DNA from: Sphingobacteriaceae bacterium | GTDB taxonomy: Bacteria; Bacillota; Sulfobacillia; Thermaerobacterales; RSA17 | DNA length: 59,767 nucleotides | Direction of reading: 5' to 3' | NCBI GenBank assembly: GCA_035303785.1 | Contig: DATGRI010000028.1 | Coordinates: 1-59,767 of the forward strand | Part shown: in pieces, positions 1 through 59,767 of the stretch | Position numbering within the stretch: the stretch's first letter is position 1 | Layout: the number at the start of each line of letters is the position of its first letter | The notes under the pieces: model-generated | Database searches by the model: none | What the model was told of the DNA's origin: nothing | What the model saw: the letters and a program-made list of their open reading frames with translations, nothing else | Position numbers and translations under genes: made by a program

Positions 1-2
1 CC

Positions 3-368
3 GCAGCCCGCTGGCTGGCTCGCCATCCCGCCGTGGCGGCGGTCCATTACCCGGGGCTGCCCGGCCATCCCCATTACCGGCGGTGCCTCCAGCAGGCCCG
101 GGGCGGGGGCGCCCTGTTGAGCTTCCGCCTGCGGGAGGCCGACCAGGCCCGGGTCGAGCGGATCCTGGGCCGCCTCAAGTTGATCCTGTTCGCCGAAAGC
201 TTCGGCGGCTGCGAGACCTTGATCACCTACCCCATGGCCACCACCCACCGGGAAGTGCCGGCGGACATGCGGGAACGGCTGGGCATCGATGCCGGCCTCC
301 TGCGCCTGGCGGTAGGCATCGAAGCGGTAGAAGACATCCTGGCCGATTTGGCCCAGGCTCTGGAGTGA
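3..368 (+). CDS. Trans-sulfuration PLP enzyme (cystathionine gamma-synthase/lyase family), C-terminal part
   Basis: The gene enters the window already in frame, so only the last 121 residues are present. They read as the C-terminal domain of the Cys/Met-metabolism PLP family (MetB/MetC/MGL group). Visible landmarks are YPGLPGHPHY near the start, AESFGGCETLITYP around residue 65-78, and the closing block with a LLRLAVGIE motif, which the family uses at the substrate-carboxylate end of the active site. The PLP lysine lies upstream of the window, so the exact reaction (gamma-synthase, beta-lyase or gamma-lyase) cannot be told. It converges on metE, sharing a terminator, which fits a role in methionine or homocysteine metabolism. 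Confidence 0.85.
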   Translation, partial: AARWLARHPAVAAVHYPGLPGHPHYRRCLQQARGGGALLSFRLREADQARVERILGRLKLILFAESFGGCETLITYPMATTHREVPADMRERLGIDAGLLRLAVGIEAVEDILADLAQALE

Positions 369-403
369 ACCGGGCCGGGCACGGGAAATAGGCCCAACAG
401 GAA

Positions 404-430
404 AAAGGCCCCTTTTGCCGCAGGGGCCTC
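404..430. terminator. Bidirectional intrinsic terminator
   Basis: A 8-bp stem AGGCCCC(T)/GGGGCCT pairs 406-412 with 423-429. On the minus strand it is followed by TTTTT, and on the plus strand by a T/C-rich run, so it can end both the trans-sulfuration gene and metE. Confidence 0.7.
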
Positions 431-478
431 TTCCTTTTCAAAGGCAATTTGCGCCGGCTGCTGCGCCGGCCGCGGCCT

Positions 479-2851
479 TCAGTCGCCGGCCTTTTCCCCC
501 GCCAGTTCCGCCCGCACCATCTGGGCGGCCACCACCATGCGGCGGAGGGCCGGCTGCACCTCCTCGTAGCGGCGGGTCTTCAGGCCGCAGTCGGGGTTCA
601 CCCAGATCTGGCCCACGGGCAGCACCGCCACCGCCTTGCGCAGCAGTTCCGCCATCTCCTCCACCGGGGGCACCCGGGGGGAGTGGATGTCGTAGACCCC
701 CGGCCCCACATCGGCGGGGTATTTGAAGCCCTGGAAGGCATCCAGCAGCTCCATCTTGGACCGGGACGCCTCGATCAGCAGCACATCGGCGTCCAGGGCG
801 ATGATGGCGTCCATGATGTTGTTGAACTCGGAGTAGCACATGTGGGTCTGGATCTGGGTTTCCGGCGCCACCACGGCGGTGGCCAGCCGGAAGCATTCCG
901 TGGCCCAGTCCACGTACTCGTCCCACTGGTCCCGGCGCAGGGGCATGGCCTCCCGGAAGGCCGGCTCGTCCAGCTGGATGACCCGGATGCCCGCCGCCTC
1001 CAAATCGGCGATCTCGTCCCGGATGGCCAGGGCCAGTTGACGGCACACCTCCGCCCGGGGCACGTCGTCCCGGACGAAAGACCACTGCATGATGGTGACG
1101 GGCCCCGTCAGCATGCCCTTCACCGGCTTGGCCGTGCGGGACTGGGCGTGGGTGATCCAGTCCACCGTCATGGCCTTGGGCCGGGCCACATCACCGTACA
1201 GGATGGGCGGCTTGACGCAGCGGCTGCCGTAGCTTTGCACCCAGCCGTGGCCGGTGAAGGCGAAGCCCTGCAGCTGCTCGGCGAAATATTCCACCATGTC
1301 GTTGCGCTCCGGCTCGCCGTGGACCAGGACGTCCAAGCCCAGCATCTCCTGCAGTTGGATGACCCGGTCGATCTCCACCCGCAGGGCGGCCTCGTATTCG
1401 GCGGTGGACAATTCCCCGCGGCGCCACTGGGCCCGGAGGGCCCGCAGTTCCGGCGTCTGGGGGAAGGAGCCGATGGTGGTGGTGGGCAGGTGCCGGGGCA
1501 GGCCCAGGTGCTCCCGCTGGGCCCGGCGCCGCTCCGCCAGGGGGACGGTCCGGCGGCTGTCCTCGGGCCGCAGGGCCTTCACCCGCTCCTGCACTTGAGG
1601 CAGGTGGCGCCGGGGCGAGGAGCGGAAGGCTTCCAGGGCCGCGGCATTCTCGGCCAGTTGGGCGGCCACGGCGGCCCGCCCCTGGCCGGCGCCCCGGGCG
1701 ATGATGACCACTTCCTCCAGCTTTTGCTGGGCAAAGGCCAGCCAGCTGCGGATTTCCGGATCCAAATCTTCTTCCAGGGCCAGGTCCATGGGCACGTGGA
1801 GGAGGGAGCAGGAGGGGGCCACCAAGACCCGGTCGGGCCCCAAGGCTGCGGCAGCCCGCTCCACCTGGGTCAAGGCCCGGTCCAGGTCGGTGCGCCAGAC
1901 GTTGCGGCCGTCCACCACACCCAAGGACAGGGACAGTTGGCTGGGAACGCCCCGGGCCAGGGCCCGGTCCAGCTGCCCGGGGCCCCGCACCAAATCCAGG
2001 TGGAGGGCGTCTACGGGCAGGTCCAGGGCCAGGTCCAAGTTTTCGCCCAGGTCGCCGAAGTAGGTGGCCAGGAACAGCTTCAGGCCGGGGGCGGCGCCGG
2101 CCAGGGCCTCATAAGCCCGGGGGAAAGCCGACCGCACCTCCTGGGGCAGATCCAGGGCCAGGATGGGCTCATCCAGCTGCACCCACTGGGCTCCGGCCCC
2201 CGCCAGCCGCTGCAGCAGCTCCCCGTAGACGGGGAGGAGGTTGTCCAATAGGGCCAGCGGGGCCCCTTCATGGCCGCCGCCTGCCTGGCCGGCCTGGGCC
2301 GGCTTGCTCAACCACAGAAAGGTGAGAGGCCCCACCAGCACCGGCCGGGTGGTGATGCCCAGGTCCTGGGCTTCCCGGAATTCGGCCACCGGCTTGTCGC
2401 CGGCCAGGCTGAACCGCTGCCCCGGCGCCAGCTCCGGCACGATGTAGTGGTAGTTGGTGTCGAACCATTTGGTCATTTCCAAGGGGGCCAAGCCGTTGCC
2501 CGCCGTGCCCCGGGCCATGGCGAACATGACGTCCAGATCGATGCTCCCGCCGGCGTCGCCGCCGGTGCCGCCGCCACTATCGGCGCCGCCGATCCCCAGC
2601 CGGTAGCGGTCCGGCACGGCGCCTACCGTGCAGGCCATATCCAGCACTTGATCGTAAAAGGAAAAGTCATTGCTGGGGATAATGTCCAGACCCGCCTCCC
2701 GCTGCACCAGCCAGTGGCGGCGGCGCAGCTCCCGGCCGGCTTCCTCCAGGTCGGCCCGGCTGATCCGGCCGTCCCAGTAGGCTTCCACGGCCCGCTTCAA
2801 CTCCCGCTGCAGGCCGATGCGGGGAAAACCTAAATTCGTCGCCTTAACCAA
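479..2851 (-). CDS. metE: Cobalamin-independent methionine synthase
   Basis: Transfers a methyl group from 5-methyltetrahydropteroyl-triglutamate to homocysteine in the cytoplasm. The N-terminal domain opens with NLGFPRIGLQRELK, typical of MetE, and the C-terminal catalytic domain holds the zinc/homocysteine elements: the histidine of GEPERNDMVEYF-type context, the QTHMCYSEF motif with its cysteine, and NPDCGLKTR with the second zinc cysteine near the end. Length 790 aa fits the family. I start at the TTG at 2851 because it has an AAGGAGGG ribosome site at 2859-2866, seven bases away. A reading frame continues upstream to an ATG at 3004, but that stretch is the SAM riboswitch and its terminator, so the extra 51 residues are not protein. 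Transcription is expected to fall when SAM is abundant. Confidence 0.95.
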   Translation of the reverse strand: MVKATNLGFPRIGLQRELKRAVEAYWDGRISRADLEEAGRELRRRHWLVQREAGLDIIPSNDFSFYDQVLDMACTVGAVPDRYRLGIGGADSGGGTGGDAGGSIDLDVMFAMARGTAGNGLAPLEMTKWFDTNYHYIVPELAPGQRFSLAGDKPVAEFREAQDLGITTRPVLVGPLTFLWLSKPAQAGQAGGGHEGAPLALLDNLLPVYGELLQRLAGAGAQWVQLDEPILALDLPQEVRSAFPRAYEALAGAAPGLKLFLATYFGDLGENLDLALDLPVDALHLDLVRGPGQLDRALARGVPSQLSLSLGVVDGRNVWRTDLDRALTQVERAAAALGPDRVLVAPSCSLLHVPMDLALEEDLDPEIRSWLAFAQQKLEEVVIIARGAGQGRAAVAAQLAENAAALEAFRSSPRRHLPQVQERVKALRPEDSRRTVPLAERRRAQREHLGLPRHLPTTTIGSFPQTPELRALRAQWRRGELSTAEYEAALRVEIDRVIQLQEMLGLDVLVHGEPERNDMVEYFAEQLQGFAFTGHGWVQSYGSRCVKPPILYGDVARPKAMTVDWITHAQSRTAKPVKGMLTGPVTIMQWSFVRDDVPRAEVCRQLALAIRDEIADLEAAGIRVIQLDEPAFREAMPLRRDQWDEYVDWATECFRLATAVVAPETQIQTHMCYSEFNNIMDAIIALDADVLLIEASRSKMELLDAFQGFKYPADVGPGVYDIHSPRVPPVEEMAELLRKAVAVLPVGQIWVNPDCGLKTRRYEEVQPALRRMVVAAQMVRAELAGEKAGD

Positions 2852-2874
2852 TGTCTTGCCCTCCTTGGAAAAAA

Positions 2875-3050
2875 TAAAAAACCCCTCCGGGAAACGGAGA
2901 GGTGCACAAAAGACCTGCTTCTCTCCCCTATCTCCCGGGATTGCTCCCGCGGGAATTGGCACCGCACCGTCACCGGGGGTGACGGCCGGTTGCCGTGGCT
3001 TCATTGGGCCCGTCCCTCCACCACTCTTGATAGAGGCATCTATCCGATAT
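2875..3050 (-). promoter_or_regulatory. SAM-I riboswitch (S-box) with terminator
   Basis: Read on the minus strand, the segment carries the S-box hallmarks in order: a TATCAAGAG start, GGTGGAGGGACGGGCCC, AATGAAGCC, CGGCAACC, then a GGTGCCAATTCC block, and a closing GGGAGATAGGGG. It is followed at 2880-2903 by a terminator hairpin (CTCCG/CGGAG type) and a T-rich run ending just upstream of the metE ribosome site. The known role of this class is to bind S-adenosylmethionine and cause premature termination, which fits metE immediately downstream. Confidence 0.93.
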
Positions 3051-3065
3051 TCCGTTATTGCCGTT

Positions 3066-3094
3066 ATTCTCCTGCCCGGCAGCGGTCATGTCAA
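3066..3094 (-). promoter_or_regulatory. SigA-type promoter of metE
   Basis: On the minus strand TTGACA (3094-3089), a 17-base spacer and GAGAAT (3071-3066). The predicted start near 3059 lies just ahead of the first S-box stem, as expected. Confidence 0.6.
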
Positions 3095-3171
3095 GCCTGG
3101 GATCCGGCAGGAAACCCATAGAGGGGTACGAAATCAAGCAGTCAGCCGGAGGAACTATTTAGGAGGTTCAC

Positions 3172-4539
3172 ATGTCTACCATCAAATTCACCTTGCCCGA
3201 AGATGCAATACCCGAATACTGGTACAACGCGGTGGTCGACCTGCCCAACCCGCCCAGCCCGCCGCTCCATCCCGGCACCAAGGAGCCTGTGGGGCCCGAT
3301 GCCCTGGCCCCCTTGTTCCCCATGGCCGTCATCGAACAGGAAGTCAGCACGGAACGGTGGATCGAAATTCCCCAGCCGGTGCGGGACGTGTACCGGCTGT
3401 GGCGGCCCACGCCCCTGTACCGGGCCCGGCGCCTGGAGAAGGCCCTCAACACGCCGGCCCGCATCTACTACAAGTACGAAGGGGTGAGCCCCGCCGGCTC
3501 CCACAAGCCCAACACCGCCGTGGCCCAGGCCTATTACAACAAGCAGGAAGGGGTCAAGCGCCTGACCACGGAAACGGGCGCCGGCCAGTGGGGCAGCGCC
3601 CTGGCCTTCGCCTCGGCCCTCTTTGATTTGGAATGTGTCGTCTACATGGTGCGGGTCAGTTACGACCAGAAGCCCTACCGCCGGGCCATGATCGAAACGT
3701 GGGGCGCCCAGGTGACCCCCAGCCCCAGCCCCAACACCGAAGCGGGGCGGAAGATCCTGGCCGAGGATCCCGATTCCCTGGGCAGCCTGGGCATCGCCAT
3801 CAGCGAGGCGGTGGAGGAAGCCGCCGCCCGGGAGGACACCAAGTACTCCCTGGGCAGCGTGCTGAACCACGTTTTGCTGCACCAGACGGTCATTGGCCTG
3901 GAAGCCCTGAAGCAGTTCGAGCAGGCCGGCGACTATCCCGACGTCATCTACGCAGGCCACGGCGGCGGCAGCAACCTGGCGGGCCTTATGTTTCCCTTCT
4001 TGCCCGACAAGTTGAGCGGCAAGCACGACGTGCGCATGGTGGCCGTCGAGCCCGCGGCCTGCCCCACCTTGACCCGGGGCGTCTACGCCTACGACTTCGG
4101 CGACACCGCCGGCACCACGCCCCTCCTCAAGATGTACACCTTGGGCCACGGCTTCGTGCCGCCGGGCATCCACGCCGGCGGCCTCCGTTACCACGGCGCC
4201 GCCCCCTTGGTCAGCCAATTGGTCCACGAGGGAATCATGGAGGCCGAGGCCCATCCCCAGCAGGGAGTGTTCGAGGCCGCCGTCCTCTTTGCCCGTCACG
4301 AGGGGATCGTGCCGGCCCCCGAGTCGGCCCATCCCATCAAGGCCGCCATCGACGAAGCCATCCGCTGCAGGGAGACGGGCGAGGATAAGGCCATCCTCAT
4401 CGGCCTCAGCGGCCACGGCCACTTCGACATGGGCGCCTACCAGCGTTATATGTCCGGCGAGTTGGAAAACTTCGAGTACCCGGCGGAGGCCGTTGCCCAA
4501 GCGGCTGCCGCCATTGAAGCCCTCCAGCCCGGTTCGTGA
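3172..4539 (+). CDS. trpB: Tryptophan synthase beta-like protein, TrpB2 type
   Basis: PLP-dependent beta-replacement enzyme expected to join indole and serine to give tryptophan. The 455-residue length and long N-terminal extension (first ~80 residues before the [12 protein letters not shown] block) are characteristic of the TrpB2 branch rather than canonical TrpB. The PLP lysine is in GSHKPNTA (about residue 111), the catalytic glutamate in TETGAGQWG, and the phosphate-binding glycine loop is HGGGSNLAG. An AGGAGG ribosome site lies at 3161-3166, six bases from the ATG. No trpA or other trp gene is adjacent, which is common for TrpB2; family members are proposed to work with an alternative alpha partner or to salvage free indole. 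Confidence 0.9.
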
Positions 4540-4620
4540 GGGTGGTTTAGTGCGGAATTAATTAGCCAAGGTTAGGGGAGAGACGACGGCGGGGCAGGGG
4601 AGCAGCGGCCAGGTCCCCGG

Positions 4621-4899
4621 TCACGACGGGTCCGGCCGCCGCCCCCGCCGGCGCAACTGCTCCAGCTTTTGACGGATATGGGCGGCCGCTTCAGCGGTCG
4701 CCTCTTCGTCTCTTTGGACCGCCGCCAGGCGGTGGCCGTCGAAATGCACCTTGAGCCAGGAGCCGGCTTCCACGCCGGGGGGCAGGCAGGCCAACTCCAC
4801 CACCTGCTCCCGTTCATCGGAGCCCACCAGCAGCACGGCCCAGCGGCCGTCCACCAGGCGGTCCACCACAGCCTGCTCCCACCTCGGGCCTTGGTCCAC
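4621..4899 (-). CDS. DUF3006-type small protein
   Basis: A 92-residue soluble protein with the compact beta-rich pattern of DUF3006: AVVDRLVDGRWAVLLVG near the N-terminus, then VVELACLPPGVEAGSWLKV, and a charged C-terminal helix. The function of the family is unknown; members commonly sit beside secreted ComEC-like metallo-beta-lactamase proteins, as here, where it follows that gene by 35 bases. An in-frame ATG exists at 4971, inside the upstream gene, but the GTG at 4899 has an AAAGGAGGG ribosome site (4908-4916) at good spacing and begins right before the conserved domain, so I prefer it. Confidence 0.7.
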   Translation of the reverse strand: MDQGPRWEQAVVDRLVDGRWAVLLVGSDEREQVVELACLPPGVEAGSWLKVHFDGHRLAAVQRDEEATAEAAAHIRQKLEQLRRRGRRPDPS

Positions 4900-4934
4900 G
4901 GCCGACCCTCCTTTCCCTAAGGACGGAGTTGCCC

Positions 4935-5819
4935 CTATGGCCCGGGCTCCCTTTCCGTTTCTATCGTCCAAGACCGGCCGTCGGTTATGACCCGGATGGT
5001 GCCGTATTCATCGGTGCCGTAGACAGGGATGCCCAGGGCTTCCAGGCGTTCCATCACTTCCCGGTGGGGGTGGCCGTAGTCGTTGTCCCGCCCGGCGGAA
5101 TAGACAGCCACCGACGGGTCGACGGCCTGGAGAAACCTTTCCCCCGAGGAGGTGCGGGAGCCGTGATGCCCCAACTGCAGCACCTGGGCCACCACCGGCA
5201 GCCCTGTGGCCAGCATGGCCTCCTCATGGCGGGTTTCCGCGTCCCCGGTCCAGAGGAAGGCAACCTGGCCGAAGCTCACCCGCAGGGCCAGGTTGTCATG
5301 GATATCGGTCAAGGGCTCCGATGGATTCAGTATCTGGATGAACAGGGGACCGCAGCGATGGGTGTCGCCGGTCCGGGGCTCCCAGTAGCCGGCTTCGCTG
5401 TCCAGAAGGGCGTCCAAAGTTCGCTCGAAGGTGGCGGTGGTGTGCTCCCAGCCGCTCATCCACACCTCCGCCACGGGCAAGGTGCGGAGAACCCGGGCCG
5501 CCTGGCCGATGTGGTCGGCATGGGGATGGGTGAGGACCAGCACGTCCAAAGCCGTGACCCCAGCCTGCTGGAGGAGGGGCAGCAGATCCTGCCGGTCGTG
5601 GCGCCCGGTATCGATGAGCATGGTGCAGCCTTCCGCTTGGAGGAGGCTGGCATCCCCTTGTCCCACATCCAGGTAGGAAACCACCAAGTGCCCTGCCAGG
5701 GGCTGCGGGTCCGGCAATCCGGCGCCGTCCACCAGGGTGCAGCCGGCAAGAACTAGGACCATCAGGAGGGACAAGAAAGCAACAGGCAGCCGGCGGCGCC
5801 GGCCTCGCACGGCATCCAT
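4935..5819 (-). CDS. ComEC C-terminal-like metallo-beta-lactamase lipoprotein
   Basis: Predicted exported lipoprotein of 294 residues: a basic start, hydrophobic segment FLSLLMVLVLAGC with a lipobox cysteine near residue 26, then a metallo-beta-lactamase fold. It has the DVGQGDASLL opening strand, the metal motif THPHADH, the later WTGDAE aspartate motif and LGHHGS, all typical of the hydrolase domain found at the end of ComEC/Rec2 proteins. That domain is thought to be a nuclease that degrades one strand during DNA uptake; no channel domain is present here, so it may act on extracellular nucleic acid or another phosphodiester. I use the ATG at 5819 (AAGGAG nine bases upstream) rather than an in-frame start at 5867. 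It is the first gene of a two-gene unit with the DUF3006 protein. Confidence 0.82.
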   Translation of the reverse strand: MDAVRGRRRRLPVAFLSLLMVLVLAGCTLVDGAGLPDPQPLAGHLVVSYLDVGQGDASLLQAEGCTMLIDTGRHDRQDLLPLLQQAGVTALDVLVLTHPHADHIGQAARVLRTLPVAEVWMSGWEHTTATFERTLDALLDSEAGYWEPRTGDTHRCGPLFIQILNPSEPLTDIHDNLALRVSFGQVAFLWTGDAETRHEEAMLATGLPVVAQVLQLGHHGSRTSSGERFLQAVDPSVAVYSAGRDNDYGHPHREVMERLEALGIPVYGTDEYGTIRVITDGRSWTIETEREPGP

Positions 5820-5897
5820 GGGGGCCTTCTCCTTGCAGGTAATTGTGGAAGGACTTGCCTCGCCCATTATAAGCCCCGGCCGGCAATAGGCCAGATT

Positions 5898-5925
5898 TTG
5901 TTGCCGGTTCGTGTCCGGTTATGGT
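5898..5925 (+). promoter_or_regulatory. Possible promoter of the thi operon
   Basis: TTGTTG (5898-5903), 16-base spacer, TATGGT (5920-5925). The predicted start near 5932 lies about 25 bases ahead of the TPP aptamer. Confidence 0.35.
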
Positions 5926-5954
5926 AAGTTCGTCATAACAGCACAAGAATGGCA

Positions 5955-6120
5955 GCCTACTCCTGGGGGAGCTCGATGGGGCTGAGATCGCGCCATCAGG
6001 CGCGGGACCCCTAGAACCTGAACTGGGTAATGCCAGCGTAGGGATGTGGAGTTGCAGGCTTGTACGGCTTTCTTGGCGCCGTTGGGCCGTCTCCACCCCG
6101 GAGACGGCTTTCGTCGTATT
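5955..6120 (+). promoter_or_regulatory. TPP riboswitch (thi box) with expression platform
   Basis: The aptamer contains GGGGCTGAGAT (about 5978-5988), GACCCCTAGAACCTGA (6006-6021), and the nearly invariant CTGGGTAATGCCAGCG (6023-6038) followed by TAGGGA. Downstream, GCCGTCTCC (6086-6094) pairs with GGAGACGGC (6100-6108), followed by a T-rich run, forming a likely terminator. Binding of thiamine pyrophosphate should reduce expression of tenA and thiD. Confidence 0.95.
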
Positions 6121-6178
6121 TGGGCGCCATTGCCGGAAGGGCCGGGCTGCCGATCACTTTTTAGGAGGTTGAGCGGCC

Positions 6179-6841
6179 GTGAGTTTCAGCCAGGAATTGC
6201 GCAGGCGGACCGATGCCGTCTGGCAGGCCATCTTCCATCACCCCATGGTGCTGGCCCTGGGCGACGGCTCCCTGCCCGAGGAAAACTTCCGCTACTGGCT
6301 GGCCCAGGATTACTTGTACCTTAAGGACTACGCCCGCATGTTCGCCTTGGGCGCCGCCAAGGCCCCCGACCTGGAGACCATGGGCTGGTTCGCCAAGCTG
6401 TTCGACGGCATCGTCAACTTCGAAATGGGCAACCACCGGCGGTACGCCGCCAGCTTCGGCGTGGATCCCTTGGAACTGGAGCAGGGGGAGATGGCGCCCT
6501 GGTGCCGGGCCTACACCCGGGAACTCCTCTACACCGCCCACGGCAGCCTGGGCGAGTTGACGGCTTCCCTGCTGCCCTGCCTGGCCGGCTACGCCGAGAC
6601 CGCCGATTTCCTGGCCGCCCGGGGCATGCCGGATCATCCCCACTACCGCCAGTGGATCGAGATGTACATTTCCGACGAGTTCAAGGAACTGGGCAATTAC
6701 TGCGCCCAACTCCTGGACCGGCTGGCGGAAGGGGCCCGGCCCGACGACCTCCGACTGTGGGAGGACAGGTACCTCCATAGCGCCCGCTTTGAATATTTGT
6801 TCTGGCAAATGTGCTGGGAGCAGCAGACATGGCCGGTGTGA
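6179..6841 (+). CDS. tenA: TenA family thiaminase II / aminopyrimidine aminohydrolase
   Basis: Cytoplasmic all-helical enzyme of 220 residues expected to hydrolyse degraded thiamin products (formyl-aminopyrimidine or aminopyrimidine) to hydroxymethylpyrimidine for salvage. Visible family features are [17 protein letters not shown] (about 37-53), the acidic active-site region around FDGIVNFE, the [10 protein letters not shown] block holding the nucleophilic cysteine of the TenA-C class (about residue 141), and the SDEFKEL segment. A GTG start at 6179 follows an AGGAGG site by ten bases. It lies behind the TPP riboswitch and overlaps thiD by 13 bases, so the two steps (release of the pyrimidine, then phosphorylation) are translationally linked. 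Confidence 0.92.
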
Positions 6842-7707
6842 CGGGGGAGGGCGCTCCCCGGCAGGCGGCAGCCGGCGGCCGTGCCAAGCCCTTGGGCTGG
6901 GGCCCGGGGAAGCGGGTGCCCCGGGCTATGACGGTGGCGGGCTCCGACTCCGGCGGGGGCGCGGGCATCCAGGCAGACCTGAAAACCTTCGCCGCCCGGG
7001 GCGTTTACGGCACCAGCGCCATCACCGCCCTGACGGCCCAGAACACCCTGGGGGTTCAAGGGGTGTTCCCCGTCAGCCCGGACTTCATCGCCCAGCAGAT
7101 CGACTCCATCATGGCAGACATCGGCGCCGACGCCTGGAAAATCGGCATGCTGGCCAACGTCCCCGTCATCGAGGCCGTGGCCCGGCAGGTCCGGAAATAC
7201 GCCGTAGACAGGCTGGTGGTTGACCCGGTGATGGTGGCCAAGGGGGGAGCCCCCCTCCTGGAGCCCCAGGCCCAGTCGGCCTTGATCCAGGAACTGCTGC
7301 CCCTGGCCTATGTGGTGACGCCCAACGTCCCCGAGGCCGAAGCCTTGACGGGCATGACCATCGACAGCCTGGAGGCCATGCAGGAAGCGGCTCTGGCCAT
7401 CAAGGCCATGGGCCCCCAAAATGTGGTCATTACCGGCGGGCATCTGTCTGAAGCCGAGGCGGTGGATTTCCTGTACGACGGCTCCGAATTCACCCGGTTC
7501 ACCGCTGCCCGGGTGCACACTCCCAACACCCACGGCACCGGCTGCACCTTCGCCGCCGCCATCGCGGCGGAGTTGGCTTGGGGGAGGACCCTGCCCGAAG
7601 CGGTGGCAGCCGCCAAGGACTACTTGAGCAAGGCCATCGCCGCCGGGGCGGATCTGGACATCGGGGGCGGCCACGGGCCCGTGGACCATTTCCATCACTG
7701 GCGTTGA
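6829..7707 (+). CDS. thiD: Hydroxymethylpyrimidine / phosphomethylpyrimidine kinase
   Basis: Ribokinase-fold enzyme that phosphorylates HMP and HMP-P in thiamin synthesis. The start of the fold reads [18 protein letters not shown]; the metal and ATP region includes DPVMVAKGG and [11 protein letters not shown]; the anion hole and catalytic region is NTHGTGCTF near residue 227-235. The length is 292 aa, somewhat longer than usual because of a poorly conserved N-terminal stretch of about 28 residues rich in Gly and Ala. I choose the ATG at 6829, which sits inside the end of tenA; a GTG at 6811 is also in frame. Other thi genes are not in the window. Confidence 0.93.
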
Positions 7708-7710
7708 AGC

Positions 7711-7782
7711 TTGGTCGGGCTGTTGCTGTTGGCGCTGGTGGTCTTCGTCGTCTACTCCATGCCCGGCCTTAAGAACACGTAA
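7711..7782 (+). other. Short hydrophobic open frame directly after thiD
   Basis: Immediately after the thiD TGA, in the same frame, a TTG opens a 23-codon frame ending in TAA at 7780-7782. It encodes a strongly hydrophobic stretch LVGLLLLALVVFVVYS followed by MPGLKNT, the profile of a single membrane segment. No ribosome site is visible before the TTG, so it may be non-coding, a very small membrane protein, or a tail reached only by stop-codon readthrough. No recognisable family. Confidence 0.2.
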
Positions 7783-7815
7783 GCCTGCAGGGGGTCCGGC
7801 GCCCGGCTGCAGGCT
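7782..7815. terminator. Inverted repeat between thiD and mntR
   Basis: AGCCTGCAG (7782-7790) pairs perfectly with CTGCAGGCT (7807-7815), with further GGG/CCC pairing in the loop. It lies between convergent genes and may act as a terminator, although neither side has a good T-run. Confidence 0.35.
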
Positions 7816-7820
7816 GCAGG

Positions 7821-8306
7821 TTAGTCATTGGCTTTTGCTTCGGCTTCGGTTTGGGCTGCGCCGGCCTCCCGGTCCTTCTGCTGCTGCCGTTCCTGGCGGT
7901 AGCGGGTGAGACGCTCCAGCCATTCCGGTTCTTCCTTGGCCAGTTCCACGAAGGACCGGATGCAGTCCATGGTGCTCATGCTCACGTGGTGCTCGATGCC
8001 TTCCACGTCCCGCTGCACCACGTCCTCGTCGTCCACGCCCAGGAGGCGGAGAAAAACTTCCAAGGTACGGTGGCGGCGCCGCATGGCCTGGCCGATGGCC
8101 TCGCCCTTGTCGGTGAGGACCAAGCCCCGGTACCGCTCGTAAATGACGAACTTCTGGTCGTCCAACCGCTGGATCATCCGGGTGACCGTCGACGGCTGCA
8201 GGTCCAGGGCCATAGCGATGTCCGTCACCCGGGCATAGCCTTTGTCCTGGATCAACTCGTAAATGGTTTCCAGGTAATCTTCCATGCTGGCCGTAGGTTT
8301 GGCCAC
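7821..8306 (-). CDS. mntR: Manganese-dependent transcriptional regulator MntR (DtxR family)
   Basis: Winged-helix repressor of 161 residues that binds Mn(II) and shuts off manganese uptake. The N-terminal helix MEDYLETIYEL carries the aspartate and glutamate ligands, RRRHRTLEVFL the histidine, and DVEGIEHHVS the further glutamates and histidine, which together match the MntR metal site. The DNA-recognition helix region is LQPSTVTRMIQRL. There is no C-terminal SH3 domain, as in other MntR proteins; the tail is a charged Gln/Lys/Ala-rich extension. I choose the GTG at 8306, preceded by GAGGTG at six bases, over the GTG at 8315, because a TATAAT at 8335-8330 leaves little leader for the latter. 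It is divergent from the manganese transporter it presumably controls. Confidence 0.9.
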   Translation of the reverse strand: MAKPTASMEDYLETIYELIQDKGYARVTDIAMALDLQPSTVTRMIQRLDDQKFVIYERYRGLVLTDKGEAIGQAMRRRHRTLEVFLRLLGVDDEDVVQRDVEGIEHHVSMSTMDCIRSFVELAKEEPEWLERLTRYRQERQQQKDREAGAAQTEAEAKAND

Positions 8307-8415
8307 CTGAATCACCTCGTCAGTTTCCCATTATACCTGTTTCCCTTGGCGGGCCTGGGCCGGCCGGTCCCGCCGGTTCCCTGTCGACGGCCCGTCCCCG
8401 GGCAAAAAGTTGTCA

Positions 8416-8443
8416 TTGACACACAAAGTTGTATCACTACAAT
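8416..8443 (+). promoter_or_regulatory. Promoter and likely MntR operator of the manganese operon
   Basis: TTGACA (8416-8421), 16-base spacer and TACAAT (8438-8443) form a near-consensus promoter. A perfect inverted repeat TTGTA-TCAC-TACAA (8429-8442) covers the -10 box, and the octamer AAAGTTGT occurs twice at 20-base spacing (8407 and 8427). The position suits an operator for the divergent MntR. Confidence 0.6.
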
Positions 8444-8473
8444 AAAATTAACTTGCATTGGTGGTGAAGGGCA

Positions 8474-9427
8474 ATGAACGGAAAGTCACGACGGAACCGG
8501 CGCCTTCTCCTGCTGCCGGCCTTGCTGATGGTCGCGGCCTTGCTCCTGGCAGCCTGCGGCGGCACCGGCGGCAACGGTCCTGGAGCCGGTGACGAGGGCA
8601 AGATCAAAGCGGTAACCACCTACTCCATCATTTACGATTTGGTCCGCCACGTGGGCGGCGACAGGGTGGAGGTGACCAGCCTGGTGCCGCCGGGCCAGGA
8701 CCCCCACACCTACGAGCCCACCCCGGCCGACATCCGGGCCGTGGCCCAAGCCGATGTGGTCTTCTACAACGGCCTGGGCCTGGAATTGTGGTTTGACCGG
8801 CTGGTGAGCAACGCCGGGGGCGACGCCGTGCTGGTGGTGGCCAGCGACGGCATCGAGCCCCTCTACCTGGCGGGAGGCGAGTTCGCCGGCCTGCCCGATC
8901 CCCATGCCTGGCTGGATCCCGTCTTGGTGGAGCAGTACATCCACAACATCAAAGACGCCTTCATCCAGCTGGATCCCGATGGGCGGGAGGAGTACGAGGC
9001 CAACGCCGCCGCCTACATGCAACAGCTGCGGGAACTGGACGCATGGATTCGTGGGGAGCTGGCGGAGCGGCTGCCCAGGGAGCGGCGCAAGCTGGTGACC
9101 ACCGAGGGGGCCTTCGCCTACTTCGCCAGGGCCTATGACTTCCAGGTGGTGGGCTTCGTCTTCTTCCTGGCGCCCGAGGCAGAGCCGTCTCCCCGCCACT
9201 TGACGGACCTGGTGGACACCATCAAGGCGGAGCAGGTGCCCGCCCTGTTCATCGACACCACCATCAATCCCCGCCTGGTGGAGCGCCTCAGCGAGGAGAC
9301 GGGCGTGCCCATCGGCGGCGCCCTGTACGTGGACTCCCTGGGGGAGCCGGGCAGCCCGGTGGAAACTTACATCCAGATGATGCGGCAGAACGTGGAACTG
9401 CTCATCACCCACCTGGGGGACGGATGA
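8474..9427 (+). CDS. mntA: Manganese-type metal ABC transporter, solute-binding lipoprotein
   Basis: Extracellular metal-binding subunit of the cluster A-I family (PsaA/MntC/SitA). A basic start and hydrophobic run lead to the lipobox LLLAAC with the lipidated cysteine at residue 28. Predicted ligands are His78 (QDPHTYEP), His144 (DPHAWLDP), Glu211 (TTEGAFAYF) and an acidic residue near 261 (FIDTTINP). A glutamate rather than a histidine at the third position is the pattern of Mn/Fe binders, in contrast with the zinc-type protein encoded at 17-18 kb. There is no histidine-rich loop, which also argues against zinc. It is the first gene of a tightly overlapping three-gene operon downstream of the probable MntR operator. 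Confidence 0.9.
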   Translation: MNGKSRRNRRLLLLPALLMVAALLLAACGGTGGNGPGAGDEGKIKAVTTYSIIYDLVRHVGGDRVEVTSLVPPGQDPHTYEPTPADIRAVAQADVVFYNGLGLELWFDRLVSNAGGDAVLVVASDGIEPLYLAGGEFAGLPDPHAWLDPVLVEQYIHNIKDAFIQLDPDGREEYEANAAAYMQQLRELDAWIRGELAERLPRERRKLVTTEGAFAYFARAYDFQVVGFVFFLAPEAEPSPRHLTDLVDTIKAEQVPALFIDTTINPRLVERLSEETGVPIGGALYVDSLGEPGSPVETYIQMMRQNVELLITHLGDG

Positions 9428-10179
9428 CCATGAACGCCAAGCCGCCCCTCCTGGAAGTGCGCAACATGACCGTGTCCTACGGCCACCGGCCCATCCTGCG
9501 GGCCGTAGACCTGACCTTGGCAGCGGGCCAGTTGTTGGGCATCGTGGGCCCCAGCGGGGCCGGCAAGTCCACCCTGCTCAAGGCCATTCTCAGCCTGATC
9601 CCCATGGAGTCGGGCCAGGTGCTGATGCACGGCAGGCCATTGGGCCGCCCCCGGGGCCGCATCGCCTACCTGCCCCAGCGGGGCAACATCGACTGGGATT
9701 TCCCGGCCACGGCCCTGGACGTGGTGCTCATGGGCCGCTACCGCCATGTGGGCTGGCTGCGGCGGCCCGGGCCTGAGGACGTGGCACTGGCCCGGCGGAT
9801 CTTGGAGCGGGTGGGCATGGCTCCCTTTGCCGACCGCCAGATCGGGCGCCTGTCGGGCGGCCAGCAGCAGCGGGTCTTCCTGGCCCGGGCCCTGGTCCAG
9901 GAGACGGAACTGATCATCTTGGACGAGCCCTTCGTGGGTGTTGACGCCGCCAGCGAGAAGGTCATCTGGGACATCCTGGACGAATTGCGGGCTTCGGGCC
10001 GGGCCCTCCTCATGGTCAACCACGACTTGAGCGTGGTGGAGCGCTATGACATCTTGATGTTCCTCAACGGCCACGTGGTGGCCAAAGGGCCGCCGGAGGA
10101 AGTGTTCACCCCGGAAAACCTGCGCCGGCTGTACGGCACGCGGGTCATCACCATCGACGAAACGGTGGGGTTGCCATGA
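9424..10179 (+). CDS. mntB: Manganese ABC transporter ATP-binding protein
   Basis: Cytoplasmic ATPase of 251 residues. Walker A is GPSGAGKST (about 45-53), the signature is LSGGQQQR (about 144-151), Walker B is LIILDEP, and the H-loop is MVNHD. The Q-loop neighbourhood LPQRGNIDWDFP is characteristic of ATPases that serve Mn/Zn/Fe cluster A-I systems. The ATG overlaps the stop of the binding-protein gene (ATGA), and its own stop overlaps the permease start in the same way, implying translational coupling. Confidence 0.93.
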   Translation: MTMNAKPPLLEVRNMTVSYGHRPILRAVDLTLAAGQLLGIVGPSGAGKSTLLKAILSLIPMESGQVLMHGRPLGRPRGRIAYLPQRGNIDWDFPATALDVVLMGRYRHVGWLRRPGPEDVALARRILERVGMAPFADRQIGRLSGGQQQRVFLARALVQETELIILDEPFVGVDAASEKVIWDILDELRASGRALLMVNHDLSVVERYDILMFLNGHVVAKGPPEEVFTPENLRRLYGTRVITIDETVGLP

Positions 10180-11699
10180 TGGACATCCTGTTGGAGCCCC
10201 TCCAGTACGCCTTCATCCAGCGGGCCTTACTGACGGCGGTGTTCATCGGCATCACCGGCGCCGTCATGGGCAGCTTCCTCCTGGTCAAGCGATGGTCCCT
10301 GCTGGGAGACGCCATCTCCCACGCCGTCCTGCCCGGCGTGGCCCTGGCCTACTTGTGGGGGATGCCCTACTTCATCGGCGCCGTGGCCACCGCCCTGCTG
10401 ACATCCGTCGGCATATCCTTTGTGGAGCAGCACAGCCGCATCAAATCCGACGCGGCCATGGGCATCATGTTCATCAGCGCCTTCGCCCTGGGCCTGGCCA
10501 TCATCAGCCGGGCGGCGGGGCAGGTGGACCTGTTCCACATCATGTTCGGCAACATCCTGGGGGTGAGCCCCAGCGACCTGTGGGTGGCCGCCGTCACCGG
10601 CCTCCTGGTGCTGCTGGTGGTGGTCCTCCTTTACAAGGAACTGCTGCTGTGGGCCTTCGACCCGGTGGCGGCCGAGGTGATGGGCTTCCCGGTGCGGGGT
10701 CTCCACTACGCCATGATGCTCCTCCTGTCGGTGACCATCGTGGCCTCCCTCCAGGCGGTAGGCATCGTCCTGGTGGTGGCCATGCTCATCACCCCCGCGG
10801 CGACGGCCTTCCTGCTGGTTAGGCGGTTCGGCCCCATGATGGTGGTGGCGTCGGTGCTGGGGGTGACGGCCGCCGTCATCGGGCTGTATCTGTCCTACTA
10901 TTGGAACCTGGCCTCGGGGGCCACCATGGTTTTGGTCAGCACCGCCATGTTCTTCCTGGCCCTGCTCTTGTCGCCCCAGGAAGGTTTGCTTTGGCAGACC
11001 CTGTCCCGGCGGCGCCGGGCCCTGCGGGTGGCCGGCGAGGACTACCTGAAAGTGCTCCACGACCTGAGCGCAGCCGGCACCGAGCCGGTGCCCATGGCCC
11101 TGCTGGCGGAGCGGATGGGGGAGCCGGAAAGCTTGGTTAGGCGGCGCATTCAATACCTGCAGCGCCAGGGCTTTGTGGCGCCGGCTGTTGCGGCCGACGG
11201 CACGCCCGCCGTCGCCTTGACCGGGGAAGGCACAATGCGGGCCCGCTTCATCATCCGCAGCCACCGGCTGTGGGAGCGGTACCTGGCGGAAAAGGGCGGC
11301 ATGCCGTGGCACGCCGTCCACGCGGAAGCCCACGCCTTGGAGCATCTTACCGAGCCCCCCGAACTAGACCGGATGGAAGAAGTCCTGGGCTATCCCCGCC
11401 ATGATCCCCACGGCGCGCCCATCCCCACCCGGGAAGGCAGCCTGCCCGATGATCCGTCGGTGCCCTTGACGGAGGCCGAGCCCCGCACACCCCTGACAGT
11501 GGTCCGGGTGGAGGATGAAGACCCGGCGGTGCTGCGCCGCCTGGCTGACTTGGGCATCGTGCCCGGGCGCCGGCTGGAGGTCAAGTCCGGGGACGGGGAC
11601 CGGGTGCTGGTGCTGGTCACCGGCGCGGAGCATACCCTGGAGCCCTACCTGGCCGCCGAGATCTTCGTCCGCCCGGCCGGCAGCGGGAACCGGTCGTGA
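10176..11699 (+). CDS. Metal ABC permease fused to a DtxR-like regulator (with FeoA-like domain)
   Basis: A 507-residue fusion. Residues 1-268 form a cluster A-I permease with about eight membrane segments, including the conserved GDAISHAVLPG and VGIVLVVAMLITPAA segments. After a short basic linker, 285-350 look like a winged helix, 358-425 like a DtxR metal-binding and dimerisation domain (HRLWERYL with His363 and Glu367; HAEAHALEH with His386, Glu389, His390 at positions equivalent to the DtxR metal site), and 436-499 like a FeoA/SH3 domain. Chlamydia YtgCR has the same architecture, and there the regulator half is released and represses transcription in response to iron. Here a complete separate MntR is encoded next door, so the fused module may be a metal sensor gating transport or a second regulator. 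Confidence 0.88.
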   Translation: MMDILLEPLQYAFIQRALLTAVFIGITGAVMGSFLLVKRWSLLGDAISHAVLPGVALAYLWGMPYFIGAVATALLTSVGISFVEQHSRIKSDAAMGIMFISAFALGLAIISRAAGQVDLFHIMFGNILGVSPSDLWVAAVTGLLVLLVVVLLYKELLLWAFDPVAAEVMGFPVRGLHYAMMLLLSVTIVASLQAVGIVLVVAMLITPAATAFLLVRRFGPMMVVASVLGVTAAVIGLYLSYYWNLASGATMVLVSTAMFFLALLLSPQEGLLWQTLSRRRRALRVAGEDYLKVLHDLSAAGTEPVPMALLAERMGEPESLVRRRIQYLQRQGFVAPAVAADGTPAVALTGEGTMRARFIIRSHRLWERYLAEKGGMPWHAVHAEAHALEHLTEPPELDRMEEVLGYPRHDPHGAPIPTREGSLPDDPSVPLTEAEPRTPLTVVRVEDEDPAVLRRLADLGIVPGRRLEVKSGDGDRVLVLVTGAEHTLEPYLAAEIFVRPAGSGNRS

Positions 11700-11756
11700 A
11701 TTCCCGCCGTCATATGGGACAGGTCGAAGGGAGGAGTGGTAAAGGGAATGGTTGCT

Positions 11757-12479
11757 ATGAACAGGCGCTGGTTGGCCGTGGCGGCGGTGCTGATGATGCT
11801 GGCCCTGCTGCTGGCCGCCTGCGGCGGCGGCGCCGGTGACAACGGCGATACCGACGAGGATGAACTGCCCCTGGATCCCGTGGAGGGTTCCGACGGCGGC
11901 CAAGACCCCGATCAAGAGCCCCCCGAGGAAGACGAGGATGACGCGGACGGCACGGCCTCCCGGCCCGCCACCAAGTCGGGCACCATCATGCTGGAAGGCA
12001 TGGAGGAGCCCATGGAGTTCATCCTGTTTGAGGTGCCCGACGGCTGGCCCTTGGCTTTCTCCACCTACCACACCGCCGACTTCCTGGCCGAGCCCATCAG
12101 GACCGGCGAAGGCGACGCCGTCAACTTCGTAGCCAACTTCGGCGGCACCCGCAACGACCAGGTGCTGTTCCAGGTGTTCTTCCACCCCGAGGGCACCGAT
12201 CCCGGCGAGGCGGACCTGGTGGCGGAGCACCTGGCCGAGGATTTTCAGTTGCAGCCCGCCGATGAAGAGGACAACCGGGCACCGTGGGCTTACGCCGTGT
12301 GGACGTCCCCGGGCGGCCCCAACATCACCTGGCTGGCCGCCGGTGAGTACGACGGCAAGTACTTCTACGTCCTGGCCGACTACCCGGCGGAGTTCGGCGA
12401 CGGGGTCGGCCCCCGCATCGGCGTCATCCTGGATGAATGGATTTGGACCGACACCGGCACGCCCCTGGTGGGCGACTAA
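11757..12479 (+). CDS. Putative lipoprotein of unknown function
   Basis: A 240-residue protein with MNRRW start, hydrophobic segment and lipobox LLLAAC (cysteine near residue 22), followed by a highly acidic, Asp/Glu/Pro/Gly-rich linker of about 50 residues and a globular domain with EVPDGWPLAFST and QVFFHPEGTDP segments. I recognise no family. It starts 57 bases after the permease-regulator gene and could belong to the metal operon. Three in-frame starts are possible (GTG 11736, ATG 11748, ATG 11757); I use the last because AAAGGGA precedes it by nine bases and it gives a normal signal peptide. The acidic linker may simply tether the domain through the wall. Confidence 0.7.
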   Translation: MNRRWLAVAAVLMMLALLLAACGGGAGDNGDTDEDELPLDPVEGSDGGQDPDQEPPEEDEDDADGTASRPATKSGTIMLEGMEEPMEFILFEVPDGWPLAFSTYHTADFLAEPIRTGEGDAVNFVANFGGTRNDQVLFQVFFHPEGTDPGEADLVAEHLAEDFQLQPADEEDNRAPWAYAVWTSPGGPNITWLAAGEYDGKYFYVLADYPAEFGDGVGPRIGVILDEWIWTDTGTPLVGD

Positions 12480-12512
12480 GGACAGTTTCTTGACAGGGGA
12501 ATGAACGAAAAA

Positions 12513-12534
12513 GGGCGGCCCCCGCGGGCCGCCC
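12513..12534. terminator. Bidirectional terminator
   Basis: GGGCGGCCC (12513-12521) pairs with GGGCCGCCC (12526-12534). On the minus strand a TTTTT run follows, ending the coat protein gene; on the plus strand the T-run is weaker. Confidence 0.65.
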
Positions 12535-12555
12535 TAACCGTCTCGGCGGTGCAAG

Positions 12556-13215
12556 TCAGTAAGTGCCGTAGGTGGGCTGGTGCATGCCGGTGCCCGCCCC
12601 TTGGGTCTGGTACTGGCCCAGACCCTGCATGATCTGGCTGCCGGCGCCGGCGATGTGGTTCAAGGTATGGGTGTACTGGTGGATCACCTGCTGGTCCGCC
12701 TTGGGCGAGGCGTACAGCCCCCGCTGCTCCAGCCAGTGGTAGTGCTCCTCGGCCATGCGCAGGTGGTCGCCGGCCAGTTGGTACAAGTACTGGCGCGCCG
12801 GGTTGCTGCTTTCGGTGGCGCTCCAAACGCACTTGACGGCCATGGCCTTGCAGTCGTTCAGGCAGCCCATGACCACCACGGCGTCGAAGGGCTGGACCGA
12901 CGACTGCTGGCTGTGGGAGCCGTAAAAACTCTGGCCCGTGGTGTAGGTGCTTTGACCTGACGAGTACTGGTTGTGGCCGTGGTTGTGGAAGGACTGGTAC
13001 TGCCCCGGGCTGTGCTGGTGGCCGCGGCTTTCCCCCATCATGCTCTGCAAGGTTTGGGCCGCCTGCTGGAAGTGCTGGACGTGCCGCTGCAGGGTGCTTT
13101 TAAGCTGGGGGTCCTGCACGCTCTGGGCCAGCCATTGCAGGCGGATGCCCATGTTCATGTGGTCGCGGCTCATTTCCCACAGTTCCGCCGCCTCATGCTG
13201 GGTGATGTTGGACAT
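12556..13215 (-). CDS. Spore coat protein, CotF-like
   Basis: A 219-residue protein with two helical halves of the coat F type. Residues 1-60 read HEAAELWEMSRDHMNMGIRL and continue as an amphipathic bundle; residues 110-185 contain DCKAMAVKCVW, PARQYLYQLAGDHLRMAEEHYHWLEQRG and ADQQVIHQ, the region most like the CotF domain. Between them lies a low-complexity stretch of about 45 residues rich in Gln, His, Ser, Tyr and Gly, and the C-terminus is Gly/Gln-rich. This composition is usual for coat proteins that become cross-linked. The ATG follows AGGAGGTG by five bases. It implies the host can sporulate. It stands alone between two terminators, consistent with a monocistronic late-sporulation gene. 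Confidence 0.82.
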   Translation of the reverse strand: MSNITQHEAAELWEMSRDHMNMGIRLQWLAQSVQDPQLKSTLQRHVQHFQQAAQTLQSMMGESRGHQHSPGQYQSFHNHGHNQYSSGQSTYTTGQSFYGSHSQQSSVQPFDAVVVMGCLNDCKAMAVKCVWSATESSNPARQYLYQLAGDHLRMAEEHYHWLEQRGLYASPKADQQVIHQYTHTLNHIAGAGSQIMQGLGQYQTQGAGTGMHQPTYGTY

Positions 13216-13294
13216 GGAGGCACCTCCTGAGGATGTTGGCTTACCACGGCCTAGTGTGTACAGGGGGCGCCGTTTCTACACCGGCAAAGAAAAA

Positions 13295-13321
13295 ACACCG
13301 CAGGGGGGTCCCCTGCGGTGT
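13295..13321 (-). terminator. Strong intrinsic terminator of the SLH gene
   Basis: ACACCGCAGGGG (13295-13306) pairs perfectly with CCCCTGCGGTGT (13310-13321), a 12-bp stem with a three-base loop. On the minus strand it is followed by TTTTTT. Confidence 0.85.
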
Positions 13322-13352
13322 TGTCGTAGGACGATAGGTTGCGGTCCGGCGA

Positions 13353-14297
13353 TTATCTGATCCCCAGCAGGTCCATCAGCCTCTTGATCACGGTAGCGGC
13401 TTCAGCGCGGGTGGCAATGCCGTCGGGGTCAAATTGGCCCGGAGCGCGGCCCTTCATGAGGCCCGCGTTCTTGACGGCGGCCACGGCTTCCGTGGCCCAA
13501 CTGGCCACCGCGTCTTTATCGTCCAGGTCCGCCAAGGCTGCCGCCGGGTCGCCGAAGCCAATGGCCCGGCCGGCCCACTCCAGGGCCCGGGCCAGCATGA
13601 TGGCCATCTCCTGGCGGGTGATTTCACGGTCAGGATCGAAACCGCCATTGCCCACGCCCTCTATGAGGCCCTTTTCCAAGGCGATGCTTACCGTTTCGAA
13701 GGCCCAGTGGTCGGCGGGAACATCGCTGAAGGCCACGCCCGCCGGTGCGCCGCCCGTGAGGCCCAGCGCCCGGACCATCAGCGCCAGGAATTGGGCGCGG
13801 GTGACGGGGCTGTCGGGCTGGAATGCGCCGTCAATGACGCCTTGGGCGATGCCGCGGGCCGCAAGGTATTCAATGTCGCCGTAGGCCCAATGGCCCCAAA
13901 TGTCGGTCAGCATGACGGGACTACGCCGCGGCCTGTCATCGGAGCGTTTCCGGCTGCGGGAGACACGGTCGTCCGACCGGTCTTCGTCTTCATCTTCGGA
14001 GTCGTCTTCTTCTTCAAATATCACCAGCGTAGTTTCATAGGTGCCGTCATTCATGGAACCGGACTGGTTGCCGGCTTTATCCCTGACCAGGGAGTAAATC
14101 TTGAAGGTGTTGTTGGTGTACTGGGCGGTCAGTTCCCGAATTTGCAGGAAGGCCTCGCCCCCGAACGTCACGGTCCAAGTGGACGTGGTAATGCCGGTGT
14201 CGGAATCATCTTTCTCATGGTATGTTGCGTCGTATGTTGCGTCCATGCCGAACCCGACCGCATCCTGGCGCCGCTTGTCGGCCTGCTCATCGTCCAT
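13353..14297 (-). CDS. SLH-domain surface protein, 5' end apparently lost or frameshifted
   Basis: The C-terminal 190 residues hold three S-layer homology repeats: DIWGHWAYGDIEYLAARGI, then a repeat starting FSDVPADHWAFETV, and a third ending TRAEAATVIKRLMDLL. They anchor proteins to wall polysaccharide. Residues 1-105 are a beta-rich segment, followed by an acidic then basic linker. There is no signal peptide. The frame stays open for 37 codons upstream of the ATG, to a TGA at 14409-14411, without another start. In the next frame a TTG at 14416 has a GGAGGAG site eleven bases upstream, so a frameshift near 14.34-14.40 kb could join them. I read this as a damaged or 5'-truncated gene. The exported protein would need a leader that is not visible. 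Confidence 0.75.
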   Translation of the reverse strand: MDDEQADKRRQDAVGFGMDATYDATYHEKDDSDTGITTSTWTVTFGGEAFLQIRELTAQYTNNTFKIYSLVRDKAGNQSGSMNDGTYETTLVIFEEEDDSEDEDEDRSDDRVSRSRKRSDDRPRRSPVMLTDIWGHWAYGDIEYLAARGIAQGVIDGAFQPDSPVTRAQFLALMVRALGLTGGAPAGVAFSDVPADHWAFETVSIALEKGLIEGVGNGGFDPDREITRQEMAIMLARALEWAGRAIGFGDPAAALADLDDKDAVASWATEAVAAVKNAGLMKGRAPGQFDPDGIATRAEAATVIKRLMDLLGIR

Positions 14298-14559
14298 GCC
14301 CGCAGGGGACCAGGGGTTGTCCTTGTTGGGATACAGCTTGAATTCAGGTTCACGACTAGCCGGTGGCTGGAAATGATGGAAAAGATGCCCATCATCTTTT
14401 CGACAGACTCAACCAAATTATCGTGATCTCCTCCATCGCCGGCCCCGGGACGCTAAATAGTTGCTCCTCTGGCGCCAAGTTGCCGGCAGATCGTGGCGGG
14501 AAATGGTTCGCTTCCCACTGCAGGTTCAGGCAATAATTAACGGGGGAGTTGAAGGGGAA

Positions 14560-15054
14560 ATGTCTACCCGGGTACTGGCCCGAACGGCCCTGCTGGCTGC
14601 CGCCTATGCCGCCATCACCGTGGTGCTGGCGCCCATATCCTACGGACCGGTTCAGGTGCGGGTCTCTGAAGCCCTGACCCTGCTGCCCTATTTTTGGGGG
14701 CCTTGGGCGGCGGTGGGCTTGTGGCTGGGCTGCATCATCGCCAACAGTTGGGGCGGCTTCGGCCTGCTGGATGTAGTCTTAGGCTGCGGTCTCACCCTGG
14801 CGGCGGGGCTGTTGACGGCCCGCATGCCGTCCCTGGGCTGGGCCGCGGTGCCCCCCATTCTGCTCAACGCCTTGGGCGTCCCCATCATCCTCGTCTTGAT
14901 GCTGGATGTCCCATATTGGGTGACGGTTCTGTACGTAGGCTTCGGCCAGGTGCTGGCCGTAGGCGTGCTGGGGGTGCCCCTGGCCGCCGCTTTGGCCCGC
15001 CGGGGGCTGCTGACCCGGGACGGCCAGGGCTGGGGCCGGTCTGGCCATCCTTAA
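14560..15054 (+). CDS. queT: QueT-type transporter (queuosine precursor ECF S component)
   Basis: A 164-residue integral membrane protein with five or six hydrophobic segments and the QueT pattern: LAAAYAAITVVLAP near the N-terminus, QVRVSEALTLLPYFWGPWAAVGL, and LGCIIANSWGG. The family is the substrate-binding component of energy-coupling-factor transporters for queuosine precursors; the energising module is encoded elsewhere. The frame extends upstream to 14461, but the ATG at 14560 gives the conserved start. A hairpin precedes it, yet I could not make it fit a preQ1 riboswitch. Confidence 0.85.
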   Translation: MSTRVLARTALLAAAYAAITVVLAPISYGPVQVRVSEALTLLPYFWGPWAAVGLWLGCIIANSWGGFGLLDVVLGCGLTLAAGLLTARMPSLGWAAVPPILLNALGVPIILVLMLDVPYWVTVLYVGFGQVLAVGVLGVPLAAALARRGLLTRDGQGWGRSGHP

Positions 15055-15078
15055 GAGGCGCCCTGCAGTCCTGTCAGC

Positions 15079-15903
15079 CTAATAGCCTCGGGCCGACGAC
15101 CAGGCGGCGGCCACGGCGAAGAAGACCAAGTTGGTAAGAACGATGGCGGCGCCGGCCGGCAGATCGGCCAGGTAGGCCGCCGTAATGCCGACGACAACGC
15201 TAAGAATCCCCAGGACCACGCTGTAACCCATGGTGCGGCCCAGCCCCCGGGCGAACTGGAGGCTGGTGGCCACGGGCAGCACCATGAGGGCGCTGACCAG
15301 CAGGATGCCCACCACCCGCATGGCCACCACGATGGTGGCGGCGGTCAGAAGCAGCAGCACCTGGCTGATGAGGTCCACCTTGATCCCCACCGCCCGGGCC
15401 GCCTCCTCGTGGACCAAGATGCTGAACAGCTGATGGCGCAAGGCCGTCAGGGTGACCACCACCACCGCCGCCAAGGCCAGGATCCAGGCCAGATCCCCAG
15501 GCTGGACCGTGATGATGCTGCCGAAGAGGACGCCCGTCAAATCCATGGGCAGGCCGCCGGCCATCCGGGCCAGTACCATGCCCACGCCCAGGCCGAAGGA
15601 AGAATAGATGGCGATGGCCACATCGCCCGCCGTGCGGTGACCCCGCCGCAGCCGCTCGATGCCCAGGGCCCCCAGGAGGCTCACCGCCAGGGCCCCCGCC
15701 AGGGGGCGGCCCCCCATGAGGGTGCCGGCCACCAGGCCGGCGAAGGAGGCGTGGCCCAGGCCGTCGGCCATCAAGGCCATCCGCCGGGTCACCAAGAAGG
15801 TGCCGATGAGGGGGCAGAGGAGCCCGGTCACGGCGCCGGCGATGTACGCCCGCTGCATGAAGCCCAGTTGGAGGGCCTGCACCAGTTCGCTCCAGGCATC
15901 CAT
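15079..15903 (-). CDS. znuB: Zinc ABC transporter permease
   Basis: A 274-residue membrane protein of the cluster A-I permease family with about eight segments. Conserved blocks are RRMALMADGLGHASFAG (about 40-56), FGSIITVQPGD and RVVGILLVSALMVLPVA (about 206-222). It is last in the operon znuA-zur-znuC-znuB and starts two bases after the ATPase gene ends. Unlike the manganese permease at 10-11.7 kb it has no fused C-terminal regulator, ending soon after its last membrane segment. Confidence 0.9.
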   Translation of the reverse strand: MDAWSELVQALQLGFMQRAYIAGAVTGLLCPLIGTFLVTRRMALMADGLGHASFAGLVAGTLMGGRPLAGALAVSLLGALGIERLRRGHRTAGDVAIAIYSSFGLGVGMVLARMAGGLPMDLTGVLFGSIITVQPGDLAWILALAAVVVVTLTALRHQLFSILVHEEAARAVGIKVDLISQVLLLLTAATIVVAMRVVGILLVSALMVLPVATSLQFARGLGRTMGYSVVLGILSVVVGITAAYLADLPAGAAIVLTNLVFFAVAAAWSSARGY

Positions 15904-15905
15904 GG

Positions 15906-16724
15906 TCAGTCGCCCGTCCTTTTCGGCGCAGGGGGTTCGTGATGATGGTGGACGACCCAGGCCATGTCCCGGCCGTAGACGGCCGACAGGTCGGGATCCT
16001 TTAGGAATCCTTCGATGTCGCCGTGGTAGTGGAGGGTCCGGTTCAAGCAGGCCAGGTGGGTGACCTTCCTGGTGACCATGCCGATGTCGTGGGAGACCAG
16101 CAGGATGGTCAGCCCGTGCTCCCGGTGCAGCCGGCCCAGCAGTTCGTAGAAGGATTGCTGGGCGTCCACGTCGATGGAGGCGGTGGGCTCATCCAGCAGC
16201 AGCACCTGGGGCCGGTTGACCAGGGCCCGGGCGATGAACACCCGCTGCCGCTCGCCGCCGGACATGCGGCTAACCCGGTGGTTCGCCAGAGGGGCCAGGC
16301 CTACCAGGTCCAGGGCGGCCTCCACCGCCTCCCGGTCCCGCCGGCTCCACCAGCCCCCCAGCCCGCCGGTGCGCACCAGGCCGGTGGCCACCACCTCGGC
16401 GGCGGTGGCGGGAAAGTCGGGGGTGAAGACCTGCAGGTTCTGGGGCACATAGCCCACCTGGGGGCCGGGGCCCCGGCCGGTGGTGTCCCGGCCGAACCAG
16501 TACACCCGCCCCTTGTGGGGCCGGATGATGCCCAGGGCGATCTTCAGCAGGGTGGTCTTGCCGCTGCCGTTGGGCCCGATGAGCCCCAGGAGCTGGCCTT
16601 GGTGCAGGGTCAGGTTGATGTCGTACAGCACCCGGCGGCTGCCGTAGCTGTAGGCCACGTCCCGCATGGCCAGCACGGGCACTGCCCCGTTGGGGGCCTG
16701 CAGCAGTTCGCCGGGCCGGGTCAT
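15906..16724 (-). CDS. znuC: Zinc ABC transporter ATP-binding protein
   Basis: A 272-residue ATPase: Walker A GPNGSGKTT, Q-loop VPQNLQVFTPDFP, signature MSGGERQR, Walker B VLLLDEPTAS, H-loop LLVSHD. The C-terminus ends in a short His4 cluster (VVHHHHEPP), common in ZnuC-type proteins and consistent with metal handling. The ATG at 16724 overlaps the zur stop codon (ATGA); an upstream in-frame start at 16868 lies deep inside zur and is rejected. Confidence 0.92.
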   Translation of the reverse strand: MTRPGELLQAPNGAVPVLAMRDVAYSYGSRRVLYDINLTLHQGQLLGLIGPNGSGKTTLLKIALGIIRPHKGRVYWFGRDTTGRGPGPQVGYVPQNLQVFTPDFPATAAEVVATGLVRTGGLGGWWSRRDREAVEAALDLVGLAPLANHRVSRMSGGERQRVFIARALVNRPQVLLLDEPTASIDVDAQQSFYELLGRLHREHGLTILLVSHDIGMVTRKVTHLACLNRTLHYHGDIEGFLKDPDLSAVYGRDMAWVVHHHHEPPAPKRTGD

Positions 16725-17161
16725 GGGTTCTGCTCCCGTCCCAGGCACTGGGCGCAATACCCGTAGATCTCCAAGGCGTGGCCCGCCGGGGTGAAGCCGT
16801 GGCGGGCCGTCACATCCTTCACCAGGGTTTCCATGGGGCAGTCGGCAAACTCCACCGTGGCCCCGCATTCAATGCAAATCAAATGATGGTGATGGTCCCG
16901 GCCCGAGGCCAGGGCGAAGCGGGCGGCCTGCCCCGTTTGGAGGTGGGACTGGCACGCTATGCCCAGCACCGACAACAGCCGCAGGTTGCGGTACACCGTG
17001 TCCAGGCTCACGTCGGGAAACCGGGGCAGCAGGTGATCGTGAACTTCCTGGGCGGTCATGTGCCCCTCGTGCTCCAGGAGCAGTGCCACGATGGAGCGGC
17101 GCTGGGGGGTGATGCGCAGGCCCCTCTCCCTCAGTTGGGCCAGCACCTGGTCAATGGTCAT
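16721..17161 (-). CDS. zur: Fur-family regulator, probably zinc-responsive Zur
   Basis: A 146-residue Fur-type repressor: winged helix with RITPQRRSIVALLLE and SLDTVYRNLRLLS, then the metal-binding dimerisation domain with RDHHHHLICIECGATVEF and a second CAQC pair, giving the two CXXC motifs of the structural zinc site. Its location between znuA and znuC, with 16- and -4-base junctions, argues for Zur over Fur or PerR; this is inference from context. I use the ATG at 17161, eight bases after AGGAGG, instead of the GTG at 17167. Confidence 0.88.
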   Translation of the reverse strand: MTIDQVLAQLRERGLRITPQRRSIVALLLEHEGHMTAQEVHDHLLPRFPDVSLDTVYRNLRLLSVLGIACQSHLQTGQAARFALASGRDHHHHLICIECGATVEFADCPMETLVKDVTARHGFTPAGHALEIYGYCAQCLGREQNP

Positions 17162-17177
17162 GGGCACCGCCTCCTTT

Positions 17178-18131
17178 CTACGGGTTGCAGTCCAGGCCTT
17201 GGCGCAAATTGGCCAGATTGCTCTCCATCAAGGAGAAGTAGGTTTCGCCTTGCTCCCGGTCTCCGGCAGAAAGATTCTCCACGGAATGGAGGGGCAGCAG
17301 CACAGCTCCCGTCTCCCGGGCCAGGGCGGTCGCTCCTTGGGCATGGGCCAGGGGGTCGGCGAAAACGGCGGTGATACCTCTATCCCGCATCAAAGCCGCC
17401 ACTTCCGCCATCCGCCTGGGGCTGGGCTCGTCGTGGTGGCCGCCCTCCGTCAGGGGAATGGGGTTCAGGCTGAAGCGGCGCCAGTAGGCGTAGCTGCCGT
17501 GTTGGACCACCAGATCCTTCAGGCGGCAGGTCTGCAGCGTTTCCTCATAGGCTTGGGCCAGGGCCTCCAACTCGGCCTGAAGTTTCTGGCCCCGCTCCCG
17601 GTAGTAAGAGGCCCCGTGGGGATCCACCTGGGCCAGGGCCTGGGTGATCGAGGCCGCCTGTTCCGCCGCCAGCAGGGGATCCAGCCAAACATGGGGATCG
17701 GGCCGCCGGTCGGGCTGCAGGTCGATGCCTGCCGTTGCCTCGACCAGCAGCGGCCCGCCGGGCTCCTGGAGCACACCCAGCAGGGTGTCCAGCCACGGCT
17801 CCAGGCCCGCGCCGTTATAGATGAACAAATCGGCGGCGGCCAGGCGCTCCAGGTCCCGGGGTCCGGGCTCGAATTCGTGGGCGTCGGCCCCGGCGGGGGT
17901 CAACATGGATACTTGCGCCCGCTGGCCGGCCACCCGGAGGGTGAACTCATACAGCGGGTATATGGTGGCGACGGCCTGAAGCCGGGGCTCGCCATGGCCT
18001 TGCCCCGGGTCGGCCGGCTGGGAAGGCTCAGGCCGGCGCCCCATGCAGCCCCCGGCCAGCAGGAGCACCAGAACCAAGAGGATGGCGGGAACCATCCAAT
18101 TTCTCGACTTCGCCCTGTCGCCGCCCGCCAT
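17178..18131 (-). CDS. znuA: Zinc-type ABC transporter solute-binding lipoprotein
   Basis: A 317-residue cluster A-I binding protein with a hydrophobic leader ending LLLAGGC (lipobox-like cysteine near residue 29). Predicted ligands are the histidines in GADAHEFEP, DPHVWLDP and VVQHGSYAYW; three histidines is the zinc pattern, distinguishing it from the manganese-type paralogue at 8.5 kb. A GGHHDE loop adds two histidines. It has a GGAGGGA ribosome site six bases upstream and leads the znu operon, just downstream of an AT-rich palindromic operator candidate. Confidence 0.9.
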   Translation of the reverse strand: MAGGDRAKSRNWMVPAILLVLVLLLAGGCMGRRPEPSQPADPGQGHGEPRLQAVATIYPLYEFTLRVAGQRAQVSMLTPAGADAHEFEPGPRDLERLAAADLFIYNGAGLEPWLDTLLGVLQEPGGPLLVEATAGIDLQPDRRPDPHVWLDPLLAAEQAASITQALAQVDPHGASYYRERGQKLQAELEALAQAYEETLQTCRLKDLVVQHGSYAYWRRFSLNPIPLTEGGHHDEPSPRRMAEVAALMRDRGITAVFADPLAHAQGATALARETGAVLLPLHSVENLSAGDREQGETYFSLMESNLANLRQGLDCNP

Positions 18132-18156
18132 AGGGAGTCCCTCCTTGGAATTTTCC

Positions 18157-18178
18157 TAATAACAATAATTACTGATTA
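18157..18178 (-). promoter_or_regulatory. Candidate Zur operator upstream of znuA
   Basis: A 22-base AT-rich segment with half-sites TAATAAC and ACTGATTA around AATAATT, an imperfect palindrome resembling Fur-family boxes, located 26 bases before the znuA start in an otherwise GC-rich region. Confidence 0.45.
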
Positions 18179-18294
18179 AGCGTCCCGTCAAGGCTGAAGA
18201 ATACAAACGTGCTACAGAACGGGCGGTCTTATTGTGGGCCTGTCCTGGGCGGTGCTACCATCAGACAAAGTTTACAGAATGAGGTGACGGGCTG

Positions 18295-21057
18295 ATGGTG
18301 GGGCTGCGGACACGGCCAAAGGCGTTGCGTAGGTTTGCAAGGGTTTTTGTAGTTCTGCTGGCCTTGTTGTGGTCGGTGCCGGCGGCGCTGGCTGCCGGGC
18401 CGGAACCCATCGGCCCCGGCACCACCCTCCAGTTGATCGCCGAGGAAATCAACGGCGCCCCCCAGCATGTGGGCGTTGTCGTAGTGGATCCCACCGAATC
18501 CCTGGTGGCCATCAAGGTGGGCCGCGCCCCCCGGGTGGGCGAGCGGGAGAGGGTCAGCACCCAGGCCGCCCGGGAAACCCGCTCCCAACATGCCGTCATC
18601 GCCGCCGTCAACGGCGACTTTTTCGACAACAGCGCCGGCTTTGCCGGCATCCCCACGGGCATCTTCGTGGTAAATGGTGAACTTTTGGTCAATCCATGGG
18701 GTCCCGCCCTGGGCTTCGCCGAGGACGGCAGGCCCTTCATCGGCACCCCCGAATGGCTGGCCAAAGTGGAAATCTTGGACGAATCGGGACGGGTGGTGGC
18801 CCAGCGCCAACTGGATGCCGTCAACCGGCGCCGGGATGAAAACCGCCTCGTCCTCTACACCCCCGCCTTCGGCACCAGCACCTTGACCAACGGGTGGGGC
18901 GTGGAAGTTACCGTTCTGGGCATGCCGTCGCCCTTGACGCCCGACTATGCCGGCGAAGGGGTCATTCAGTTTGTGGAGGTGGGCGACGGCTTGGGCATCC
19001 CATGGGGCCCCCCGCCAGGCAACGGTCAGGCCGATGATCCTCCGGAAGACCCCGGCAATGATCCTAATGATGTTCCTGATGATGAATCGGATGATGGAGT
19101 CGAACAGGACGAGTCGGACGAAGAGGATGATGACACCGGCGCTCCCCCCGGACCGCCGCCGCCCTCTGCGCCTCCGGGCCACCGGCCGGGCTCGGGCAGC
19201 GCCCAAATCCTGCCCGGCACCATGGTCTTGTCGGGCCATGGGGAGGCGGGCAACTTCCTCCTCACCCACGCCCGGGCGGGTCGTTCCGTGCGTATCACCA
19301 TTGAAGCCGACACGCCCTGGGATGAAGTGCGCTTTGCCGTAGGGGGTCGACCCATCCTGGTTTCCGGCGGTCGGCCTCAGGCCCCCAGCCCCGGCGATCC
19401 CCTGCCCAACAGCCGGGCGCCCCGGACAGCCGCCGGCATCGACCGGTCCGGCCGCCTGGTGCTGGTGACGGTGGACGGCCGCCAAGGAGGCAGGGCCGGC
19501 ATGACCTTGCCCGAATTCGCCGACTTTTTGGCGGGGTTGGGCCTGCAGTCGGCCATCAATTTGGACGGCGGCGGCTCCACCACCCTCTATGCCCGCCTGC
19601 CGGGCCACATGGAAGGCCGGGTGGTGAACCGGCCCAGCGACGGCGCCGAGCGGGCAGTGGCCAATTCGGTGCAGATCATCAGCTTGGCACCGGAGGGCAC
19701 CAAGGTAAGTCGCGTTTGGATTGAACCCGGCGGGCCCCTCCTGGTCCTGCCGGGCACCCAGGTGCAGCTGACGGTCCGGGCCCAGGACGAGTACTTCGGC
19801 CCGGTGGATACTTCCCGCTGGCGGGCCACATGGTCGGTGGAGCCCGTTGACCGAGACGAGCCGCCGGCAACGGTGGACGGCAACGGCCTGCTCACGGCCA
19901 CGGCCCCGGGGCAGGGCCGGGCTCGGGTCGCGGTGGACGGTCAGCAAGCCCAGGTAGAGGTGACGGTGCTTTCGCCTGGGGAAGTGGGCGAGGTCATCCT
20001 GGACCCCGGCCCTGAAGCAGGCCAGTGGCAGCCAGGGCAGACGGTGACTTTGGGCGTCCTGGTTCTTGACCGGCAGGGGCGCCCGGTCCAGGTGGATCCC
20101 GCCTCCCTGGTCTGGCGGGCGGGCGAAGGCCTGGGCACCGTGGAAGGCTCCCGCCTGACCCTCCGGGATGAAGAGCCCGCCGGGGAATTGAGCGTCAGCC
20201 TCCGCTATGAGCGGGACGGTGCTCCGGTGGAAGAGCGCCTGGCCCGCTGGCTGCTGTCCATGGATGAAGAGGGCCGCTGGCTGGTGGTGAAGGCGCCCGA
20301 ATTCGATGACGTGCTGGGCCATTGGGCCGCCGAGGCCATCGGCATCATGGCGGGCCGCGGCGTGGTGCAGGGCTATCCCGACGGCTTGTTCCGGCCCGAT
20401 CAGGAAGTGACCCGGTCCGAGTTGGTGCGCATCGTGGCGGGCAGCCTGAGGGCCGGCGGCATCGTGGGTGATATGGACTACAACGGCGACCTGCGCTTCA
20501 CTGATGCCGATGACATCCCCGACTGGGTGGCGGAGGATCTGTACGCCGCCGTCCAGTGGGGCTTGATCACCGGCTATGAAGACGGCACCTTCCGCGGCGA
20601 CGAGGGCGTCACCCGGGAGCAGGCGGCGGCCATCGTCGTGCGGGCCTTGGCCCTGGCCGACCCCGACCGGCTGGAGGGAATCACCCTCCCCTCCAGGGGC
20701 GCCTCCGAGGACCCGGCCGATGAGCCGGAACCGGAGGATGACGGGGAAGACGTCCCCCCCGAAGGCGACCAAGAAGGAATGCCTGAAAGCGCGGATTTCG
20801 ATGAAGAGGAAGCCCAGGGCGACCATGTTGCCGGACCCGAAGCCCATGAGCGGGAAGAGGAAGCCGATGCAGCCTCTGTTCTGCCCTTGTTCAGGGATGA
20901 CGAGGACATAGCCGACTGGGCCTGGGAGATCGTCTACATGGGTGTCCAGACCGGCCTGATCCAAGGGTTTGAAGACAATACCTTCAGGCCCCAGGACGTG
21001 CTGACCAGGGCCCAAGCCGTGACCTTGCTGGTGCGGGTGATGAACTGGCAGCGTTAA
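18295..21057 (+). CDS. Phosphodiester glycosidase (NAGPA-type) and SLH-domain surface protein
   Basis: A 920-residue exported protein. Residues 1-33 are a signal peptide ending near ALAAG. Residues ~95-462 carry a phosphodiester glycosidase (NAGPA) domain: AAVNGDFFD, RTAAGID and INLDGGGSTTLY, with RAVANSVQ near the end. The family cleaves sugar-1-phosphate diesters, for instance in wall polymers. The domain is interrupted at about 243-303 by an Asp/Glu-rich then Pro-rich insert. Residues ~465-560 look like a bacterial Ig-like (BIG2) fold, ~560-665 like another beta domain, and ~670-920 like three SLH repeats, with a second acidic insert before the last. A GAGGTGA site precedes the ATG. It is probably a cell-surface wall- or exopolymer-processing enzyme. 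Confidence 0.88.
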   Translation: MVGLRTRPKALRRFARVFVVLLALLWSVPAALAAGPEPIGPGTTLQLIAEEINGAPQHVGVVVVDPTESLVAIKVGRAPRVGERERVSTQAARETRSQHAVIAAVNGDFFDNSAGFAGIPTGIFVVNGELLVNPWGPALGFAEDGRPFIGTPEWLAKVEILDESGRVVAQRQLDAVNRRRDENRLVLYTPAFGTSTLTNGWGVEVTVLGMPSPLTPDYAGEGVIQFVEVGDGLGIPWGPPPGNGQADDPPEDPGNDPNDVPDDESDDGVEQDESDEEDDDTGAPPGPPPPSAPPGHRPGSGSAQILPGTMVLSGHGEAGNFLLTHARAGRSVRITIEADTPWDEVRFAVGGRPILVSGGRPQAPSPGDPLPNSRAPRTAAGIDRSGRLVLVTVDGRQGGRAGMTLPEFADFLAGLGLQSAINLDGGGSTTLYARLPGHMEGRVVNRPSDGAERAVANSVQIISLAPEGTKVSRVWIEPGGPLLVLPGTQVQLTVRAQDEYFGPVDTSRWRATWSVEPVDRDEPPATVDGNGLLTATAPGQGRARVAVDGQQAQVEVTVLSPGEVGEVILDPGPEAGQWQPGQTVTLGVLVLDRQGRPVQVDPASLVWRAGEGLGTVEGSRLTLRDEEPAGELSVSLRYERDGAPVEERLARWLLSMDEEGRWLVVKAPEFDDVLGHWAAEAIGIMAGRGVVQGYPDGLFRPDQEVTRSELVRIVAGSLRAGGIVGDMDYNGDLRFTDADDIPDWVAEDLYAAVQWGLITGYEDGTFRGDEGVTREQAAAIVVRALALADPDRLEGITLPSRGASEDPADEPEPEDDGEDVPPEGDQEGMPESADFDEEEAQGDHVAGPEAHEREEEADAASVLPLFRDDEDIADWAWEIVYMGVQTGLIQGFEDNTFRPQDVLTRAQAVTLLVRVMNWQR

Positions 21058-21145
21058 ACCGGATAACGATGAGGATGCCGCCTAGGGCGAGCACAGACAG
21101 GGACGTGGGGAGGACAAGCCCCACGTCCCAACAGCGGCGAAAAGC

Positions 21146-21172
21146 CAAGGGGGGGCTTCCGGCCCCCCCGCC
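21146..21172. terminator. Convergent terminator
   Basis: Seven Gs (21149-21155) pair with seven Cs (21163-21169) between the convergent SLH and prsA genes. The minus side is followed by TTGGCTTTT. Confidence 0.45.
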
Positions 21173-21222
21173 TTCGTTCTTGCGAACTTGTTGGGTTCTG
21201 CCCCGCCCGGGGGGGCAGCGGC

Positions 21223-22116
21223 TTATCGGAGGCGGTTGTCGATCTCGGCGTTGCCGTGGAGTTCCATGAGCCATGGCCCCATCGCCTCGCCGACCTTTTC
21301 ATCCAGCAGGGCTTCCCGCACGTCCTCCTGGACTTCCTCGAAGTCGGGGGAGCGGCCCTCTTCCTTGGCGATAAGCTCAATCACGTGGAAGCCGAAAATG
21401 GATTCCACGGGGCCGATGATCTGGCCCGGCTCGGCGGCGAAGGCGGCATCGAAATACTCATCCACCAAGGCGCCCCGCTCCTGCCAGCCGATGTCGCCGT
21501 CGTTGGCGGCGGCGCTGGGATCCGTGGAAACCTCAGCGGCCACGGCCGCAAAGTCCTCGCCATCCTGCAGACGCTGCAGCACTTCCCGGGCTTCCTCTTC
21601 GGTTTCCGTCAGGATGTGGCGGGTGTGGACGCGGTCGGGCACTGCAAAGCGATCCTGGTTTTCTTCGTAGTACGCGGCCACCGCCTCATCGCTCACGTCC
21701 ACGGTGGGGGCCAGAATCTTCTTCACCAGCAAATCCATGTAGAGCTCATTGCGGACGGAGTCGACGGAGAAACCGCTCTGCTCCAGGAGCATTTCAAAAG
21801 TTTCCCGGCCACCGTAGTCTTCCGCCACCTCATCGAAGCGCTGGTCGATCTCCGCGTCGGAGACGCTGACGCCGGCCTTCTTGGCCTCATTTTCGATCAA
21901 GACCTGGGTGATCAAGTTGTCCAGGGCCCGCTGGCCGTATTCCGCCACCATGGCCTGGTAAAGGCGGCCGGCGGTGATTTCGGTGCCGTCCACTACGGCA
22001 ACCACTTCCCGGGGGTTCATGTCGCCGCCCGCGCCGGAGCCGCCGCAGGCTGCCACCAGCAGGGCCACGCCTAAAACCAAGGCGGCCAGCCACCGGGCTC
22101 GATGTCGCAAACCCAT
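21223..22116 (-). CDS. prsA: Foldase PrsA, peptidyl-prolyl isomerase lipoprotein
   Basis: A 297-residue membrane-anchored chaperone that folds secreted proteins outside the membrane. The leader ends LLVAACGG (lipidated cysteine near residue 25). A SurA-like helical N-domain (residues 40-170) is followed by a parvulin domain with RVHTRHILTETEEEA, STDPSAAANDGDIGW and the closing GPVESIFGFHVIEL. Start chosen at the ATG 22116, seven bases after TTGGAGGA; an upstream start at 22197 would add a stretch without a ribosome site. It follows the PlsY-like fusion by 99 bases in the same direction. Confidence 0.93.
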   Translation of the reverse strand: MGLRHRARWLAALVLGVALLVAACGGSGAGGDMNPREVVAVVDGTEITAGRLYQAMVAEYGQRALDNLITQVLIENEAKKAGVSVSDAEIDQRFDEVAEDYGGRETFEMLLEQSGFSVDSVRNELYMDLLVKKILAPTVDVSDEAVAAYYEENQDRFAVPDRVHTRHILTETEEEAREVLQRLQDGEDFAAVAAEVSTDPSAAANDGDIGWQERGALVDEYFDAAFAAEPGQIIGPVESIFGFHVIELIAKEEGRSPDFEEVQEDVREALLDEKVGEAMGPWLMELHGNAEIDNRLR

Positions 22117-22215
22117 CCATAGTCCTCCAATCTTGCCGCTGACTTTATTGACATTAACACTGACGGCGCCGTATGTCAGCCGGTTTCCCGGTGGCAAAGG
22201 GTAGCAGGGGAAGGT

Positions 22216-23985
22216 TCAGGCCAAGGCGGGCTCGCCGGTGGGCGGGGTGGGCGAGTCGGTGCTGCCGTCGATGACGCGGAAGCCCAGGCGGCGGCTTTCC
22301 TCGGCGAAAAAGGCGATGCTGGCGGTGCTGGTGCGCTCCCCCAAACTGCGGTGCTCGTACCGGCCGGTAACGGCCAGGATGATGGTTTCCGCCAGGCAAG
22401 CGGGGATCAGGCCGTCGCCGAAATGGAGGTCCAGCCGGTTGTGCATCTCGCCCGGGGGCTTGACGACACCGCCGGGGATGACCTGCACCCCGGGAACTTC
22501 CTCGGCCACCGAGGCATCCACGTCGGCGGGGCGGCCCAGGTCGAAGATGATGGCGTTGGGCGCCACGTGCCGGGGGAAGATGACCGAATCGGGCTGGGAA
22601 GTGGCGCTGAAGATGATGTCGGCCTCCCGGAGGGCGTCCAGGTCGGTGGTGGTCTCTATGATGGTCTCGGGATGGCGCTTGGCCAGGCGCCCGGCCATCC
22701 GCTCCAGGCGCTCGGCGTTGCGGCCCACCATGATGAGCCGCCGCACGTTGCCGGCCAGGTTGCGGGCCATGCCGAAGCCCACCACGCCGCCGGCGCCCAC
22801 CACGGCGGCGGTGCATTCCTCGGGGTTCTGGCCCCGGCTTTCCATAAGGGCCAGGGCTTCCTGCAGCCCTGTCTGGACGGTGGCGGCGGTGTAGGCGCCG
22901 CCGTTGGTCACCGGTATGGACACCGCCTCCTGGACCCGCTGGCCCTTGTCGCCCACCACGGACCAGTAGGCTCCCAGGCCGAAGGCCCGGGCGCCCATCT
23001 CCTCTGCCAGGCGGGCGGCGGCGACGGCCCGGCGCACCGCCAGGTCGGGATGGTCCAAGATCTGTTGGGCCGACAAGGGAATGCCCAGGATGATGACCCG
23101 CACCCGCCGGCCGTCGGCGGTGACTATGCCCCGAATTTCATCGAAATGCATGGGGCGCAGGCGCAGGGCCAGGCCCTCCAGCCAGCGCCAGGGAATCCGG
23201 CCGGCTTCGGCCCACGGCTTCAGCCAGGCGAAGAGCCGCATCTGCCACCAGTCGTCTGGGGACATGCGGTGGACCAAGAAGGCGCAGGTGACCTCGTCCT
23301 GGCTGACGGGCAGCGGGCGGGATTCGGCGGCGCCCAGTTCCTGGCCTTCCACCATGCGGGCCAGGTTGGCCTTGTGGCGCCAGACCAGCAGGATTGCTGT
23401 AATCACCAGGGGGGAAATGAAGGGCCCCCGGTGGCCCAGGAACCAAGCGGCCACGGGCGCCGTCACGGCGGCGGCCACGTTGCCCAAGGCGGTGTAGCCG
23501 TGGCCCCGGCCCAGGAGATAGGGGGTCAGGACGGTGACCAGCCATACCGCCACGCTGATGACGGGCACCCACCAGCTCAGGCCGGCCCCCAGGGACAAGC
23601 CCAGCAGGGCGCCCAAGGTGGTGAAGGCGCCGCGGCTCCGGGGCAGGGGGTCGGGGATCAGCCAGCGGGCCAGCAGGGGAAAGAGGTGGCCCGCCACCAC
23701 CCCGGGGACGGCCGCCGCCGCCCACCAGGGCGGGACGAAGGGCAGGGCGGAAGCGGCCAGCACCGCCGCCATCCCTTTGAGCACGTCGGCCAGGGAAACC
23801 AGGGCGGCTTGGCGCGGTCCGGCGTGCTGCAGCAAGGCAGGCACGCCCACCATGTAGCCGGGCAGGCGGCGCAGTTCGGCCCGGCCCAGCCACCCCCACA
23901 GCAGGTGCCCAACGGGTATGCTTCCGATGATGTAGCCCAGCCCGGCGGCGGCGATGATGGCCGGCCAGGCCGCTGGATCCGTCAA
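22216..23985 (-). CDS. PlsY-like membrane domain fused to an acyl-ACP-reductase-like dehydrogenase
   Basis: A 589-residue fusion. Residues 1-216 resemble the acyltransferase PlsY: GSIP at 21-24, a DVLKG segment at 67-71, GHLFPLL at 99-105 and the third motif region WRHKANLARMVEGQE at 202-216. The two catalytic glycine motifs are replaced: the GSGNxGATN position reads PGYMVGVPA and the GGKG position reads RSRGAF. Residues 232-575 resemble cyanobacterial acyl-ACP reductase (COG5322): LGAYWSVVG near 337-345, a nucleotide loop GAGGVVG at 397-403, VIPGGVVKPPG at 502-512, and IPACLAET with Cys530 at the position of the catalytic acyl-cysteine. I infer a membrane-bound fatty acyl-ACP (or acyl-phosphate) reductase giving fatty aldehyde. 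TTG start after AAGGAG, with its own promoter. Confidence 0.8.
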   Translation of the reverse strand: MTDPAAWPAIIAAAGLGYIIGSIPVGHLLWGWLGRAELRRLPGYMVGVPALLQHAGPRQAALVSLADVLKGMAAVLAASALPFVPPWWAAAAVPGVVAGHLFPLLARWLIPDPLPRSRGAFTTLGALLGLSLGAGLSWWVPVISVAVWLVTVLTPYLLGRGHGYTALGNVAAAVTAPVAAWFLGHRGPFISPLVITAILLVWRHKANLARMVEGQELGAAESRPLPVSQDEVTCAFLVHRMSPDDWWQMRLFAWLKPWAEAGRIPWRWLEGLALRLRPMHFDEIRGIVTADGRRVRVIILGIPLSAQQILDHPDLAVRRAVAAARLAEEMGARAFGLGAYWSVVGDKGQRVQEAVSIPVTNGGAYTAATVQTGLQEALALMESRGQNPEECTAAVVGAGGVVGFGMARNLAGNVRRLIMVGRNAERLERMAGRLAKRHPETIIETTTDLDALREADIIFSATSQPDSVIFPRHVAPNAIIFDLGRPADVDASVAEEVPGVQVIPGGVVKPPGEMHNRLDLHFGDGLIPACLAETIILAVTGRYEHRSLGERTSTASIAFFAEESRRLGFRVIDGSTDSPTPPTGEPALA

Positions 23986-24034
23986 GGCGGTTCTCCTTCC
24001 GGAACCGGAAACAATGCCGGAAACTTATATCCCC

Positions 24035-24064
24035 ACTGTATCGACCCTGTTGACTATGGTCAAC
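24035..24064 (-). promoter_or_regulatory. Promoter with overlapping palindromic operator for the PlsY-like fusion
   Basis: On the minus strand TTGACC (24063-24058), a 17-base spacer and TACAGT (24040-24035). A perfect inverted repeat GTTGAC-TATG-GTCAAC (24049-24064) covers the -35 box, a typical repressor position. The predicted start is about 40 bases ahead of the TTG codon. Confidence 0.55.
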
Positions 24065-24103
24065 GCCGCCGCCCGGCGGCCCCGGGGCCCAGGCCCCATG
24101 CCG

Positions 24104-25336
24104 TCAGCCGCTCTGCCGGTAGTCGAAAACCACCTTGATGGCCCGGCTGCTGCGCCGGCCCAGCGCCGCGGTCAACGCCGACCGGTACTCCGCCAAGGGG
24201 AAGCGGTGGGTGATCATGCGCTCCACCGGCAGGTCCGGCCGGGCCATCATCCGGTCCATGGTCAATTGGAAGGTGTGGATGGGCTCGCCGCCCGGCTTCT
24301 CCATGCCGTAGCCGGCGGAGCCGATAATGGAAAGCTCCCGCAGCCAGACGAAGGTCCAATCCAAGCCGCCCACGTCGCCGGCGCCGCCCACCAGCACCAT
24401 GGTGCCGCCTTCGGCGGTGACCCGCAGGGCGTCGTCCAAGCTGGAGCGGCTGCCCACGCAGTCGTAAACCATATCAAACCCTCCCCGGAGGACGGGCCGG
24501 CCCATGACGGGCTTGTGCAGGCTGGACCAGGGCTGGTCCGCCGCTGCGTGGAGGAGGCCGTCGCCCCGCCCGTCGATGATCTGGTCGGCGCCCAGGCTGC
24601 GGCCCAGTTCGGCTTGGAAGGAGTAGCGGGCCGCCAGGGTTATGTGGCAGTCCACCTCCAGAAGGCGCAGGGCCGCCACGGTGCACAGGCCGATGGTGCC
24701 GGCCCCGATGACCAGGACCCGCGACCCGGGTTGGGGCTGGCGGCGCAGCACGGCGTGGACGGCCACGGCCAAGGGCTCCACCAGGACCGCCCGCTCGTCG
24801 CTCATCTCCTCCGGCACGGGGAACAACTGGCCGGCATGGGCCGCCATCATCTCTCCCCAGCCGCCCGGCAGGTCCCGGTTGAAGCCGATGATGATGGCGG
24901 GGGCCAAGGCGCCTTCGGTGCACCGCCGGCACAAGTAGGGGAAGCCTTCCCGGCAGGCAGGGCAGGGGGGATCCAACCCCCTCATGGTGCAGGAAATGCC
25001 GGGGTCCACCACCACCCGGGTGCCGGGCGGGTAAGGCACCCGGCTTCCCGCCTCCCGGATGGTTGCCACCACTTCATGGCCCAGCACGGCGGGAAAGGAA
25101 TTGAAGGGTGATGCCGACGGGCTGGACTGCCCCGTCAGCAGTCCCAGGTCGGTGCCGCAGATGCCCGCCAGCCGGGTAGCCAGCACCGCCCAGTCATCGC
25201 CCCGCAGTTCAGGCGCGGGCATGTCGGTCAATTGCAAGGGCGAACCCGGGCCCGTGACCAGGCCGGGTCGCCGGGCCGCCAGCAGGCGGGCCATGAGCAC
25301 TTTCGGCAATGACAAATGGTAGACCAGCGCTTGCAA
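24104..25336 (-). CDS. Zinc-dependent medium-chain alcohol dehydrogenase
   Basis: A 410-residue MDR-family oxidoreductase. Catalytic zinc ligands appear in GICGTD and LGHEVV; the structural zinc lobe is present as CTMRGLDPPCPAC followed by YLCRRC; the NAD(P)-binding loop is VIGAGTIG. The length is slightly above typical because of an N-terminal VYHLSLPKVLMARLL stretch. The TTG start has AAGGAG ten bases upstream. Substrate cannot be deduced from sequence alone. Its position directly upstream of the acyl-reductase-like fusion, same strand, suggests it may interconvert the fatty aldehyde and alcohol; this is inference. Confidence 0.83.
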   Translation of the reverse strand: MQALVYHLSLPKVLMARLLAARRPGLVTGPGSPLQLTDMPAPELRGDDWAVLATRLAGICGTDLGLLTGQSSPSASPFNSFPAVLGHEVVATIREAGSRVPYPPGTRVVVDPGISCTMRGLDPPCPACREGFPYLCRRCTEGALAPAIIIGFNRDLPGGWGEMMAAHAGQLFPVPEEMSDERAVLVEPLAVAVHAVLRRQPQPGSRVLVIGAGTIGLCTVAALRLLEVDCHITLAARYSFQAELGRSLGADQIIDGRGDGLLHAAADQPWSSLHKPVMGRPVLRGGFDMVYDCVGSRSSLDDALRVTAEGGTMVLVGGAGDVGGLDWTFVWLRELSIIGSAGYGMEKPGGEPIHTFQLTMDRMMARPDLPVERMITHRFPLAEYRSALTAALGRRSSRAIKVVFDYRQSG

Positions 25337-25428
25337 GGACCATCGTCTCCTTACGGCCCTTCCGGCAGGAGAAATATAGATGAAGTGGTATACATAAGGG
25401 CGGCCGCCATCGAAAGGGGGAAGGACCC

Positions 25429-26180
25429 GTGCCCATGGGTCGGGATGTCCTGGAGCTGGCTGCCGGCGGTCTCGCCTTCGGGGCCGTGTACGTCCTTCTC
25501 GCCTTAGGCTTCGCCGCCCTCTATCATTCCCTTCGCATGTTTACCAAGACAGCGGGTTTATTCCTGCCCGTGCTCTTCATCGGGATCCTGGCCGCCCTCC
25601 GTTGGTTCTTTGAGTTGGGGGGAGGCGTGAGGCTCCACTGGCGGCCGTGGCTGGACACTGTTCTGCCTTATGACAAGGCCGCCTTGTCCACACCGTGGGG
25701 CTTGGTTTCCCCGGACCTTTGGCTGACCATAGCCGTGGCCCTGGCAGCCGTGGCCGGGCTGGGCATTGCCCTTAGGCTCTTCCCCTGGGGCACGGCGGTG
25801 CGGGCTTGGCTCATGAGTCCCCCCGGCGCTGTGGAGCACGGCATTGAGGCCCGCCGGCTGGGCTTTTCCCTGCTGGCCGCCGGCGGGGTACTGCTGGCCT
25901 TGGGCTTTGGGGCGGCCGGCATACATGGCACCGTCGAATGGAATTGGGTCACCCTTCTCACCTCCAAAGCCCTGCTGGCAGCGGCCCTGGGCGGCGGGCT
26001 GCGCCGGTACGGGGGTGTGGTCGTCGTGGCGGTGGCCATGGGCTTGCTGGAAGCCTGGCCCCCCGCGGCACCCATCTGGAGCGGCAGTTGGATGATATAC
26101 GTCTTGGCCTTCCTGTTCTTGCTCGGGCGGGGTCTGGCCGCCCGGGCCGTTTCCTGGGGGTCGGCAGGGACGGGCCCGCC

Positions 26181-26184
<4 letters not shown>
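25429..26184 (+). CDS. LivH-like ABC transporter permease (branched-chain amino acid type)
   Basis: A 251-residue integral membrane protein with about seven hydrophobic segments. LELAAGGLAFGAVYVLLALGF near the start and a cytoplasmic loop AVRAWLMSPPGAVEHGIEARRLG in the middle match the LivH pattern, though the sequence is divergent. The GTG at 25429 has a purine-rich site just before it; the ATG at 25435 is an alternative. Its stop overlaps the next gene by four bases (ATGA), so the two permease halves are co-translated. The substrate could be amino acids, urea or short amides. Confidence 0.82.
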
Positions 26185-28685
<2,501 letters not shown>

Positions 28686-28713
28686 CAGCCATTCCTTAAG
28701 GAGTTGAAGATTC

Positions 28714-30036
28714 GTGGGCAACAGCGGATACCGCCCGGGGGGCGGGGGAAGGGCCTCAGGCCCCGGGCGCCTCACCATCGTAGTTCTCATCATCACGGCC
28801 CTGGCTATGCTTCTGGCGGCATGCGGCCAGGGAGGCGGCGGCTCCCCCCAAGAGCAGCCCGGCAACGGGGAGCAGGTCAATGCTGCGGGCCGCGGCCGGC
28901 CCATCAAAATCGGGGTGGTCCTGTCCATAACGGGCCATGCCGGTGCCCAGGGAGAGGCGGCCCGCAATGCAGTGGATCTCCTGCGGGACGAATTTGTCCA
29001 GGCCGGCGGCCGGCCCCTGGAATGGGTTGTGTACGACGACGCCACCGACGCCGGTACGGCCCGGGCGGCGGTGGAGCGGGCCATCATCCACGACGGGGCG
29101 GCGGCGGTCATCTGCTGTTCCACCAGCCACAACACCATGGCCGTCCTGTCCATAATCGAGGATCATGGGGTGCCCCTGTTGACCTTGTCGCCGGTCCTGC
29201 CCCCGGTCCGGCAGGAAGATGGGCCGGCCGATGAGGGTCAACAGGAGGGGAACCGGCCGGCGGACTGGGTTTTCCAAATCCCGCCCGGCGAGGAAGTATT
29301 GATGGAAATCATCGCCCAGCACATGGCCGGCACCGGCGTGGCCAAGGCCGCCTTCCTGGGGGTCAACGACGAGCGGGCCGACCAGGTCCAGGCCGCCTTT
29401 GTGGCAGCCATGGCGGCCCACGAAATTGAAGGGGCGGCCATGGAGCACTTCCGGCGCGGCGACGAGGATTTGGAGGCCCAGTTAACCGCCGTTTCCCTGG
29501 CGGGGGCCGAGGCTTTGGTCCTGTGGGCGCCCGGCGCCTCCGCCGAGAACGTCCACCGGCAGTTGCGGGAACTGGGCATGGCCATGCCCGTCTACCATGC
29601 CCACGGTGAAGCGGGCGGCCCCTTGCCGGCTCCCGGCGAGCCCTTGCTGGCCACCACCTTTGTGCCCGTGGGCAAGCTGACCATGGCCTCCCACCTGGCC
29701 GAAGATGATCCCCAGCGGGAACGGGTAGTGCCCTTCCGGACCCGATACGAAAACCGCTTCGGCGCCGGCAGCGTGAACAGCTTCAGCGGCTACGCCCATG
29801 ACGCCATGCTGCTGGTGTCCACCGCCCTGGCCGAGGTGTTGGCCGAGCCCGGCACCGCCACAAACCCCGGCACCCTGCGCCCCCTGGTGCGGGACGCCTT
29901 GGCCCAACTGGAGGATGTGCCCGGTGTGTCGGGAGTGTTCACCTTCTCGCCCTCAGATGAAAGCCACCGCGGCCTGGACGGCCGGGCAGCCGTCCTGGTG
30001 GGTGTAGGCAGGACCGGCTGGGAACCGGTGCAGTGA
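28714..30036 (+). CDS. LivK-like substrate-binding lipoprotein
   Basis: A 440-residue type I periplasmic-binding-protein fold, exported and lipidated at the cysteine of MLLAAC (about residue 37), after an unusually long Gly-rich N-terminus. The domain opens IKIGVVLSITGHAGAQGEAARNAV, then CCSTSHNTMAV at the ligand pocket, and closes with TALAEVLAEPG and VSGVFTFSPSDESHRG, like branched-chain amino acid and amide receptors. The GTG has an AAGGAG site ten bases upstream. It completes the transporter: receptor, LivH-like permease and the LivM-G-F fusion. Confidence 0.87.
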   Translation: MGNSGYRPGGGGRASGPGRLTIVVLIITALAMLLAACGQGGGGSPQEQPGNGEQVNAAGRGRPIKIGVVLSITGHAGAQGEAARNAVDLLRDEFVQAGGRPLEWVVYDDATDAGTARAAVERAIIHDGAAAVICCSTSHNTMAVLSIIEDHGVPLLTLSPVLPPVRQEDGPADEGQQEGNRPADWVFQIPPGEEVLMEIIAQHMAGTGVAKAAFLGVNDERADQVQAAFVAAMAAHEIEGAAMEHFRRGDEDLEAQLTAVSLAGAEALVLWAPGASAENVHRQLRELGMAMPVYHAHGEAGGPLPAPGEPLLATTFVPVGKLTMASHLAEDDPQRERVVPFRTRYENRFGAGSVNSFSGYAHDAMLLVSTALAEVLAEPGTATNPGTLRPLVRDALAQLEDVPGVSGVFTFSPSDESHRGLDGRAAVLVGVGRTGWEPVQ

Positions 30037-30045
30037 GCTGTTGGG

Positions 30046-31200
30046 CTAGGCCTCGGGCAGGCCTTCCCAATGGGTGGTGACGCCCCGGCGGGCCATTTCC
30101 GCCAGGAAAGCGGCGGGATCCGGCCCCCCGGGGGCTTCGGGGGCAAAAACGCCGCGCCGGGTGATCTTCTCCCGGCCGATCCACAAGACGGCCACGGCGG
30201 CGGGCACCGAGGTCAGATCGGCCATGGTGGCCATGGAGGTGGCCCGGATGGTGACGGGCCGGCCGTCCTTGCGGCCGGTGACCACCACGGTGTAGCCGCT
30301 CATGTCGCCGGGCGGCGCGCCGATGGGCTGCAATAAAGGAACGGAATACTTCAGCACGGGCCACAACAAATCCCGGCGCCGGTGGGTTCCCGCCAGGCCG
30401 GACCGGCCGATGACCACGGCCAGCCAGTTCAGCACCGGCTCCGGCAGGCCGCCCTTGACGGTTACCGTGCCAACGCCCGGGATGTAGCGGGGAATGGTCA
30501 CCGTCTCGGGATGGCTCACGTGCCGGACCGTTACAGGCCCCACGGGGTCGGGGAAGGTAATCCGCTCCGGCTCGCTGCCCGCCGGGATGGGCACGGGCTG
30601 CCCGTCCCTGACGATGACGGCCTGGCCGGAAAAGGTGTGCAGGACGTGGAACACCACGGCCTTGCCCACACCCCCGGCGGAACTGCCCACCCAGGCGATG
30701 TGGATGGCATCAACCTCATCCAGGTGGTCTACGGCGTGGCGGGCGGCCAGGTTGGTCAGCCCCGGCGTCCAGCCCATTCCGGTCAAAACAGTGATGCCGG
30801 CAGCCCGGGCCTCCTCGTCCAGGGGCAGCACCTTTGCCACCGCGTCGGCGTCGTCGCACAGGCTGACGTAGGAGCGGCCCACAGCCAGGGCCGCCCGCAC
30901 CAGGGGCTCCTCCAGCAGGTAGGCGGGGCCGGCGGCATTGAGAATGATGTCGTGGTCCGCCATCAGCCGCCGGACGGCCTCCCGGTCGGCCAGGTCCACG
31001 GTCGCCAGCGGCAGTTCGGCCCCCTGGCCGTCCGCCAGACCGGCGGCCCTTTGGGCAGCGGCGGCCTGCTCCCGCACCTGCCGGCCGGCAGCCTCGTTCC
31101 GGCCGGCGATGGTCACCCGCTCCACCGCCGCCTCAGGGGCCAGTTCCATTACGGCCCGCCGGCCCATCAAGCCGGTGCCGCCCAGGACCAACACCTTCAT
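30046..31200 (-). CDS. Saccharopine dehydrogenase family oxidoreductase
   Basis: A 384-residue NAD(P)-dependent protein with an N-terminal Rossmann fold (VLVLGGTGLMGRRAV at residues 3-17; VTIAGRN for the cofactor ribose) and a saccharopine-dehydrogenase-like C-terminal domain starting VLTGMGWTPGLTNL. Members include lysine-6-dehydrogenase and carboxynorspermidine-type enzymes; the substrate cannot be assigned. It converges with the livK-like gene, nine bases apart. I use the ATG at 31200; an in-frame ATG lies at 31224. Confidence 0.8.
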   Translation of the reverse strand: MKVLVLGGTGLMGRRAVMELAPEAAVERVTIAGRNEAAGRQVREQAAAAQRAAGLADGQGAELPLATVDLADREAVRRLMADHDIILNAAGPAYLLEEPLVRAALAVGRSYVSLCDDADAVAKVLPLDEEARAAGITVLTGMGWTPGLTNLAARHAVDHLDEVDAIHIAWVGSSAGGVGKAVVFHVLHTFSGQAVIVRDGQPVPIPAGSEPERITFPDPVGPVTVRHVSHPETVTIPRYIPGVGTVTVKGGLPEPVLNWLAVVIGRSGLAGTHRRRDLLWPVLKYSVPLLQPIGAPPGDMSGYTVVVTGRKDGRPVTIRATSMATMADLTSVPAAVAVLWIGREKITRRGVFAPEAPGGPDPAAFLAEMARRGVTTHWEGLPEA

Positions 31201-31362
31201 CCTGCCACCACCAAGGCTGTCCATTTTTCTGTCCCGATGGAATCATACCGAATATACAACATGGGTAGAGAGCCAGGTTTTCAAGGCCCAAATACCTGTT
31301 ATAAATTATTGGGTAGTCATTTTTGGGCCGCATGCCCACAAGGGCCTAGACGGAGGGATTTC

Positions 31363-32679
31363 GTGTCGGATACAGCAGTGTGGTCGGCCTTGGGCTTGGA
31401 GCAGCCGGTGGAGAGAAAGCCGGTGCTGGACCAGCCCGTGCTGGTGCAAAAATTCGGAGGCACTTCCGTCCACGGACCCGAACGGGTGCGCAGGGCCGCC
31501 CAGCGGGCCCTGGCCGCCCGGCAGAAGGGCTACGCCGTGGTGATGGTGGTGTCGGCCCCGGGCAAGATGACCGATGAATTGCTGGCCCAAGCCCGGGAAC
31601 TTCATCCCCGGCCCAGCCGCCGGGAATTGGACGTTCTCTTGTCCACCGGGGAGCAGATTTCCATCGCCCTCATGGCCATGGCCCTGGAAGCCCTGGGGCA
31701 GCCGGCCCTGTCTCTGACCGGCCTGCAGGCAGGCATCAAAACCGATGACAACCACGGCAACGCCCGCATTCTAGAGGTGGATGCCCGGCGCATCATCGAA
31801 GCGCTCCAAGAAGGGCGGGTAGTGGTGGTGGCCGGCTTCCAAGGGGTGGACTCGGGCCTGGACATCACCACCCTGGGCCGGGGCGGCTCCGACTTGACGG
31901 CCGTAGCCCTGGCCGCCGCCTTGGGGGCCGAAGCGTGCGAGATATATACAGACGTGGACGGGGTTTTCACCGCCGATCCCCGGGTGGTGCCCGATGCCCG
32001 GCCCTTGGCCGTCATCACCCCCGAAGAGATGCTGGAACTGGCCAGCCTGGGGGCGCAGGTGCTCCAGCCCCGTTCCGTGGAATACGCCATGCGCCTGAAC
32101 GTGCCGCTGGTGGTGCGCTCCGCCTTCGGCGACGGACCGGGCACCCAGATACGGAGGGACGCCTACGTGAACGACATGCCCGTAGTTTCGGGTGTTACTT
32201 GCGACAAGAATACGGCCAAGATCGCGGTGTTGGGCGTGCCCGACCAGCCCGGCGTGGCCTTTGCCCTGTTCAAAGCAGTAGCCGACCGCAACATCAACGT
32301 AGACCTCATCATCCAGACGGCCAGCCGCAACGGCCGGGCCGACATGTCCTTCACAGTGCCCGACGAAGACTTCGAAGCGGCCCGGGAAGCCGCCGAGCAG
32401 GTGGCCGCCGACCTGGGAGCCGAAGGCGTATCGGGCTCCCGGGATATCGCCAAAGTATCTGTAGTAGGCGCCGGCATGATGAACACTCCCGGCGTGGCCG
32501 CCCAGATCTTCGGCGCTCTGGGCGAAGCCGGCATCAACATCGAGATGATCGGCTGCTCGGAAATAAAGGTCTCCTGCGTGGTGGCCCGGGAAGAGGCGGA
32601 AAGGGCGGTGCGCACCCTGCACAGCGCCTTCAATTTGGACCGCCCCCGGCTGCAGCAGGCGGGCGAAGCCTCGGACTGA
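31363..32679 (+). CDS. lysC: Aspartate kinase
   Basis: First enzyme of the aspartate family pathway (Lys, Met, Thr, diaminopimelate). The kinase domain has VQKFGGTSVHG near residue 28, the LSTGEQISIALMA segment and TLGRGGSDLTAVALA for nucleotide binding; two C-terminal ACT domains follow (residues ~290-430), with GVAFALFKAVADRNINVD and GVAAQIFGALGEAGINIEM. The total of 438 residues fits monofunctional Bacillus-type enzymes, but no internal beta-subunit start was evident. The GTG at 31363 has CGGAGGG five bases upstream; a longer frame from 30382 is a shadow of the neighbouring gene. The roughly 130-base leader is AT-rich, but I could not recognise a lysine riboswitch. Confidence 0.93.
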   Translation: MSDTAVWSALGLEQPVERKPVLDQPVLVQKFGGTSVHGPERVRRAAQRALAARQKGYAVVMVVSAPGKMTDELLAQARELHPRPSRRELDVLLSTGEQISIALMAMALEALGQPALSLTGLQAGIKTDDNHGNARILEVDARRIIEALQEGRVVVVAGFQGVDSGLDITTLGRGGSDLTAVALAAALGAEACEIYTDVDGVFTADPRVVPDARPLAVITPEEMLELASLGAQVLQPRSVEYAMRLNVPLVVRSAFGDGPGTQIRRDAYVNDMPVVSGVTCDKNTAKIAVLGVPDQPGVAFALFKAVADRNINVDLIIQTASRNGRADMSFTVPDEDFEAAREAAEQVAADLGAEGVSGSRDIAKVSVVGAGMMNTPGVAAQIFGALGEAGINIEMIGCSEIKVSCVVAREEAERAVRTLHSAFNLDRPRLQQAGEASD

Positions 32680-32730
32680 CCCGCACCGGCCTATATAACG
32701 GCCATGGCCCATTAGGATGGGGGGTACCGG

Positions 32731-33798
32731 TTGGAAGAGCATTCGCGTCGTTTTCTCCGAGAACTTTTGACGGCCATCAGCCCTTCGGGCTACGAGGAGG
32801 AGGCTGCGGCGGTCATCAAGGCCGAAGCAGCCGCTTTTGCTGATGAAGTGCTGGTGGACGTCCACGGCAACGTCACCGTGGTAGTCAACAAGGGGGGCGG
32901 CCCCCGGGTGATGCTGGCCGGCCACATGGACGAGATCGGCCTGCAGGTGACCAACATCGACGACAGGGGCTTCCTGCGCTTCACCACCATCGGCGGGTGG
33001 GACCCGCAGATTCCCCAAGGCCAGCGGGTATGGGTGAAGACGGCCGGGGGCCGGATTCCCGGCGTCATCGGCAAGAAGGCCATCCACCTGCTGCGGGGCG
33101 AAGCCCGCAAGAAAGTCGTAGACTTCAACGACATGTGGATCGACATCGGCGCCCGGAACGGGGAAGAGGCCCGATCCAAAGTGGCGGTGGGCGACTGCGC
33201 CGTCCTGGCCCACGATTACATGGAACTGGGCAACGATCTGTTCACCGCCCGGGGCATCGACAACCGGGCCGGGGCCTTCGTGGTCATGGAGGCGGCCCGC
33301 CGCCTGGCGGAAATGGACATCCAGGCGGAAGTCCACGCCGTGGCCACGGTCCAGGAGGAAATCGGCCTCCGGGGCGCCGTCACCAGCGGCTACCGCATCC
33401 AGCCGGATGTGGCCATCGCCGTGGACGTGACCCACGCCACCGACGACCCCGGCATGAAAAACGATCGGGAGCGCATGGGGGACATCCGGCTGGGGGGCGG
33501 CCCCGTCATCACCCGGGGCCCCAACGTAAATCCCCGCCTTTTCGACTTGATCACCCAAGTGGCCGGGGAGGAAGGCATTCCCCTGGGGGTGGAGGCGGAG
33601 CCCAGGGGGACGCCCACCGACGCCAACGTGCTCCAGTTGGCCCGGGGCGGCACCGCCACGGCCCTCATTTCCATACCCAATCGCTACATGCACACCCCGG
33701 TGGAGATGGCCAGCCTGAAGGATCTGGCCTGGCTGTACCAGCTGCTGGCGGCCACCGTGGCCCGCATCGGCCCCGGCACTTCCTTCATCCCCTGGTAA
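32731..33798 (+). CDS. M42 family glutamyl aminopeptidase
   Basis: A 355-residue dinuclear-metal aminopeptidase of the M42 (PepA/CelM/YsdC) family. Metal and catalytic motifs in order: AGHMDEIGL (His), IDNRAGAF (bridging Asp), VQEEIGLRGA (catalytic and metal Glu), VDVTHATD (Asp) and PNRYMHTPVE (His). These proteins form large tetrahedral cytoplasmic assemblies that trim peptides. The TTG start follows a GGATGGGGGG stretch. The 3' end overlaps the convergent TPP enzyme by 14 bases. Confidence 0.92.
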   Translation: MEEHSRRFLRELLTAISPSGYEEEAAAVIKAEAAAFADEVLVDVHGNVTVVVNKGGGPRVMLAGHMDEIGLQVTNIDDRGFLRFTTIGGWDPQIPQGQRVWVKTAGGRIPGVIGKKAIHLLRGEARKKVVDFNDMWIDIGARNGEEARSKVAVGDCAVLAHDYMELGNDLFTARGIDNRAGAFVVMEAARRLAEMDIQAEVHAVATVQEEIGLRGAVTSGYRIQPDVAIAVDVTHATDDPGMKNDRERMGDIRLGGGPVITRGPNVNPRLFDLITQVAGEEGIPLGVEAEPRGTPTDANVLQLARGGTATALISIPNRYMHTPVEMASLKDLAWLYQLLAATVARIGPGTSFIPW

Positions 33799-35494
33799 GC
33801 CAGGCCGCCTGCTCCGCCAGAGAGGGCGGCTGGGGCTTGAGGGTTCCCTGGGGCCGGGGCACTTGGGGCATGAGGGGCTGGGTGTCCACATCGATGACGG
33901 TGGGCATCCCGCTCCCCAGGGCCCGGCGCAGCACCGGCGGCAGGTCCTGGGCCTTGTCCACGGCAAAACCCTCGGCGCCGCAGCAGCGGGCGAAGGCGGC
34001 GAAGTCGGGGTTGTGGAGGGACACGCCGAAGGGCTCCAGGCCGGTCCGCACCTGGGTGTGTCCTTCCTGGGCCAGGGTCCGGTTGTTGAGGATGATCACC
34101 GTGATGGGCAGCCGGTAGGCGGCGGCGGTGGCCAGTTCCGCCATGGTCATGGCGAAGCCCCCATCGCCCACCACGGCCACCACTTGCCGCCGGGGAGCCG
34201 CCAGGGCGGCGGCGATGGCCGCCGGCAGGCCGAAGCCCATGCTCCGCCAGTTGCCCGACAGCAGCACATGCTGGTGCCGGGCCTGGAACAGCCTTGCCAC
34301 CCAGAAGGTGTTTTCCCCCACATCAAGACAGAGGATTGCATCGGGCGCCACCGCTTCCGTCAAGGCCGCCATGACCTGCCGTGGGCTCACCCCGCCCCGG
34401 GGCGCTCCCATTCCGTTGCCGGCCAAAGGCGCTTCCCCTAGAGCGGTGCCCTGGTCGGAGGCAAGGCTGGCGCTCAAGGCGGCCTTCAGCCGGTCAATGG
34501 TTTGCCGCCATTGATCTTTACGGGTTCCCCGCACCCGGCCCAGCAGCAAGGAAAGCACCCGGCCGGCATCCCCGGCCAAGCCCACGTCGGCGGGGAAGGT
34601 CAGGCCCAGGTTGGGCCGGTGGTGGTCGATCTGGATGAAGCGGGCGTCGGGTACGTATTCGGGCTGCCACCAGGTGGAGCCGATGACCAGGACCACGTCG
34701 GCCTGGGCGAAGGCCTCGGCCGCCATGGGGGTGCCGAAGTGGCCGATGACGCCCAAATTGCGGGGATGGGCCGCGGGAATTACGCCCATGGCGGGGATGG
34801 TGTGGATGATGGCAGCGTCCAGTTTTTCCGCCAGGTCCAGCACCGGCGCCGTCTGCCCCCGGGCGCCCTGGCCCACAAACAGGAGGGGCCGCTGGGCCCC
34901 GTCCAGCAATGCCGCGGCGTCGGCCAGGGACTGGGGGCCCGGCTCGGGCCGTTCCGTCAGATAGGCGGGGCGGCGCCTGACCGGCCCGGGGGCCGGCCGC
35001 ATCTGCAGGTCCACGGGCAGGCCCAGGCGGGCCGCGCCGGGCACCGACACCGCCCGGCGCATGGCGGCGTACAAGATTTCCGGCAGCTGCTCCGGCGCCG
35101 CCAGGGTATGGTTGAAGCATACAGCATCCTGGTAGAGCAGATCCTGGTTGATGGCCTGGGGCCAGCGGGTGCCCATGAGGCGGGTTTCCACCTGGCCCGT
35201 CAAGGCCAGGAGGGGCACCCGGTCCATGTGGGCGTCGTACACCCCGTTCAGCAGGTGGACCGACGCCGGCCCCGCCTCGGCCATGCACACCCCCAGCCGG
35301 CCCGTCAACTTGGCGTAGGCCGAGGCCATGAAGGCTGCTCCTTCTTCGTGGCGGGTCCCCACATAGCGCACCCGGCCCTGCCTGCGCAAAGCCTCCAATA
35401 AGGGGATTACGGTATCGCCCGCCAGGCCGAAAACGAACTCGCTCCCCCAGGCGGCTATTTGCTGCACCACGTATTCGGCCACAGTCGTCGTCAC
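33785..35494 (-). CDS. TPP-dependent enzyme, pyruvate oxidase/dehydrogenase (PoxB)-like
   Basis: A 569-residue ThDP enzyme of the POX/ALS family. The activating glutamate is in RHEEGAAFMASAYAK (about residue 50), followed by HLLNGVYDAHMDRVPLLALTGQ, typical of PoxB-type enzymes; the FAD/central domain spans 190-330; the ThDP-Mg motif is GDGGFAMTMAELA to VIILNN (about residues 430-460). It differs clearly from the acetolactate synthase at 44-46 kb. Pyruvate decarboxylation with quinone or oxygen as acceptor is the best guess, but other 2-oxoacids are possible. Start at the GTG 35494, five bases after GGAGGAGGGA; the longer frame to 36148 runs into the divergent neighbour. Confidence 0.83.
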   Translation of the reverse strand: MTTTVAEYVVQQIAAWGSEFVFGLAGDTVIPLLEALRRQGRVRYVGTRHEEGAAFMASAYAKLTGRLGVCMAEAGPASVHLLNGVYDAHMDRVPLLALTGQVETRLMGTRWPQAINQDLLYQDAVCFNHTLAAPEQLPEILYAAMRRAVSVPGAARLGLPVDLQMRPAPGPVRRRPAYLTERPEPGPQSLADAAALLDGAQRPLLFVGQGARGQTAPVLDLAEKLDAAIIHTIPAMGVIPAAHPRNLGVIGHFGTPMAAEAFAQADVVLVIGSTWWQPEYVPDARFIQIDHHRPNLGLTFPADVGLAGDAGRVLSLLLGRVRGTRKDQWRQTIDRLKAALSASLASDQGTALGEAPLAGNGMGAPRGGVSPRQVMAALTEAVAPDAILCLDVGENTFWVARLFQARHQHVLLSGNWRSMGFGLPAAIAAALAAPRRQVVAVVGDGGFAMTMAELATAAAYRLPITVIILNNRTLAQEGHTQVRTGLEPFGVSLHNPDFAAFARCCGAEGFAVDKAQDLPPVLRRALGSGMPTVIDVDTQPLMPQVPRPQGTLKPQPPSLAEQAAWLTRG

Positions 35495-35686
35495 TGCCGT
35501 CCCTCCTCCCGGGGCCAACCCCTGACCCCTTCGGTAGACTGTCCGGCCCCCGGCCTCCTTACCCGCCTTAAACCTCCATCTCGGCTGTCGACCCTGTCCC
35601 TGCATGAAGAAGGCGGGCGTGAAGCAGACTGGTGCCTGACGGCAACCGCCGGCCGGCACGGCCGGCAATGGAGGAGGGGGTTCATT

Positions 35687-37114
35687 GTGGGGATGATGGC
35701 CGCCTTGGGCCGGTGGATGGCCAACGCCTTGTCCGACAGTCTCATGCGCCGGTTGTTGACGGAGCCTTATCCCGAGAGCGTCTTCTCCATGCTGCCCATC
35801 TTGAACAAAGTGCAGATGATCAACTTCGTCGAAACGGGGATGCGGGCCCATAAAGGCAAGCCCATCTCCCGGCCCCTGGGCAGCCCCGTCATCTTGTCGG
35901 AATGGCACAAGATCTTGCTGAATCCCGTCCACTTGTTCCGCATGCCGACCCCGGACCAGGTGCAAATCGACACCAAGACCGTCATCGGCCCCCGGGCTGC
36001 CAAGCCCCTGGAGACGAAAATTCCCATCCTCATCAGCGGCATGTCCTACGGGGGCGCCCTCAGCTTGGAGATGAAGGTGGCCCTGGCCCGGGGGGCCGCC
36101 ATGGCCGGCACCGCCACCAACACGGGGGAGGCGCCCCTGGTGCCCCAAGAGCGGCAGGCGGCCAAGTTCCTCATCGGCCAGTACAACCGGGGCGGCTGGC
36201 TGAACAATGATGACGACCTGAGCAAGCTGGACGCCATCGAAATCCAGTTGGGGCAGGGGGCCCAGGCTTCCTCGCCCATGCGCACCCCTTCATGGATGAC
36301 GGGCCCCAACTACCGGCAGTTGTACGGCTTAAAAGACGGGGAGGACGCCGTCATCCACAGCCGCCTGCCGGGGGTGGAATCCGCCGATGATTTCATCCGC
36401 CTGGTGCGGCGCCTGCGGGAAACCCACGGGGTGCCGGTGGGGCTGAAAATCGCCGCCACCCACCATTTGGAGCGGGAACTGGCCATCGCCCTTAGGGCGG
36501 GCATCGACTACTTCGTGGTGGATGGGGCCGAGGCCGGCACCCACGGCGGGCCGCCCATCCTCCAGGACGACGTGGGCCTGCCCACCCTTCACGCCCTGGC
36601 CCGCACCGTACGCTATCTGGAGGATCAGGGGGTCAAGAACCAAATCAGCGTCATCGCCGCCGGCGGCCTGGTGTCGCCGGGGCATTTCCTCAAGGCCCTG
36701 GCCTTGGGGGCCGACGCCGTCTACATCGGCACCCTGGCCCTGCTGGCCGCCCTTCACACCCAGATCAACAAGGCGGCGCCCACGGAGCCGGCCGTCCAAG
36801 TGGCCTTGTACACCGGCCGCTTCACCGAAGATTTGGATCAAGAGGCGGCGGCTCAGGATTTGTACCGTTATCTCCAGGCGGCGGTGAAGGAGATGACCAT
36901 CACCCTCTACAGCCTGGGCAAGGGCTCGATCAAGGAAGTGAACCGGGAGGATTTGTGCACTACCGACCCCTTGCTGGCTCGGGTGTGCCGCATCGATTAC
37001 GCCGGCTTCCCGCCCGGCGACGCCCAAGGTCTGGCGGCCGGCAACGGCGTTCCCGGCCAAGGCCGCCGCATCCCCGCTCCGGCGGGCGCCGGCGCCCCGT
37101 CCCAGCCCCGTTAA
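35687..37114 (+). CDS. Stand-alone glutamate synthase FMN-binding domain protein
   Basis: A 475-residue protein equivalent to the central FMN/synthase domain of GltB (TIM barrel), with no glutaminase domain. Visible: ISGMSYGGALS near residue 115-125, GEAPLVPQER, EIQLGQGAQAS, GLKIAATHHLE, the VDGAEAGTHGGPP phosphate and substrate loop, and ADAVYIGTLALLAALH. The iron-sulfur cysteines cannot be mapped with confidence (CTTD and VCRIDYAG near the end). Such proteins are often archaeal-type glutamate synthases or uncharacterised FMN oxidoreductases. GTG start nine bases after GAGGAGG. Divergent from the PoxB-like gene with 192 bases between. Confidence 0.82.
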   Translation: MGMMAALGRWMANALSDSLMRRLLTEPYPESVFSMLPILNKVQMINFVETGMRAHKGKPISRPLGSPVILSEWHKILLNPVHLFRMPTPDQVQIDTKTVIGPRAAKPLETKIPILISGMSYGGALSLEMKVALARGAAMAGTATNTGEAPLVPQERQAAKFLIGQYNRGGWLNNDDDLSKLDAIEIQLGQGAQASSPMRTPSWMTGPNYRQLYGLKDGEDAVIHSRLPGVESADDFIRLVRRLRETHGVPVGLKIAATHHLERELAIALRAGIDYFVVDGAEAGTHGGPPILQDDVGLPTLHALARTVRYLEDQGVKNQISVIAAGGLVSPGHFLKALALGADAVYIGTLALLAALHTQINKAAPTEPAVQVALYTGRFTEDLDQEAAAQDLYRYLQAAVKEMTITLYSLGKGSIKEVNREDLCTTDPLLARVCRIDYAGFPPGDAQGLAAGNGVPGQGRRIPAPAGAGAPSQPR

Positions 37115-37186
37115 TCCTGCAGGAATAGAGCCCCCCGGCCGGGAAGTCAGCCACCGTCATCGTCCACTATTTTGGGGGAGGATCTG

Positions 37187-38197
37187 GTGGCCATGATGGA
37201 ATCCGCTGCTCCCGGACCGGCATCGCCGGAGACGCCTTCGGTCTACGTTGCCCGTCGCTTGCCCGATGAGGCCCTGGCCATCCTGCAGGAGCGCTTTCAG
37301 GTGGAGATCTGGCCCGAGGCGGCCACGCCTGTTCCCCGGGACGAACTGCTGGCAAAGATCAAAGGAAAGGACGGCGTGCTTACCTTGGTCACCGACCGGG
37401 TGGACGGGGAGTTCCTGGACGCCGCCGGCAGCCGTCTGCGGGTGGTGGCCAACATGGCCGTGGGCGTGGACAACATCGACCTGGAGGCCTGCCGGGAGCG
37501 GGGCGTCATCGTCACCAACACCCCCGACGTGCTGACCGAGACCACCGCCGACCTGGTGTGGGCCCTCCTGCTGGCTGCTGCCCGGCGGGTGGTGGAAGGC
37601 CACCTGCTCATCCAGCGGGGCCAGTGGAAGTCGTGGCATCCCATGTTCATGACGGGCCAGGATGTCCACGGCAAGGTTCTGGGCATCGTGGGGGCGGGGC
37701 GCATCGGCTCCGCCGTGGCCCGCCGGGCCGTGGGTTTCAATATGAACATCCTGTACCACAACCGCCGCCGCAATCTCGATCTGGAAGCGGCGGTGGGGGC
37801 CACCTACGCCCAATTCGACCAACTGCTCCAGGAATCCGACTTCGTGGTGTGCATGCTCCCCCTGACCGCCGAAACCGCCGGCCGCTTCGGGGCCCGGGAG
37901 TTTGCCCTGATGAAGCCGACGGCCGTCTTCGTCAACGCCTCCCGGGGAGCCATCGTGGATGAAGACGCCCTGGTCAATGCCCTGAAAACGGGGCAAATCT
38001 GGGCGGCGGGCCTGGACGTGTTCGCCCGGGAGCCCATCGGCTCCGACCACCCTCTCCTGGCCCTGCCCAACTGCGTCTGCCTGCCCCACATCGGCAGCGC
38101 CTCGGTGGAGACCCGGATGGCCATGGCCACCCTGGCCGCCCGCAACGTGGCGGCGGTGCTGTCGGGGCAGGAGCCATTGACGCCGGTGGTGCAATAG
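37187..38197 (+). CDS. D-2-hydroxyacid dehydrogenase, glyoxylate/hydroxypyruvate reductase-like
   Basis: A 336-residue NAD(P)-dependent dehydrogenase. The nucleotide loop is GIVGAGRIGSAVAR; the catalytic Arg, Glu and His are in NASRGAIVDE, DVFAREP and LPHIGSASVETR. The substrate-loop VANMAVGVDNID and the general pattern favour glyoxylate/hydroxypyruvate reductase over phosphoglycerate dehydrogenase, and there is no ACT domain. The GTG at 37187 has GGAGG five bases upstream; a TTG at 37172 and ATGs at 37193 and 37196 are alternatives. Confidence 0.88.
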   Translation: MAMMESAAPGPASPETPSVYVARRLPDEALAILQERFQVEIWPEAATPVPRDELLAKIKGKDGVLTLVTDRVDGEFLDAAGSRLRVVANMAVGVDNIDLEACRERGVIVTNTPDVLTETTADLVWALLLAAARRVVEGHLLIQRGQWKSWHPMFMTGQDVHGKVLGIVGAGRIGSAVARRAVGFNMNILYHNRRRNLDLEAAVGATYAQFDQLLQESDFVVCMLPLTAETAGRFGAREFALMKPTAVFVNASRGAIVDEDALVNALKTGQIWAAGLDVFAREPIGSDHPLLALPNCVCLPHIGSASVETRMAMATLAARNVAAVLSGQEPLTPVVQ

Positions 38198-38568
38198 CCT
38201 GGGATGATGCTGGCCATCGGCCGCCAGGTGTTCGTACGACGGGAGATCAACCCCGCCTCCAGGCCCCGGCTTGAAATCCCCCTTGCTATGTGCAGGAAAA
38301 AATGGTAGCAATAACCTTGACGTGTATGGGGAATCCCGTTCCCATGCTGTAATCAATGGTTGGGCGAGTGGGCCTGGCAACCTCCAAAAAATTCCGCTAT
38401 ACAACCGATATTGGTGGGGGATTCCGTTGGAAATGAATTTTTAGCGGGATGCCATTTTGTATGCTTCCGAGGAGCGGTTAAACCTTTAGTTGCGAACATA
38501 AGATCCCAGTTGCCTATGAGGCCTTTCATCAAAGCTACCGAAATAGTTAGAAGGGAGCGATGCAATAA
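38198..38568. other. Intergenic region of about 370 bases, AT-richer than surroundings
   Basis: No convincing gene. Two overlapping frames of 70 codons, one per strand (38353-38565 minus, 38360-38572 plus), have no ribosome site or family features. An imperfect hairpin ATGGGGAATCCCGTTCCCAT lies at about 38326-38345. The composition changes to AT-richer here and stays so into the next gene. Confidence 0.5.
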
Positions 38569-39621
38569 GTGAACGCCTTAAGAGGATTTTCCAAACTAGC
38601 ATCAGTTCTTGTGGCATCATTGCTTTTGTTATTGATTGCAGATCCATCTGAGGTTGAGGCTGTGCGACGGACGACGGGCAAGGTGGAGGGATATCTCCTG
38701 CTGGTGGCTGAGCGCCATGATGAGGGTGGCGGCTTTGAGCGAGTTTATGAATTTCTCGAAACAGGCAAGCCTGCAATGGGAGATCTTATATCCGCTGGCT
38801 CTCAATGGTCCAGCCTGTTAAAATCCTCCGTAGAGATGAAGCAGCATTTGATATCCAAAGATCCTCGTTACTTGCAATTGCCGCCCGGAACTATAGTTCC
38901 GGAGTGGATCTGGCAGCAGTGGGATCGCGAGGGATATACCCCGGTGCATGAATTTGAAATAATCGGTAAAAACAAAGGCACTATATGGAATCCAGTCCCC
39001 GTAAGCCAGTGGCACAGCAGCTATGACGTAGCCGAGATTTTTGGCACAAATCAGCCGCCTCAAGGCGGGGATGATGGAGGGCAGGCAGCCAGCTTTAGAG
39101 ATGTTATCGGCCACTGGGCGCAGGCGGATATTGAGCGCATGGTCGCCGCAGGCGTTATCAAGGGGTATCCTGATGGAACCTTCAAGCCGGATAATACGGT
39201 TACCCGGGCAGAATTCATTGCCCTGGTCCGGCGCATCAAGGCGGCCAGTGGCGCTGGCAATTCAACCAGCTTCAACGACATCGCCCAGCATTGGGCCAGG
39301 GATGACATCCAAGCCCTAGAGGCCCAAGGCTGGCTGGTGGCCGAAGAACACGACCGAGAGCTGGCTCCTGACAAGCCCATGCCCCGCCAGGAAATGGCCC
39401 GACTCGTCGCCAGGGCTATGGACCTGGATCCGGTTCCCGGCAACACCCAATTCAATGACGACCACAAGATCCCGGCCACTTTCCGGCCTTTCATCAACGC
39501 CGCCGTCGGCAAGGGCCTTATTTCGGGCTACCCCAACGGCAATTTTGAGCCCCAGGGCGCCCTCACCAGGGCTGAAGCGGCGACCATGCTGGTGAGGCTT
39601 ATGGACATGCCCGCTGATTGA
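38569..39621 (+). CDS. SLH-domain surface protein with unknown N-terminal domain
   Basis: A 350-residue exported protein. Residues 1-31 look like a signal peptide (LASVLVASLLLLLIA). Residues ~32-160 form an unrecognised domain with many aromatic residues (YLLLVAERHDEG, VPEWIWQQWDREGYTP). Residues ~177-345 hold three SLH repeats: FRDVIGHWAQADIERMVAAG, FNDIAQHWARDDIQALEAQG and a third ending LTRAEAATMLVRLM. The first half uses AT-rich codons (ATA, TTA, GTA) unlike its neighbours, while the SLH half is GC-rich, so the gene looks mosaic. GTG start, AAGGGAG eleven bases upstream. Confidence 0.82.
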   Translation: MNALRGFSKLASVLVASLLLLLIADPSEVEAVRRTTGKVEGYLLLVAERHDEGGGFERVYEFLETGKPAMGDLISAGSQWSSLLKSSVEMKQHLISKDPRYLQLPPGTIVPEWIWQQWDREGYTPVHEFEIIGKNKGTIWNPVPVSQWHSSYDVAEIFGTNQPPQGGDDGGQAASFRDVIGHWAQADIERMVAAGVIKGYPDGTFKPDNTVTRAEFIALVRRIKAASGAGNSTSFNDIAQHWARDDIQALEAQGWLVAEEHDRELAPDKPMPRQEMARLVARAMDLDPVPGNTQFNDDHKIPATFRPFINAAVGKGLISGYPNGNFEPQGALTRAEAATMLVRLMDMPAD

Positions 39622-39648
39622 CGCCCTGCTTGAGTACAACCACACACT

Positions 39649-39695
39649 GCCGTAACAGAAGAAGCCTGCGTCATGCAGGCTTCTTCTGTTACGGC
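39649..39695. repeat. Perfect 21-bp inverted repeat downstream of the SLH gene
   Basis: 39649-39669 is exactly complementary to 39675-39695 with a five-base loop. As RNA it would be a very stable hairpin, probably a terminator or 3' stabiliser for the SLH gene, but no T-run follows on the plus strand and only GCAGTG on the minus strand. Confidence 0.8.
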
Positions 39696-39740
39696 GCCCG
39701 GGGAATAAGGTCGAAGCGGTCCTTTAGGTTTTGATTTTGG

Positions 39741-39789
39741 TTATTCGCTGCGTTCCAGCAGCCGCGTCAGCATGGTGGCGGCTCAGTCA
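39741..39789 (-). pseudogene. Relic of an SLH gene 3' end
   Basis: On the minus strand the frame ending TAA at 39743-39741 encodes ATMLTRLLERSE, preceded by GCC and interrupted by a TGA, closely matching the usual SLH C-terminus AEAATMLxRL. Nothing SLH-like continues upstream, so it appears to be a leftover from a rearranged SLH gene. Confidence 0.45.
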
Positions 39790-39906
39790 TAGGGAAGAAG
39801 CCCAGCCCATCCATGCCCGTGGAGTCGCGGGAGCTGCCCTAGGGGTAAGGGGCAGGCCCCCGGTTCACATCCGTGGGGCTGTAGACGATATAGAGGAGAT
39901 AAAGGG

Positions 39907-39934
39907 TTGACACTCCCCCGAGGGCTGATATAAT
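39907..39934 (+). promoter_or_regulatory. Consensus SigA promoter
   Basis: TTGACA (39907-39912), 16-base spacer, TATAAT (39929-39934): a perfect match at both boxes, the strongest promoter seen in the window. Start predicted near 39941. It points toward the ilv-leu leader but is followed at once by a terminator. Confidence 0.75.
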
Positions 39935-39944
39935 CCCTTCCAAA

Positions 39945-39998
39945 CCTGCACCCGTGGCCCCCGTTGCAAGTTGGGGCTGGTGCAGGCACCTGTTTTTT
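39945..39998 (+). terminator. Hairpin with T-run immediately after the promoter
   Basis: CCTGCACC (39945-39952) pairs with GGTGCAGG (39979-39986), with an inner GCCCC/GGGGC (39957-39961 with 39973-39977); TTTTTT follows at 39993-39998. A small competing hairpin GGTG-CAGG-CACC (39979-39990) shares the 3' arm. Transcription would yield an RNA of roughly 58 bases unless the stop is bypassed. Confidence 0.6.
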
Positions 39999-40044
39999 GT
40001 TAGAATTTCTTCAGTTTTGCTTGCGTAATATTGCCTAACGGCCG

Positions 40045-40321
40045 TGAAGGGGAGTATTAACCGCAGACCCCGGGTTCTAGAGAGCCGGAGCAGGTGGAAG
40101 CCGGTACCCGGATGCGGCCAACTCGCCCCGGAGCTGTCCCGGTGAAACAGCAGTAGCCGGGACCGGCGGCAACCCCCGGGCGGGGGAGTCGTCGTTAGCC
40201 CAAAGGGTCCCGCAGGGACTCGCTGAGACCGGCGCCCGCAAGGTCGCCGGTGAATCCGGGGTGGTACCGCGAAGCGTCTTCGCCCCCGGCTGGATAGGCC
40301 GGGGTGGCAGGCGCTTTTTTT
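40045..40321 (+). promoter_or_regulatory. T-box leader of the ilv-leu operon
   Basis: Stem I begins near AGAGAGCCGG (about 40078); the probable specifier is CTC (leucine) at 40122-40124, preceded by AA and followed by G. The T-box proper is GGGTGGTACCGCG (around 40258-40270), the site that pairs with the uncharged tRNA acceptor end. The terminator follows: AGCG and CCCCGGC (40273-40290) pair with GCCGGGG and CGCT (40298-40315), then TTTTTT. Low leucyl-tRNA charging should allow read-through into ilvN and the rest. Confidence 0.92.
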
Positions 40322-40385
40322 ATTGCCAAATATCCCAAGGCTCGTAGTGTCTAAACGTTGTGTGTCGATAGGAGGTAGGGTGCAG

Positions 40386-40925
40386 GTGCATGTAATGGCT
40401 TTGGCCGTCGATACGCCGGGCTTTATGCGCCGCCTGGTGGGCCTGCTGGACGGCCGGCATTTCAAGGTGAGGTCCTTGGTCCTGGGCCAGGCCGGCAAGA
40501 CCGACGCCCGGGGCAAGGGGATGATCAGGGTCAACTTGGTTTTGGATGAGCCTCCCCAAAGGGCCCAGCGGCTGGCCCGCCAACTGGCCCGCATCGTGGA
40601 TGTGGTTTCCGTCGGCGTGGCTTCTCCCGACGAAGTGGCGGCCCGGGAACTGGCCCTCATCAAGGTGAAGGTTGGTCCCCAGGGCCGGTCGGAGATTCTC
40701 ACCATCGCCGAGGTGTTCCGGGCCCAGGTGGTAGACGCCGCTCCCCGTTCCCTCACCATCGAGGCTACCGGCGATCCGGGCAAGATCGATGCGTTGATCA
40801 CCTTGCTGGCCGACTACGGCATCGAGGAAGTGGCCCGCAGCGGCAGCGTGGCTCTCCAGCGGGGCCTGGAAGGGCTCCGGGATCCCGGGGCGGCTTCCGA
40901 CGAAGAAGCGGCCACCGGCGCTTGA
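40386..40925 (+). CDS. ilvN: Acetolactate synthase small (regulatory) subunit
   Basis: A 179-residue regulatory subunit with an N-terminal ACT domain (MALAVDTPGFMRRLVGLLDGRHF) and the small-subunit C-terminal domain (ALIKVKV, then EVFRAQVVDAAPRSLTIEATGDPGKIDALITLL). It confers valine feedback on IlvB. Unusually it is the first gene of the operon, with ilvB four genes downstream. The C-terminus has an acidic tail. The GTG at 40386 lies ten bases from GGAGG; GTG 40380 and ATG 40395 are in frame too. Confidence 0.93.
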   Translation: MHVMALAVDTPGFMRRLVGLLDGRHFKVRSLVLGQAGKTDARGKGMIRVNLVLDEPPQRAQRLARQLARIVDVVSVGVASPDEVAARELALIKVKVGPQGRSEILTIAEVFRAQVVDAAPRSLTIEATGDPGKIDALITLLADYGIEEVARSGSVALQRGLEGLRDPGAASDEEAATGA

Positions 40926-40957
40926 TGAGCGGGGAATTTTCGGGAGGGAATTTCTGA

Positions 40958-41992
40958 ATGGCTAAGATTTACTACGATAAAGACGCACAACCCGATTTGA
41001 TTCGTTCCCGGCGGGTGGCCATCATCGGCTACGGCAGCCAGGGCCACGCCCAGGCCCAGAACCTGCGGGACCGGGGTGTGAATGTAATTGTAGGCGCCCG
41101 TCCCGGACCCAGCATGGACCGGGCCCAGGCCGACGGCTTCCAATGCATGCCGGCCAACGAGGCGGCGGCCGCTGCCGACGTCATCGTCCTGCTGACCCCC
41201 GACGAAACCCAGGCGGCCATCTATAAGAGAGACATCGAGCCGCATTTGACGGAAGGGAAGGCCCTGGCCTTCTGCCACGGCTTCAACATCCACTTCGGCC
41301 AGATCCAGCCGCCGCCCCACGTGGATGTGTTCATGGTGGCTCCCAAGGCTCCGGGGCACCAGTTCCGGCGCACCGTGGCCGAAGGCATGGGCGTGCCCGG
41401 CCTGCTGGCGGTGCACCAGGATGCCAGCGGCCAGTGCCATGCCCTGGCCCTGTCCTACGCCTGGGGCATCGGCTGCACGCCGGCGGGCGTCATCGAAACC
41501 ACTTTTAAGGAAGAAACCGAGACCGACCTGTTCGGCGAGCAGGCCGTCTTGTGCGGCGGCGTCAGCCAGCTGGTCAAGGCCGGCTTTGAAACCCTCATCG
41601 AGGCGGGCTACCAGCCCGAGGTGGCCTATTTTGAGTGCCTCCACGAACTGAAGCTCATCGTGGACCTGATGTACCAGGGCGGTCTCCGCTACATGCGGTA
41701 CTCCATCAGCGACACCGCCGAGTACGGCGATTTGACCCGCGGTCCCCGGGTCATCGACGGCAGCGTCAAGGAGCGTATGAAGGATCTCCTCAACGACATC
41801 CAAAGCGGCACCTTCGCCCGGGATTGGATTTTGGAGAACCAGTCGGGCAGGGCTGTCCTGCGGGCCCGCCGGGCCCAGGAAGCGGCCCATCCCATCGAGG
41901 TGGTCGGCCGGCAGCTGCGGCAGATGATGGATTGGCTGGACACCCCCGACATGCCCTCGGACCAGCCCGCCCAGCCGGTGGCAGGCGACTGA
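40958..41992 (+). CDS. ilvC: Ketol-acid reductoisomerase (class I)
   Basis: A 344-residue NADPH- and Mg-dependent enzyme converting acetolactate and acetohydroxybutyrate to dihydroxyacids. The Rossmann loop is [17 protein letters not shown], and the C-terminal knotted domain has the metal motif [14 protein letters not shown] and [16 protein letters not shown]. Length fits class I. Its serine/arginine region (VIVGARPG) suggests NADPH preference. GGGAGGG nine bases upstream of the ATG. Confidence 0.97.
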
Positions 41993-42018
41993 GAACCGAC
42001 AGAGGGAGGAGGACGGTT

Positions 42019-43179
42019 ATGGACCGGGTAAGGATTTTCGACACAACACTGCGGGACGGCGAGCAGACCCCCGGGGTAGCCCTTACCGCCGACGACAAGA
42101 TGGTGATCGCCGGTCACCTTGCGGACCTGGGCGTGGACATCATCGAAGCGGGCTTCCCCATTACGTCCCAAGGCGAGTTTGAAGCCGTGCGGCGGATCGC
42201 CTCCGAACTGGAAGGTCCCACCATCGCGGCCCTGGCCCGCACCCACCCCAAGGACATCCAGCGGGCGTGGGAGGCCGTCTCGCCGTCGGCCCGTCCCAGG
42301 ATCCACGTATTCATTTCCACGTCCCGCATCCACCTGGAACACATGATGCGGATCAACTACGATGAAGCTCTTCGACTGACCAAGGAATCGGTTGCCCATG
42401 CCCGTTCCCTGTGCCCTGATGTAGAGTTCTCGGCTCAGGACGCCACCCGCACCGACATTGATTTCCTGGTGGAGGTGGTCCATGCCGCCATCGAGGCCGG
42501 CGCCACCACCATCAACCTGCCCGACACGGTGGGCTACGCCACTCCGTGGACCTACGGCGCCATGTTTAAGGAAGTAATGTCCCGGGTGCCCTCGGAAGGC
42601 ATCATTTTCAGCTCCCATACCCACGACGACTTGGGCCTGGCCGTGGCCAACGCCCTGGCAGCGGTGATGGCCGGCGCCCGGCAGGTGGAGTGCACCATCA
42701 ACGGCATCGGCGAGAGGGCCGGCAACTGCTCCCTGGAAGAAGTGGTCATGGCCCTGAAGGTAAGGGCCGACGCCCTGGGCCCCACCACCGGGATCGATCC
42801 CGTACATATCGGCCCCACCAGCGAGGTGGTGTCCAAGCTGACGGGCGTGCCCGTGCCGCCCAACAAGGCCATCGTGGGGGCCAACGCCTTTGCCCATGAG
42901 TCGGGCATCCACCAGGACGGCTTCCTGAAGGAGCCTTCCACCTACGAGATCATGCGGCCCCATCAGGTAGGCCGGGGCACCAGCCGCCTGGTGCTGGGCA
43001 AGCATTCGGGGCGCCATGCCTTCCGCATGCGCCTGGAGGAGCTGGGCTATCAACTGCCCGACGCAGTATTTAAAGAAGTATTCAATCGTTTCAAGGAGTT
43101 GGCGGATCGGCGCCAAACCGTGGATGACCAAGGTTTGGCCGCCTTGGTGGAAGCGGCGAAAGCCGAAGTTGGTGCGTAA
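42019..43179 (+). CDS. leuA: 2-isopropylmalate synthase, short form
   Basis: Condenses acetyl-CoA with 2-oxoisovalerate, the committed step to leucine. The TIM barrel holds FDTTLRDGEQTPGV at the N-terminus, the HTHDDLGLAVAN metal histidines and CTINGIGERAGNCS; the linker region follows with HESGIHQDGFLK and GKHSGRHAF. The protein stops at 386 residues, so the C-terminal leucine-binding regulatory domain (about 120 residues in full-length LeuA) is absent. It should therefore lack the usual allosteric inhibition; control may rest on the T-box. ATG start with GGGAGGAGG upstream. Confidence 0.92.
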   Translation: MDRVRIFDTTLRDGEQTPGVALTADDKMVIAGHLADLGVDIIEAGFPITSQGEFEAVRRIASELEGPTIAALARTHPKDIQRAWEAVSPSARPRIHVFISTSRIHLEHMMRINYDEALRLTKESVAHARSLCPDVEFSAQDATRTDIDFLVEVVHAAIEAGATTINLPDTVGYATPWTYGAMFKEVMSRVPSEGIIFSSHTHDDLGLAVANALAAVMAGARQVECTINGIGERAGNCSLEEVVMALKVRADALGPTTGIDPVHIGPTSEVVSKLTGVPVPPNKAIVGANAFAHESGIHQDGFLKEPSTYEIMRPHQVGRGTSRLVLGKHSGRHAFRMRLEELGYQLPDAVFKEVFNRFKELADRRQTVDDQGLAALVEAAKAEVGA

Positions 43180-43212
43180 ACCTGCTGGATATCATGGGGG
43201 GAGGTGCTGGTG

Positions 43213-44412
43213 ATGAGGAAGAACCGGTATAAGATCGCCGTCCTGCCTGGTGATGGCATCGGTCCGGAGTGTGTCGGGGAAGCGGTACGCCTCCTGGAGG
43301 CCATGTCCGAGGTCGTGGACTGGGAATTGGAGCTCCAGGAAGTGCTTATAGGCGGCGCCGCCCTGGACGCGGTGGGGAGCCCGCTGCCCCAGGAGTCTCT
43401 GGATGCATGCATGGAGTCCGATGCCGTCCTCCTGGGGGCGGTGGGAGGTCCCAAATGGGACGGCGTTGAATTGGCCCAGCGCCCGGAAGCGGGCTTGCTG
43501 AAATTGCGGCAGCAAATGGACTTGTTTGCAAACCTCCGCCCCATGCGGCTGCGTCCCGACTGGTCCACCCGGAGCCCGTTGCGCCCCGAGGTCATCGGCG
43601 GCGGCATCGACATCCTGGTGGTCCGGGAGTTGACCAGCGGGATTTACTATGGTGAACACGGCCAGTCCGTGGACGAAGACGGCGAACGCGCCTTTGATAC
43701 TATGAATTACAGCGAGGCCGAAATCGACCGTCTGGTGCGCCTGGCCTTCGAGACGGCCCGGCGCCGCCGCCGCCGGGTGGCGGAGATCGACAAGAGCAAC
43801 GTGCTGGCCACTTCCCGGCTGTGGCGGAAGGTGACGGACCGCATCGCCGGAGAATATCCCGACGTAGCCGTTGAGTACCTGTACGTGGACAGCGGCGCCA
43901 TGGAACTGGTCCGGGAGCCCGGGCGGTTCGACGTGATTGTGACGGAGAACATGTTCGGCGATATCCTCAGCGACTTGGGGGCGGGGCTGGTAGGCTCCAT
44001 CGGCCTGATGCCCTCGGCCTCCTTGAGCATGCCCGGGCGGCCGGCCCTGTACGAGCCTGTGCACGGTTCGGCTCCCAGCATCGCCGGCCAGGGGATCAGC
44101 AATCCCATCGGCACCATATTGTCGGTGGCCATGATGATGCGGCACTCCTTTGGCCGGGAGAGGGAGGCCCAGGCCATTGAAGGGGCCGTGGACGAGGTGC
44201 TGCGGGAAGGGCCGTGGACCCCGGATGTGGCGCCTCCGGGTGCTGCGCCGGCCAGCACGGACGTGGTGGGCAGCGCCATCCGCCGCCGGGTTGTGCAACG
44301 TTTGAATCCAGGTCGTCGTGAAAACGGGAATATGAATGGCAGCCGAGAGGAGGGTGCTTATGGATACCGTGCTCAAGCAGCATCCGGTGATGGCGTCGCA
44401 GCCGGACGTTGA
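43213..44412 (+). CDS. leuB: 3-isopropylmalate dehydrogenase
   Basis: A 399-residue NAD-dependent decarboxylating dehydrogenase. Motifs: VLPGDGIGPECV, LLGAVGGPKWD, LRPMRLRP, RELTSGIYYGEHG (catalytic Tyr), DKSNVLATSRLW (catalytic Lys), VTENMFGDILSDLGAG and EPVHGSAPSIAGQGISNP. Typical enzymes end near 360 residues; here a further basic, glycine-rich tail of about 35 residues runs 53 bases into ilvB. ATG at 43213 is eight bases from a GGGGGAGG site; GTGs at 43204 and 43210 are in frame. Confidence 0.95.
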   Translation: MRKNRYKIAVLPGDGIGPECVGEAVRLLEAMSEVVDWELELQEVLIGGAALDAVGSPLPQESLDACMESDAVLLGAVGGPKWDGVELAQRPEAGLLKLRQQMDLFANLRPMRLRPDWSTRSPLRPEVIGGGIDILVVRELTSGIYYGEHGQSVDEDGERAFDTMNYSEAEIDRLVRLAFETARRRRRRVAEIDKSNVLATSRLWRKVTDRIAGEYPDVAVEYLYVDSGAMELVREPGRFDVIVTENMFGDILSDLGAGLVGSIGLMPSASLSMPGRPALYEPVHGSAPSIAGQGISNPIGTILSVAMMMRHSFGREREAQAIEGAVDEVLREGPWTPDVAPPGAAPASTDVVGSAIRRRVVQRLNPGRRENGNMNGSREEGAYGYRAQAASGDGVAAGR

Positions 44413-46093
44413 TGAAAACTTGACTGGTGCCCAAGCAGTTGTGAGAGTCCTGAAGGAACAGGGCGTGGAGGTGGTGTACGGCATTCCGGGAGGTGCCGTG
44501 CTGCCCCTGTACGACGCCCTCCACGGGGTGACGGATTTCACCCACGTGCTGGTGCGCCACGAGCAGGCGGCGGCCCTGGCGGCCGACGGGTACGCCCGCA
44601 TCACCGGCAAGCCCGGCGTCTGCATCGCCACCTCGGGGCCCGGCGCCACCAACCTGGTGACCGGCCTGGCCAACGCCTACATGGACTCCATTCCCGTGGT
44701 GGCCATCACCGGCAACGTGCCCCGCTCCGTCATGGGCACCGACGCCTTCCAGGAGACCGACTGCTTCGGCGTCACCCTGCCCGTGACGAAGCACAACTAC
44801 GTGGTCATGGATCCCATGGACCTGCCCTACATCCTGCGGGAGGCCTTCGCCCTGGCGGTGGCCGGGCGTCCCGGGCCGGTGCTGGTGGACATCCCCCGGG
44901 ATGTGCTCCAGTCCATCGTCCCCGCCGAGGCCTGGCAGCGGCGTCCCCGGGTGGAGGTTAAGCTCCAGGAGCCCGATCTTGACCTCATTGCCGAAGCCGC
45001 CCGGCAGATCGCCCAGGCGGCCCGGCCGGTGCTGTACGCCGGCGGCGGCGTCATCACCGCCAACGCCCATGAGGCCCTGGTGGCTCTGGCCGAGGCAGCC
45101 AACCTGCCCACCACCACCACCTTGATGGCCCTGGGCGCCATGCCCGGCGACCACCCGCTGTTCATGGGCATGCCCGGCATGCACGGGACTTACACGGCCA
45201 ACCAGGCCCTTACCCAGACCGACTGCCTCATCGCCGTCGGCGCCCGGTTTGACGATCGGGTCACGGGCCGGGTGGCCGATTTCGCCCCCAACGCCACAGT
45301 CATCCACATCGACGCCGACGCGTCGGAGCACGGCAAGGTGAAGGAGACCCTCATCCCCATCGTGGCCGACGCCCGGCTCGGGCTGGAGGCTCTGGTCAAG
45401 GCCATGGCCGAAGTCACCGTGGTGCCCCACGATGAGTGGCTGGACCAGATCAAGGCGTGGCAGGCGGAGCATCCGTACAGGTACGACAAGGATAGCGAGC
45501 AGATCCTGCCCCAGATGGTCATCGAGGAGCTGGAGAAGGCCACCAAGGGCGATGCCGTGGTGGTCACCGGTGTCGGCCAGCACCAGATGTGGGCGGCCAT
45601 GTTCTACAAGTACAAGCGGCCGCGCCAGCTGCTGACGTCGGGCGGCCTGGGCACCATGGGCTACTGCATGCCCGCCGGCATCGGCGCCCAGATGGCCAAT
45701 CCCGACTCCCAGGTCATTTGCATCGACGGCGACGCCAGCTTCCAGATGAACGTGCAGGAACTCATCGTGGTGGCTGAGCAGAATCTGCCGCTGAAGATGT
45801 TCATCCTCAACAACAAGGCCCACGGCATGGTGCGCCAGTGGCAGACCCTGTTCTATGGCGGCCGCATTTCGGCCAGCGTGTTCGACGGGCAGCCCGACTT
45901 CGTCAAGCTGTCCGAAGCCTACGGCGTGCGGGGCATGCGGGTCACCAAGCCCGAAGAACTGCCCGGCGCCATCCAGGAGGCCTTGGCCCACCCCGGCCCC
46001 ATTGTGGTGGACATCATCGTCAAGCAGAGCGAGAACGTGCTGCCCATCGTCCCGCCGGGGGCTGCTCTGAAAGAGATGATCACGGGAAGCTGA
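44360..46093 (+). CDS. ilvB: Acetolactate synthase large (catalytic) subunit
   Basis: A 577-residue ThDP/FAD enzyme forming acetolactate or acetohydroxybutyrate. The activating glutamate is in VRHEQAAALAADGYAR; then SGPGATNLVTGLANAYMDS, the FAD-binding middle domain, and the ThDP motif GDASFQMNVQELIV with ILNNKAHGMVRQW. Start chosen at ATG 44360, after GAGGAGGG; an in-frame start at 44336 has no ribosome site. It overlaps leuB by 53 bases, implying coupled translation. Partner subunit IlvN is at the operon front. Confidence 0.96.
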   Translation: MDTVLKQHPVMASQPDVDENLTGAQAVVRVLKEQGVEVVYGIPGGAVLPLYDALHGVTDFTHVLVRHEQAAALAADGYARITGKPGVCIATSGPGATNLVTGLANAYMDSIPVVAITGNVPRSVMGTDAFQETDCFGVTLPVTKHNYVVMDPMDLPYILREAFALAVAGRPGPVLVDIPRDVLQSIVPAEAWQRRPRVEVKLQEPDLDLIAEAARQIAQAARPVLYAGGGVITANAHEALVALAEAANLPTTTTLMALGAMPGDHPLFMGMPGMHGTYTANQALTQTDCLIAVGARFDDRVTGRVADFAPNATVIHIDADASEHGKVKETLIPIVADARLGLEALVKAMAEVTVVPHDEWLDQIKAWQAEHPYRYDKDSEQILPQMVIEELEKATKGDAVVVTGVGQHQMWAAMFYKYKRPRQLLTSGGLGTMGYCMPAGIGAQMANPDSQVICIDGDASFQMNVQELIVVAEQNLPLKMFILNNKAHGMVRQWQTLFYGGRISASVFDGQPDFVKLSEAYGVRGMRVTKPEELPGAIQEALAHPGPIVVDIIVKQSENVLPIVPPGAALKEMITGS

Positions 46094-46108
46094 CCGGTTG
46101 AAGGGGTG

Positions 46109-46137
46109 AAGGCGGGCCGGCGGGGCCGGTCCGCCTT
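46109..46137 (+). promoter_or_regulatory. Terminator-like hairpin between ilvB and leuC
   Basis: AAGGCGG (46109-46115) pairs with CCGCCTT (46131-46137), continued through a G-U pair into CCGGC/GCCGG, 13 pairs with a three-base loop. Only a short T-run follows, so it may attenuate rather than end transcription, or protect the upstream mRNA. Confidence 0.45.
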
Positions 46138-46189
46138 TCCCATGATTACGCCGGCGTAATTGTGCATTACGGGACCCGAGGTGATGGTT

Positions 46190-47617
46190 TTGTCACCTAG
46201 AACCATGTTCGAAAAAATATGGGAAGCTCATGTTGTGGACAGGGAGCCCGGAAAGCCCGACCTCATCTACATCGATCTCCACTTGGTTCACGAGGTGACA
46301 TCACCTCAGGCCTTCGAAGGCTTGCGCTTGGCGGGCCGCAAGGTGCGGCGCCCGGAACTGACGGTGGCCACCATGGACCACAACGTGCCCACCGTGAACC
46401 GCTGGCTGCCCATCGCCGACCCCATCGCCGCCCGCCAGGTGGCGGAACTGGAGAAGAACTGCCGGGAGTTCGGCGTCCAGTTGTTCGATTTGGACTCCCC
46501 CTACCAGGGCATCGTCCACGTCATCGGCCCGGAGCTGGGGCTGACCCTGCCGGGCAAGACCATCGTCTGCGGTGACAGCCACACCTCCACCCACGGGGCC
46601 TTCGGCGCCTTCGCCATCGGCATCGGCACCAGCGAGGTGGAGCACGTCCTGGCCACCCAGACCTTGCGCCTTTGGAAGCCCAAGACCATGGAAATCCGGC
46701 TGGTGGGCATGCCCGGACCCGGCATCACCGCCAAAGATCTGATCCTGGCCATCATCGGCCAGATCGGCACCGCCGGCGGCACGGGCTACGTGGTGGAATA
46801 CACCGGCGAGGCGGTGCGGGCCCTGTCCATGGACGGCCGCATGACCTTGTGCAACATGTCCATCGAGGCCGGCGCCCGGGCGGGCATGATCGCCCCCGAT
46901 GAGACTACCTTCGAGTACGCCCGGGATCGCATGTATTCCCCCAAGGGCGAGGACTGGGAGCAGGCGGTGGCCGAATGGCGGCAGCTGCCCACCGACCCCG
47001 GGGCCGAATACGACAAAGTGGTGGAAGTCCATGTAGGCGACTTGGCCCCCATGGTGACGTGGGGCACCAATCCCGGCCAGGTGGCGTCCGTCACCGACCG
47101 GGTGCCCCATCCCGACGATTTCGATGATCCCAACGAGCGGCGCCAGGCCGAGCGGGCTTTGGCCTACATGGACCTGACCCCCGGCACCCCCATAACCGAC
47201 ATCGCCATCGACCAGGTGTTCATCGGCTCCTGCACCAATGCCCGGCTGTCGGACCTGCGGGAGGCCGCCGAAATGATCAAGGGGCACAAGGTGGCCTCCG
47301 GGGTGAAGGCCATGGTGGTGCCCGGCTCCCAGCAGGTGAAGGCCCAGGCCGAAGCCGAGGGCCTGCACGAGATTTTCCTGGAAGCCGGCTTCGAATGGCG
47401 GGATGCGGGCTGCAGCATGTGCTTGGGCATGAACGGCGCCATCCTGCAGCCGGGGGAGCGCTGCGTCTCCACCTCCAACCGCAACTTCGAGGGGCGCCAG
47501 GGGCGGGGAGGCCGCACCCATCTGGTCAGTCCCGCCATGGCGGCCGCCGCGGCGGTGGCGGGGCACTTCGTGGACATCCGCCAGTGGGTGCGGGAAGAAA
47601 GGGGGAGCCTGGTATGA
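46190..47617 (+). CDS. leuC: 3-isopropylmalate dehydratase large subunit
   Basis: A 475-residue aconitase-family subunit with a 4Fe-4S cluster. [20 protein letters not shown] near the start, [13 protein letters not shown] with the first cluster-loop histidine, [12 protein letters not shown] with the first cysteine, and [10 protein letters not shown] with the cysteine pair. It is of the long bacterial type. The TTG at 46190 is five bases after GAGGTGA; ATG 46184 is an alternative, while a frame from 46160 lacks support. Its stop overlaps leuD (ATGA). Confidence 0.95.
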
Positions 47618-48225
47618 AGCCCTTTCGCAAGCACACCGGCTTGGTGGCGGCCCTGAACCGGGGCAACGTGGACACCGATCAGATCATTCCCAAGCAGTTC
47701 CTCAAGCGGGTGGAGCGGACGGGCTTCGGCCAGTTCCTGTTCTACGACTGGCGCTTCGAGGCCGACGGCAAGACGCCCCGGGCCGACTTCCCCCTGAATG
47801 AACCCCGGTTCAAGGGGGCCAGCATCCTGCTGGCGGGGCCCAACTTCGGCAGCGGCTCCTCCCGGGAGCATGCCGTCTGGGCTCTCATGGACTACGGCTT
47901 CCGGGCCGTCATCTCCACCTCCTTTGCCGACATCTTCTACAGCAACTGCTTTAAGAACGGCCTGCTGCCGGTCACCTTGCCGGAGGAGGCCGTGGCGGAA
48001 CTGTTCCGACGGGTGGAAGCCACTCCGGGCTACCAGTTGACGGTGGACCTGGAGGAGTGTGAGGTCACGGACGGGGCCGGGTTTCGCCATGAGTTCACCC
48101 TGGACCCTTTCCGCCGCCATATGCTCCTGCGGGGCTTGGACGACATCGGCCTCACCTTGGAGTTGGAAGACAAAATCGCCGCTTACGAGGCGAGCCGGCC
48201 CCGCTGGCGGGCCGGGGCGAGTTGA
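47614..48225 (+). CDS. leuD: 3-isopropylmalate dehydratase small subunit
   Basis: A 203-residue subunit completing the isopropylmalate isomerase. [21 protein letters not shown] and [16 protein letters not shown] (substrate loop) are diagnostic; [17 protein letters not shown] follows. The ATG overlaps the leuC stop by four bases. It is the last biosynthetic gene of the operon; the deacetylase-like acuC begins ten bases later and may be cotranscribed. Confidence 0.96.
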
Positions 48226-48234
48226 GGCGGGGTC

Positions 48235-49488
48235 TTGCGTACAGCCTGGGTTCTGGCCGATGAAGTCTTAAACTACGAATTCGGGCCGGATCATCCCATG
48301 CAGCCCCTCCGCCTGCGCCTGATGATGGAGCTGGTGGAGTCCTTGGGGCTGTTGCCCGAAGGGGAAATAGTGCGCCTGGGGCCGGCCGGCCGGGTAGAGG
48401 AACTGCTGCGGCGGGTCCACGATCCCCGGTATGTGGAGGCCGTGAAGCTTTTGAGCGCCGATCCCCGCAACCCCCAGCTGCGGGAGTTGGCGGCCCGCTA
48501 CGGCTTCAATTCGGAGGACAACCCGGCCTTCGCCGGGATGCATGAGGCGGCGGCCGCCATCGTGGCGGGGAGTGTGGCCGGGGCCGAGGCCATCCTCAGC
48601 GGGGAGGTCACCCGGGCCTTCCACCCCGGGGGCGGGATGCACCACGCCTTTTACGACCGGGCGGCGGGCTTCTGCATCTACAACGACGCCGTGGCCGCCA
48701 TTCACCGGTTTTTGGACCGGGGCTGGCGGGTGATGTACATCGACGGCGACGCCCACCACGGCGACGGGGTGGAGGAGGCCTTCAGCGAGGACCCACGGGT
48801 GATGACTGTCTCCCTTCATGAGGACGGGCGCTTCCTTTTTCCCGGCACCGGGTTCGCCGGGGACATCGGGAAAGGGGCGGGCGTGGGCTACACCGCCAAT
48901 CTGCCCTTGCTGCCCGGCACCGACGACAGTTCGTGGGTGGAGGTCATCGAGTCGGCCCTGACGGCCTTGATCCATGCCTTTGAACCCGACGTCATCGTCA
49001 GCCAGCACGGGTGCGACGGCCATCATTTTGATCCCTTGTCCCATCTGAATTTGAGCACCGAAGGCCTGGAGCAGTTCGCCCGCTGCCTGGACGTCCTGAC
49101 CAGGGATGTGACCCAGGGCCGCTGGCTGGCCTTGGGGGGCGGCGGGTACGACATCTGGCGGGTGGTGCCCCGGGCTTGGACCTTGGTGTGGGGGATCGTC
49201 AGCGGCCAGGAAGTGCCCGACCAGGTGCCTTCCTCCTGGCTGAACCGCTGGCAGCCCTCTTCGCCCTATCCCTTGCCGGCCACCTTGCGGGACGACCCGG
49301 CGGAAATCGCCGCGGCGGCCCGGCAGGATCCCGGCTTGTCGTGGGATATGTCCACGGGCAACCGTGCCGGCTGGGGGGACATGCCTTCGGCCAAGGAGTT
49401 GAACTTGAGCACGGCCCGCCGTACGGTGGAGCTCTGCCTGCCCCACATCCTGGACAAGGCTGTCGCTAAAGAGAGCACATCATCCTAA
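48235..49488 (+). CDS. acuC: AcuC-type histone-deacetylase-family protein
   Basis: A 417-residue zinc-dependent deacylase of the class I HDAC fold. Motifs: FHPGGGMHHAFYDRAAGFCIYNDAV with the catalytic histidine pair, YIDGDAHHGDGVEEAF with zinc ligands, VSLHEDGRFLFPGTG, VSQHGCDGHHFDPLSHL and LALGGGGYD. AcuC in Bacillus deacetylates acetyl-CoA synthetase; no acs gene is nearby. TTG start with a GAGG site seven bases upstream, ten bases after leuD. Confidence 0.9.
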   Translation: MRTAWVLADEVLNYEFGPDHPMQPLRLRLMMELVESLGLLPEGEIVRLGPAGRVEELLRRVHDPRYVEAVKLLSADPRNPQLRELAARYGFNSEDNPAFAGMHEAAAAIVAGSVAGAEAILSGEVTRAFHPGGGMHHAFYDRAAGFCIYNDAVAAIHRFLDRGWRVMYIDGDAHHGDGVEEAFSEDPRVMTVSLHEDGRFLFPGTGFAGDIGKGAGVGYTANLPLLPGTDDSSWVEVIESALTALIHAFEPDVIVSQHGCDGHHFDPLSHLNLSTEGLEQFARCLDVLTRDVTQGRWLALGGGGYDIWRVVPRAWTLVWGIVSGQEVPDQVPSSWLNRWQPSSPYPLPATLRDDPAEIAAAARQDPGLSWDMSTGNRAGWGDMPSAKELNLSTARRTVELCLPHILDKAVAKESTSS

Positions 49489-49587
49489 GCACGCCCGCTT
49501 CTTGGTTCGGTCCACCGGGAACCTTTGCCTGGACGGTTCAGTTGCACTGTAACCCGATTTCCATCATTAGCGAGAGGATGATGATGG

Positions 49588-51204
49588 TTGTCGGCTTCAC
49601 TTCCTGCCTTTCCCTCCCGCCGATCCGTGGTGATGTGTCGTAACGGCGCTGTGGCCACCAGCCAGCCCCTGGCCGCCGCCGCCGGCTTGGACGTTCTGCG
49701 CCGGGGCGGCACCGCCGCCGACGCCGCCGTGGCCATGGCGGCCGTGCTGGCCGTGGTGGAACCCATGAGCACGGGCATCGGGGGCGACGCCTTCGCCCTG
49801 GTGTACGAAGCCAAGACCGGGAAGGTCCACGCCCTCAACGCCAGCGGCCGCACCGCCGCAGCCGCCACCATCGAGGCCTACCGGGAGCGGGGCTTTTCGT
49901 CCATGCCCGAGCGGGGCATCATGGCGATCACCGTGCCCGGGGCCGTTTCGGGCTGGGCGGCCCTGGTGGAGCGGTTCGGCACCATGAAGCTGGGTGAATT
50001 GCTGGAGCCCGCCATCGACTATGCCCGCAACGGCTTTCCCGTGGCGCCCATCACGGCCATGGATTGGGAGGCGGCGGTGCCGGTGCTGCAGTCCCATCCC
50101 AACTCGGCCCGGGTGTTCCTGCCGGGGGGCAGGGCGCCGCGCCCGGGGGAAGTGGTGCGGCTGCCGGAACTGGCCCGCAGCCTGGAGGCCATCGCCCAGG
50201 GCGGCCGGGAGGCCTTCTACGAAGGTGAACTGGCGGAGCAGATGGTAGATTTCATCGCCGCCGAGGGGGGCCTCCTCACCCGGGAGGATTTCCGCCAGCA
50301 CCAGCCTCAATGGCAGGAGCCCATCAGCGTCGATTACCGGGGCTACCGCCTCTATGAGTGCCCGCCCAACGGCCAGGGCATCATCGCCCTGATGGCCTTG
50401 AACATCTTGAAGCAGGAGCCGGTGGCGTCCATGGGCTACACCAGCCCCGACTACTGGCACCTGGCCATCGAGGCCTTGAAGCTGGCCTTCCACGACGCCT
50501 GGCACTATGTGGCGGATCCCGAACTGGCCGATGTGCCCGTGGAGGAGTTGCTTTCCCCGGCCTATGCCGCCCGGCGCCGGGAGTTGATCAGTATGGACCG
50601 GGCCATCGCCGAGCCCAGCCACGGCCATCCGCAAGTGTCTGATACCGTTTACATGACTGCGGTTGATGGTCAGGGCAACGCTGTGTCCTTCATCAACAGC
50701 ATTTTCTATTCTTTCGGGTCCGGCATGGTGGCGGGGGAGACGGGCATCGTCCTCCAGAACCGGGGGGCCATGTTCTCCTTTGATCCGGCGCACCGGAACC
50801 ACCTGGCGCCCCGGAAGCTGCCCTACCACACCATCATCCCGGCCATGGTGACCAAGGACGGCCAACTGTTCATGAGTTACGGGGTCATGGGCGGCTTGAT
50901 GCAGCCCCAGGGCCACGTGCAGGTGCTGGTGAACATCGTGGACTTCGGCATGGATGTGCAGCAGGCCCTGGACGCGCCCCGGTTCCGCTACGTGGAGGGC
51001 ACGCGGGTGCTGTTGGAGCCCGGCGCCAACCAGCTGGTGGGGAAGGCCCTGGGTGCCCGGGGCCACGCCATCTCGGCGCCCGGTCCCGACGCCAAGGAGT
51101 ACTTCGGCTTCGGCGGTGGCCAGGTCATCATGCGGGACGCCGAGACCGGCGTGCTCCTGGCCGGCTCCGATCCCCGCAAGGACGGCCTGGCCATCGGCTT
51201 CTGA
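49588..51204 (+). CDS. Gamma-glutamyltransferase family protein
   Basis: A 538-residue Ntn-hydrolase. The proenzyme arrangement is visible: large-subunit motifs ATSQPLAAAAGLDVLRRGGTAADAAVA and EPMSTGIGGDAF, then the small subunit beginning at Thr353 in SDTVYMTAVDGQGNAVS, the predicted self-cleavage site and nucleophile. Later come INSIFYSFGSGMV, NRGAMFSF and PYHTIIPAMV. There is no signal peptide, so it is likely cytoplasmic, unlike classical secreted Ggt; non-glutathione amide substrates are possible. TTG start, AGAGGAT eight bases upstream. Confidence 0.88.
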   Translation: MSASLPAFPSRRSVVMCRNGAVATSQPLAAAAGLDVLRRGGTAADAAVAMAAVLAVVEPMSTGIGGDAFALVYEAKTGKVHALNASGRTAAAATIEAYRERGFSSMPERGIMAITVPGAVSGWAALVERFGTMKLGELLEPAIDYARNGFPVAPITAMDWEAAVPVLQSHPNSARVFLPGGRAPRPGEVVRLPELARSLEAIAQGGREAFYEGELAEQMVDFIAAEGGLLTREDFRQHQPQWQEPISVDYRGYRLYECPPNGQGIIALMALNILKQEPVASMGYTSPDYWHLAIEALKLAFHDAWHYVADPELADVPVEELLSPAYAARRRELISMDRAIAEPSHGHPQVSDTVYMTAVDGQGNAVSFINSIFYSFGSGMVAGETGIVLQNRGAMFSFDPAHRNHLAPRKLPYHTIIPAMVTKDGQLFMSYGVMGGLMQPQGHVQVLVNIVDFGMDVQQALDAPRFRYVEGTRVLLEPGANQLVGKALGARGHAISAPGPDAKEYFGFGGGQVIMRDAETGVLLAGSDPRKDGLAIGF

Positions 51205-51288
51205 GGGCCGGTGTCTAAGGGCCTGCTTCCAAGGGCCGGCCTTCAAGGGCCGGCCTCCAAGGGCCTGCTTCCAAGGGCTGGCGTCCAA
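51205..51288. repeat. Six tandem copies of a 14-bp unit
   Basis: Units begin at 51205, 51219, 51233, 51247, 51261 and 51275, with consensus GGGCCKGCNTCCAA. The array starts directly after the stop codon of the transferase gene, and 14 is not a multiple of three, so it is not coding. It looks like a minisatellite. Confidence 0.85.
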
Positions 51289-51318
51289 GGGCCCAGCGGC
51301 CCGAGGCGATATAAGGAA

Positions 51319-51341
51319 GGCCCGGCCGGGGAGGCCGGGCC
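51319..51341. terminator. Convergent terminator hairpin
   Basis: GGCCCGGCC (51319-51327) pairs with GGCCGGGCC (51333-51341). On the minus strand TTCCTTATAT follows. Confidence 0.5.
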
Positions 51342-51362
51342 CCCTGGGTTGCACCCGTCAAC

Positions 51363-52046
51363 TTAAAACTGGTACGTTTCCCCCGGCTCCAGCACCACCA
51401 CCTGGGTGTCTGGGGCCGTTTCCTTTGCCAGGGCGACAAATTCGTCGGCCGAGGCGGCCAGCAGGGGAAAGGTGCCGAAGTGCTGGGGTATGGCCACTTT
51501 GGGCTTGAGCAGCCGCAGGGCATGGGCTGCCTGGTAGGCGTCCATGGTGTAGTGGCTGCCGATGGGCAGCAGGGCCACATCGATGGGATACAGTTCTCCC
51601 AGCAGGGCCATGCCGGGGAAGATGCCCGTGTCGCCGGCATTGTAGATCCGCTTCCCGTCGGACAGGGTGACGATGTATCCCGCCGGGGTGCCCGTGGCGG
51701 CGGAGTGCTCCGCCGACGTCATGGTGACGGTGATGTTGCCCAAGGCCACGGAGCCGCCGATGTTCATGTCGATGGTCTTGTCCCCGGGCAAGCCTTTTTC
51801 CTTATAGGCGCTGATGGTTTCAGGCTGGGCGATGGCCGTGGCTCCCGTTTGTTGGACGACGGCGGGCAGGTCGCCGGCGTGGTCGCCGTGGTCGTGGGTG
51901 ATCAGGACGTAGTCGGCGCGGAGGTCTTCGATCTTGGCCGCCGCCTTGGGGTTGCCCCGCAACCAGGGGTCGAAGAGCAGGACGGTGCCGTCGGCGGTGG
52001 TCAGTTCCCAGGCCGCATGGCCCAGCCACCTAAGTTGATGGCTCAT
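51363..52046 (-). CDS. UPF0173 family metal-dependent hydrolase
   Basis: A 227-residue cytoplasmic metallo-beta-lactamase-fold protein. LRWLGHAAWELTT at the start, the metal motif ITHDHGDHAGD, YNAGDTGIFPGM with the bridging aspartate and PIGSHYTMDAYQAA match UPF0173 (YtkL). Its physiological substrate is unknown. The ATG at 52046 gives the conserved N-terminus; AAGGAGG is eleven bases upstream, and a GTG at 52055 is an alternative. Confidence 0.88.
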   Translation of the reverse strand: MSHQLRWLGHAAWELTTADGTVLLFDPWLRGNPKAAAKIEDLRADYVLITHDHGDHAGDLPAVVQQTGATAIAQPETISAYKEKGLPGDKTIDMNIGGSVALGNITVTMTSAEHSAATGTPAGYIVTLSDGKRIYNAGDTGIFPGMALLGELYPIDVALLPIGSHYTMDAYQAAHALRLLKPKVAIPQHFGTFPLLAASADEFVALAKETAPDTQVVVLEPGETYQF

Positions 52047-52233
52047 AGCATCCACTGCCTCCTTCCACAATTTTTCTTCGCATGGTCCTGTCGGTATCCT
52101 GCCCCACGGCGCCCTCGCCTGCCTGGACCCGCCCGCATCTTCCCGGCCCTGGCCGGGGCGGCCCTTACCGGCCATGGGCGGGCAGGCAAATCCACTCCTT
52201 TGGCAAAGGGATAGCAACAGGGGAGGTGTGTCC

Positions 52234-52704
52234 ATGCATCCCAACGTGCAGCGGGTTCAGGCGGCTTTGTCACAACGGGGCGTTGCGGCCCAAGTAGAAG
52301 AACTATCCGAGAGCACCCGCACCGCCGCCGAAGCGGCCGCCGCCATCGGCACAACCATCGGGCAGATCGCCAAGAGCCTTATCTTCACCACCGAAGACGG
52401 GGAGCCGGTGCTGGTGATCGCCTCGGGGAGCAACCGGGTCTGTGTGGATAAATTGTCCCGCCTGTTGGGCCGGCCGGTGGCGCCCGCCACGGCCAAGATG
52501 GTGCGGGAAATCACCGGCTTTCCCGTAGGAGGCGTGCCGCCCGTAGGGCACCAGCGGGCCATGCCCACCTATGTAGATGAAGACTTGCTGCAATACCAGG
52601 AAATTTGGGCCGCAGGGGGGACGCCCCAGGCCATTTTCCCCATTACCCCGCCCCAGTTGGTCGAGATCACCCAGGGCCAAGTCGCGGATCTGCGGGAGGA
52701 ATGA
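52234..52704 (+). CDS. YbaK/EbsC-type aminoacyl-tRNA deacylase
   Basis: A 156-residue editing-domain protein of the YbaK/ProX family that hydrolyses mischarged tRNA (Cys-tRNA-Pro or Ala-tRNA-Pro in studied members). Features are TIGQIAKSLIF with the conserved lysine, the GSNRVCVDKL segment, MVREITGFPVGGVPPVGH with its characteristic glycine-rich loop, and PITPPQLVEITQG. ATG at 52234 after GGGGAGGTG. Alone in its transcription unit and followed by the repeat island. Confidence 0.88.
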   Translation: MHPNVQRVQAALSQRGVAAQVEELSESTRTAAEAAAAIGTTIGQIAKSLIFTTEDGEPVLVIASGSNRVCVDKLSRLLGRPVAPATAKMVREITGFPVGGVPPVGHQRAMPTYVDEDLLQYQEIWAAGGTPQAIFPITPPQLVEITQGQVADLREE

Positions 52705-52774
52705 GCCTGTCCCGGGCCGGCGCCCGGATGGGCGACGAGGCCTGCCCGCCAGAGCCGGCCCGTAACCCCGCCTT

Positions 52775-52851
52775 GCAACGCCGGCCCAGCAGGGCCGACC
52801 CGGCAACTCCGGCCAAGCAAGGCCGGCCCGGCAACGCAGGCCCAGCAACCC
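52775..52851. repeat. 28-bp imperfect tandem repeat, 2.75 copies
   Basis: Units 52775-52802, 52803-52830 and a partial 52831-52851, each beginning GCAAC and containing GGCCCAGCAR. Non-coding; lies just after the YbaK-type gene. Confidence 0.75.
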
Positions 52852-52890
52852 TTAAGCCTTTCCAGTCAGCTTATTGCTCTCCGCCTGTGG

Positions 52891-52925
52891 GGGAGTGGGT
52901 AGGTGAAGCCCACTCCCTGGGCTTA
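52891..52925 (+). terminator. Hairpin with T-run at the start of the repeat island
   Basis: GGGAGTGGG (52891-52899) pairs with CCCACTCCC (52909-52917); the following GGGCTTATTTTT provides a T-run. Probably ends the YbaK-type transcript, although it lies about 190 bases downstream. Confidence 0.5.
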
Positions 52926-53042
52926 TTTTTGGCCCTTTGCCCTTTTCACAGCCGGTCATTCCAGGCAATAAGCTTCGTCCCTGGGCTTAACCCCTTCTCA
53001 ACCGGGATTCGGAGACGAAATAGGCCCAGCTGCTGCGCTTAA

Positions 53043-53279
53043 GCCTCAGCGGACCCGGCCCGGCGGTGCAGTCAAGCCCCCATAAGCCCACCACCTGGCC
53101 TTGCACCTCGGCGGGCCCGGCTCGGAGGTGCAGCCATGACCCTTAGCCCTCCACATGGGCTTATGCCCCAGCGTTCCCAGCCTGGCGGTGCGATCAAGCC
53201 CCATAAGCCATGGGCTTATGCCTCGGCGGCCCGGCCCGGGAGTGCGGCTCTGACCCTTTAGCCCACCACCTGGGCTTAT
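53043..53279. repeat. Four tandem hairpin-bearing units of 55-62 bp
   Basis: Units at 53043-53102, 53103-53164, 53165-53219 and 53220-53279. Each starts with GCCYCRGCGG or similar, has a CCCGGCYCGG-GGTGC core, then AAGCCC or TTAGCCC, and most end in GGGCTTAT. In the third unit ATAAGCC-ATG-GGCTTAT forms a perfect hairpin. The variation rules out CRISPR repeats with constant spacers. Confidence 0.8.
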
Positions 53280-53368
53280 CGCAGTGCCTTCTAGGTGGTT
53301 TGGGCGCCTGAAGCCCAGCCAGAGGGCTTATTCCCAGGCGATCAGGTGGAAAAGGGAATTAGAATCGC

Positions 53369-53452
53369 GGAATAAGTTGCCTGCCTGGGCTAAAGGTGCC
53401 CAGGAGCGGCCCTGGGCTAGGCAATAAGCCCATCGCCTGGGCTAAAGGCGCC
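53369..53452. repeat. Two dispersed copies of a 32-bp element
   Basis: 53369-53400 and 53421-53452 share AATAAG, GCCTGGGCTAAAGG and GCC in the same order. They continue the GGGCTTA/TAAGCCC theme of the preceding array. The stretch from here to the rhodanese start at 53600 holds no gene. Confidence 0.7.
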
Positions 53453-53599
53453 GGGCCGGACCGGTCCGCATCAGTAGCCGTACGAAAGAAATTCCCAAAT
53501 TTCGCCCTGCTGCCTATTGACCCCTCACCCGCCAGCTTGATATAAACAAAGCAATTCCGACTAACCTGACTAGAATAGTTGAGTAAGGGGTGAGGTGCT

Positions 53600-54508
53600 G
53601 TGAGTGCAGGTTACGCCAATCCCGTGCTGGTGGAGACGGACTGGCTGGCGGAACGGCTGGAAGAGCCGGGGCTCCAGGTTTTCGAGGTGAGTGAGGACGA
53701 GAGCCTGTATGCCGCCGGTCACATACCGGGGGCCATCAGCCTGAGTTGGACCAAGGATTTGCGCCATCCGGTCATCAGGGATTTCATCGACCAGGAGGCC
53801 TTCTCGGCCCTGATGTCCCGCTACGGGGTGACGCCGGAGACGACGGTGATCCTGTACGGCGACAACAGCAACTGGTTCGCCGCCTATGCCTTCTGGCTCT
53901 TCCGCATGCTGGGCCATCAGAACCTGCGCCTGCTCAATGGCGGGCGGGCCAAGTGGGAAGCCGAGGGGCGCCCCCTGACGACGGAGGTGCCCACGCCGGC
54001 GCCGTCGGTTTACCGGCCGGCCCAGCGCACCGACAACATCAGGGCCTTGGGCACCTACATCAACAGCCGGTTGGGAGAGGCTGACCTGGCCTTGGTGGAC
54101 GTCCGCAGCCCCGAGGAATACAAGGGACTGCGCCTCACGCCGCCCCACCTGCCCAACGAGGGCGCCCAGGTGCCCGGGCGCATCCCCGGCGCCGCCAACA
54201 TCCCGTGGGGCGAGAACGTCCGGCCCGACGGCACCTTCAAGCCGGCCGACGAATTGCGGACCCTGTACGAGAGTCGCGGCATCACACCCGACAAGGAAAT
54301 CATCACCTATTGCCGTATCGGTGAACGGGCGTCGGTTTCTTGGTTTGCCCTCCAGGAACTGCTGGGCTACCCCAAGGTGCGCAACTACGACGGCTCGTGG
54401 ACCGAGTGGGGGAGCATGGTGGGTGTCCCCGTGGAGCGGGAGGCGACTCCCGAAGAACTGGCAACGGGAGCGGCCAACACCGGCGCCGGCGGCTGCGCGG
54501 CCGGCTGA
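53600..54508 (+). CDS. Thiosulfate/3-mercaptopyruvate sulfurtransferase (two-domain rhodanese)
   Basis: A 302-residue protein with two rhodanese domains: an inactive N-terminal one (VLVETDWLAERLEEPGLQVFEV, HIPGAISLSW) and the catalytic C-terminal one with VDVRSPEEYKGLR, GRIPGAANIPW and the active-site loop TYCRIGERAS carrying the persulfide cysteine. The loop CRIGERA resembles thiosulfate-using enzymes. GTG start after GGGGTGAGGTG. It transfers sulfane sulfur, for instance in cyanide or thiosulfate detoxification. Confidence 0.92.
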   Translation: MSAGYANPVLVETDWLAERLEEPGLQVFEVSEDESLYAAGHIPGAISLSWTKDLRHPVIRDFIDQEAFSALMSRYGVTPETTVILYGDNSNWFAAYAFWLFRMLGHQNLRLLNGGRAKWEAEGRPLTTEVPTPAPSVYRPAQRTDNIRALGTYINSRLGEADLALVDVRSPEEYKGLRLTPPHLPNEGAQVPGRIPGAANIPWGENVRPDGTFKPADELRTLYESRGITPDKEIITYCRIGERASVSWFALQELLGYPKVRNYDGSWTEWGSMVGVPVEREATPEELATGAANTGAGGCAAG

Positions 54509-54641
54509 GTTGAGTTTTGGAGCCGGTACAGCCCGGCCGGGAATTCCGCCATGGGCGGACCGGCGGGCCTGAACGGCTCAGGGGAACCCCGCGCGCTGGA
54601 AAGGGGCGCCGGCTGCCGCCGCTCGGGAGGGAGGCTGGGAG

Positions 54642-55619
54642 TTGGCGCCCCTGGCCTTTTTGGGCAAATTCCTGCAGGTCAGTGGGGTTTTCTTTTTGGT
54701 GGGGGGCGGCGTTGCAGCCCCCTGGGTCATGGAGCCCCTGGATCGCGGCCCCCGGCGCCGGCCTTCCGGCGGGCGCCCGGTGGCGGCAGGACGGCCCCCG
54801 GCCGCGGGCATTGTGCTGGTTGGGGCCGGGCTGGTCCTGCTGGGCCCGATCCTGACAGCAGCCGCCACCACCGCCGGTCTGCAGCGGCAGCCGGGCCTGG
54901 GGGCATTCCTGCAAACCTTGGCCATCGTTTTGACCCGCACCGGCGTGGGCCGGGTTTGGCTGGCCGGCACCCTCGTCGCCCTCTTACTGCTGGGGACCGC
55001 CGCCGCAGGTCGAAGAACCCGCGGGCAGGGCGGGAGGCCTATCCCCCCGGCGGTGTTTCATGTCCTATTTCTGGCGGCAATCTTGCTGCAGTCCGGCGGC
55101 GGCCACGCCCGCACCGGCTCCATGCCGTGGCTGTCATGGGCCGCGACGGGCGCTCATTTGATCGCCGCTGCCGCCTGGGGCGGCACCTTGTGGCTGCTGG
55201 CCCTCCTGCCGTGGCGCCGCCTCGCCCGATCACCGGCCGTCTCCTTGGCATCCTTGAACCAGCTGCTCCTGCGCATGTCCCGCCTGGGCACGGGTGTGGT
55301 GGCCGTCTTCCTCCTGACGGGCACCGCCCTGGCGCTGTGGTACGGCCTCAGGCCCGCCACCATGTTCACCACGGTTTACGGCCAGTCCCTGGCGGCCAAG
55401 CTGGTTCTGTTCGTTCTGACGGGGGGTACGGCCCTAATCAACCGATGGCTGCTGATGCCTCAGCTGGAGCGGCTGCCGGCCCATGACGGGGCACCCTCAC
55501 CCCGGGACCGGGCCCGCCTGGTGAGGGCGGTAGGCCTGGTCCTCAGGCTGGAGGCGGTGGGCGTCCTCCTGGTGGCCGCCGTGACGGCCTGGCTAACCCA
55601 GCAGCCGCCGCCCATGTAA
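54642..55619 (+). CDS. copD: CopD-family copper membrane protein
   Basis: A 325-residue integral membrane protein with about eight segments. The C-terminal half has SWAATGAHLIAAAAWGGTLWLLALL, RMSRLGTGVVAVFLLTGTALALWYG and TVYGQSLAAKLVLFVL, the CopD (PF05425) pattern including its histidine in TGAHL. Expected role: copper import or periplasmic copper handling together with CopC. The copC gene lies downstream on the opposite strand, so they converge rather than form one operon. TTG start seven bases after GGAGGGAGG. Confidence 0.83.
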   Translation: MAPLAFLGKFLQVSGVFFLVGGGVAAPWVMEPLDRGPRRRPSGGRPVAAGRPPAAGIVLVGAGLVLLGPILTAAATTAGLQRQPGLGAFLQTLAIVLTRTGVGRVWLAGTLVALLLLGTAAAGRRTRGQGGRPIPPAVFHVLFLAAILLQSGGGHARTGSMPWLSWAATGAHLIAAAAWGGTLWLLALLPWRRLARSPAVSLASLNQLLLRMSRLGTGVVAVFLLTGTALALWYGLRPATMFTTVYGQSLAAKLVLFVLTGGTALINRWLLMPQLERLPAHDGAPSPRDRARLVRAVGLVLRLEAVGVLLVAAVTAWLTQQPPPM

Positions 55620-55637
55620 TCCTGGACCGCAAACAAA

Positions 55638-55666
55638 ACAGGGCCCACCCGTTGGATGGACCCTGT
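55638..55666 (-). terminator. Terminator downstream of copC
   Basis: ACAGGG (55638-55643) with inner CCCA pairs with TGG and CCCTGT (55657-55666). On the minus strand TTTTGTTT follows. Confidence 0.55.
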
Positions 55667-55745
55667 CGCCACTACCAAGTAACCAACGGCACCGCCGGCC
55701 GGTTGCTCACCTAGGTGCTTTGCCTAAATGCTTTACGGAGGCGGC

Positions 55746-56384
55746 TCACCGGCGCCGGCCCCGCAGGATCAACAGCAGCAGGACCAGGATCAGCAGGTAC
55801 CAGATCCAATTCATCCGGCCGCCCTGGCCGTCTTCAGGGGCCTGGTCCGCGTCATCCCCTTGCGCCGGGAGATCCTCGCCGGCTTCGGCTTCGGCCGGCT
55901 CCGCGCCGGCATCGGCATCGGGGTCACCGGCCACGGAGTCGGGCGGGGAATCAGGATCAACGTCGGCCTGGGCCACAGCCTCCTGGGTCACGGCAAAAGG
56001 AATTTCCCCATCCACCAGGTGGCCGTCGGACGACATTACTTCCCAGACGAGGGCGTACTCACCGGCGGCCAAAGCCGGCACATCCAGGAACAAGGTGTTG
56101 CCTTCACCCCGCAGGGACGTGCCTTCCACCGTTTCCCCCTGGGCGTCCACCAAGATGACCTGGCTGACGGCGGGCTCCACCGGCTCGTCGAACTCCAGGC
56201 TGAAGTTGGACGGCAATTCGGTCAAGGTTTCACCGGGCTTGGGCGTTGAGCCGGTCAAGTGGGCATGGGCTCCCCCCAAGCCGGGTAAGACCAGCCCCAT
56301 GCACAGAACAATGCCCAACACAAGAACCCAAACAAGGGTCCGCCTGCCCAGCCTGCCGCCGGGCAGGGCCAACTCACTTCCCAC
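55746..56384 (-). CDS. copC: CopC-domain copper-binding protein with C-terminal membrane anchor
   Basis: A 212-residue exported protein. The signal peptide ends before HAHLTGSTPKPGE, so the mature N-terminus would be a histidine, the usual CopC copper ligand; SSDGHLVDGEIPF supplies the partner Asp/His. The CopC domain spans about 40-135. It is followed by a long Asp/Glu/Ala/Pro-rich linker and a membrane segment WIWYLLILVLLLLIL with a basic tail, as in YcnJ/YcnI-type wall-side proteins. GTG start at 56384 seven bases after AGGAGGTGA; an in-frame start at 56510 would add an implausible leader. Confidence 0.87.
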   Translation of the reverse strand: MGSELALPGGRLGRRTLVWVLVLGIVLCMGLVLPGLGGAHAHLTGSTPKPGETLTELPSNFSLEFDEPVEPAVSQVILVDAQGETVEGTSLRGEGNTLFLDVPALAAGEYALVWEVMSSDGHLVDGEIPFAVTQEAVAQADVDPDSPPDSVAGDPDADAGAEPAEAEAGEDLPAQGDDADQAPEDGQGGRMNWIWYLLILVLLLLILRGRRR

Positions 56385-56474
56385 GTTGCAGTCACCTCCT
56401 CGCATGGGACGACTCTTTCTAGAGACTATGAGCGGCCCGGAAGGGTATGCTTGCCCGGCAGGGACGGGCAGCCA

Positions 56475-56506
56475 AAAAGGGGGCAGCCCCCGCCAGGGGG
56501 CCGCCC
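56475..56506 (-). terminator. Terminator of the metallo-hydrolase gene
   Basis: A GC-rich stem (56482-56490 with 56497-56505, one mismatch) followed on the minus strand by CCCTTTTTGG. Confidence 0.6.
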
Positions 56507-56517
56507 GCAAATACAGG

Positions 56518-57483
56518 TCAGGAGCCTTGCTGCTCCTTTTGCTTCTGCAGGTACTGCCAGTAGAAAACCAGACCGAGGCCGTTCAGGTTTTGGTCGTAGT
56601 TCATGATGGCCTCCACCTGGTCATCCCAGGGGAGCCCCCGGCTCTCCAAGTCGGCCCGGACGTGGTCCAGGAGCAGCCGCTTCATGGTTTCGTGGTCCAC
56701 CGTGTCGGCCTTGTCCAACAGGCTGGTGAAGGCGTCCACCTGCTCCTCCACCCGCTCGGTGACCAGGACGGGATCCATAGTGTTGACGCCGAAGTGGCCG
56801 AACCCGATAAGTTCGGGGCGGATTTCCCGGACCCAGCGGTTGGATGCCTTCATGGCCTCGGGATCAAACTGGTTGGGCGCCGTGGTGGGCAGGATGTAGT
56901 CGTCGCCCGGCTTGCTCAAGTAGGGATAGCGCATGCCGATCTCGTCGGCGGCGAACAGGGCGCCTGTGCCTTCGTCCAGGATCATGAACTGGTGCCGGGC
57001 GTGGCCCCGGGCGTCGATGAAGCGCAGGACGTGGCCGCCCCCCAGATCCAGCCTGTGGTCGGGGTCGACGGCGGTCACCCGCTCCTCGGCCACCGGCTCC
57101 GGCAGGCCGAAATATTCCTCTACCTTGCCGTCGAACACCCCTTGGGCCCCTTGGACCAGGCGGCTGGGGTCCACGATGTGGGCCGCGCCCCGGGGATGGA
57201 CGATGACCTGGGCCTTGGCAAGCTCCTTGACCAAGGTGCCCGTTCCGCCGCCGTGGTCCAGATGGACGTGGGTGGGGATGATATAGGCCACTTCGTCCCG
57301 GGGAATGTTGAGGGCATCCAGCGCGTTCAGCCAGATTTCCGCGCTGCGGGTGGGGCCGGGATCCACGATGGCCGGCCGCGGCGCAAGGACGAGAAAGCCC
57401 GACAGGCGCTCAGGCTCCCCCAGCAGGTTGAGATCCAACATCTTCGTTTCGGCGACAGACAAATCGAAAACTTGTGCGGACAT
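56518..57483 (-). CDS. Metallo-beta-lactamase-fold hydrolase
   Basis: A 321-residue cytoplasmic protein with PTHVHLDHGGGTG (zinc motif HXHXDH), a later ARGHARHQFMI histidine and ADEIGMRYP aspartate. It resembles the glyoxalase II/flavodiiron-like MBL group. The C-terminal ~100 residues form a helical extension (RPELIGFGHFGVNT, VDHETMKRLLLDHVRADLE). Substrate unknown. The ATG at 57483 follows GGAGGGAT; the frame remains open up to 58230, but that part crosses the divergent pyrophosphatase gene. Confidence 0.82.
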   Translation of the reverse strand: MSAQVFDLSVAETKMLDLNLLGEPERLSGFLVLAPRPAIVDPGPTRSAEIWLNALDALNIPRDEVAYIIPTHVHLDHGGGTGTLVKELAKAQVIVHPRGAAHIVDPSRLVQGAQGVFDGKVEEYFGLPEPVAEERVTAVDPDHRLDLGGGHVLRFIDARGHARHQFMILDEGTGALFAADEIGMRYPYLSKPGDDYILPTTAPNQFDPEAMKASNRWVREIRPELIGFGHFGVNTMDPVLVTERVEEQVDAFTSLLDKADTVDHETMKRLLLDHVRADLESRGLPWDDQVEAIMNYDQNLNGLGLVFYWQYLQKQKEQQGS

Positions 57484-57624
57484 GACATCCCTCCATGGCG
57501 GATCCGGCATCTCACCGGCCCTGTTTGCCCATAAACTCCCGTTTCGCCCGCGGCACGGGCTTTCCTTCCCCGGCAGGGAATCGCCCCGGCGCCGGGAACC
57601 ACGACATTGGAGGTATTCAAGCCA

Positions 57625-58155
57625 TTGAACGAACGTACCGATGCAAATCCGGCAGGCCTGCTGGACGACAACGAAGATTTGGTCGTGGACGTGGTCATCG
57701 AGATTCCTCAAGGCAGCCGCAACAAATACGAATACGACCCCGAAACCAAGGCTATGCGCCTGGACCGGGTTCTGTATACGGCCATGCACTACCCCGGCGA
57801 CTACGGCTTCGTACCCGATACCCTGGCGGAAGACGGCGACGCCGTGGATGTGGTGGTGCTCATCTCCAGCCCCACCTTCCCCGGCTGCCGGGTGGCGGCC
57901 CGCATCGTGGGCGCGCTCTTGATGGAAGACGAGGCCGAGGCGGACATCAAGCTGCTGGGGGTGGCGGTGGGCGACCCGCGGCTGCGGCACATCCGCTCGC
58001 TGCAGGATGTGGCGCCCCACCTGTTGGCCGAAGTAGAACATTTCTTTCAGGAGTATAAGCATTTGGAAGGCAAGAGCACTGCCACCGCGGGGTGGCGGGA
58101 CCGGGTGTACGCCCGCAAAATCCTCCTGGAGGCCTACGCCCGTTTTAAAAATTAA
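57625..58155 (+). CDS. ppa: Inorganic pyrophosphatase (family I)
   Basis: A 176-residue cytoplasmic enzyme hydrolysing pyrophosphate to drive biosynthesis. Motifs: VIEIPQGSRNKYEYD, LDRVLYTAMHYPGDYGFVPDT and the Mg-binding signature EDGDAVDVVVL, then the closing HFFQEYKHLEG. The TTG at 57625 lies ten bases after TGGAGGT; a TTG at 57607 overlaps that ribosome site and is less likely. Divergent from the metallo-hydrolase. Confidence 0.95.
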   Translation: MNERTDANPAGLLDDNEDLVVDVVIEIPQGSRNKYEYDPETKAMRLDRVLYTAMHYPGDYGFVPDTLAEDGDAVDVVVLISSPTFPGCRVAARIVGALLMEDEAEADIKLLGVAVGDPRLRHIRSLQDVAPHLLAEVEHFFQEYKHLEGKSTATAGWRDRVYARKILLEAYARFKN

Positions 58156-58263
58156 AGGTATGAAAATTGATTGCAGGTAAGTATCGTTAAGTTGGCGAAC
58201 GGTAAGATGGTGAGCATGGCTCGCGGCCATGGCTATTTTTGTTGGCCCCGTTCAGGCTTCATT

Positions 58264-58275
58264 CAAATATATTTG
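58264..58275. promoter_or_regulatory. Perfect AT-rich palindrome upstream of citrate synthase
   Basis: CAAATATATTTG, a perfect 12-base palindrome in a GC-rich genome, 45 bases before the citrate synthase start. It could be an operator; no regulator can be named. Confidence 0.3.
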
Positions 58276-58319
58276 TACCAGCAACATGGCGAAGGTTGTC
58301 GAGGAGGGAAGGGTACGTC

Positions 58320-59456
58320 ATGTCAGAGACACCCGTAAAGGCCGGCTTAGAAGGCGTCATAGCCGGCAACTCATCCATCAGTTGGGTGGACGGCCAGAAG
58401 GGGAGGCTCATCTACCGGGGGTACGACATTCACGATCTGGCTGAGCACGCCTCCTTCGAAGAAGTTGTCTACCTTCTTTGGTACGGCAAGCTTCCCACCC
58501 GGTCGGAGCTGGAGGCCCTTTCCAATGAGCTGAAGGCCAACCGGCAGCTGCCCGATGAGATCTGGCAGATGATGCGGCTTATCCCCCGCACGGCCAAGCC
58601 CATGGAAGTTCTCCGCACCCTGACTTCTGCTATGTCCGCCTTTGATACCAGCGAGTACAAGGATCAAACCACCCGGGAGGCCAACCTGCATCAGGCCATC
58701 CGCTTGACGGCCTCCATGGCCACCATCGTGGCGGGCTACGAGCGGATGCGCAAGGGCTTGGAGCCGGTGGCTCCCGATCCCGAACTGAACCATGCCGCCA
58801 ACTTCCTGTACATGGTGAAGGGCGAACGGCCCGATGACCTGGAAGCCCGGGCCTTCGACATGGTCCTGGTGCTCCACGCCGACCACGAGTTCAACGCTTC
58901 CACCTTTGCCGCCCGCGTGACGGCGGCCACCCTGTCGGACATGTATTCGGCCATCACCTCGGCCATCGGCGCCCTGAAGGGGCCCCTCCACGGCGGCGCC
59001 AACGAGCAGGTGCTGCGCACCCTGAAGGCGATCGGTGAAGTGGACAAGGCCCGGCAGTGGGTCATCGACGCCTTGGGCCGCCGGGAGCGGATCATGGGCT
59101 TCGGCCACCGGGTCTACAAGACCATGGATCCCCGCGCCATCCACCTGAAGAAGATGTCCCAGGAGCTGGGCCAGCGGGCCGGCGACACCAAGTGGTACGA
59201 GATGTCCGAAGTTATGGAGAAAGTGGTCCACGACGAAAAGGGCCTGTATCCCAACGTGGACTTCTACGCCGCCAGCGTGTACCATTCCCTCGGCTTGGAG
59301 AGCGACGTCTTCACGCCCATCTTCGCCGTCAGCCGGGTGGCGGGCTGGACTGCCCACGTACTGGAGCAGCACGGCGACAATCGCTTGATTCGTCCCCGAA
59401 GCAACTACGTGGGCGACGACAACATGCCCTGGGTGCCGCTGGACCAGCGAGGCTGA
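58320..59456 (+). CDS. gltA: Citrate synthase
   Basis: A 378-residue citrate synthase of the compact Gram-positive/archaeal type. Catalytic residues sit in HADHEFNAST (first His), GFGHRVYK (second His) and NVDFYAASVYHSLG (Asp). GNSSISWVDGQKGRLIYRGYDI near the N-terminus and PRSNYVGDDN at the end are characteristic. The ATG at 58320 follows GAGGAGGGAA. 2-methylcitrate synthase activity cannot be excluded from sequence alone. Confidence 0.95.
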   Translation: MSETPVKAGLEGVIAGNSSISWVDGQKGRLIYRGYDIHDLAEHASFEEVVYLLWYGKLPTRSELEALSNELKANRQLPDEIWQMMRLIPRTAKPMEVLRTLTSAMSAFDTSEYKDQTTREANLHQAIRLTASMATIVAGYERMRKGLEPVAPDPELNHAANFLYMVKGERPDDLEARAFDMVLVLHADHEFNASTFAARVTAATLSDMYSAITSAIGALKGPLHGGANEQVLRTLKAIGEVDKARQWVIDALGRRERIMGFGHRVYKTMDPRAIHLKKMSQELGQRAGDTKWYEMSEVMEKVVHDEKGLYPNVDFYAASVYHSLGLESDVFTPIFAVSRVAGWTAHVLEQHGDNRLIRPRSNYVGDDNMPWVPLDQRG

Positions 59457-59500
59457 GTTCCGGGGGGTTACACGGGGTCACGGGGAAGCATTTGCCAACA

Positions 59501-59533
59501 GGCCGTGGGTGGCCAGCCACCCACGGCCTTTTT
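59501..59533. terminator. Terminator downstream of citrate synthase
   Basis: GGCCGTGGGTGG (59501-59512) pairs with CCACCCACGGCC (59517-59528), four-base loop, followed by TTTTT on the plus strand. Confidence 0.88.
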
Positions 59534-59547
59534 GCCTGCAGCGGCCG

Positions 59548-59767
59548 TCAAACGAGACGCCGCAGTAATTCATCCCGGTCGCCGGGCAGGAAGTCGATGA
59601 GGGGCACTTCCAACATGGTATAAGCCCCGGGGCGCTGGCGCAGGCAGGCCCGGGCGGCGGCCACCATGATCTGGGCCGTCAAGGCCGGGTTTTGAATCTG
59701 CATGGAAAAGCTGAAGCGCTGGTTGTGGGTCTGGCCCGAGACGCCCTTGCGCTGGATTTCCACGCCG
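59548..59767 (-). CDS. C-terminus of a diaminopimelate-dehydrogenase-like protein (partial)
   Basis: The last 72 residues of a gene that continues beyond the window. They read [42 protein letters not shown] and end ELLRRLV. This pattern fits the end of meso-diaminopimelate dehydrogenases, which make meso-DAP in one step for lysine and peptidoglycan. With so little sequence, the assignment is tentative, and a related NAD(P)-dependent dehydrogenase is possible. Confidence 0.55.

Follow-up and report, generated by a model that had tools for sequence, protein, structure and literature searches.

What might a bacterial protein make whose N-terminal half resembles the membrane acyltransferase PlsY and whose C-terminal half resembles the cyanobacterial acyl-ACP reductase (AAR)? 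A gene of this kind lies in the window, by which we mean the whole 59,767-nucleotide stretch of contig DATGRI010000028.1 (GCA_035303785.1) that was analysed. On balance, its product is best read as a membrane-tethered NAD(P)H-dependent fatty-acyl-ACP reductase built on a remodelled PlsY scaffold. The product of the reaction is likely to be an aldehyde and, with slightly less assurance, the donor would be acyl-ACP.

The gene and its surroundings

The open reading frame has exactly the coordinates originally given (22216..23985), for which no strand had been stated; it comprises 589 codons on the minus strand and begins with a TTG start codon. A Shine-Dalgarno sequence, AAGGAG, is located 7 nt 5' of the start (23993..23998, minus strand). 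Full-length homologues with 39-50% identity were found in many independent genomes, although the start sites of several of them were trimmed to the alignment. Because the same architecture recurs in so many independent genomes, the fusion is neither a chance product nor an assembly artefact. Its neighbours in the window, named mostly from their sequences, encode a PPIase and a Zn-alcohol dehydrogenase; the latter was considered as a pathway partner and rejected, since it is found near no other fusion examined. The fusion region is adjoined by a likely cell-surface enzyme composed of a phosphodiester glycosidase (NAGPA) domain and three S-layer homology repeats (18295-21057, plus strand). A further reading frame (26175-28685, plus strand) combines a BPD_transp_2 branched-chain amino-acid permease domain with two ABC ATPase domains, which are normally three proteins (LivM, LivG and LivF).

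The acyl-ACP-reductase half

Residues 231-575 (22261..23295, minus strand) were assigned to a COG5322/AAR/PigE-type acyl-ACP-reductase domain by NCBIfam, profile and Foldseek searches. The closest sequence family was the reductase domain of PigE (118.9 bits). A profile of 28 fusions matched the AAR structure 6jzu (6e-23), which was also the top Foldseek match (E 2e-18, target TM 0.76) when the window protein was modelled with AlphaFold2 from 28 sequences (pLDDT 85). The NADPH-binding glycine loop GAGGVVG, recognized in the sequence at residues 397-403 (22777..22797, minus strand), contains two glycines, G397 and G400, that are invariant in 60/60 fusions. Alignment to 6jzu and 4ppm equated Cys530 (22396..22398, minus strand), the predicted thioester nucleophile, with Cys294 of AAR and Cys296 of PigE. 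The original prediction had named both the nucleotide loop and Cys530 as retained features, and both were recovered. In AAR and its relatives, the acyl group is loaded onto this Cys and reduced with NADPH to yield the aldehyde. Given the AAR fold, the Cys and the NADPH loop, the proposed formation of fatty aldehydes is upheld as the most likely predicted activity.

Fold, glycine loop and nucleophile (C294 = C530) are thus shared with cyanobacterial AAR (TIGR04058; PDB 6JZQ/6JZU). AAR, however, is a free protein of ~340 aa whose partner is an aldehyde-deformylating oxygenase, whereas the window domain is joined to a membrane domain and scored 49.6 bits against TIGR04058, far under the equivalog cut-off of 449.7, which speaks against its being a membrane-tethered acyl-ACP reductase. 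The N-terminal thioester reductase of PigE (PDB 4PPM; NF053554) shares the conserved Cys and provides a precedent for the conversion of a thioester to an aldehyde and then an amine, as PigE reduces the thioester to the aldehyde before transamination (PMC8341465). Where PigE has a class III aminotransferase domain, the fusion has its PlsY-like domain; a Pfam search of the window protein gave no PF00202 (class III aminotransferase) match.

A different substrate for the AAR half, be it another acyl thioester to be reduced or an amino or hydroxy acid to be oxidised, is rather improbable. The old name of COG5322, 'predicted amino acid dehydrogenase', points in this direction, as do the match to the generic Rossmann family PF01488 (Shikimate_DH; 45.7 bits, cut-off 24.3) and a Rossmann core resembling that of glutamyl-tRNA reductase. 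Nevertheless, whole-domain fold and profile searches placed AAR and PigE far ahead of both enzymes, which were therefore rejected: AroE/YdiB appeared only at a Foldseek E of ~4e-5 (target TM 0.42-0.44), the 43-bit match to hemA was confined to the Rossmann core, and 1gpj gave a target TM of 0.27. In addition, the nucleophilic Cys is AAR-like, and a partner domain with the fold of a lipid enzyme makes a long-chain substrate more likely. An assignment to the shikimate dehydrogenase or glutamyl-tRNA reductase families, named at the outset as the outcome that would overturn the AAR assignment, did not arise: by fold AAR ranked first, and by sequence family PigE/AAR.

The PlsY-like half

Residues 1-216 (23338..23985, minus strand) form a PlsY-like seven-helix membrane domain. 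Pfam PF02660 (G3P_acyltransf, PlsY) matched residues 16-211 with 75.7 bits (cut-off 24.1), and the NCBIfam PlsY equivalog TIGR00023 scored 64.7 bits, below its cut-off of 137.2. The profile of 28 fusions retrieved the PlsY structure 5xj5 (1e-30), and Foldseek returned the seven-helix PlsY fold with a target TM of 0.78-0.84 to 5xj5-5xj8, so the fold proposed for this region was confirmed by both the Pfam and the structural match. Since Pfam/NCBIfam, profile and AlphaFold2/Foldseek searches all match both halves, both domains are real and lie in one chain, and the suggested PlsY-AAR fusion stands on sequence, profile and fold searches alike.

Residues were compared using PlsY of Aquifex (aaPlsY) as the alignment reference. 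In aaPlsY, glycerol-3-phosphate (G3P) is clamped by S35, R45, K104 and N180, and the acyl-phosphate site consists of H92, T41 and the loop 3 turn, with motif 2 mainly serving this second site; alanine at the clamp residues cuts >92% of activity and R45K >90% (PMC5700162). Motif 1 of the window protein (residues 41-56; 23818..23865, minus strand) is degenerate, with S35/T41/R45 replaced by G43/P49/Q53, and motif 2 (residues 116-119; 23629..23640, minus strand) is remodelled from GGKG to RSRG, with Arg116 at the position of Gly102 and Arg118 at that of Lys104. Motif 3 (residues 202-216, WRHKANLARMVEGQE; 23338..23382, minus strand) keeps H177 and N180 as H204 and N207. The loss of both glycine motifs and the retention of the third, as first described from the sequence, were therefore seen in the alignment as well. 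In place of the G3P phosphate clamp, the protein has G43/Q53/R118/N207, i.e. the clamp is broken up. At the acyl-phosphate site, T41 is replaced by P49 and the GGKG of loop 3 by RSRG, and the acyl-phosphate-contacting H92 (PMC5700162) is kept as His100 (23686..23688, minus strand), which is invariant in 60/60 fusions. The Gly102 position is likewise Arg in 60/60. Selection differs between the halves: the Cys530 position is C in 58/59 fusions, while 56/60 have another residue in place of S35 and 50/60 have Glu in place of T41, where the window protein has Pro and most Deinococcota fusions have Glu. The fusion thus has the seven-helix fold, the invariant His92 equivalent and motif 3 in common with PlsY (PF02660; PDB 5XJ5-5XJ9), from which it differs by the lost G3P clamp, the invariant Arg at position 102 and the C-terminal reductase as well as, in the window genome, by the lack of a detectable PlsX.

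The full clamp is kept in two fusions from metagenome-assembled genomes (MAGs), L087 (L087:7950-9758) and L090, which lie closest in the tree to canonical PlsY and whose PlsY halves retain S35, T41, R45, K104, S142, H177 and N180. Fusions of this type likely represent an evolutionary intermediate. Because they keep the clamp and sit nearest to canonical PlsY, the PlsY pocket probably joined the reductase intact and was rebuilt later, not merely eroded, as far as can be judged from the alignments.

The same two proteins could be taken to indicate a bifunctional enzyme, in which a working glycerol-3-phosphate acyltransferase and an acyl reductase share an acyl pool within one chain, all the more as L087 is the only PF02660 protein in its genome (G542) and the window genome shows no other PlsX or PlsY and only one PF01553 protein, which is PlsC-like. 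We consider this unlikely, given that the window protein has kept none of S35, T41 and R45, that substitutions of clamp residues in aaPlsY remove most of the activity (PMC5700162), and that most fusion-bearing genomes examined retain a separate canonical PlsY. PlsY-like domains also occur in other company: a degenerate PF02660 domain is joined to a polysaccharide deacetylase (PF01522) in L064:4696-6177, and in G057 a separate polysaccharide deacetylase (L054:10765-11931) adjoins the PlsY-AAR fusion.

Acyl supply in the window genome

The window genome (G000) is a 1.64 Mb draft that is 97.9% complete. Family searches detected no canonical PlsY elsewhere in it, which settles a check proposed with the original prediction, and no PlsX (PF02504), the latter result resting on one search of this draft genome together with the empty operon slot described below. 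The FASII operon, whose gene names were read from sequence, is arranged fapR-fabH-fabD-fabG-acpP-fabF (L211:5548-10586, G000:C36); fapR overlaps fabH, leaving the plsX slot empty in an otherwise complete operon. The corresponding order is fapR-plsX-fabH in the relative G016 and fapR-plsX in G001, a member of the same family. As no PlsX was detected and fapR abuts fabH, a supply of acyl-phosphate is not evident in the window genome, where the FASII/ACP operon is present. The original idea that the two halves draw on a shared acyl-phosphate/acyl-ACP pool is consequently not supported. In the nearly closed genome G037 and in G001, PlsX is present without a PF02660 match, so that acyl-phosphate may be used there by a strongly diverged PlsY or by a different acyl-phosphate acyltransferase.

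These data also bear on the possibility that the fusion is an acyl-phosphate reductase, with the PlsY half capturing PlsX-made acyl-phosphate and the AAR half attacking it via Cys530 and reducing it to the aldehyde. Such a reaction would account for the invariance of His100 and for the basic residue kept at position 104 in motif 2, a motif devoted mainly to the acyl-phosphate site (PMC5700162), while the G3P clamp was lost; moreover, PlsX is present in four of the fusion-bearing genomes (G016, G022, G042 and G057). It is nonetheless unlikely, because no PlsX was detected in the window genome, where the plsX slot is empty, and because T41, which holds the acyl-phosphate carbonyl through its backbone and hydroxyl, has become Pro in the window protein and Glu in most Deinococcota. 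Acyl-phosphate was downgraded as a donor once the search of the window genome had yielded no PlsX.

A standalone COG5322 paralogue is encoded elsewhere in the window genome (L057:9464-10546, G000:C24). Its catalytic Cys is replaced by Ala (VIPAAMAET; MACMAET in G001) and it forms a very long branch in the AAR tree, so it looks inactivated or repurposed. The fusion is hence the only AAR with an intact Cys found in this genome, and the missing plsX together with the Cys-less paralogue favours acyl-ACP over acyl-phosphate as the substrate. Directly upstream of the standalone gene, a protein of ~300-330 aa is encoded in the two genomes read (L068:5241-6146 and L057:8439-9443); that of L068 gave no Pfam or NCBIfam match.

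According to the preferred reading as an acyl-ACP reductase, the cytosolic AAR domain would accept the acyl group from acyl-ACP as a thioester on Cys530, which would be reduced by hydride from NADPH, with release of the fatty aldehyde beside the membrane. In the PlsY-like domain, the G3P clamp would have been dismantled and the pocket rebuilt around the invariant Arg116. This domain would anchor the reductase and probably hold or pass on the acyl chain or aldehyde instead of acylating glycerol-3-phosphate, although its role as anchor and pocket is put forward only cautiously.

Distribution and origin

Within the class of the window organism, the full fusion was found in 6/154 genomes (G000, the window genome, and G016, G022, G042, G057 and G092), a patchy occurrence that suggests loss or transfer. 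At a strict threshold, the other genomes of the phylum-wide sample yielded standalone COG5322 proteins only and no fusion. By contrast, a profile search of the Deinococci class identified the fusion, mostly at full length, in 107/111 genomes, including those of Thermus, Meiothermus, Oceanithermus and Truepera. DdrB was considered as a marker for Deinococcus genomes among these and rejected, as it matched only 9/111, one of them apparently Oceanithermus profundus. A scan of public genomes with a five-sequence alignment (a single-protein query gave no match) returned 45 loci, mostly from Thermus, Meiothermus, Calidithermus and other Thermaceae, along with a few from Armatimonadota and other MAGs. 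A tblastn search of plasmids revealed nothing beyond distant aminotransferase-type proteins of Proteobacteria. The activity had been attributed to a Gram-positive lineage; the fusion proved near-universal in the Deinococci class searched, and its spread over this class and its Thermaceae as well as Armatimonadota MAGs renders that framing incidental. Split matches were also obtained: the fusion is interrupted by a frameshift in a Thermus parvatiensis record (L125:7980-9524), reflecting a sequencing error or a broken gene, and further split matches came from G561, G564 and G603 in the Deinococci-class profile search.

In the AAR-domain tree, 44 fusions were separated from 52 standalone or aminotransferase-fused copies by a branch with a support of 100, and the PlsY-domain tree likewise contained one fusion clade (support 93); both trees were built quickly and contain some long branches. 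In each, the window protein forms a pair with L085, the G016-type fusion (support 97 and 96), and the same sister pairs recur within the fusion clade. With one fusion clade recovered for each half, a single fusion event followed by joint inheritance of the halves is likely on phylogenetic grounds. The standalone COG5322 proteins of Bacillota, located beside greA-lysS (e.g. L056, L068), consist of the same domain, with the Cys kept in the relatives' copies read (e.g. G001), but they lack the membrane domain and form a separate, well-supported clade.

The genes next to the fusion vary between lineages. The order is rplT-fusion-mqnB in Thermus and fusion-prmA-rsmE in Trueperaceae (names mostly read from sequence, including the identity of mqnB, which adjoins the fusion in Thermus and Meiothermus, as a futalosine hydrolase). 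As lineage-local housekeeping neighbours, mqnB and prmA-rsmE were rejected as pathway pointers. No conserved lipid-gene neighbourhood was found around the fusions of Thermus, Trueperaceae and the window, a second point against a membrane-tethered reductase of fatty acyl groups. A third is that no partner aminotransferase came to light.

The architecture had been described as lacking a characterised protein, in line with a literature search that found no paper describing it. A search for TTHA0555, presumably the locus tag of the T. thermophilus orthologue, also returned nothing.

A tentative link to alkylamine phosphoglycolipids

The major phosphoglycolipid of Thermus contains an iso-C17 alkylamine as a third chain, amide-linked to glyceric acid (PMC3398001). 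Alkylamine phosphoglycolipid is a marker of the Deinococcus-Thermus lineage, and a related lipid was described from Deinococcus (PMC3035268). As of 2022, the enzymes forming the third (alkylamine) chain in Thermus thermophilus 'have not been identified' (PMC9636437). By analogy with PigE chemistry, a fatty aldehyde would be a natural intermediate on the way to an alkylamine. Fatty acids were reportedly found to be alkylamine precursors in D. radiodurans by Anderson and Huang in 1992. In the Thermus-Deinococcus group, the aldehyde might thus be aminated to give the alkylamine chain of the phosphoglycolipid N-glyceroyl-alkylamine. That the fusion is the aldehyde source for this chain in Deinococcota is a tentative proposal based on co-occurrence at the phylum level, a distribution shared by many genes. 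As a lead, it is the only long-chain reductase candidate met in Deinococcota, albeit through a search for fusions and not a survey of reductases. The combined proposition, that the fusion family is the aldehyde-forming enzyme of the alkylamine chain and that PlsY, a committed phospholipid acyltransferase, was converted into the membrane part of a reductase via an intermediate whose active site was still complete, is a shade more tentative still.

With its near-universal occurrence and its predicted fatty-acyl reductase, this uncharacterised fusion opens one step of the alkylamine pathway to a direct test. The fusions also illustrate, in a rare series that runs from near-intact through partly lost to rebuilt, how an essential lipid enzyme is turned to another use, and for the window organism the fusion flags a genome without detectable PlsX, canonical PlsY or a second PF01553 acyltransferase.

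In relatives of the window organism, three large proteins (L058:3149-6313, L059:4178-6901 and L063:8739-11444) carry an AAR-like domain after a class III aminotransferase, an order opposite to that in PigE, and are candidate fatty-amine synthases.
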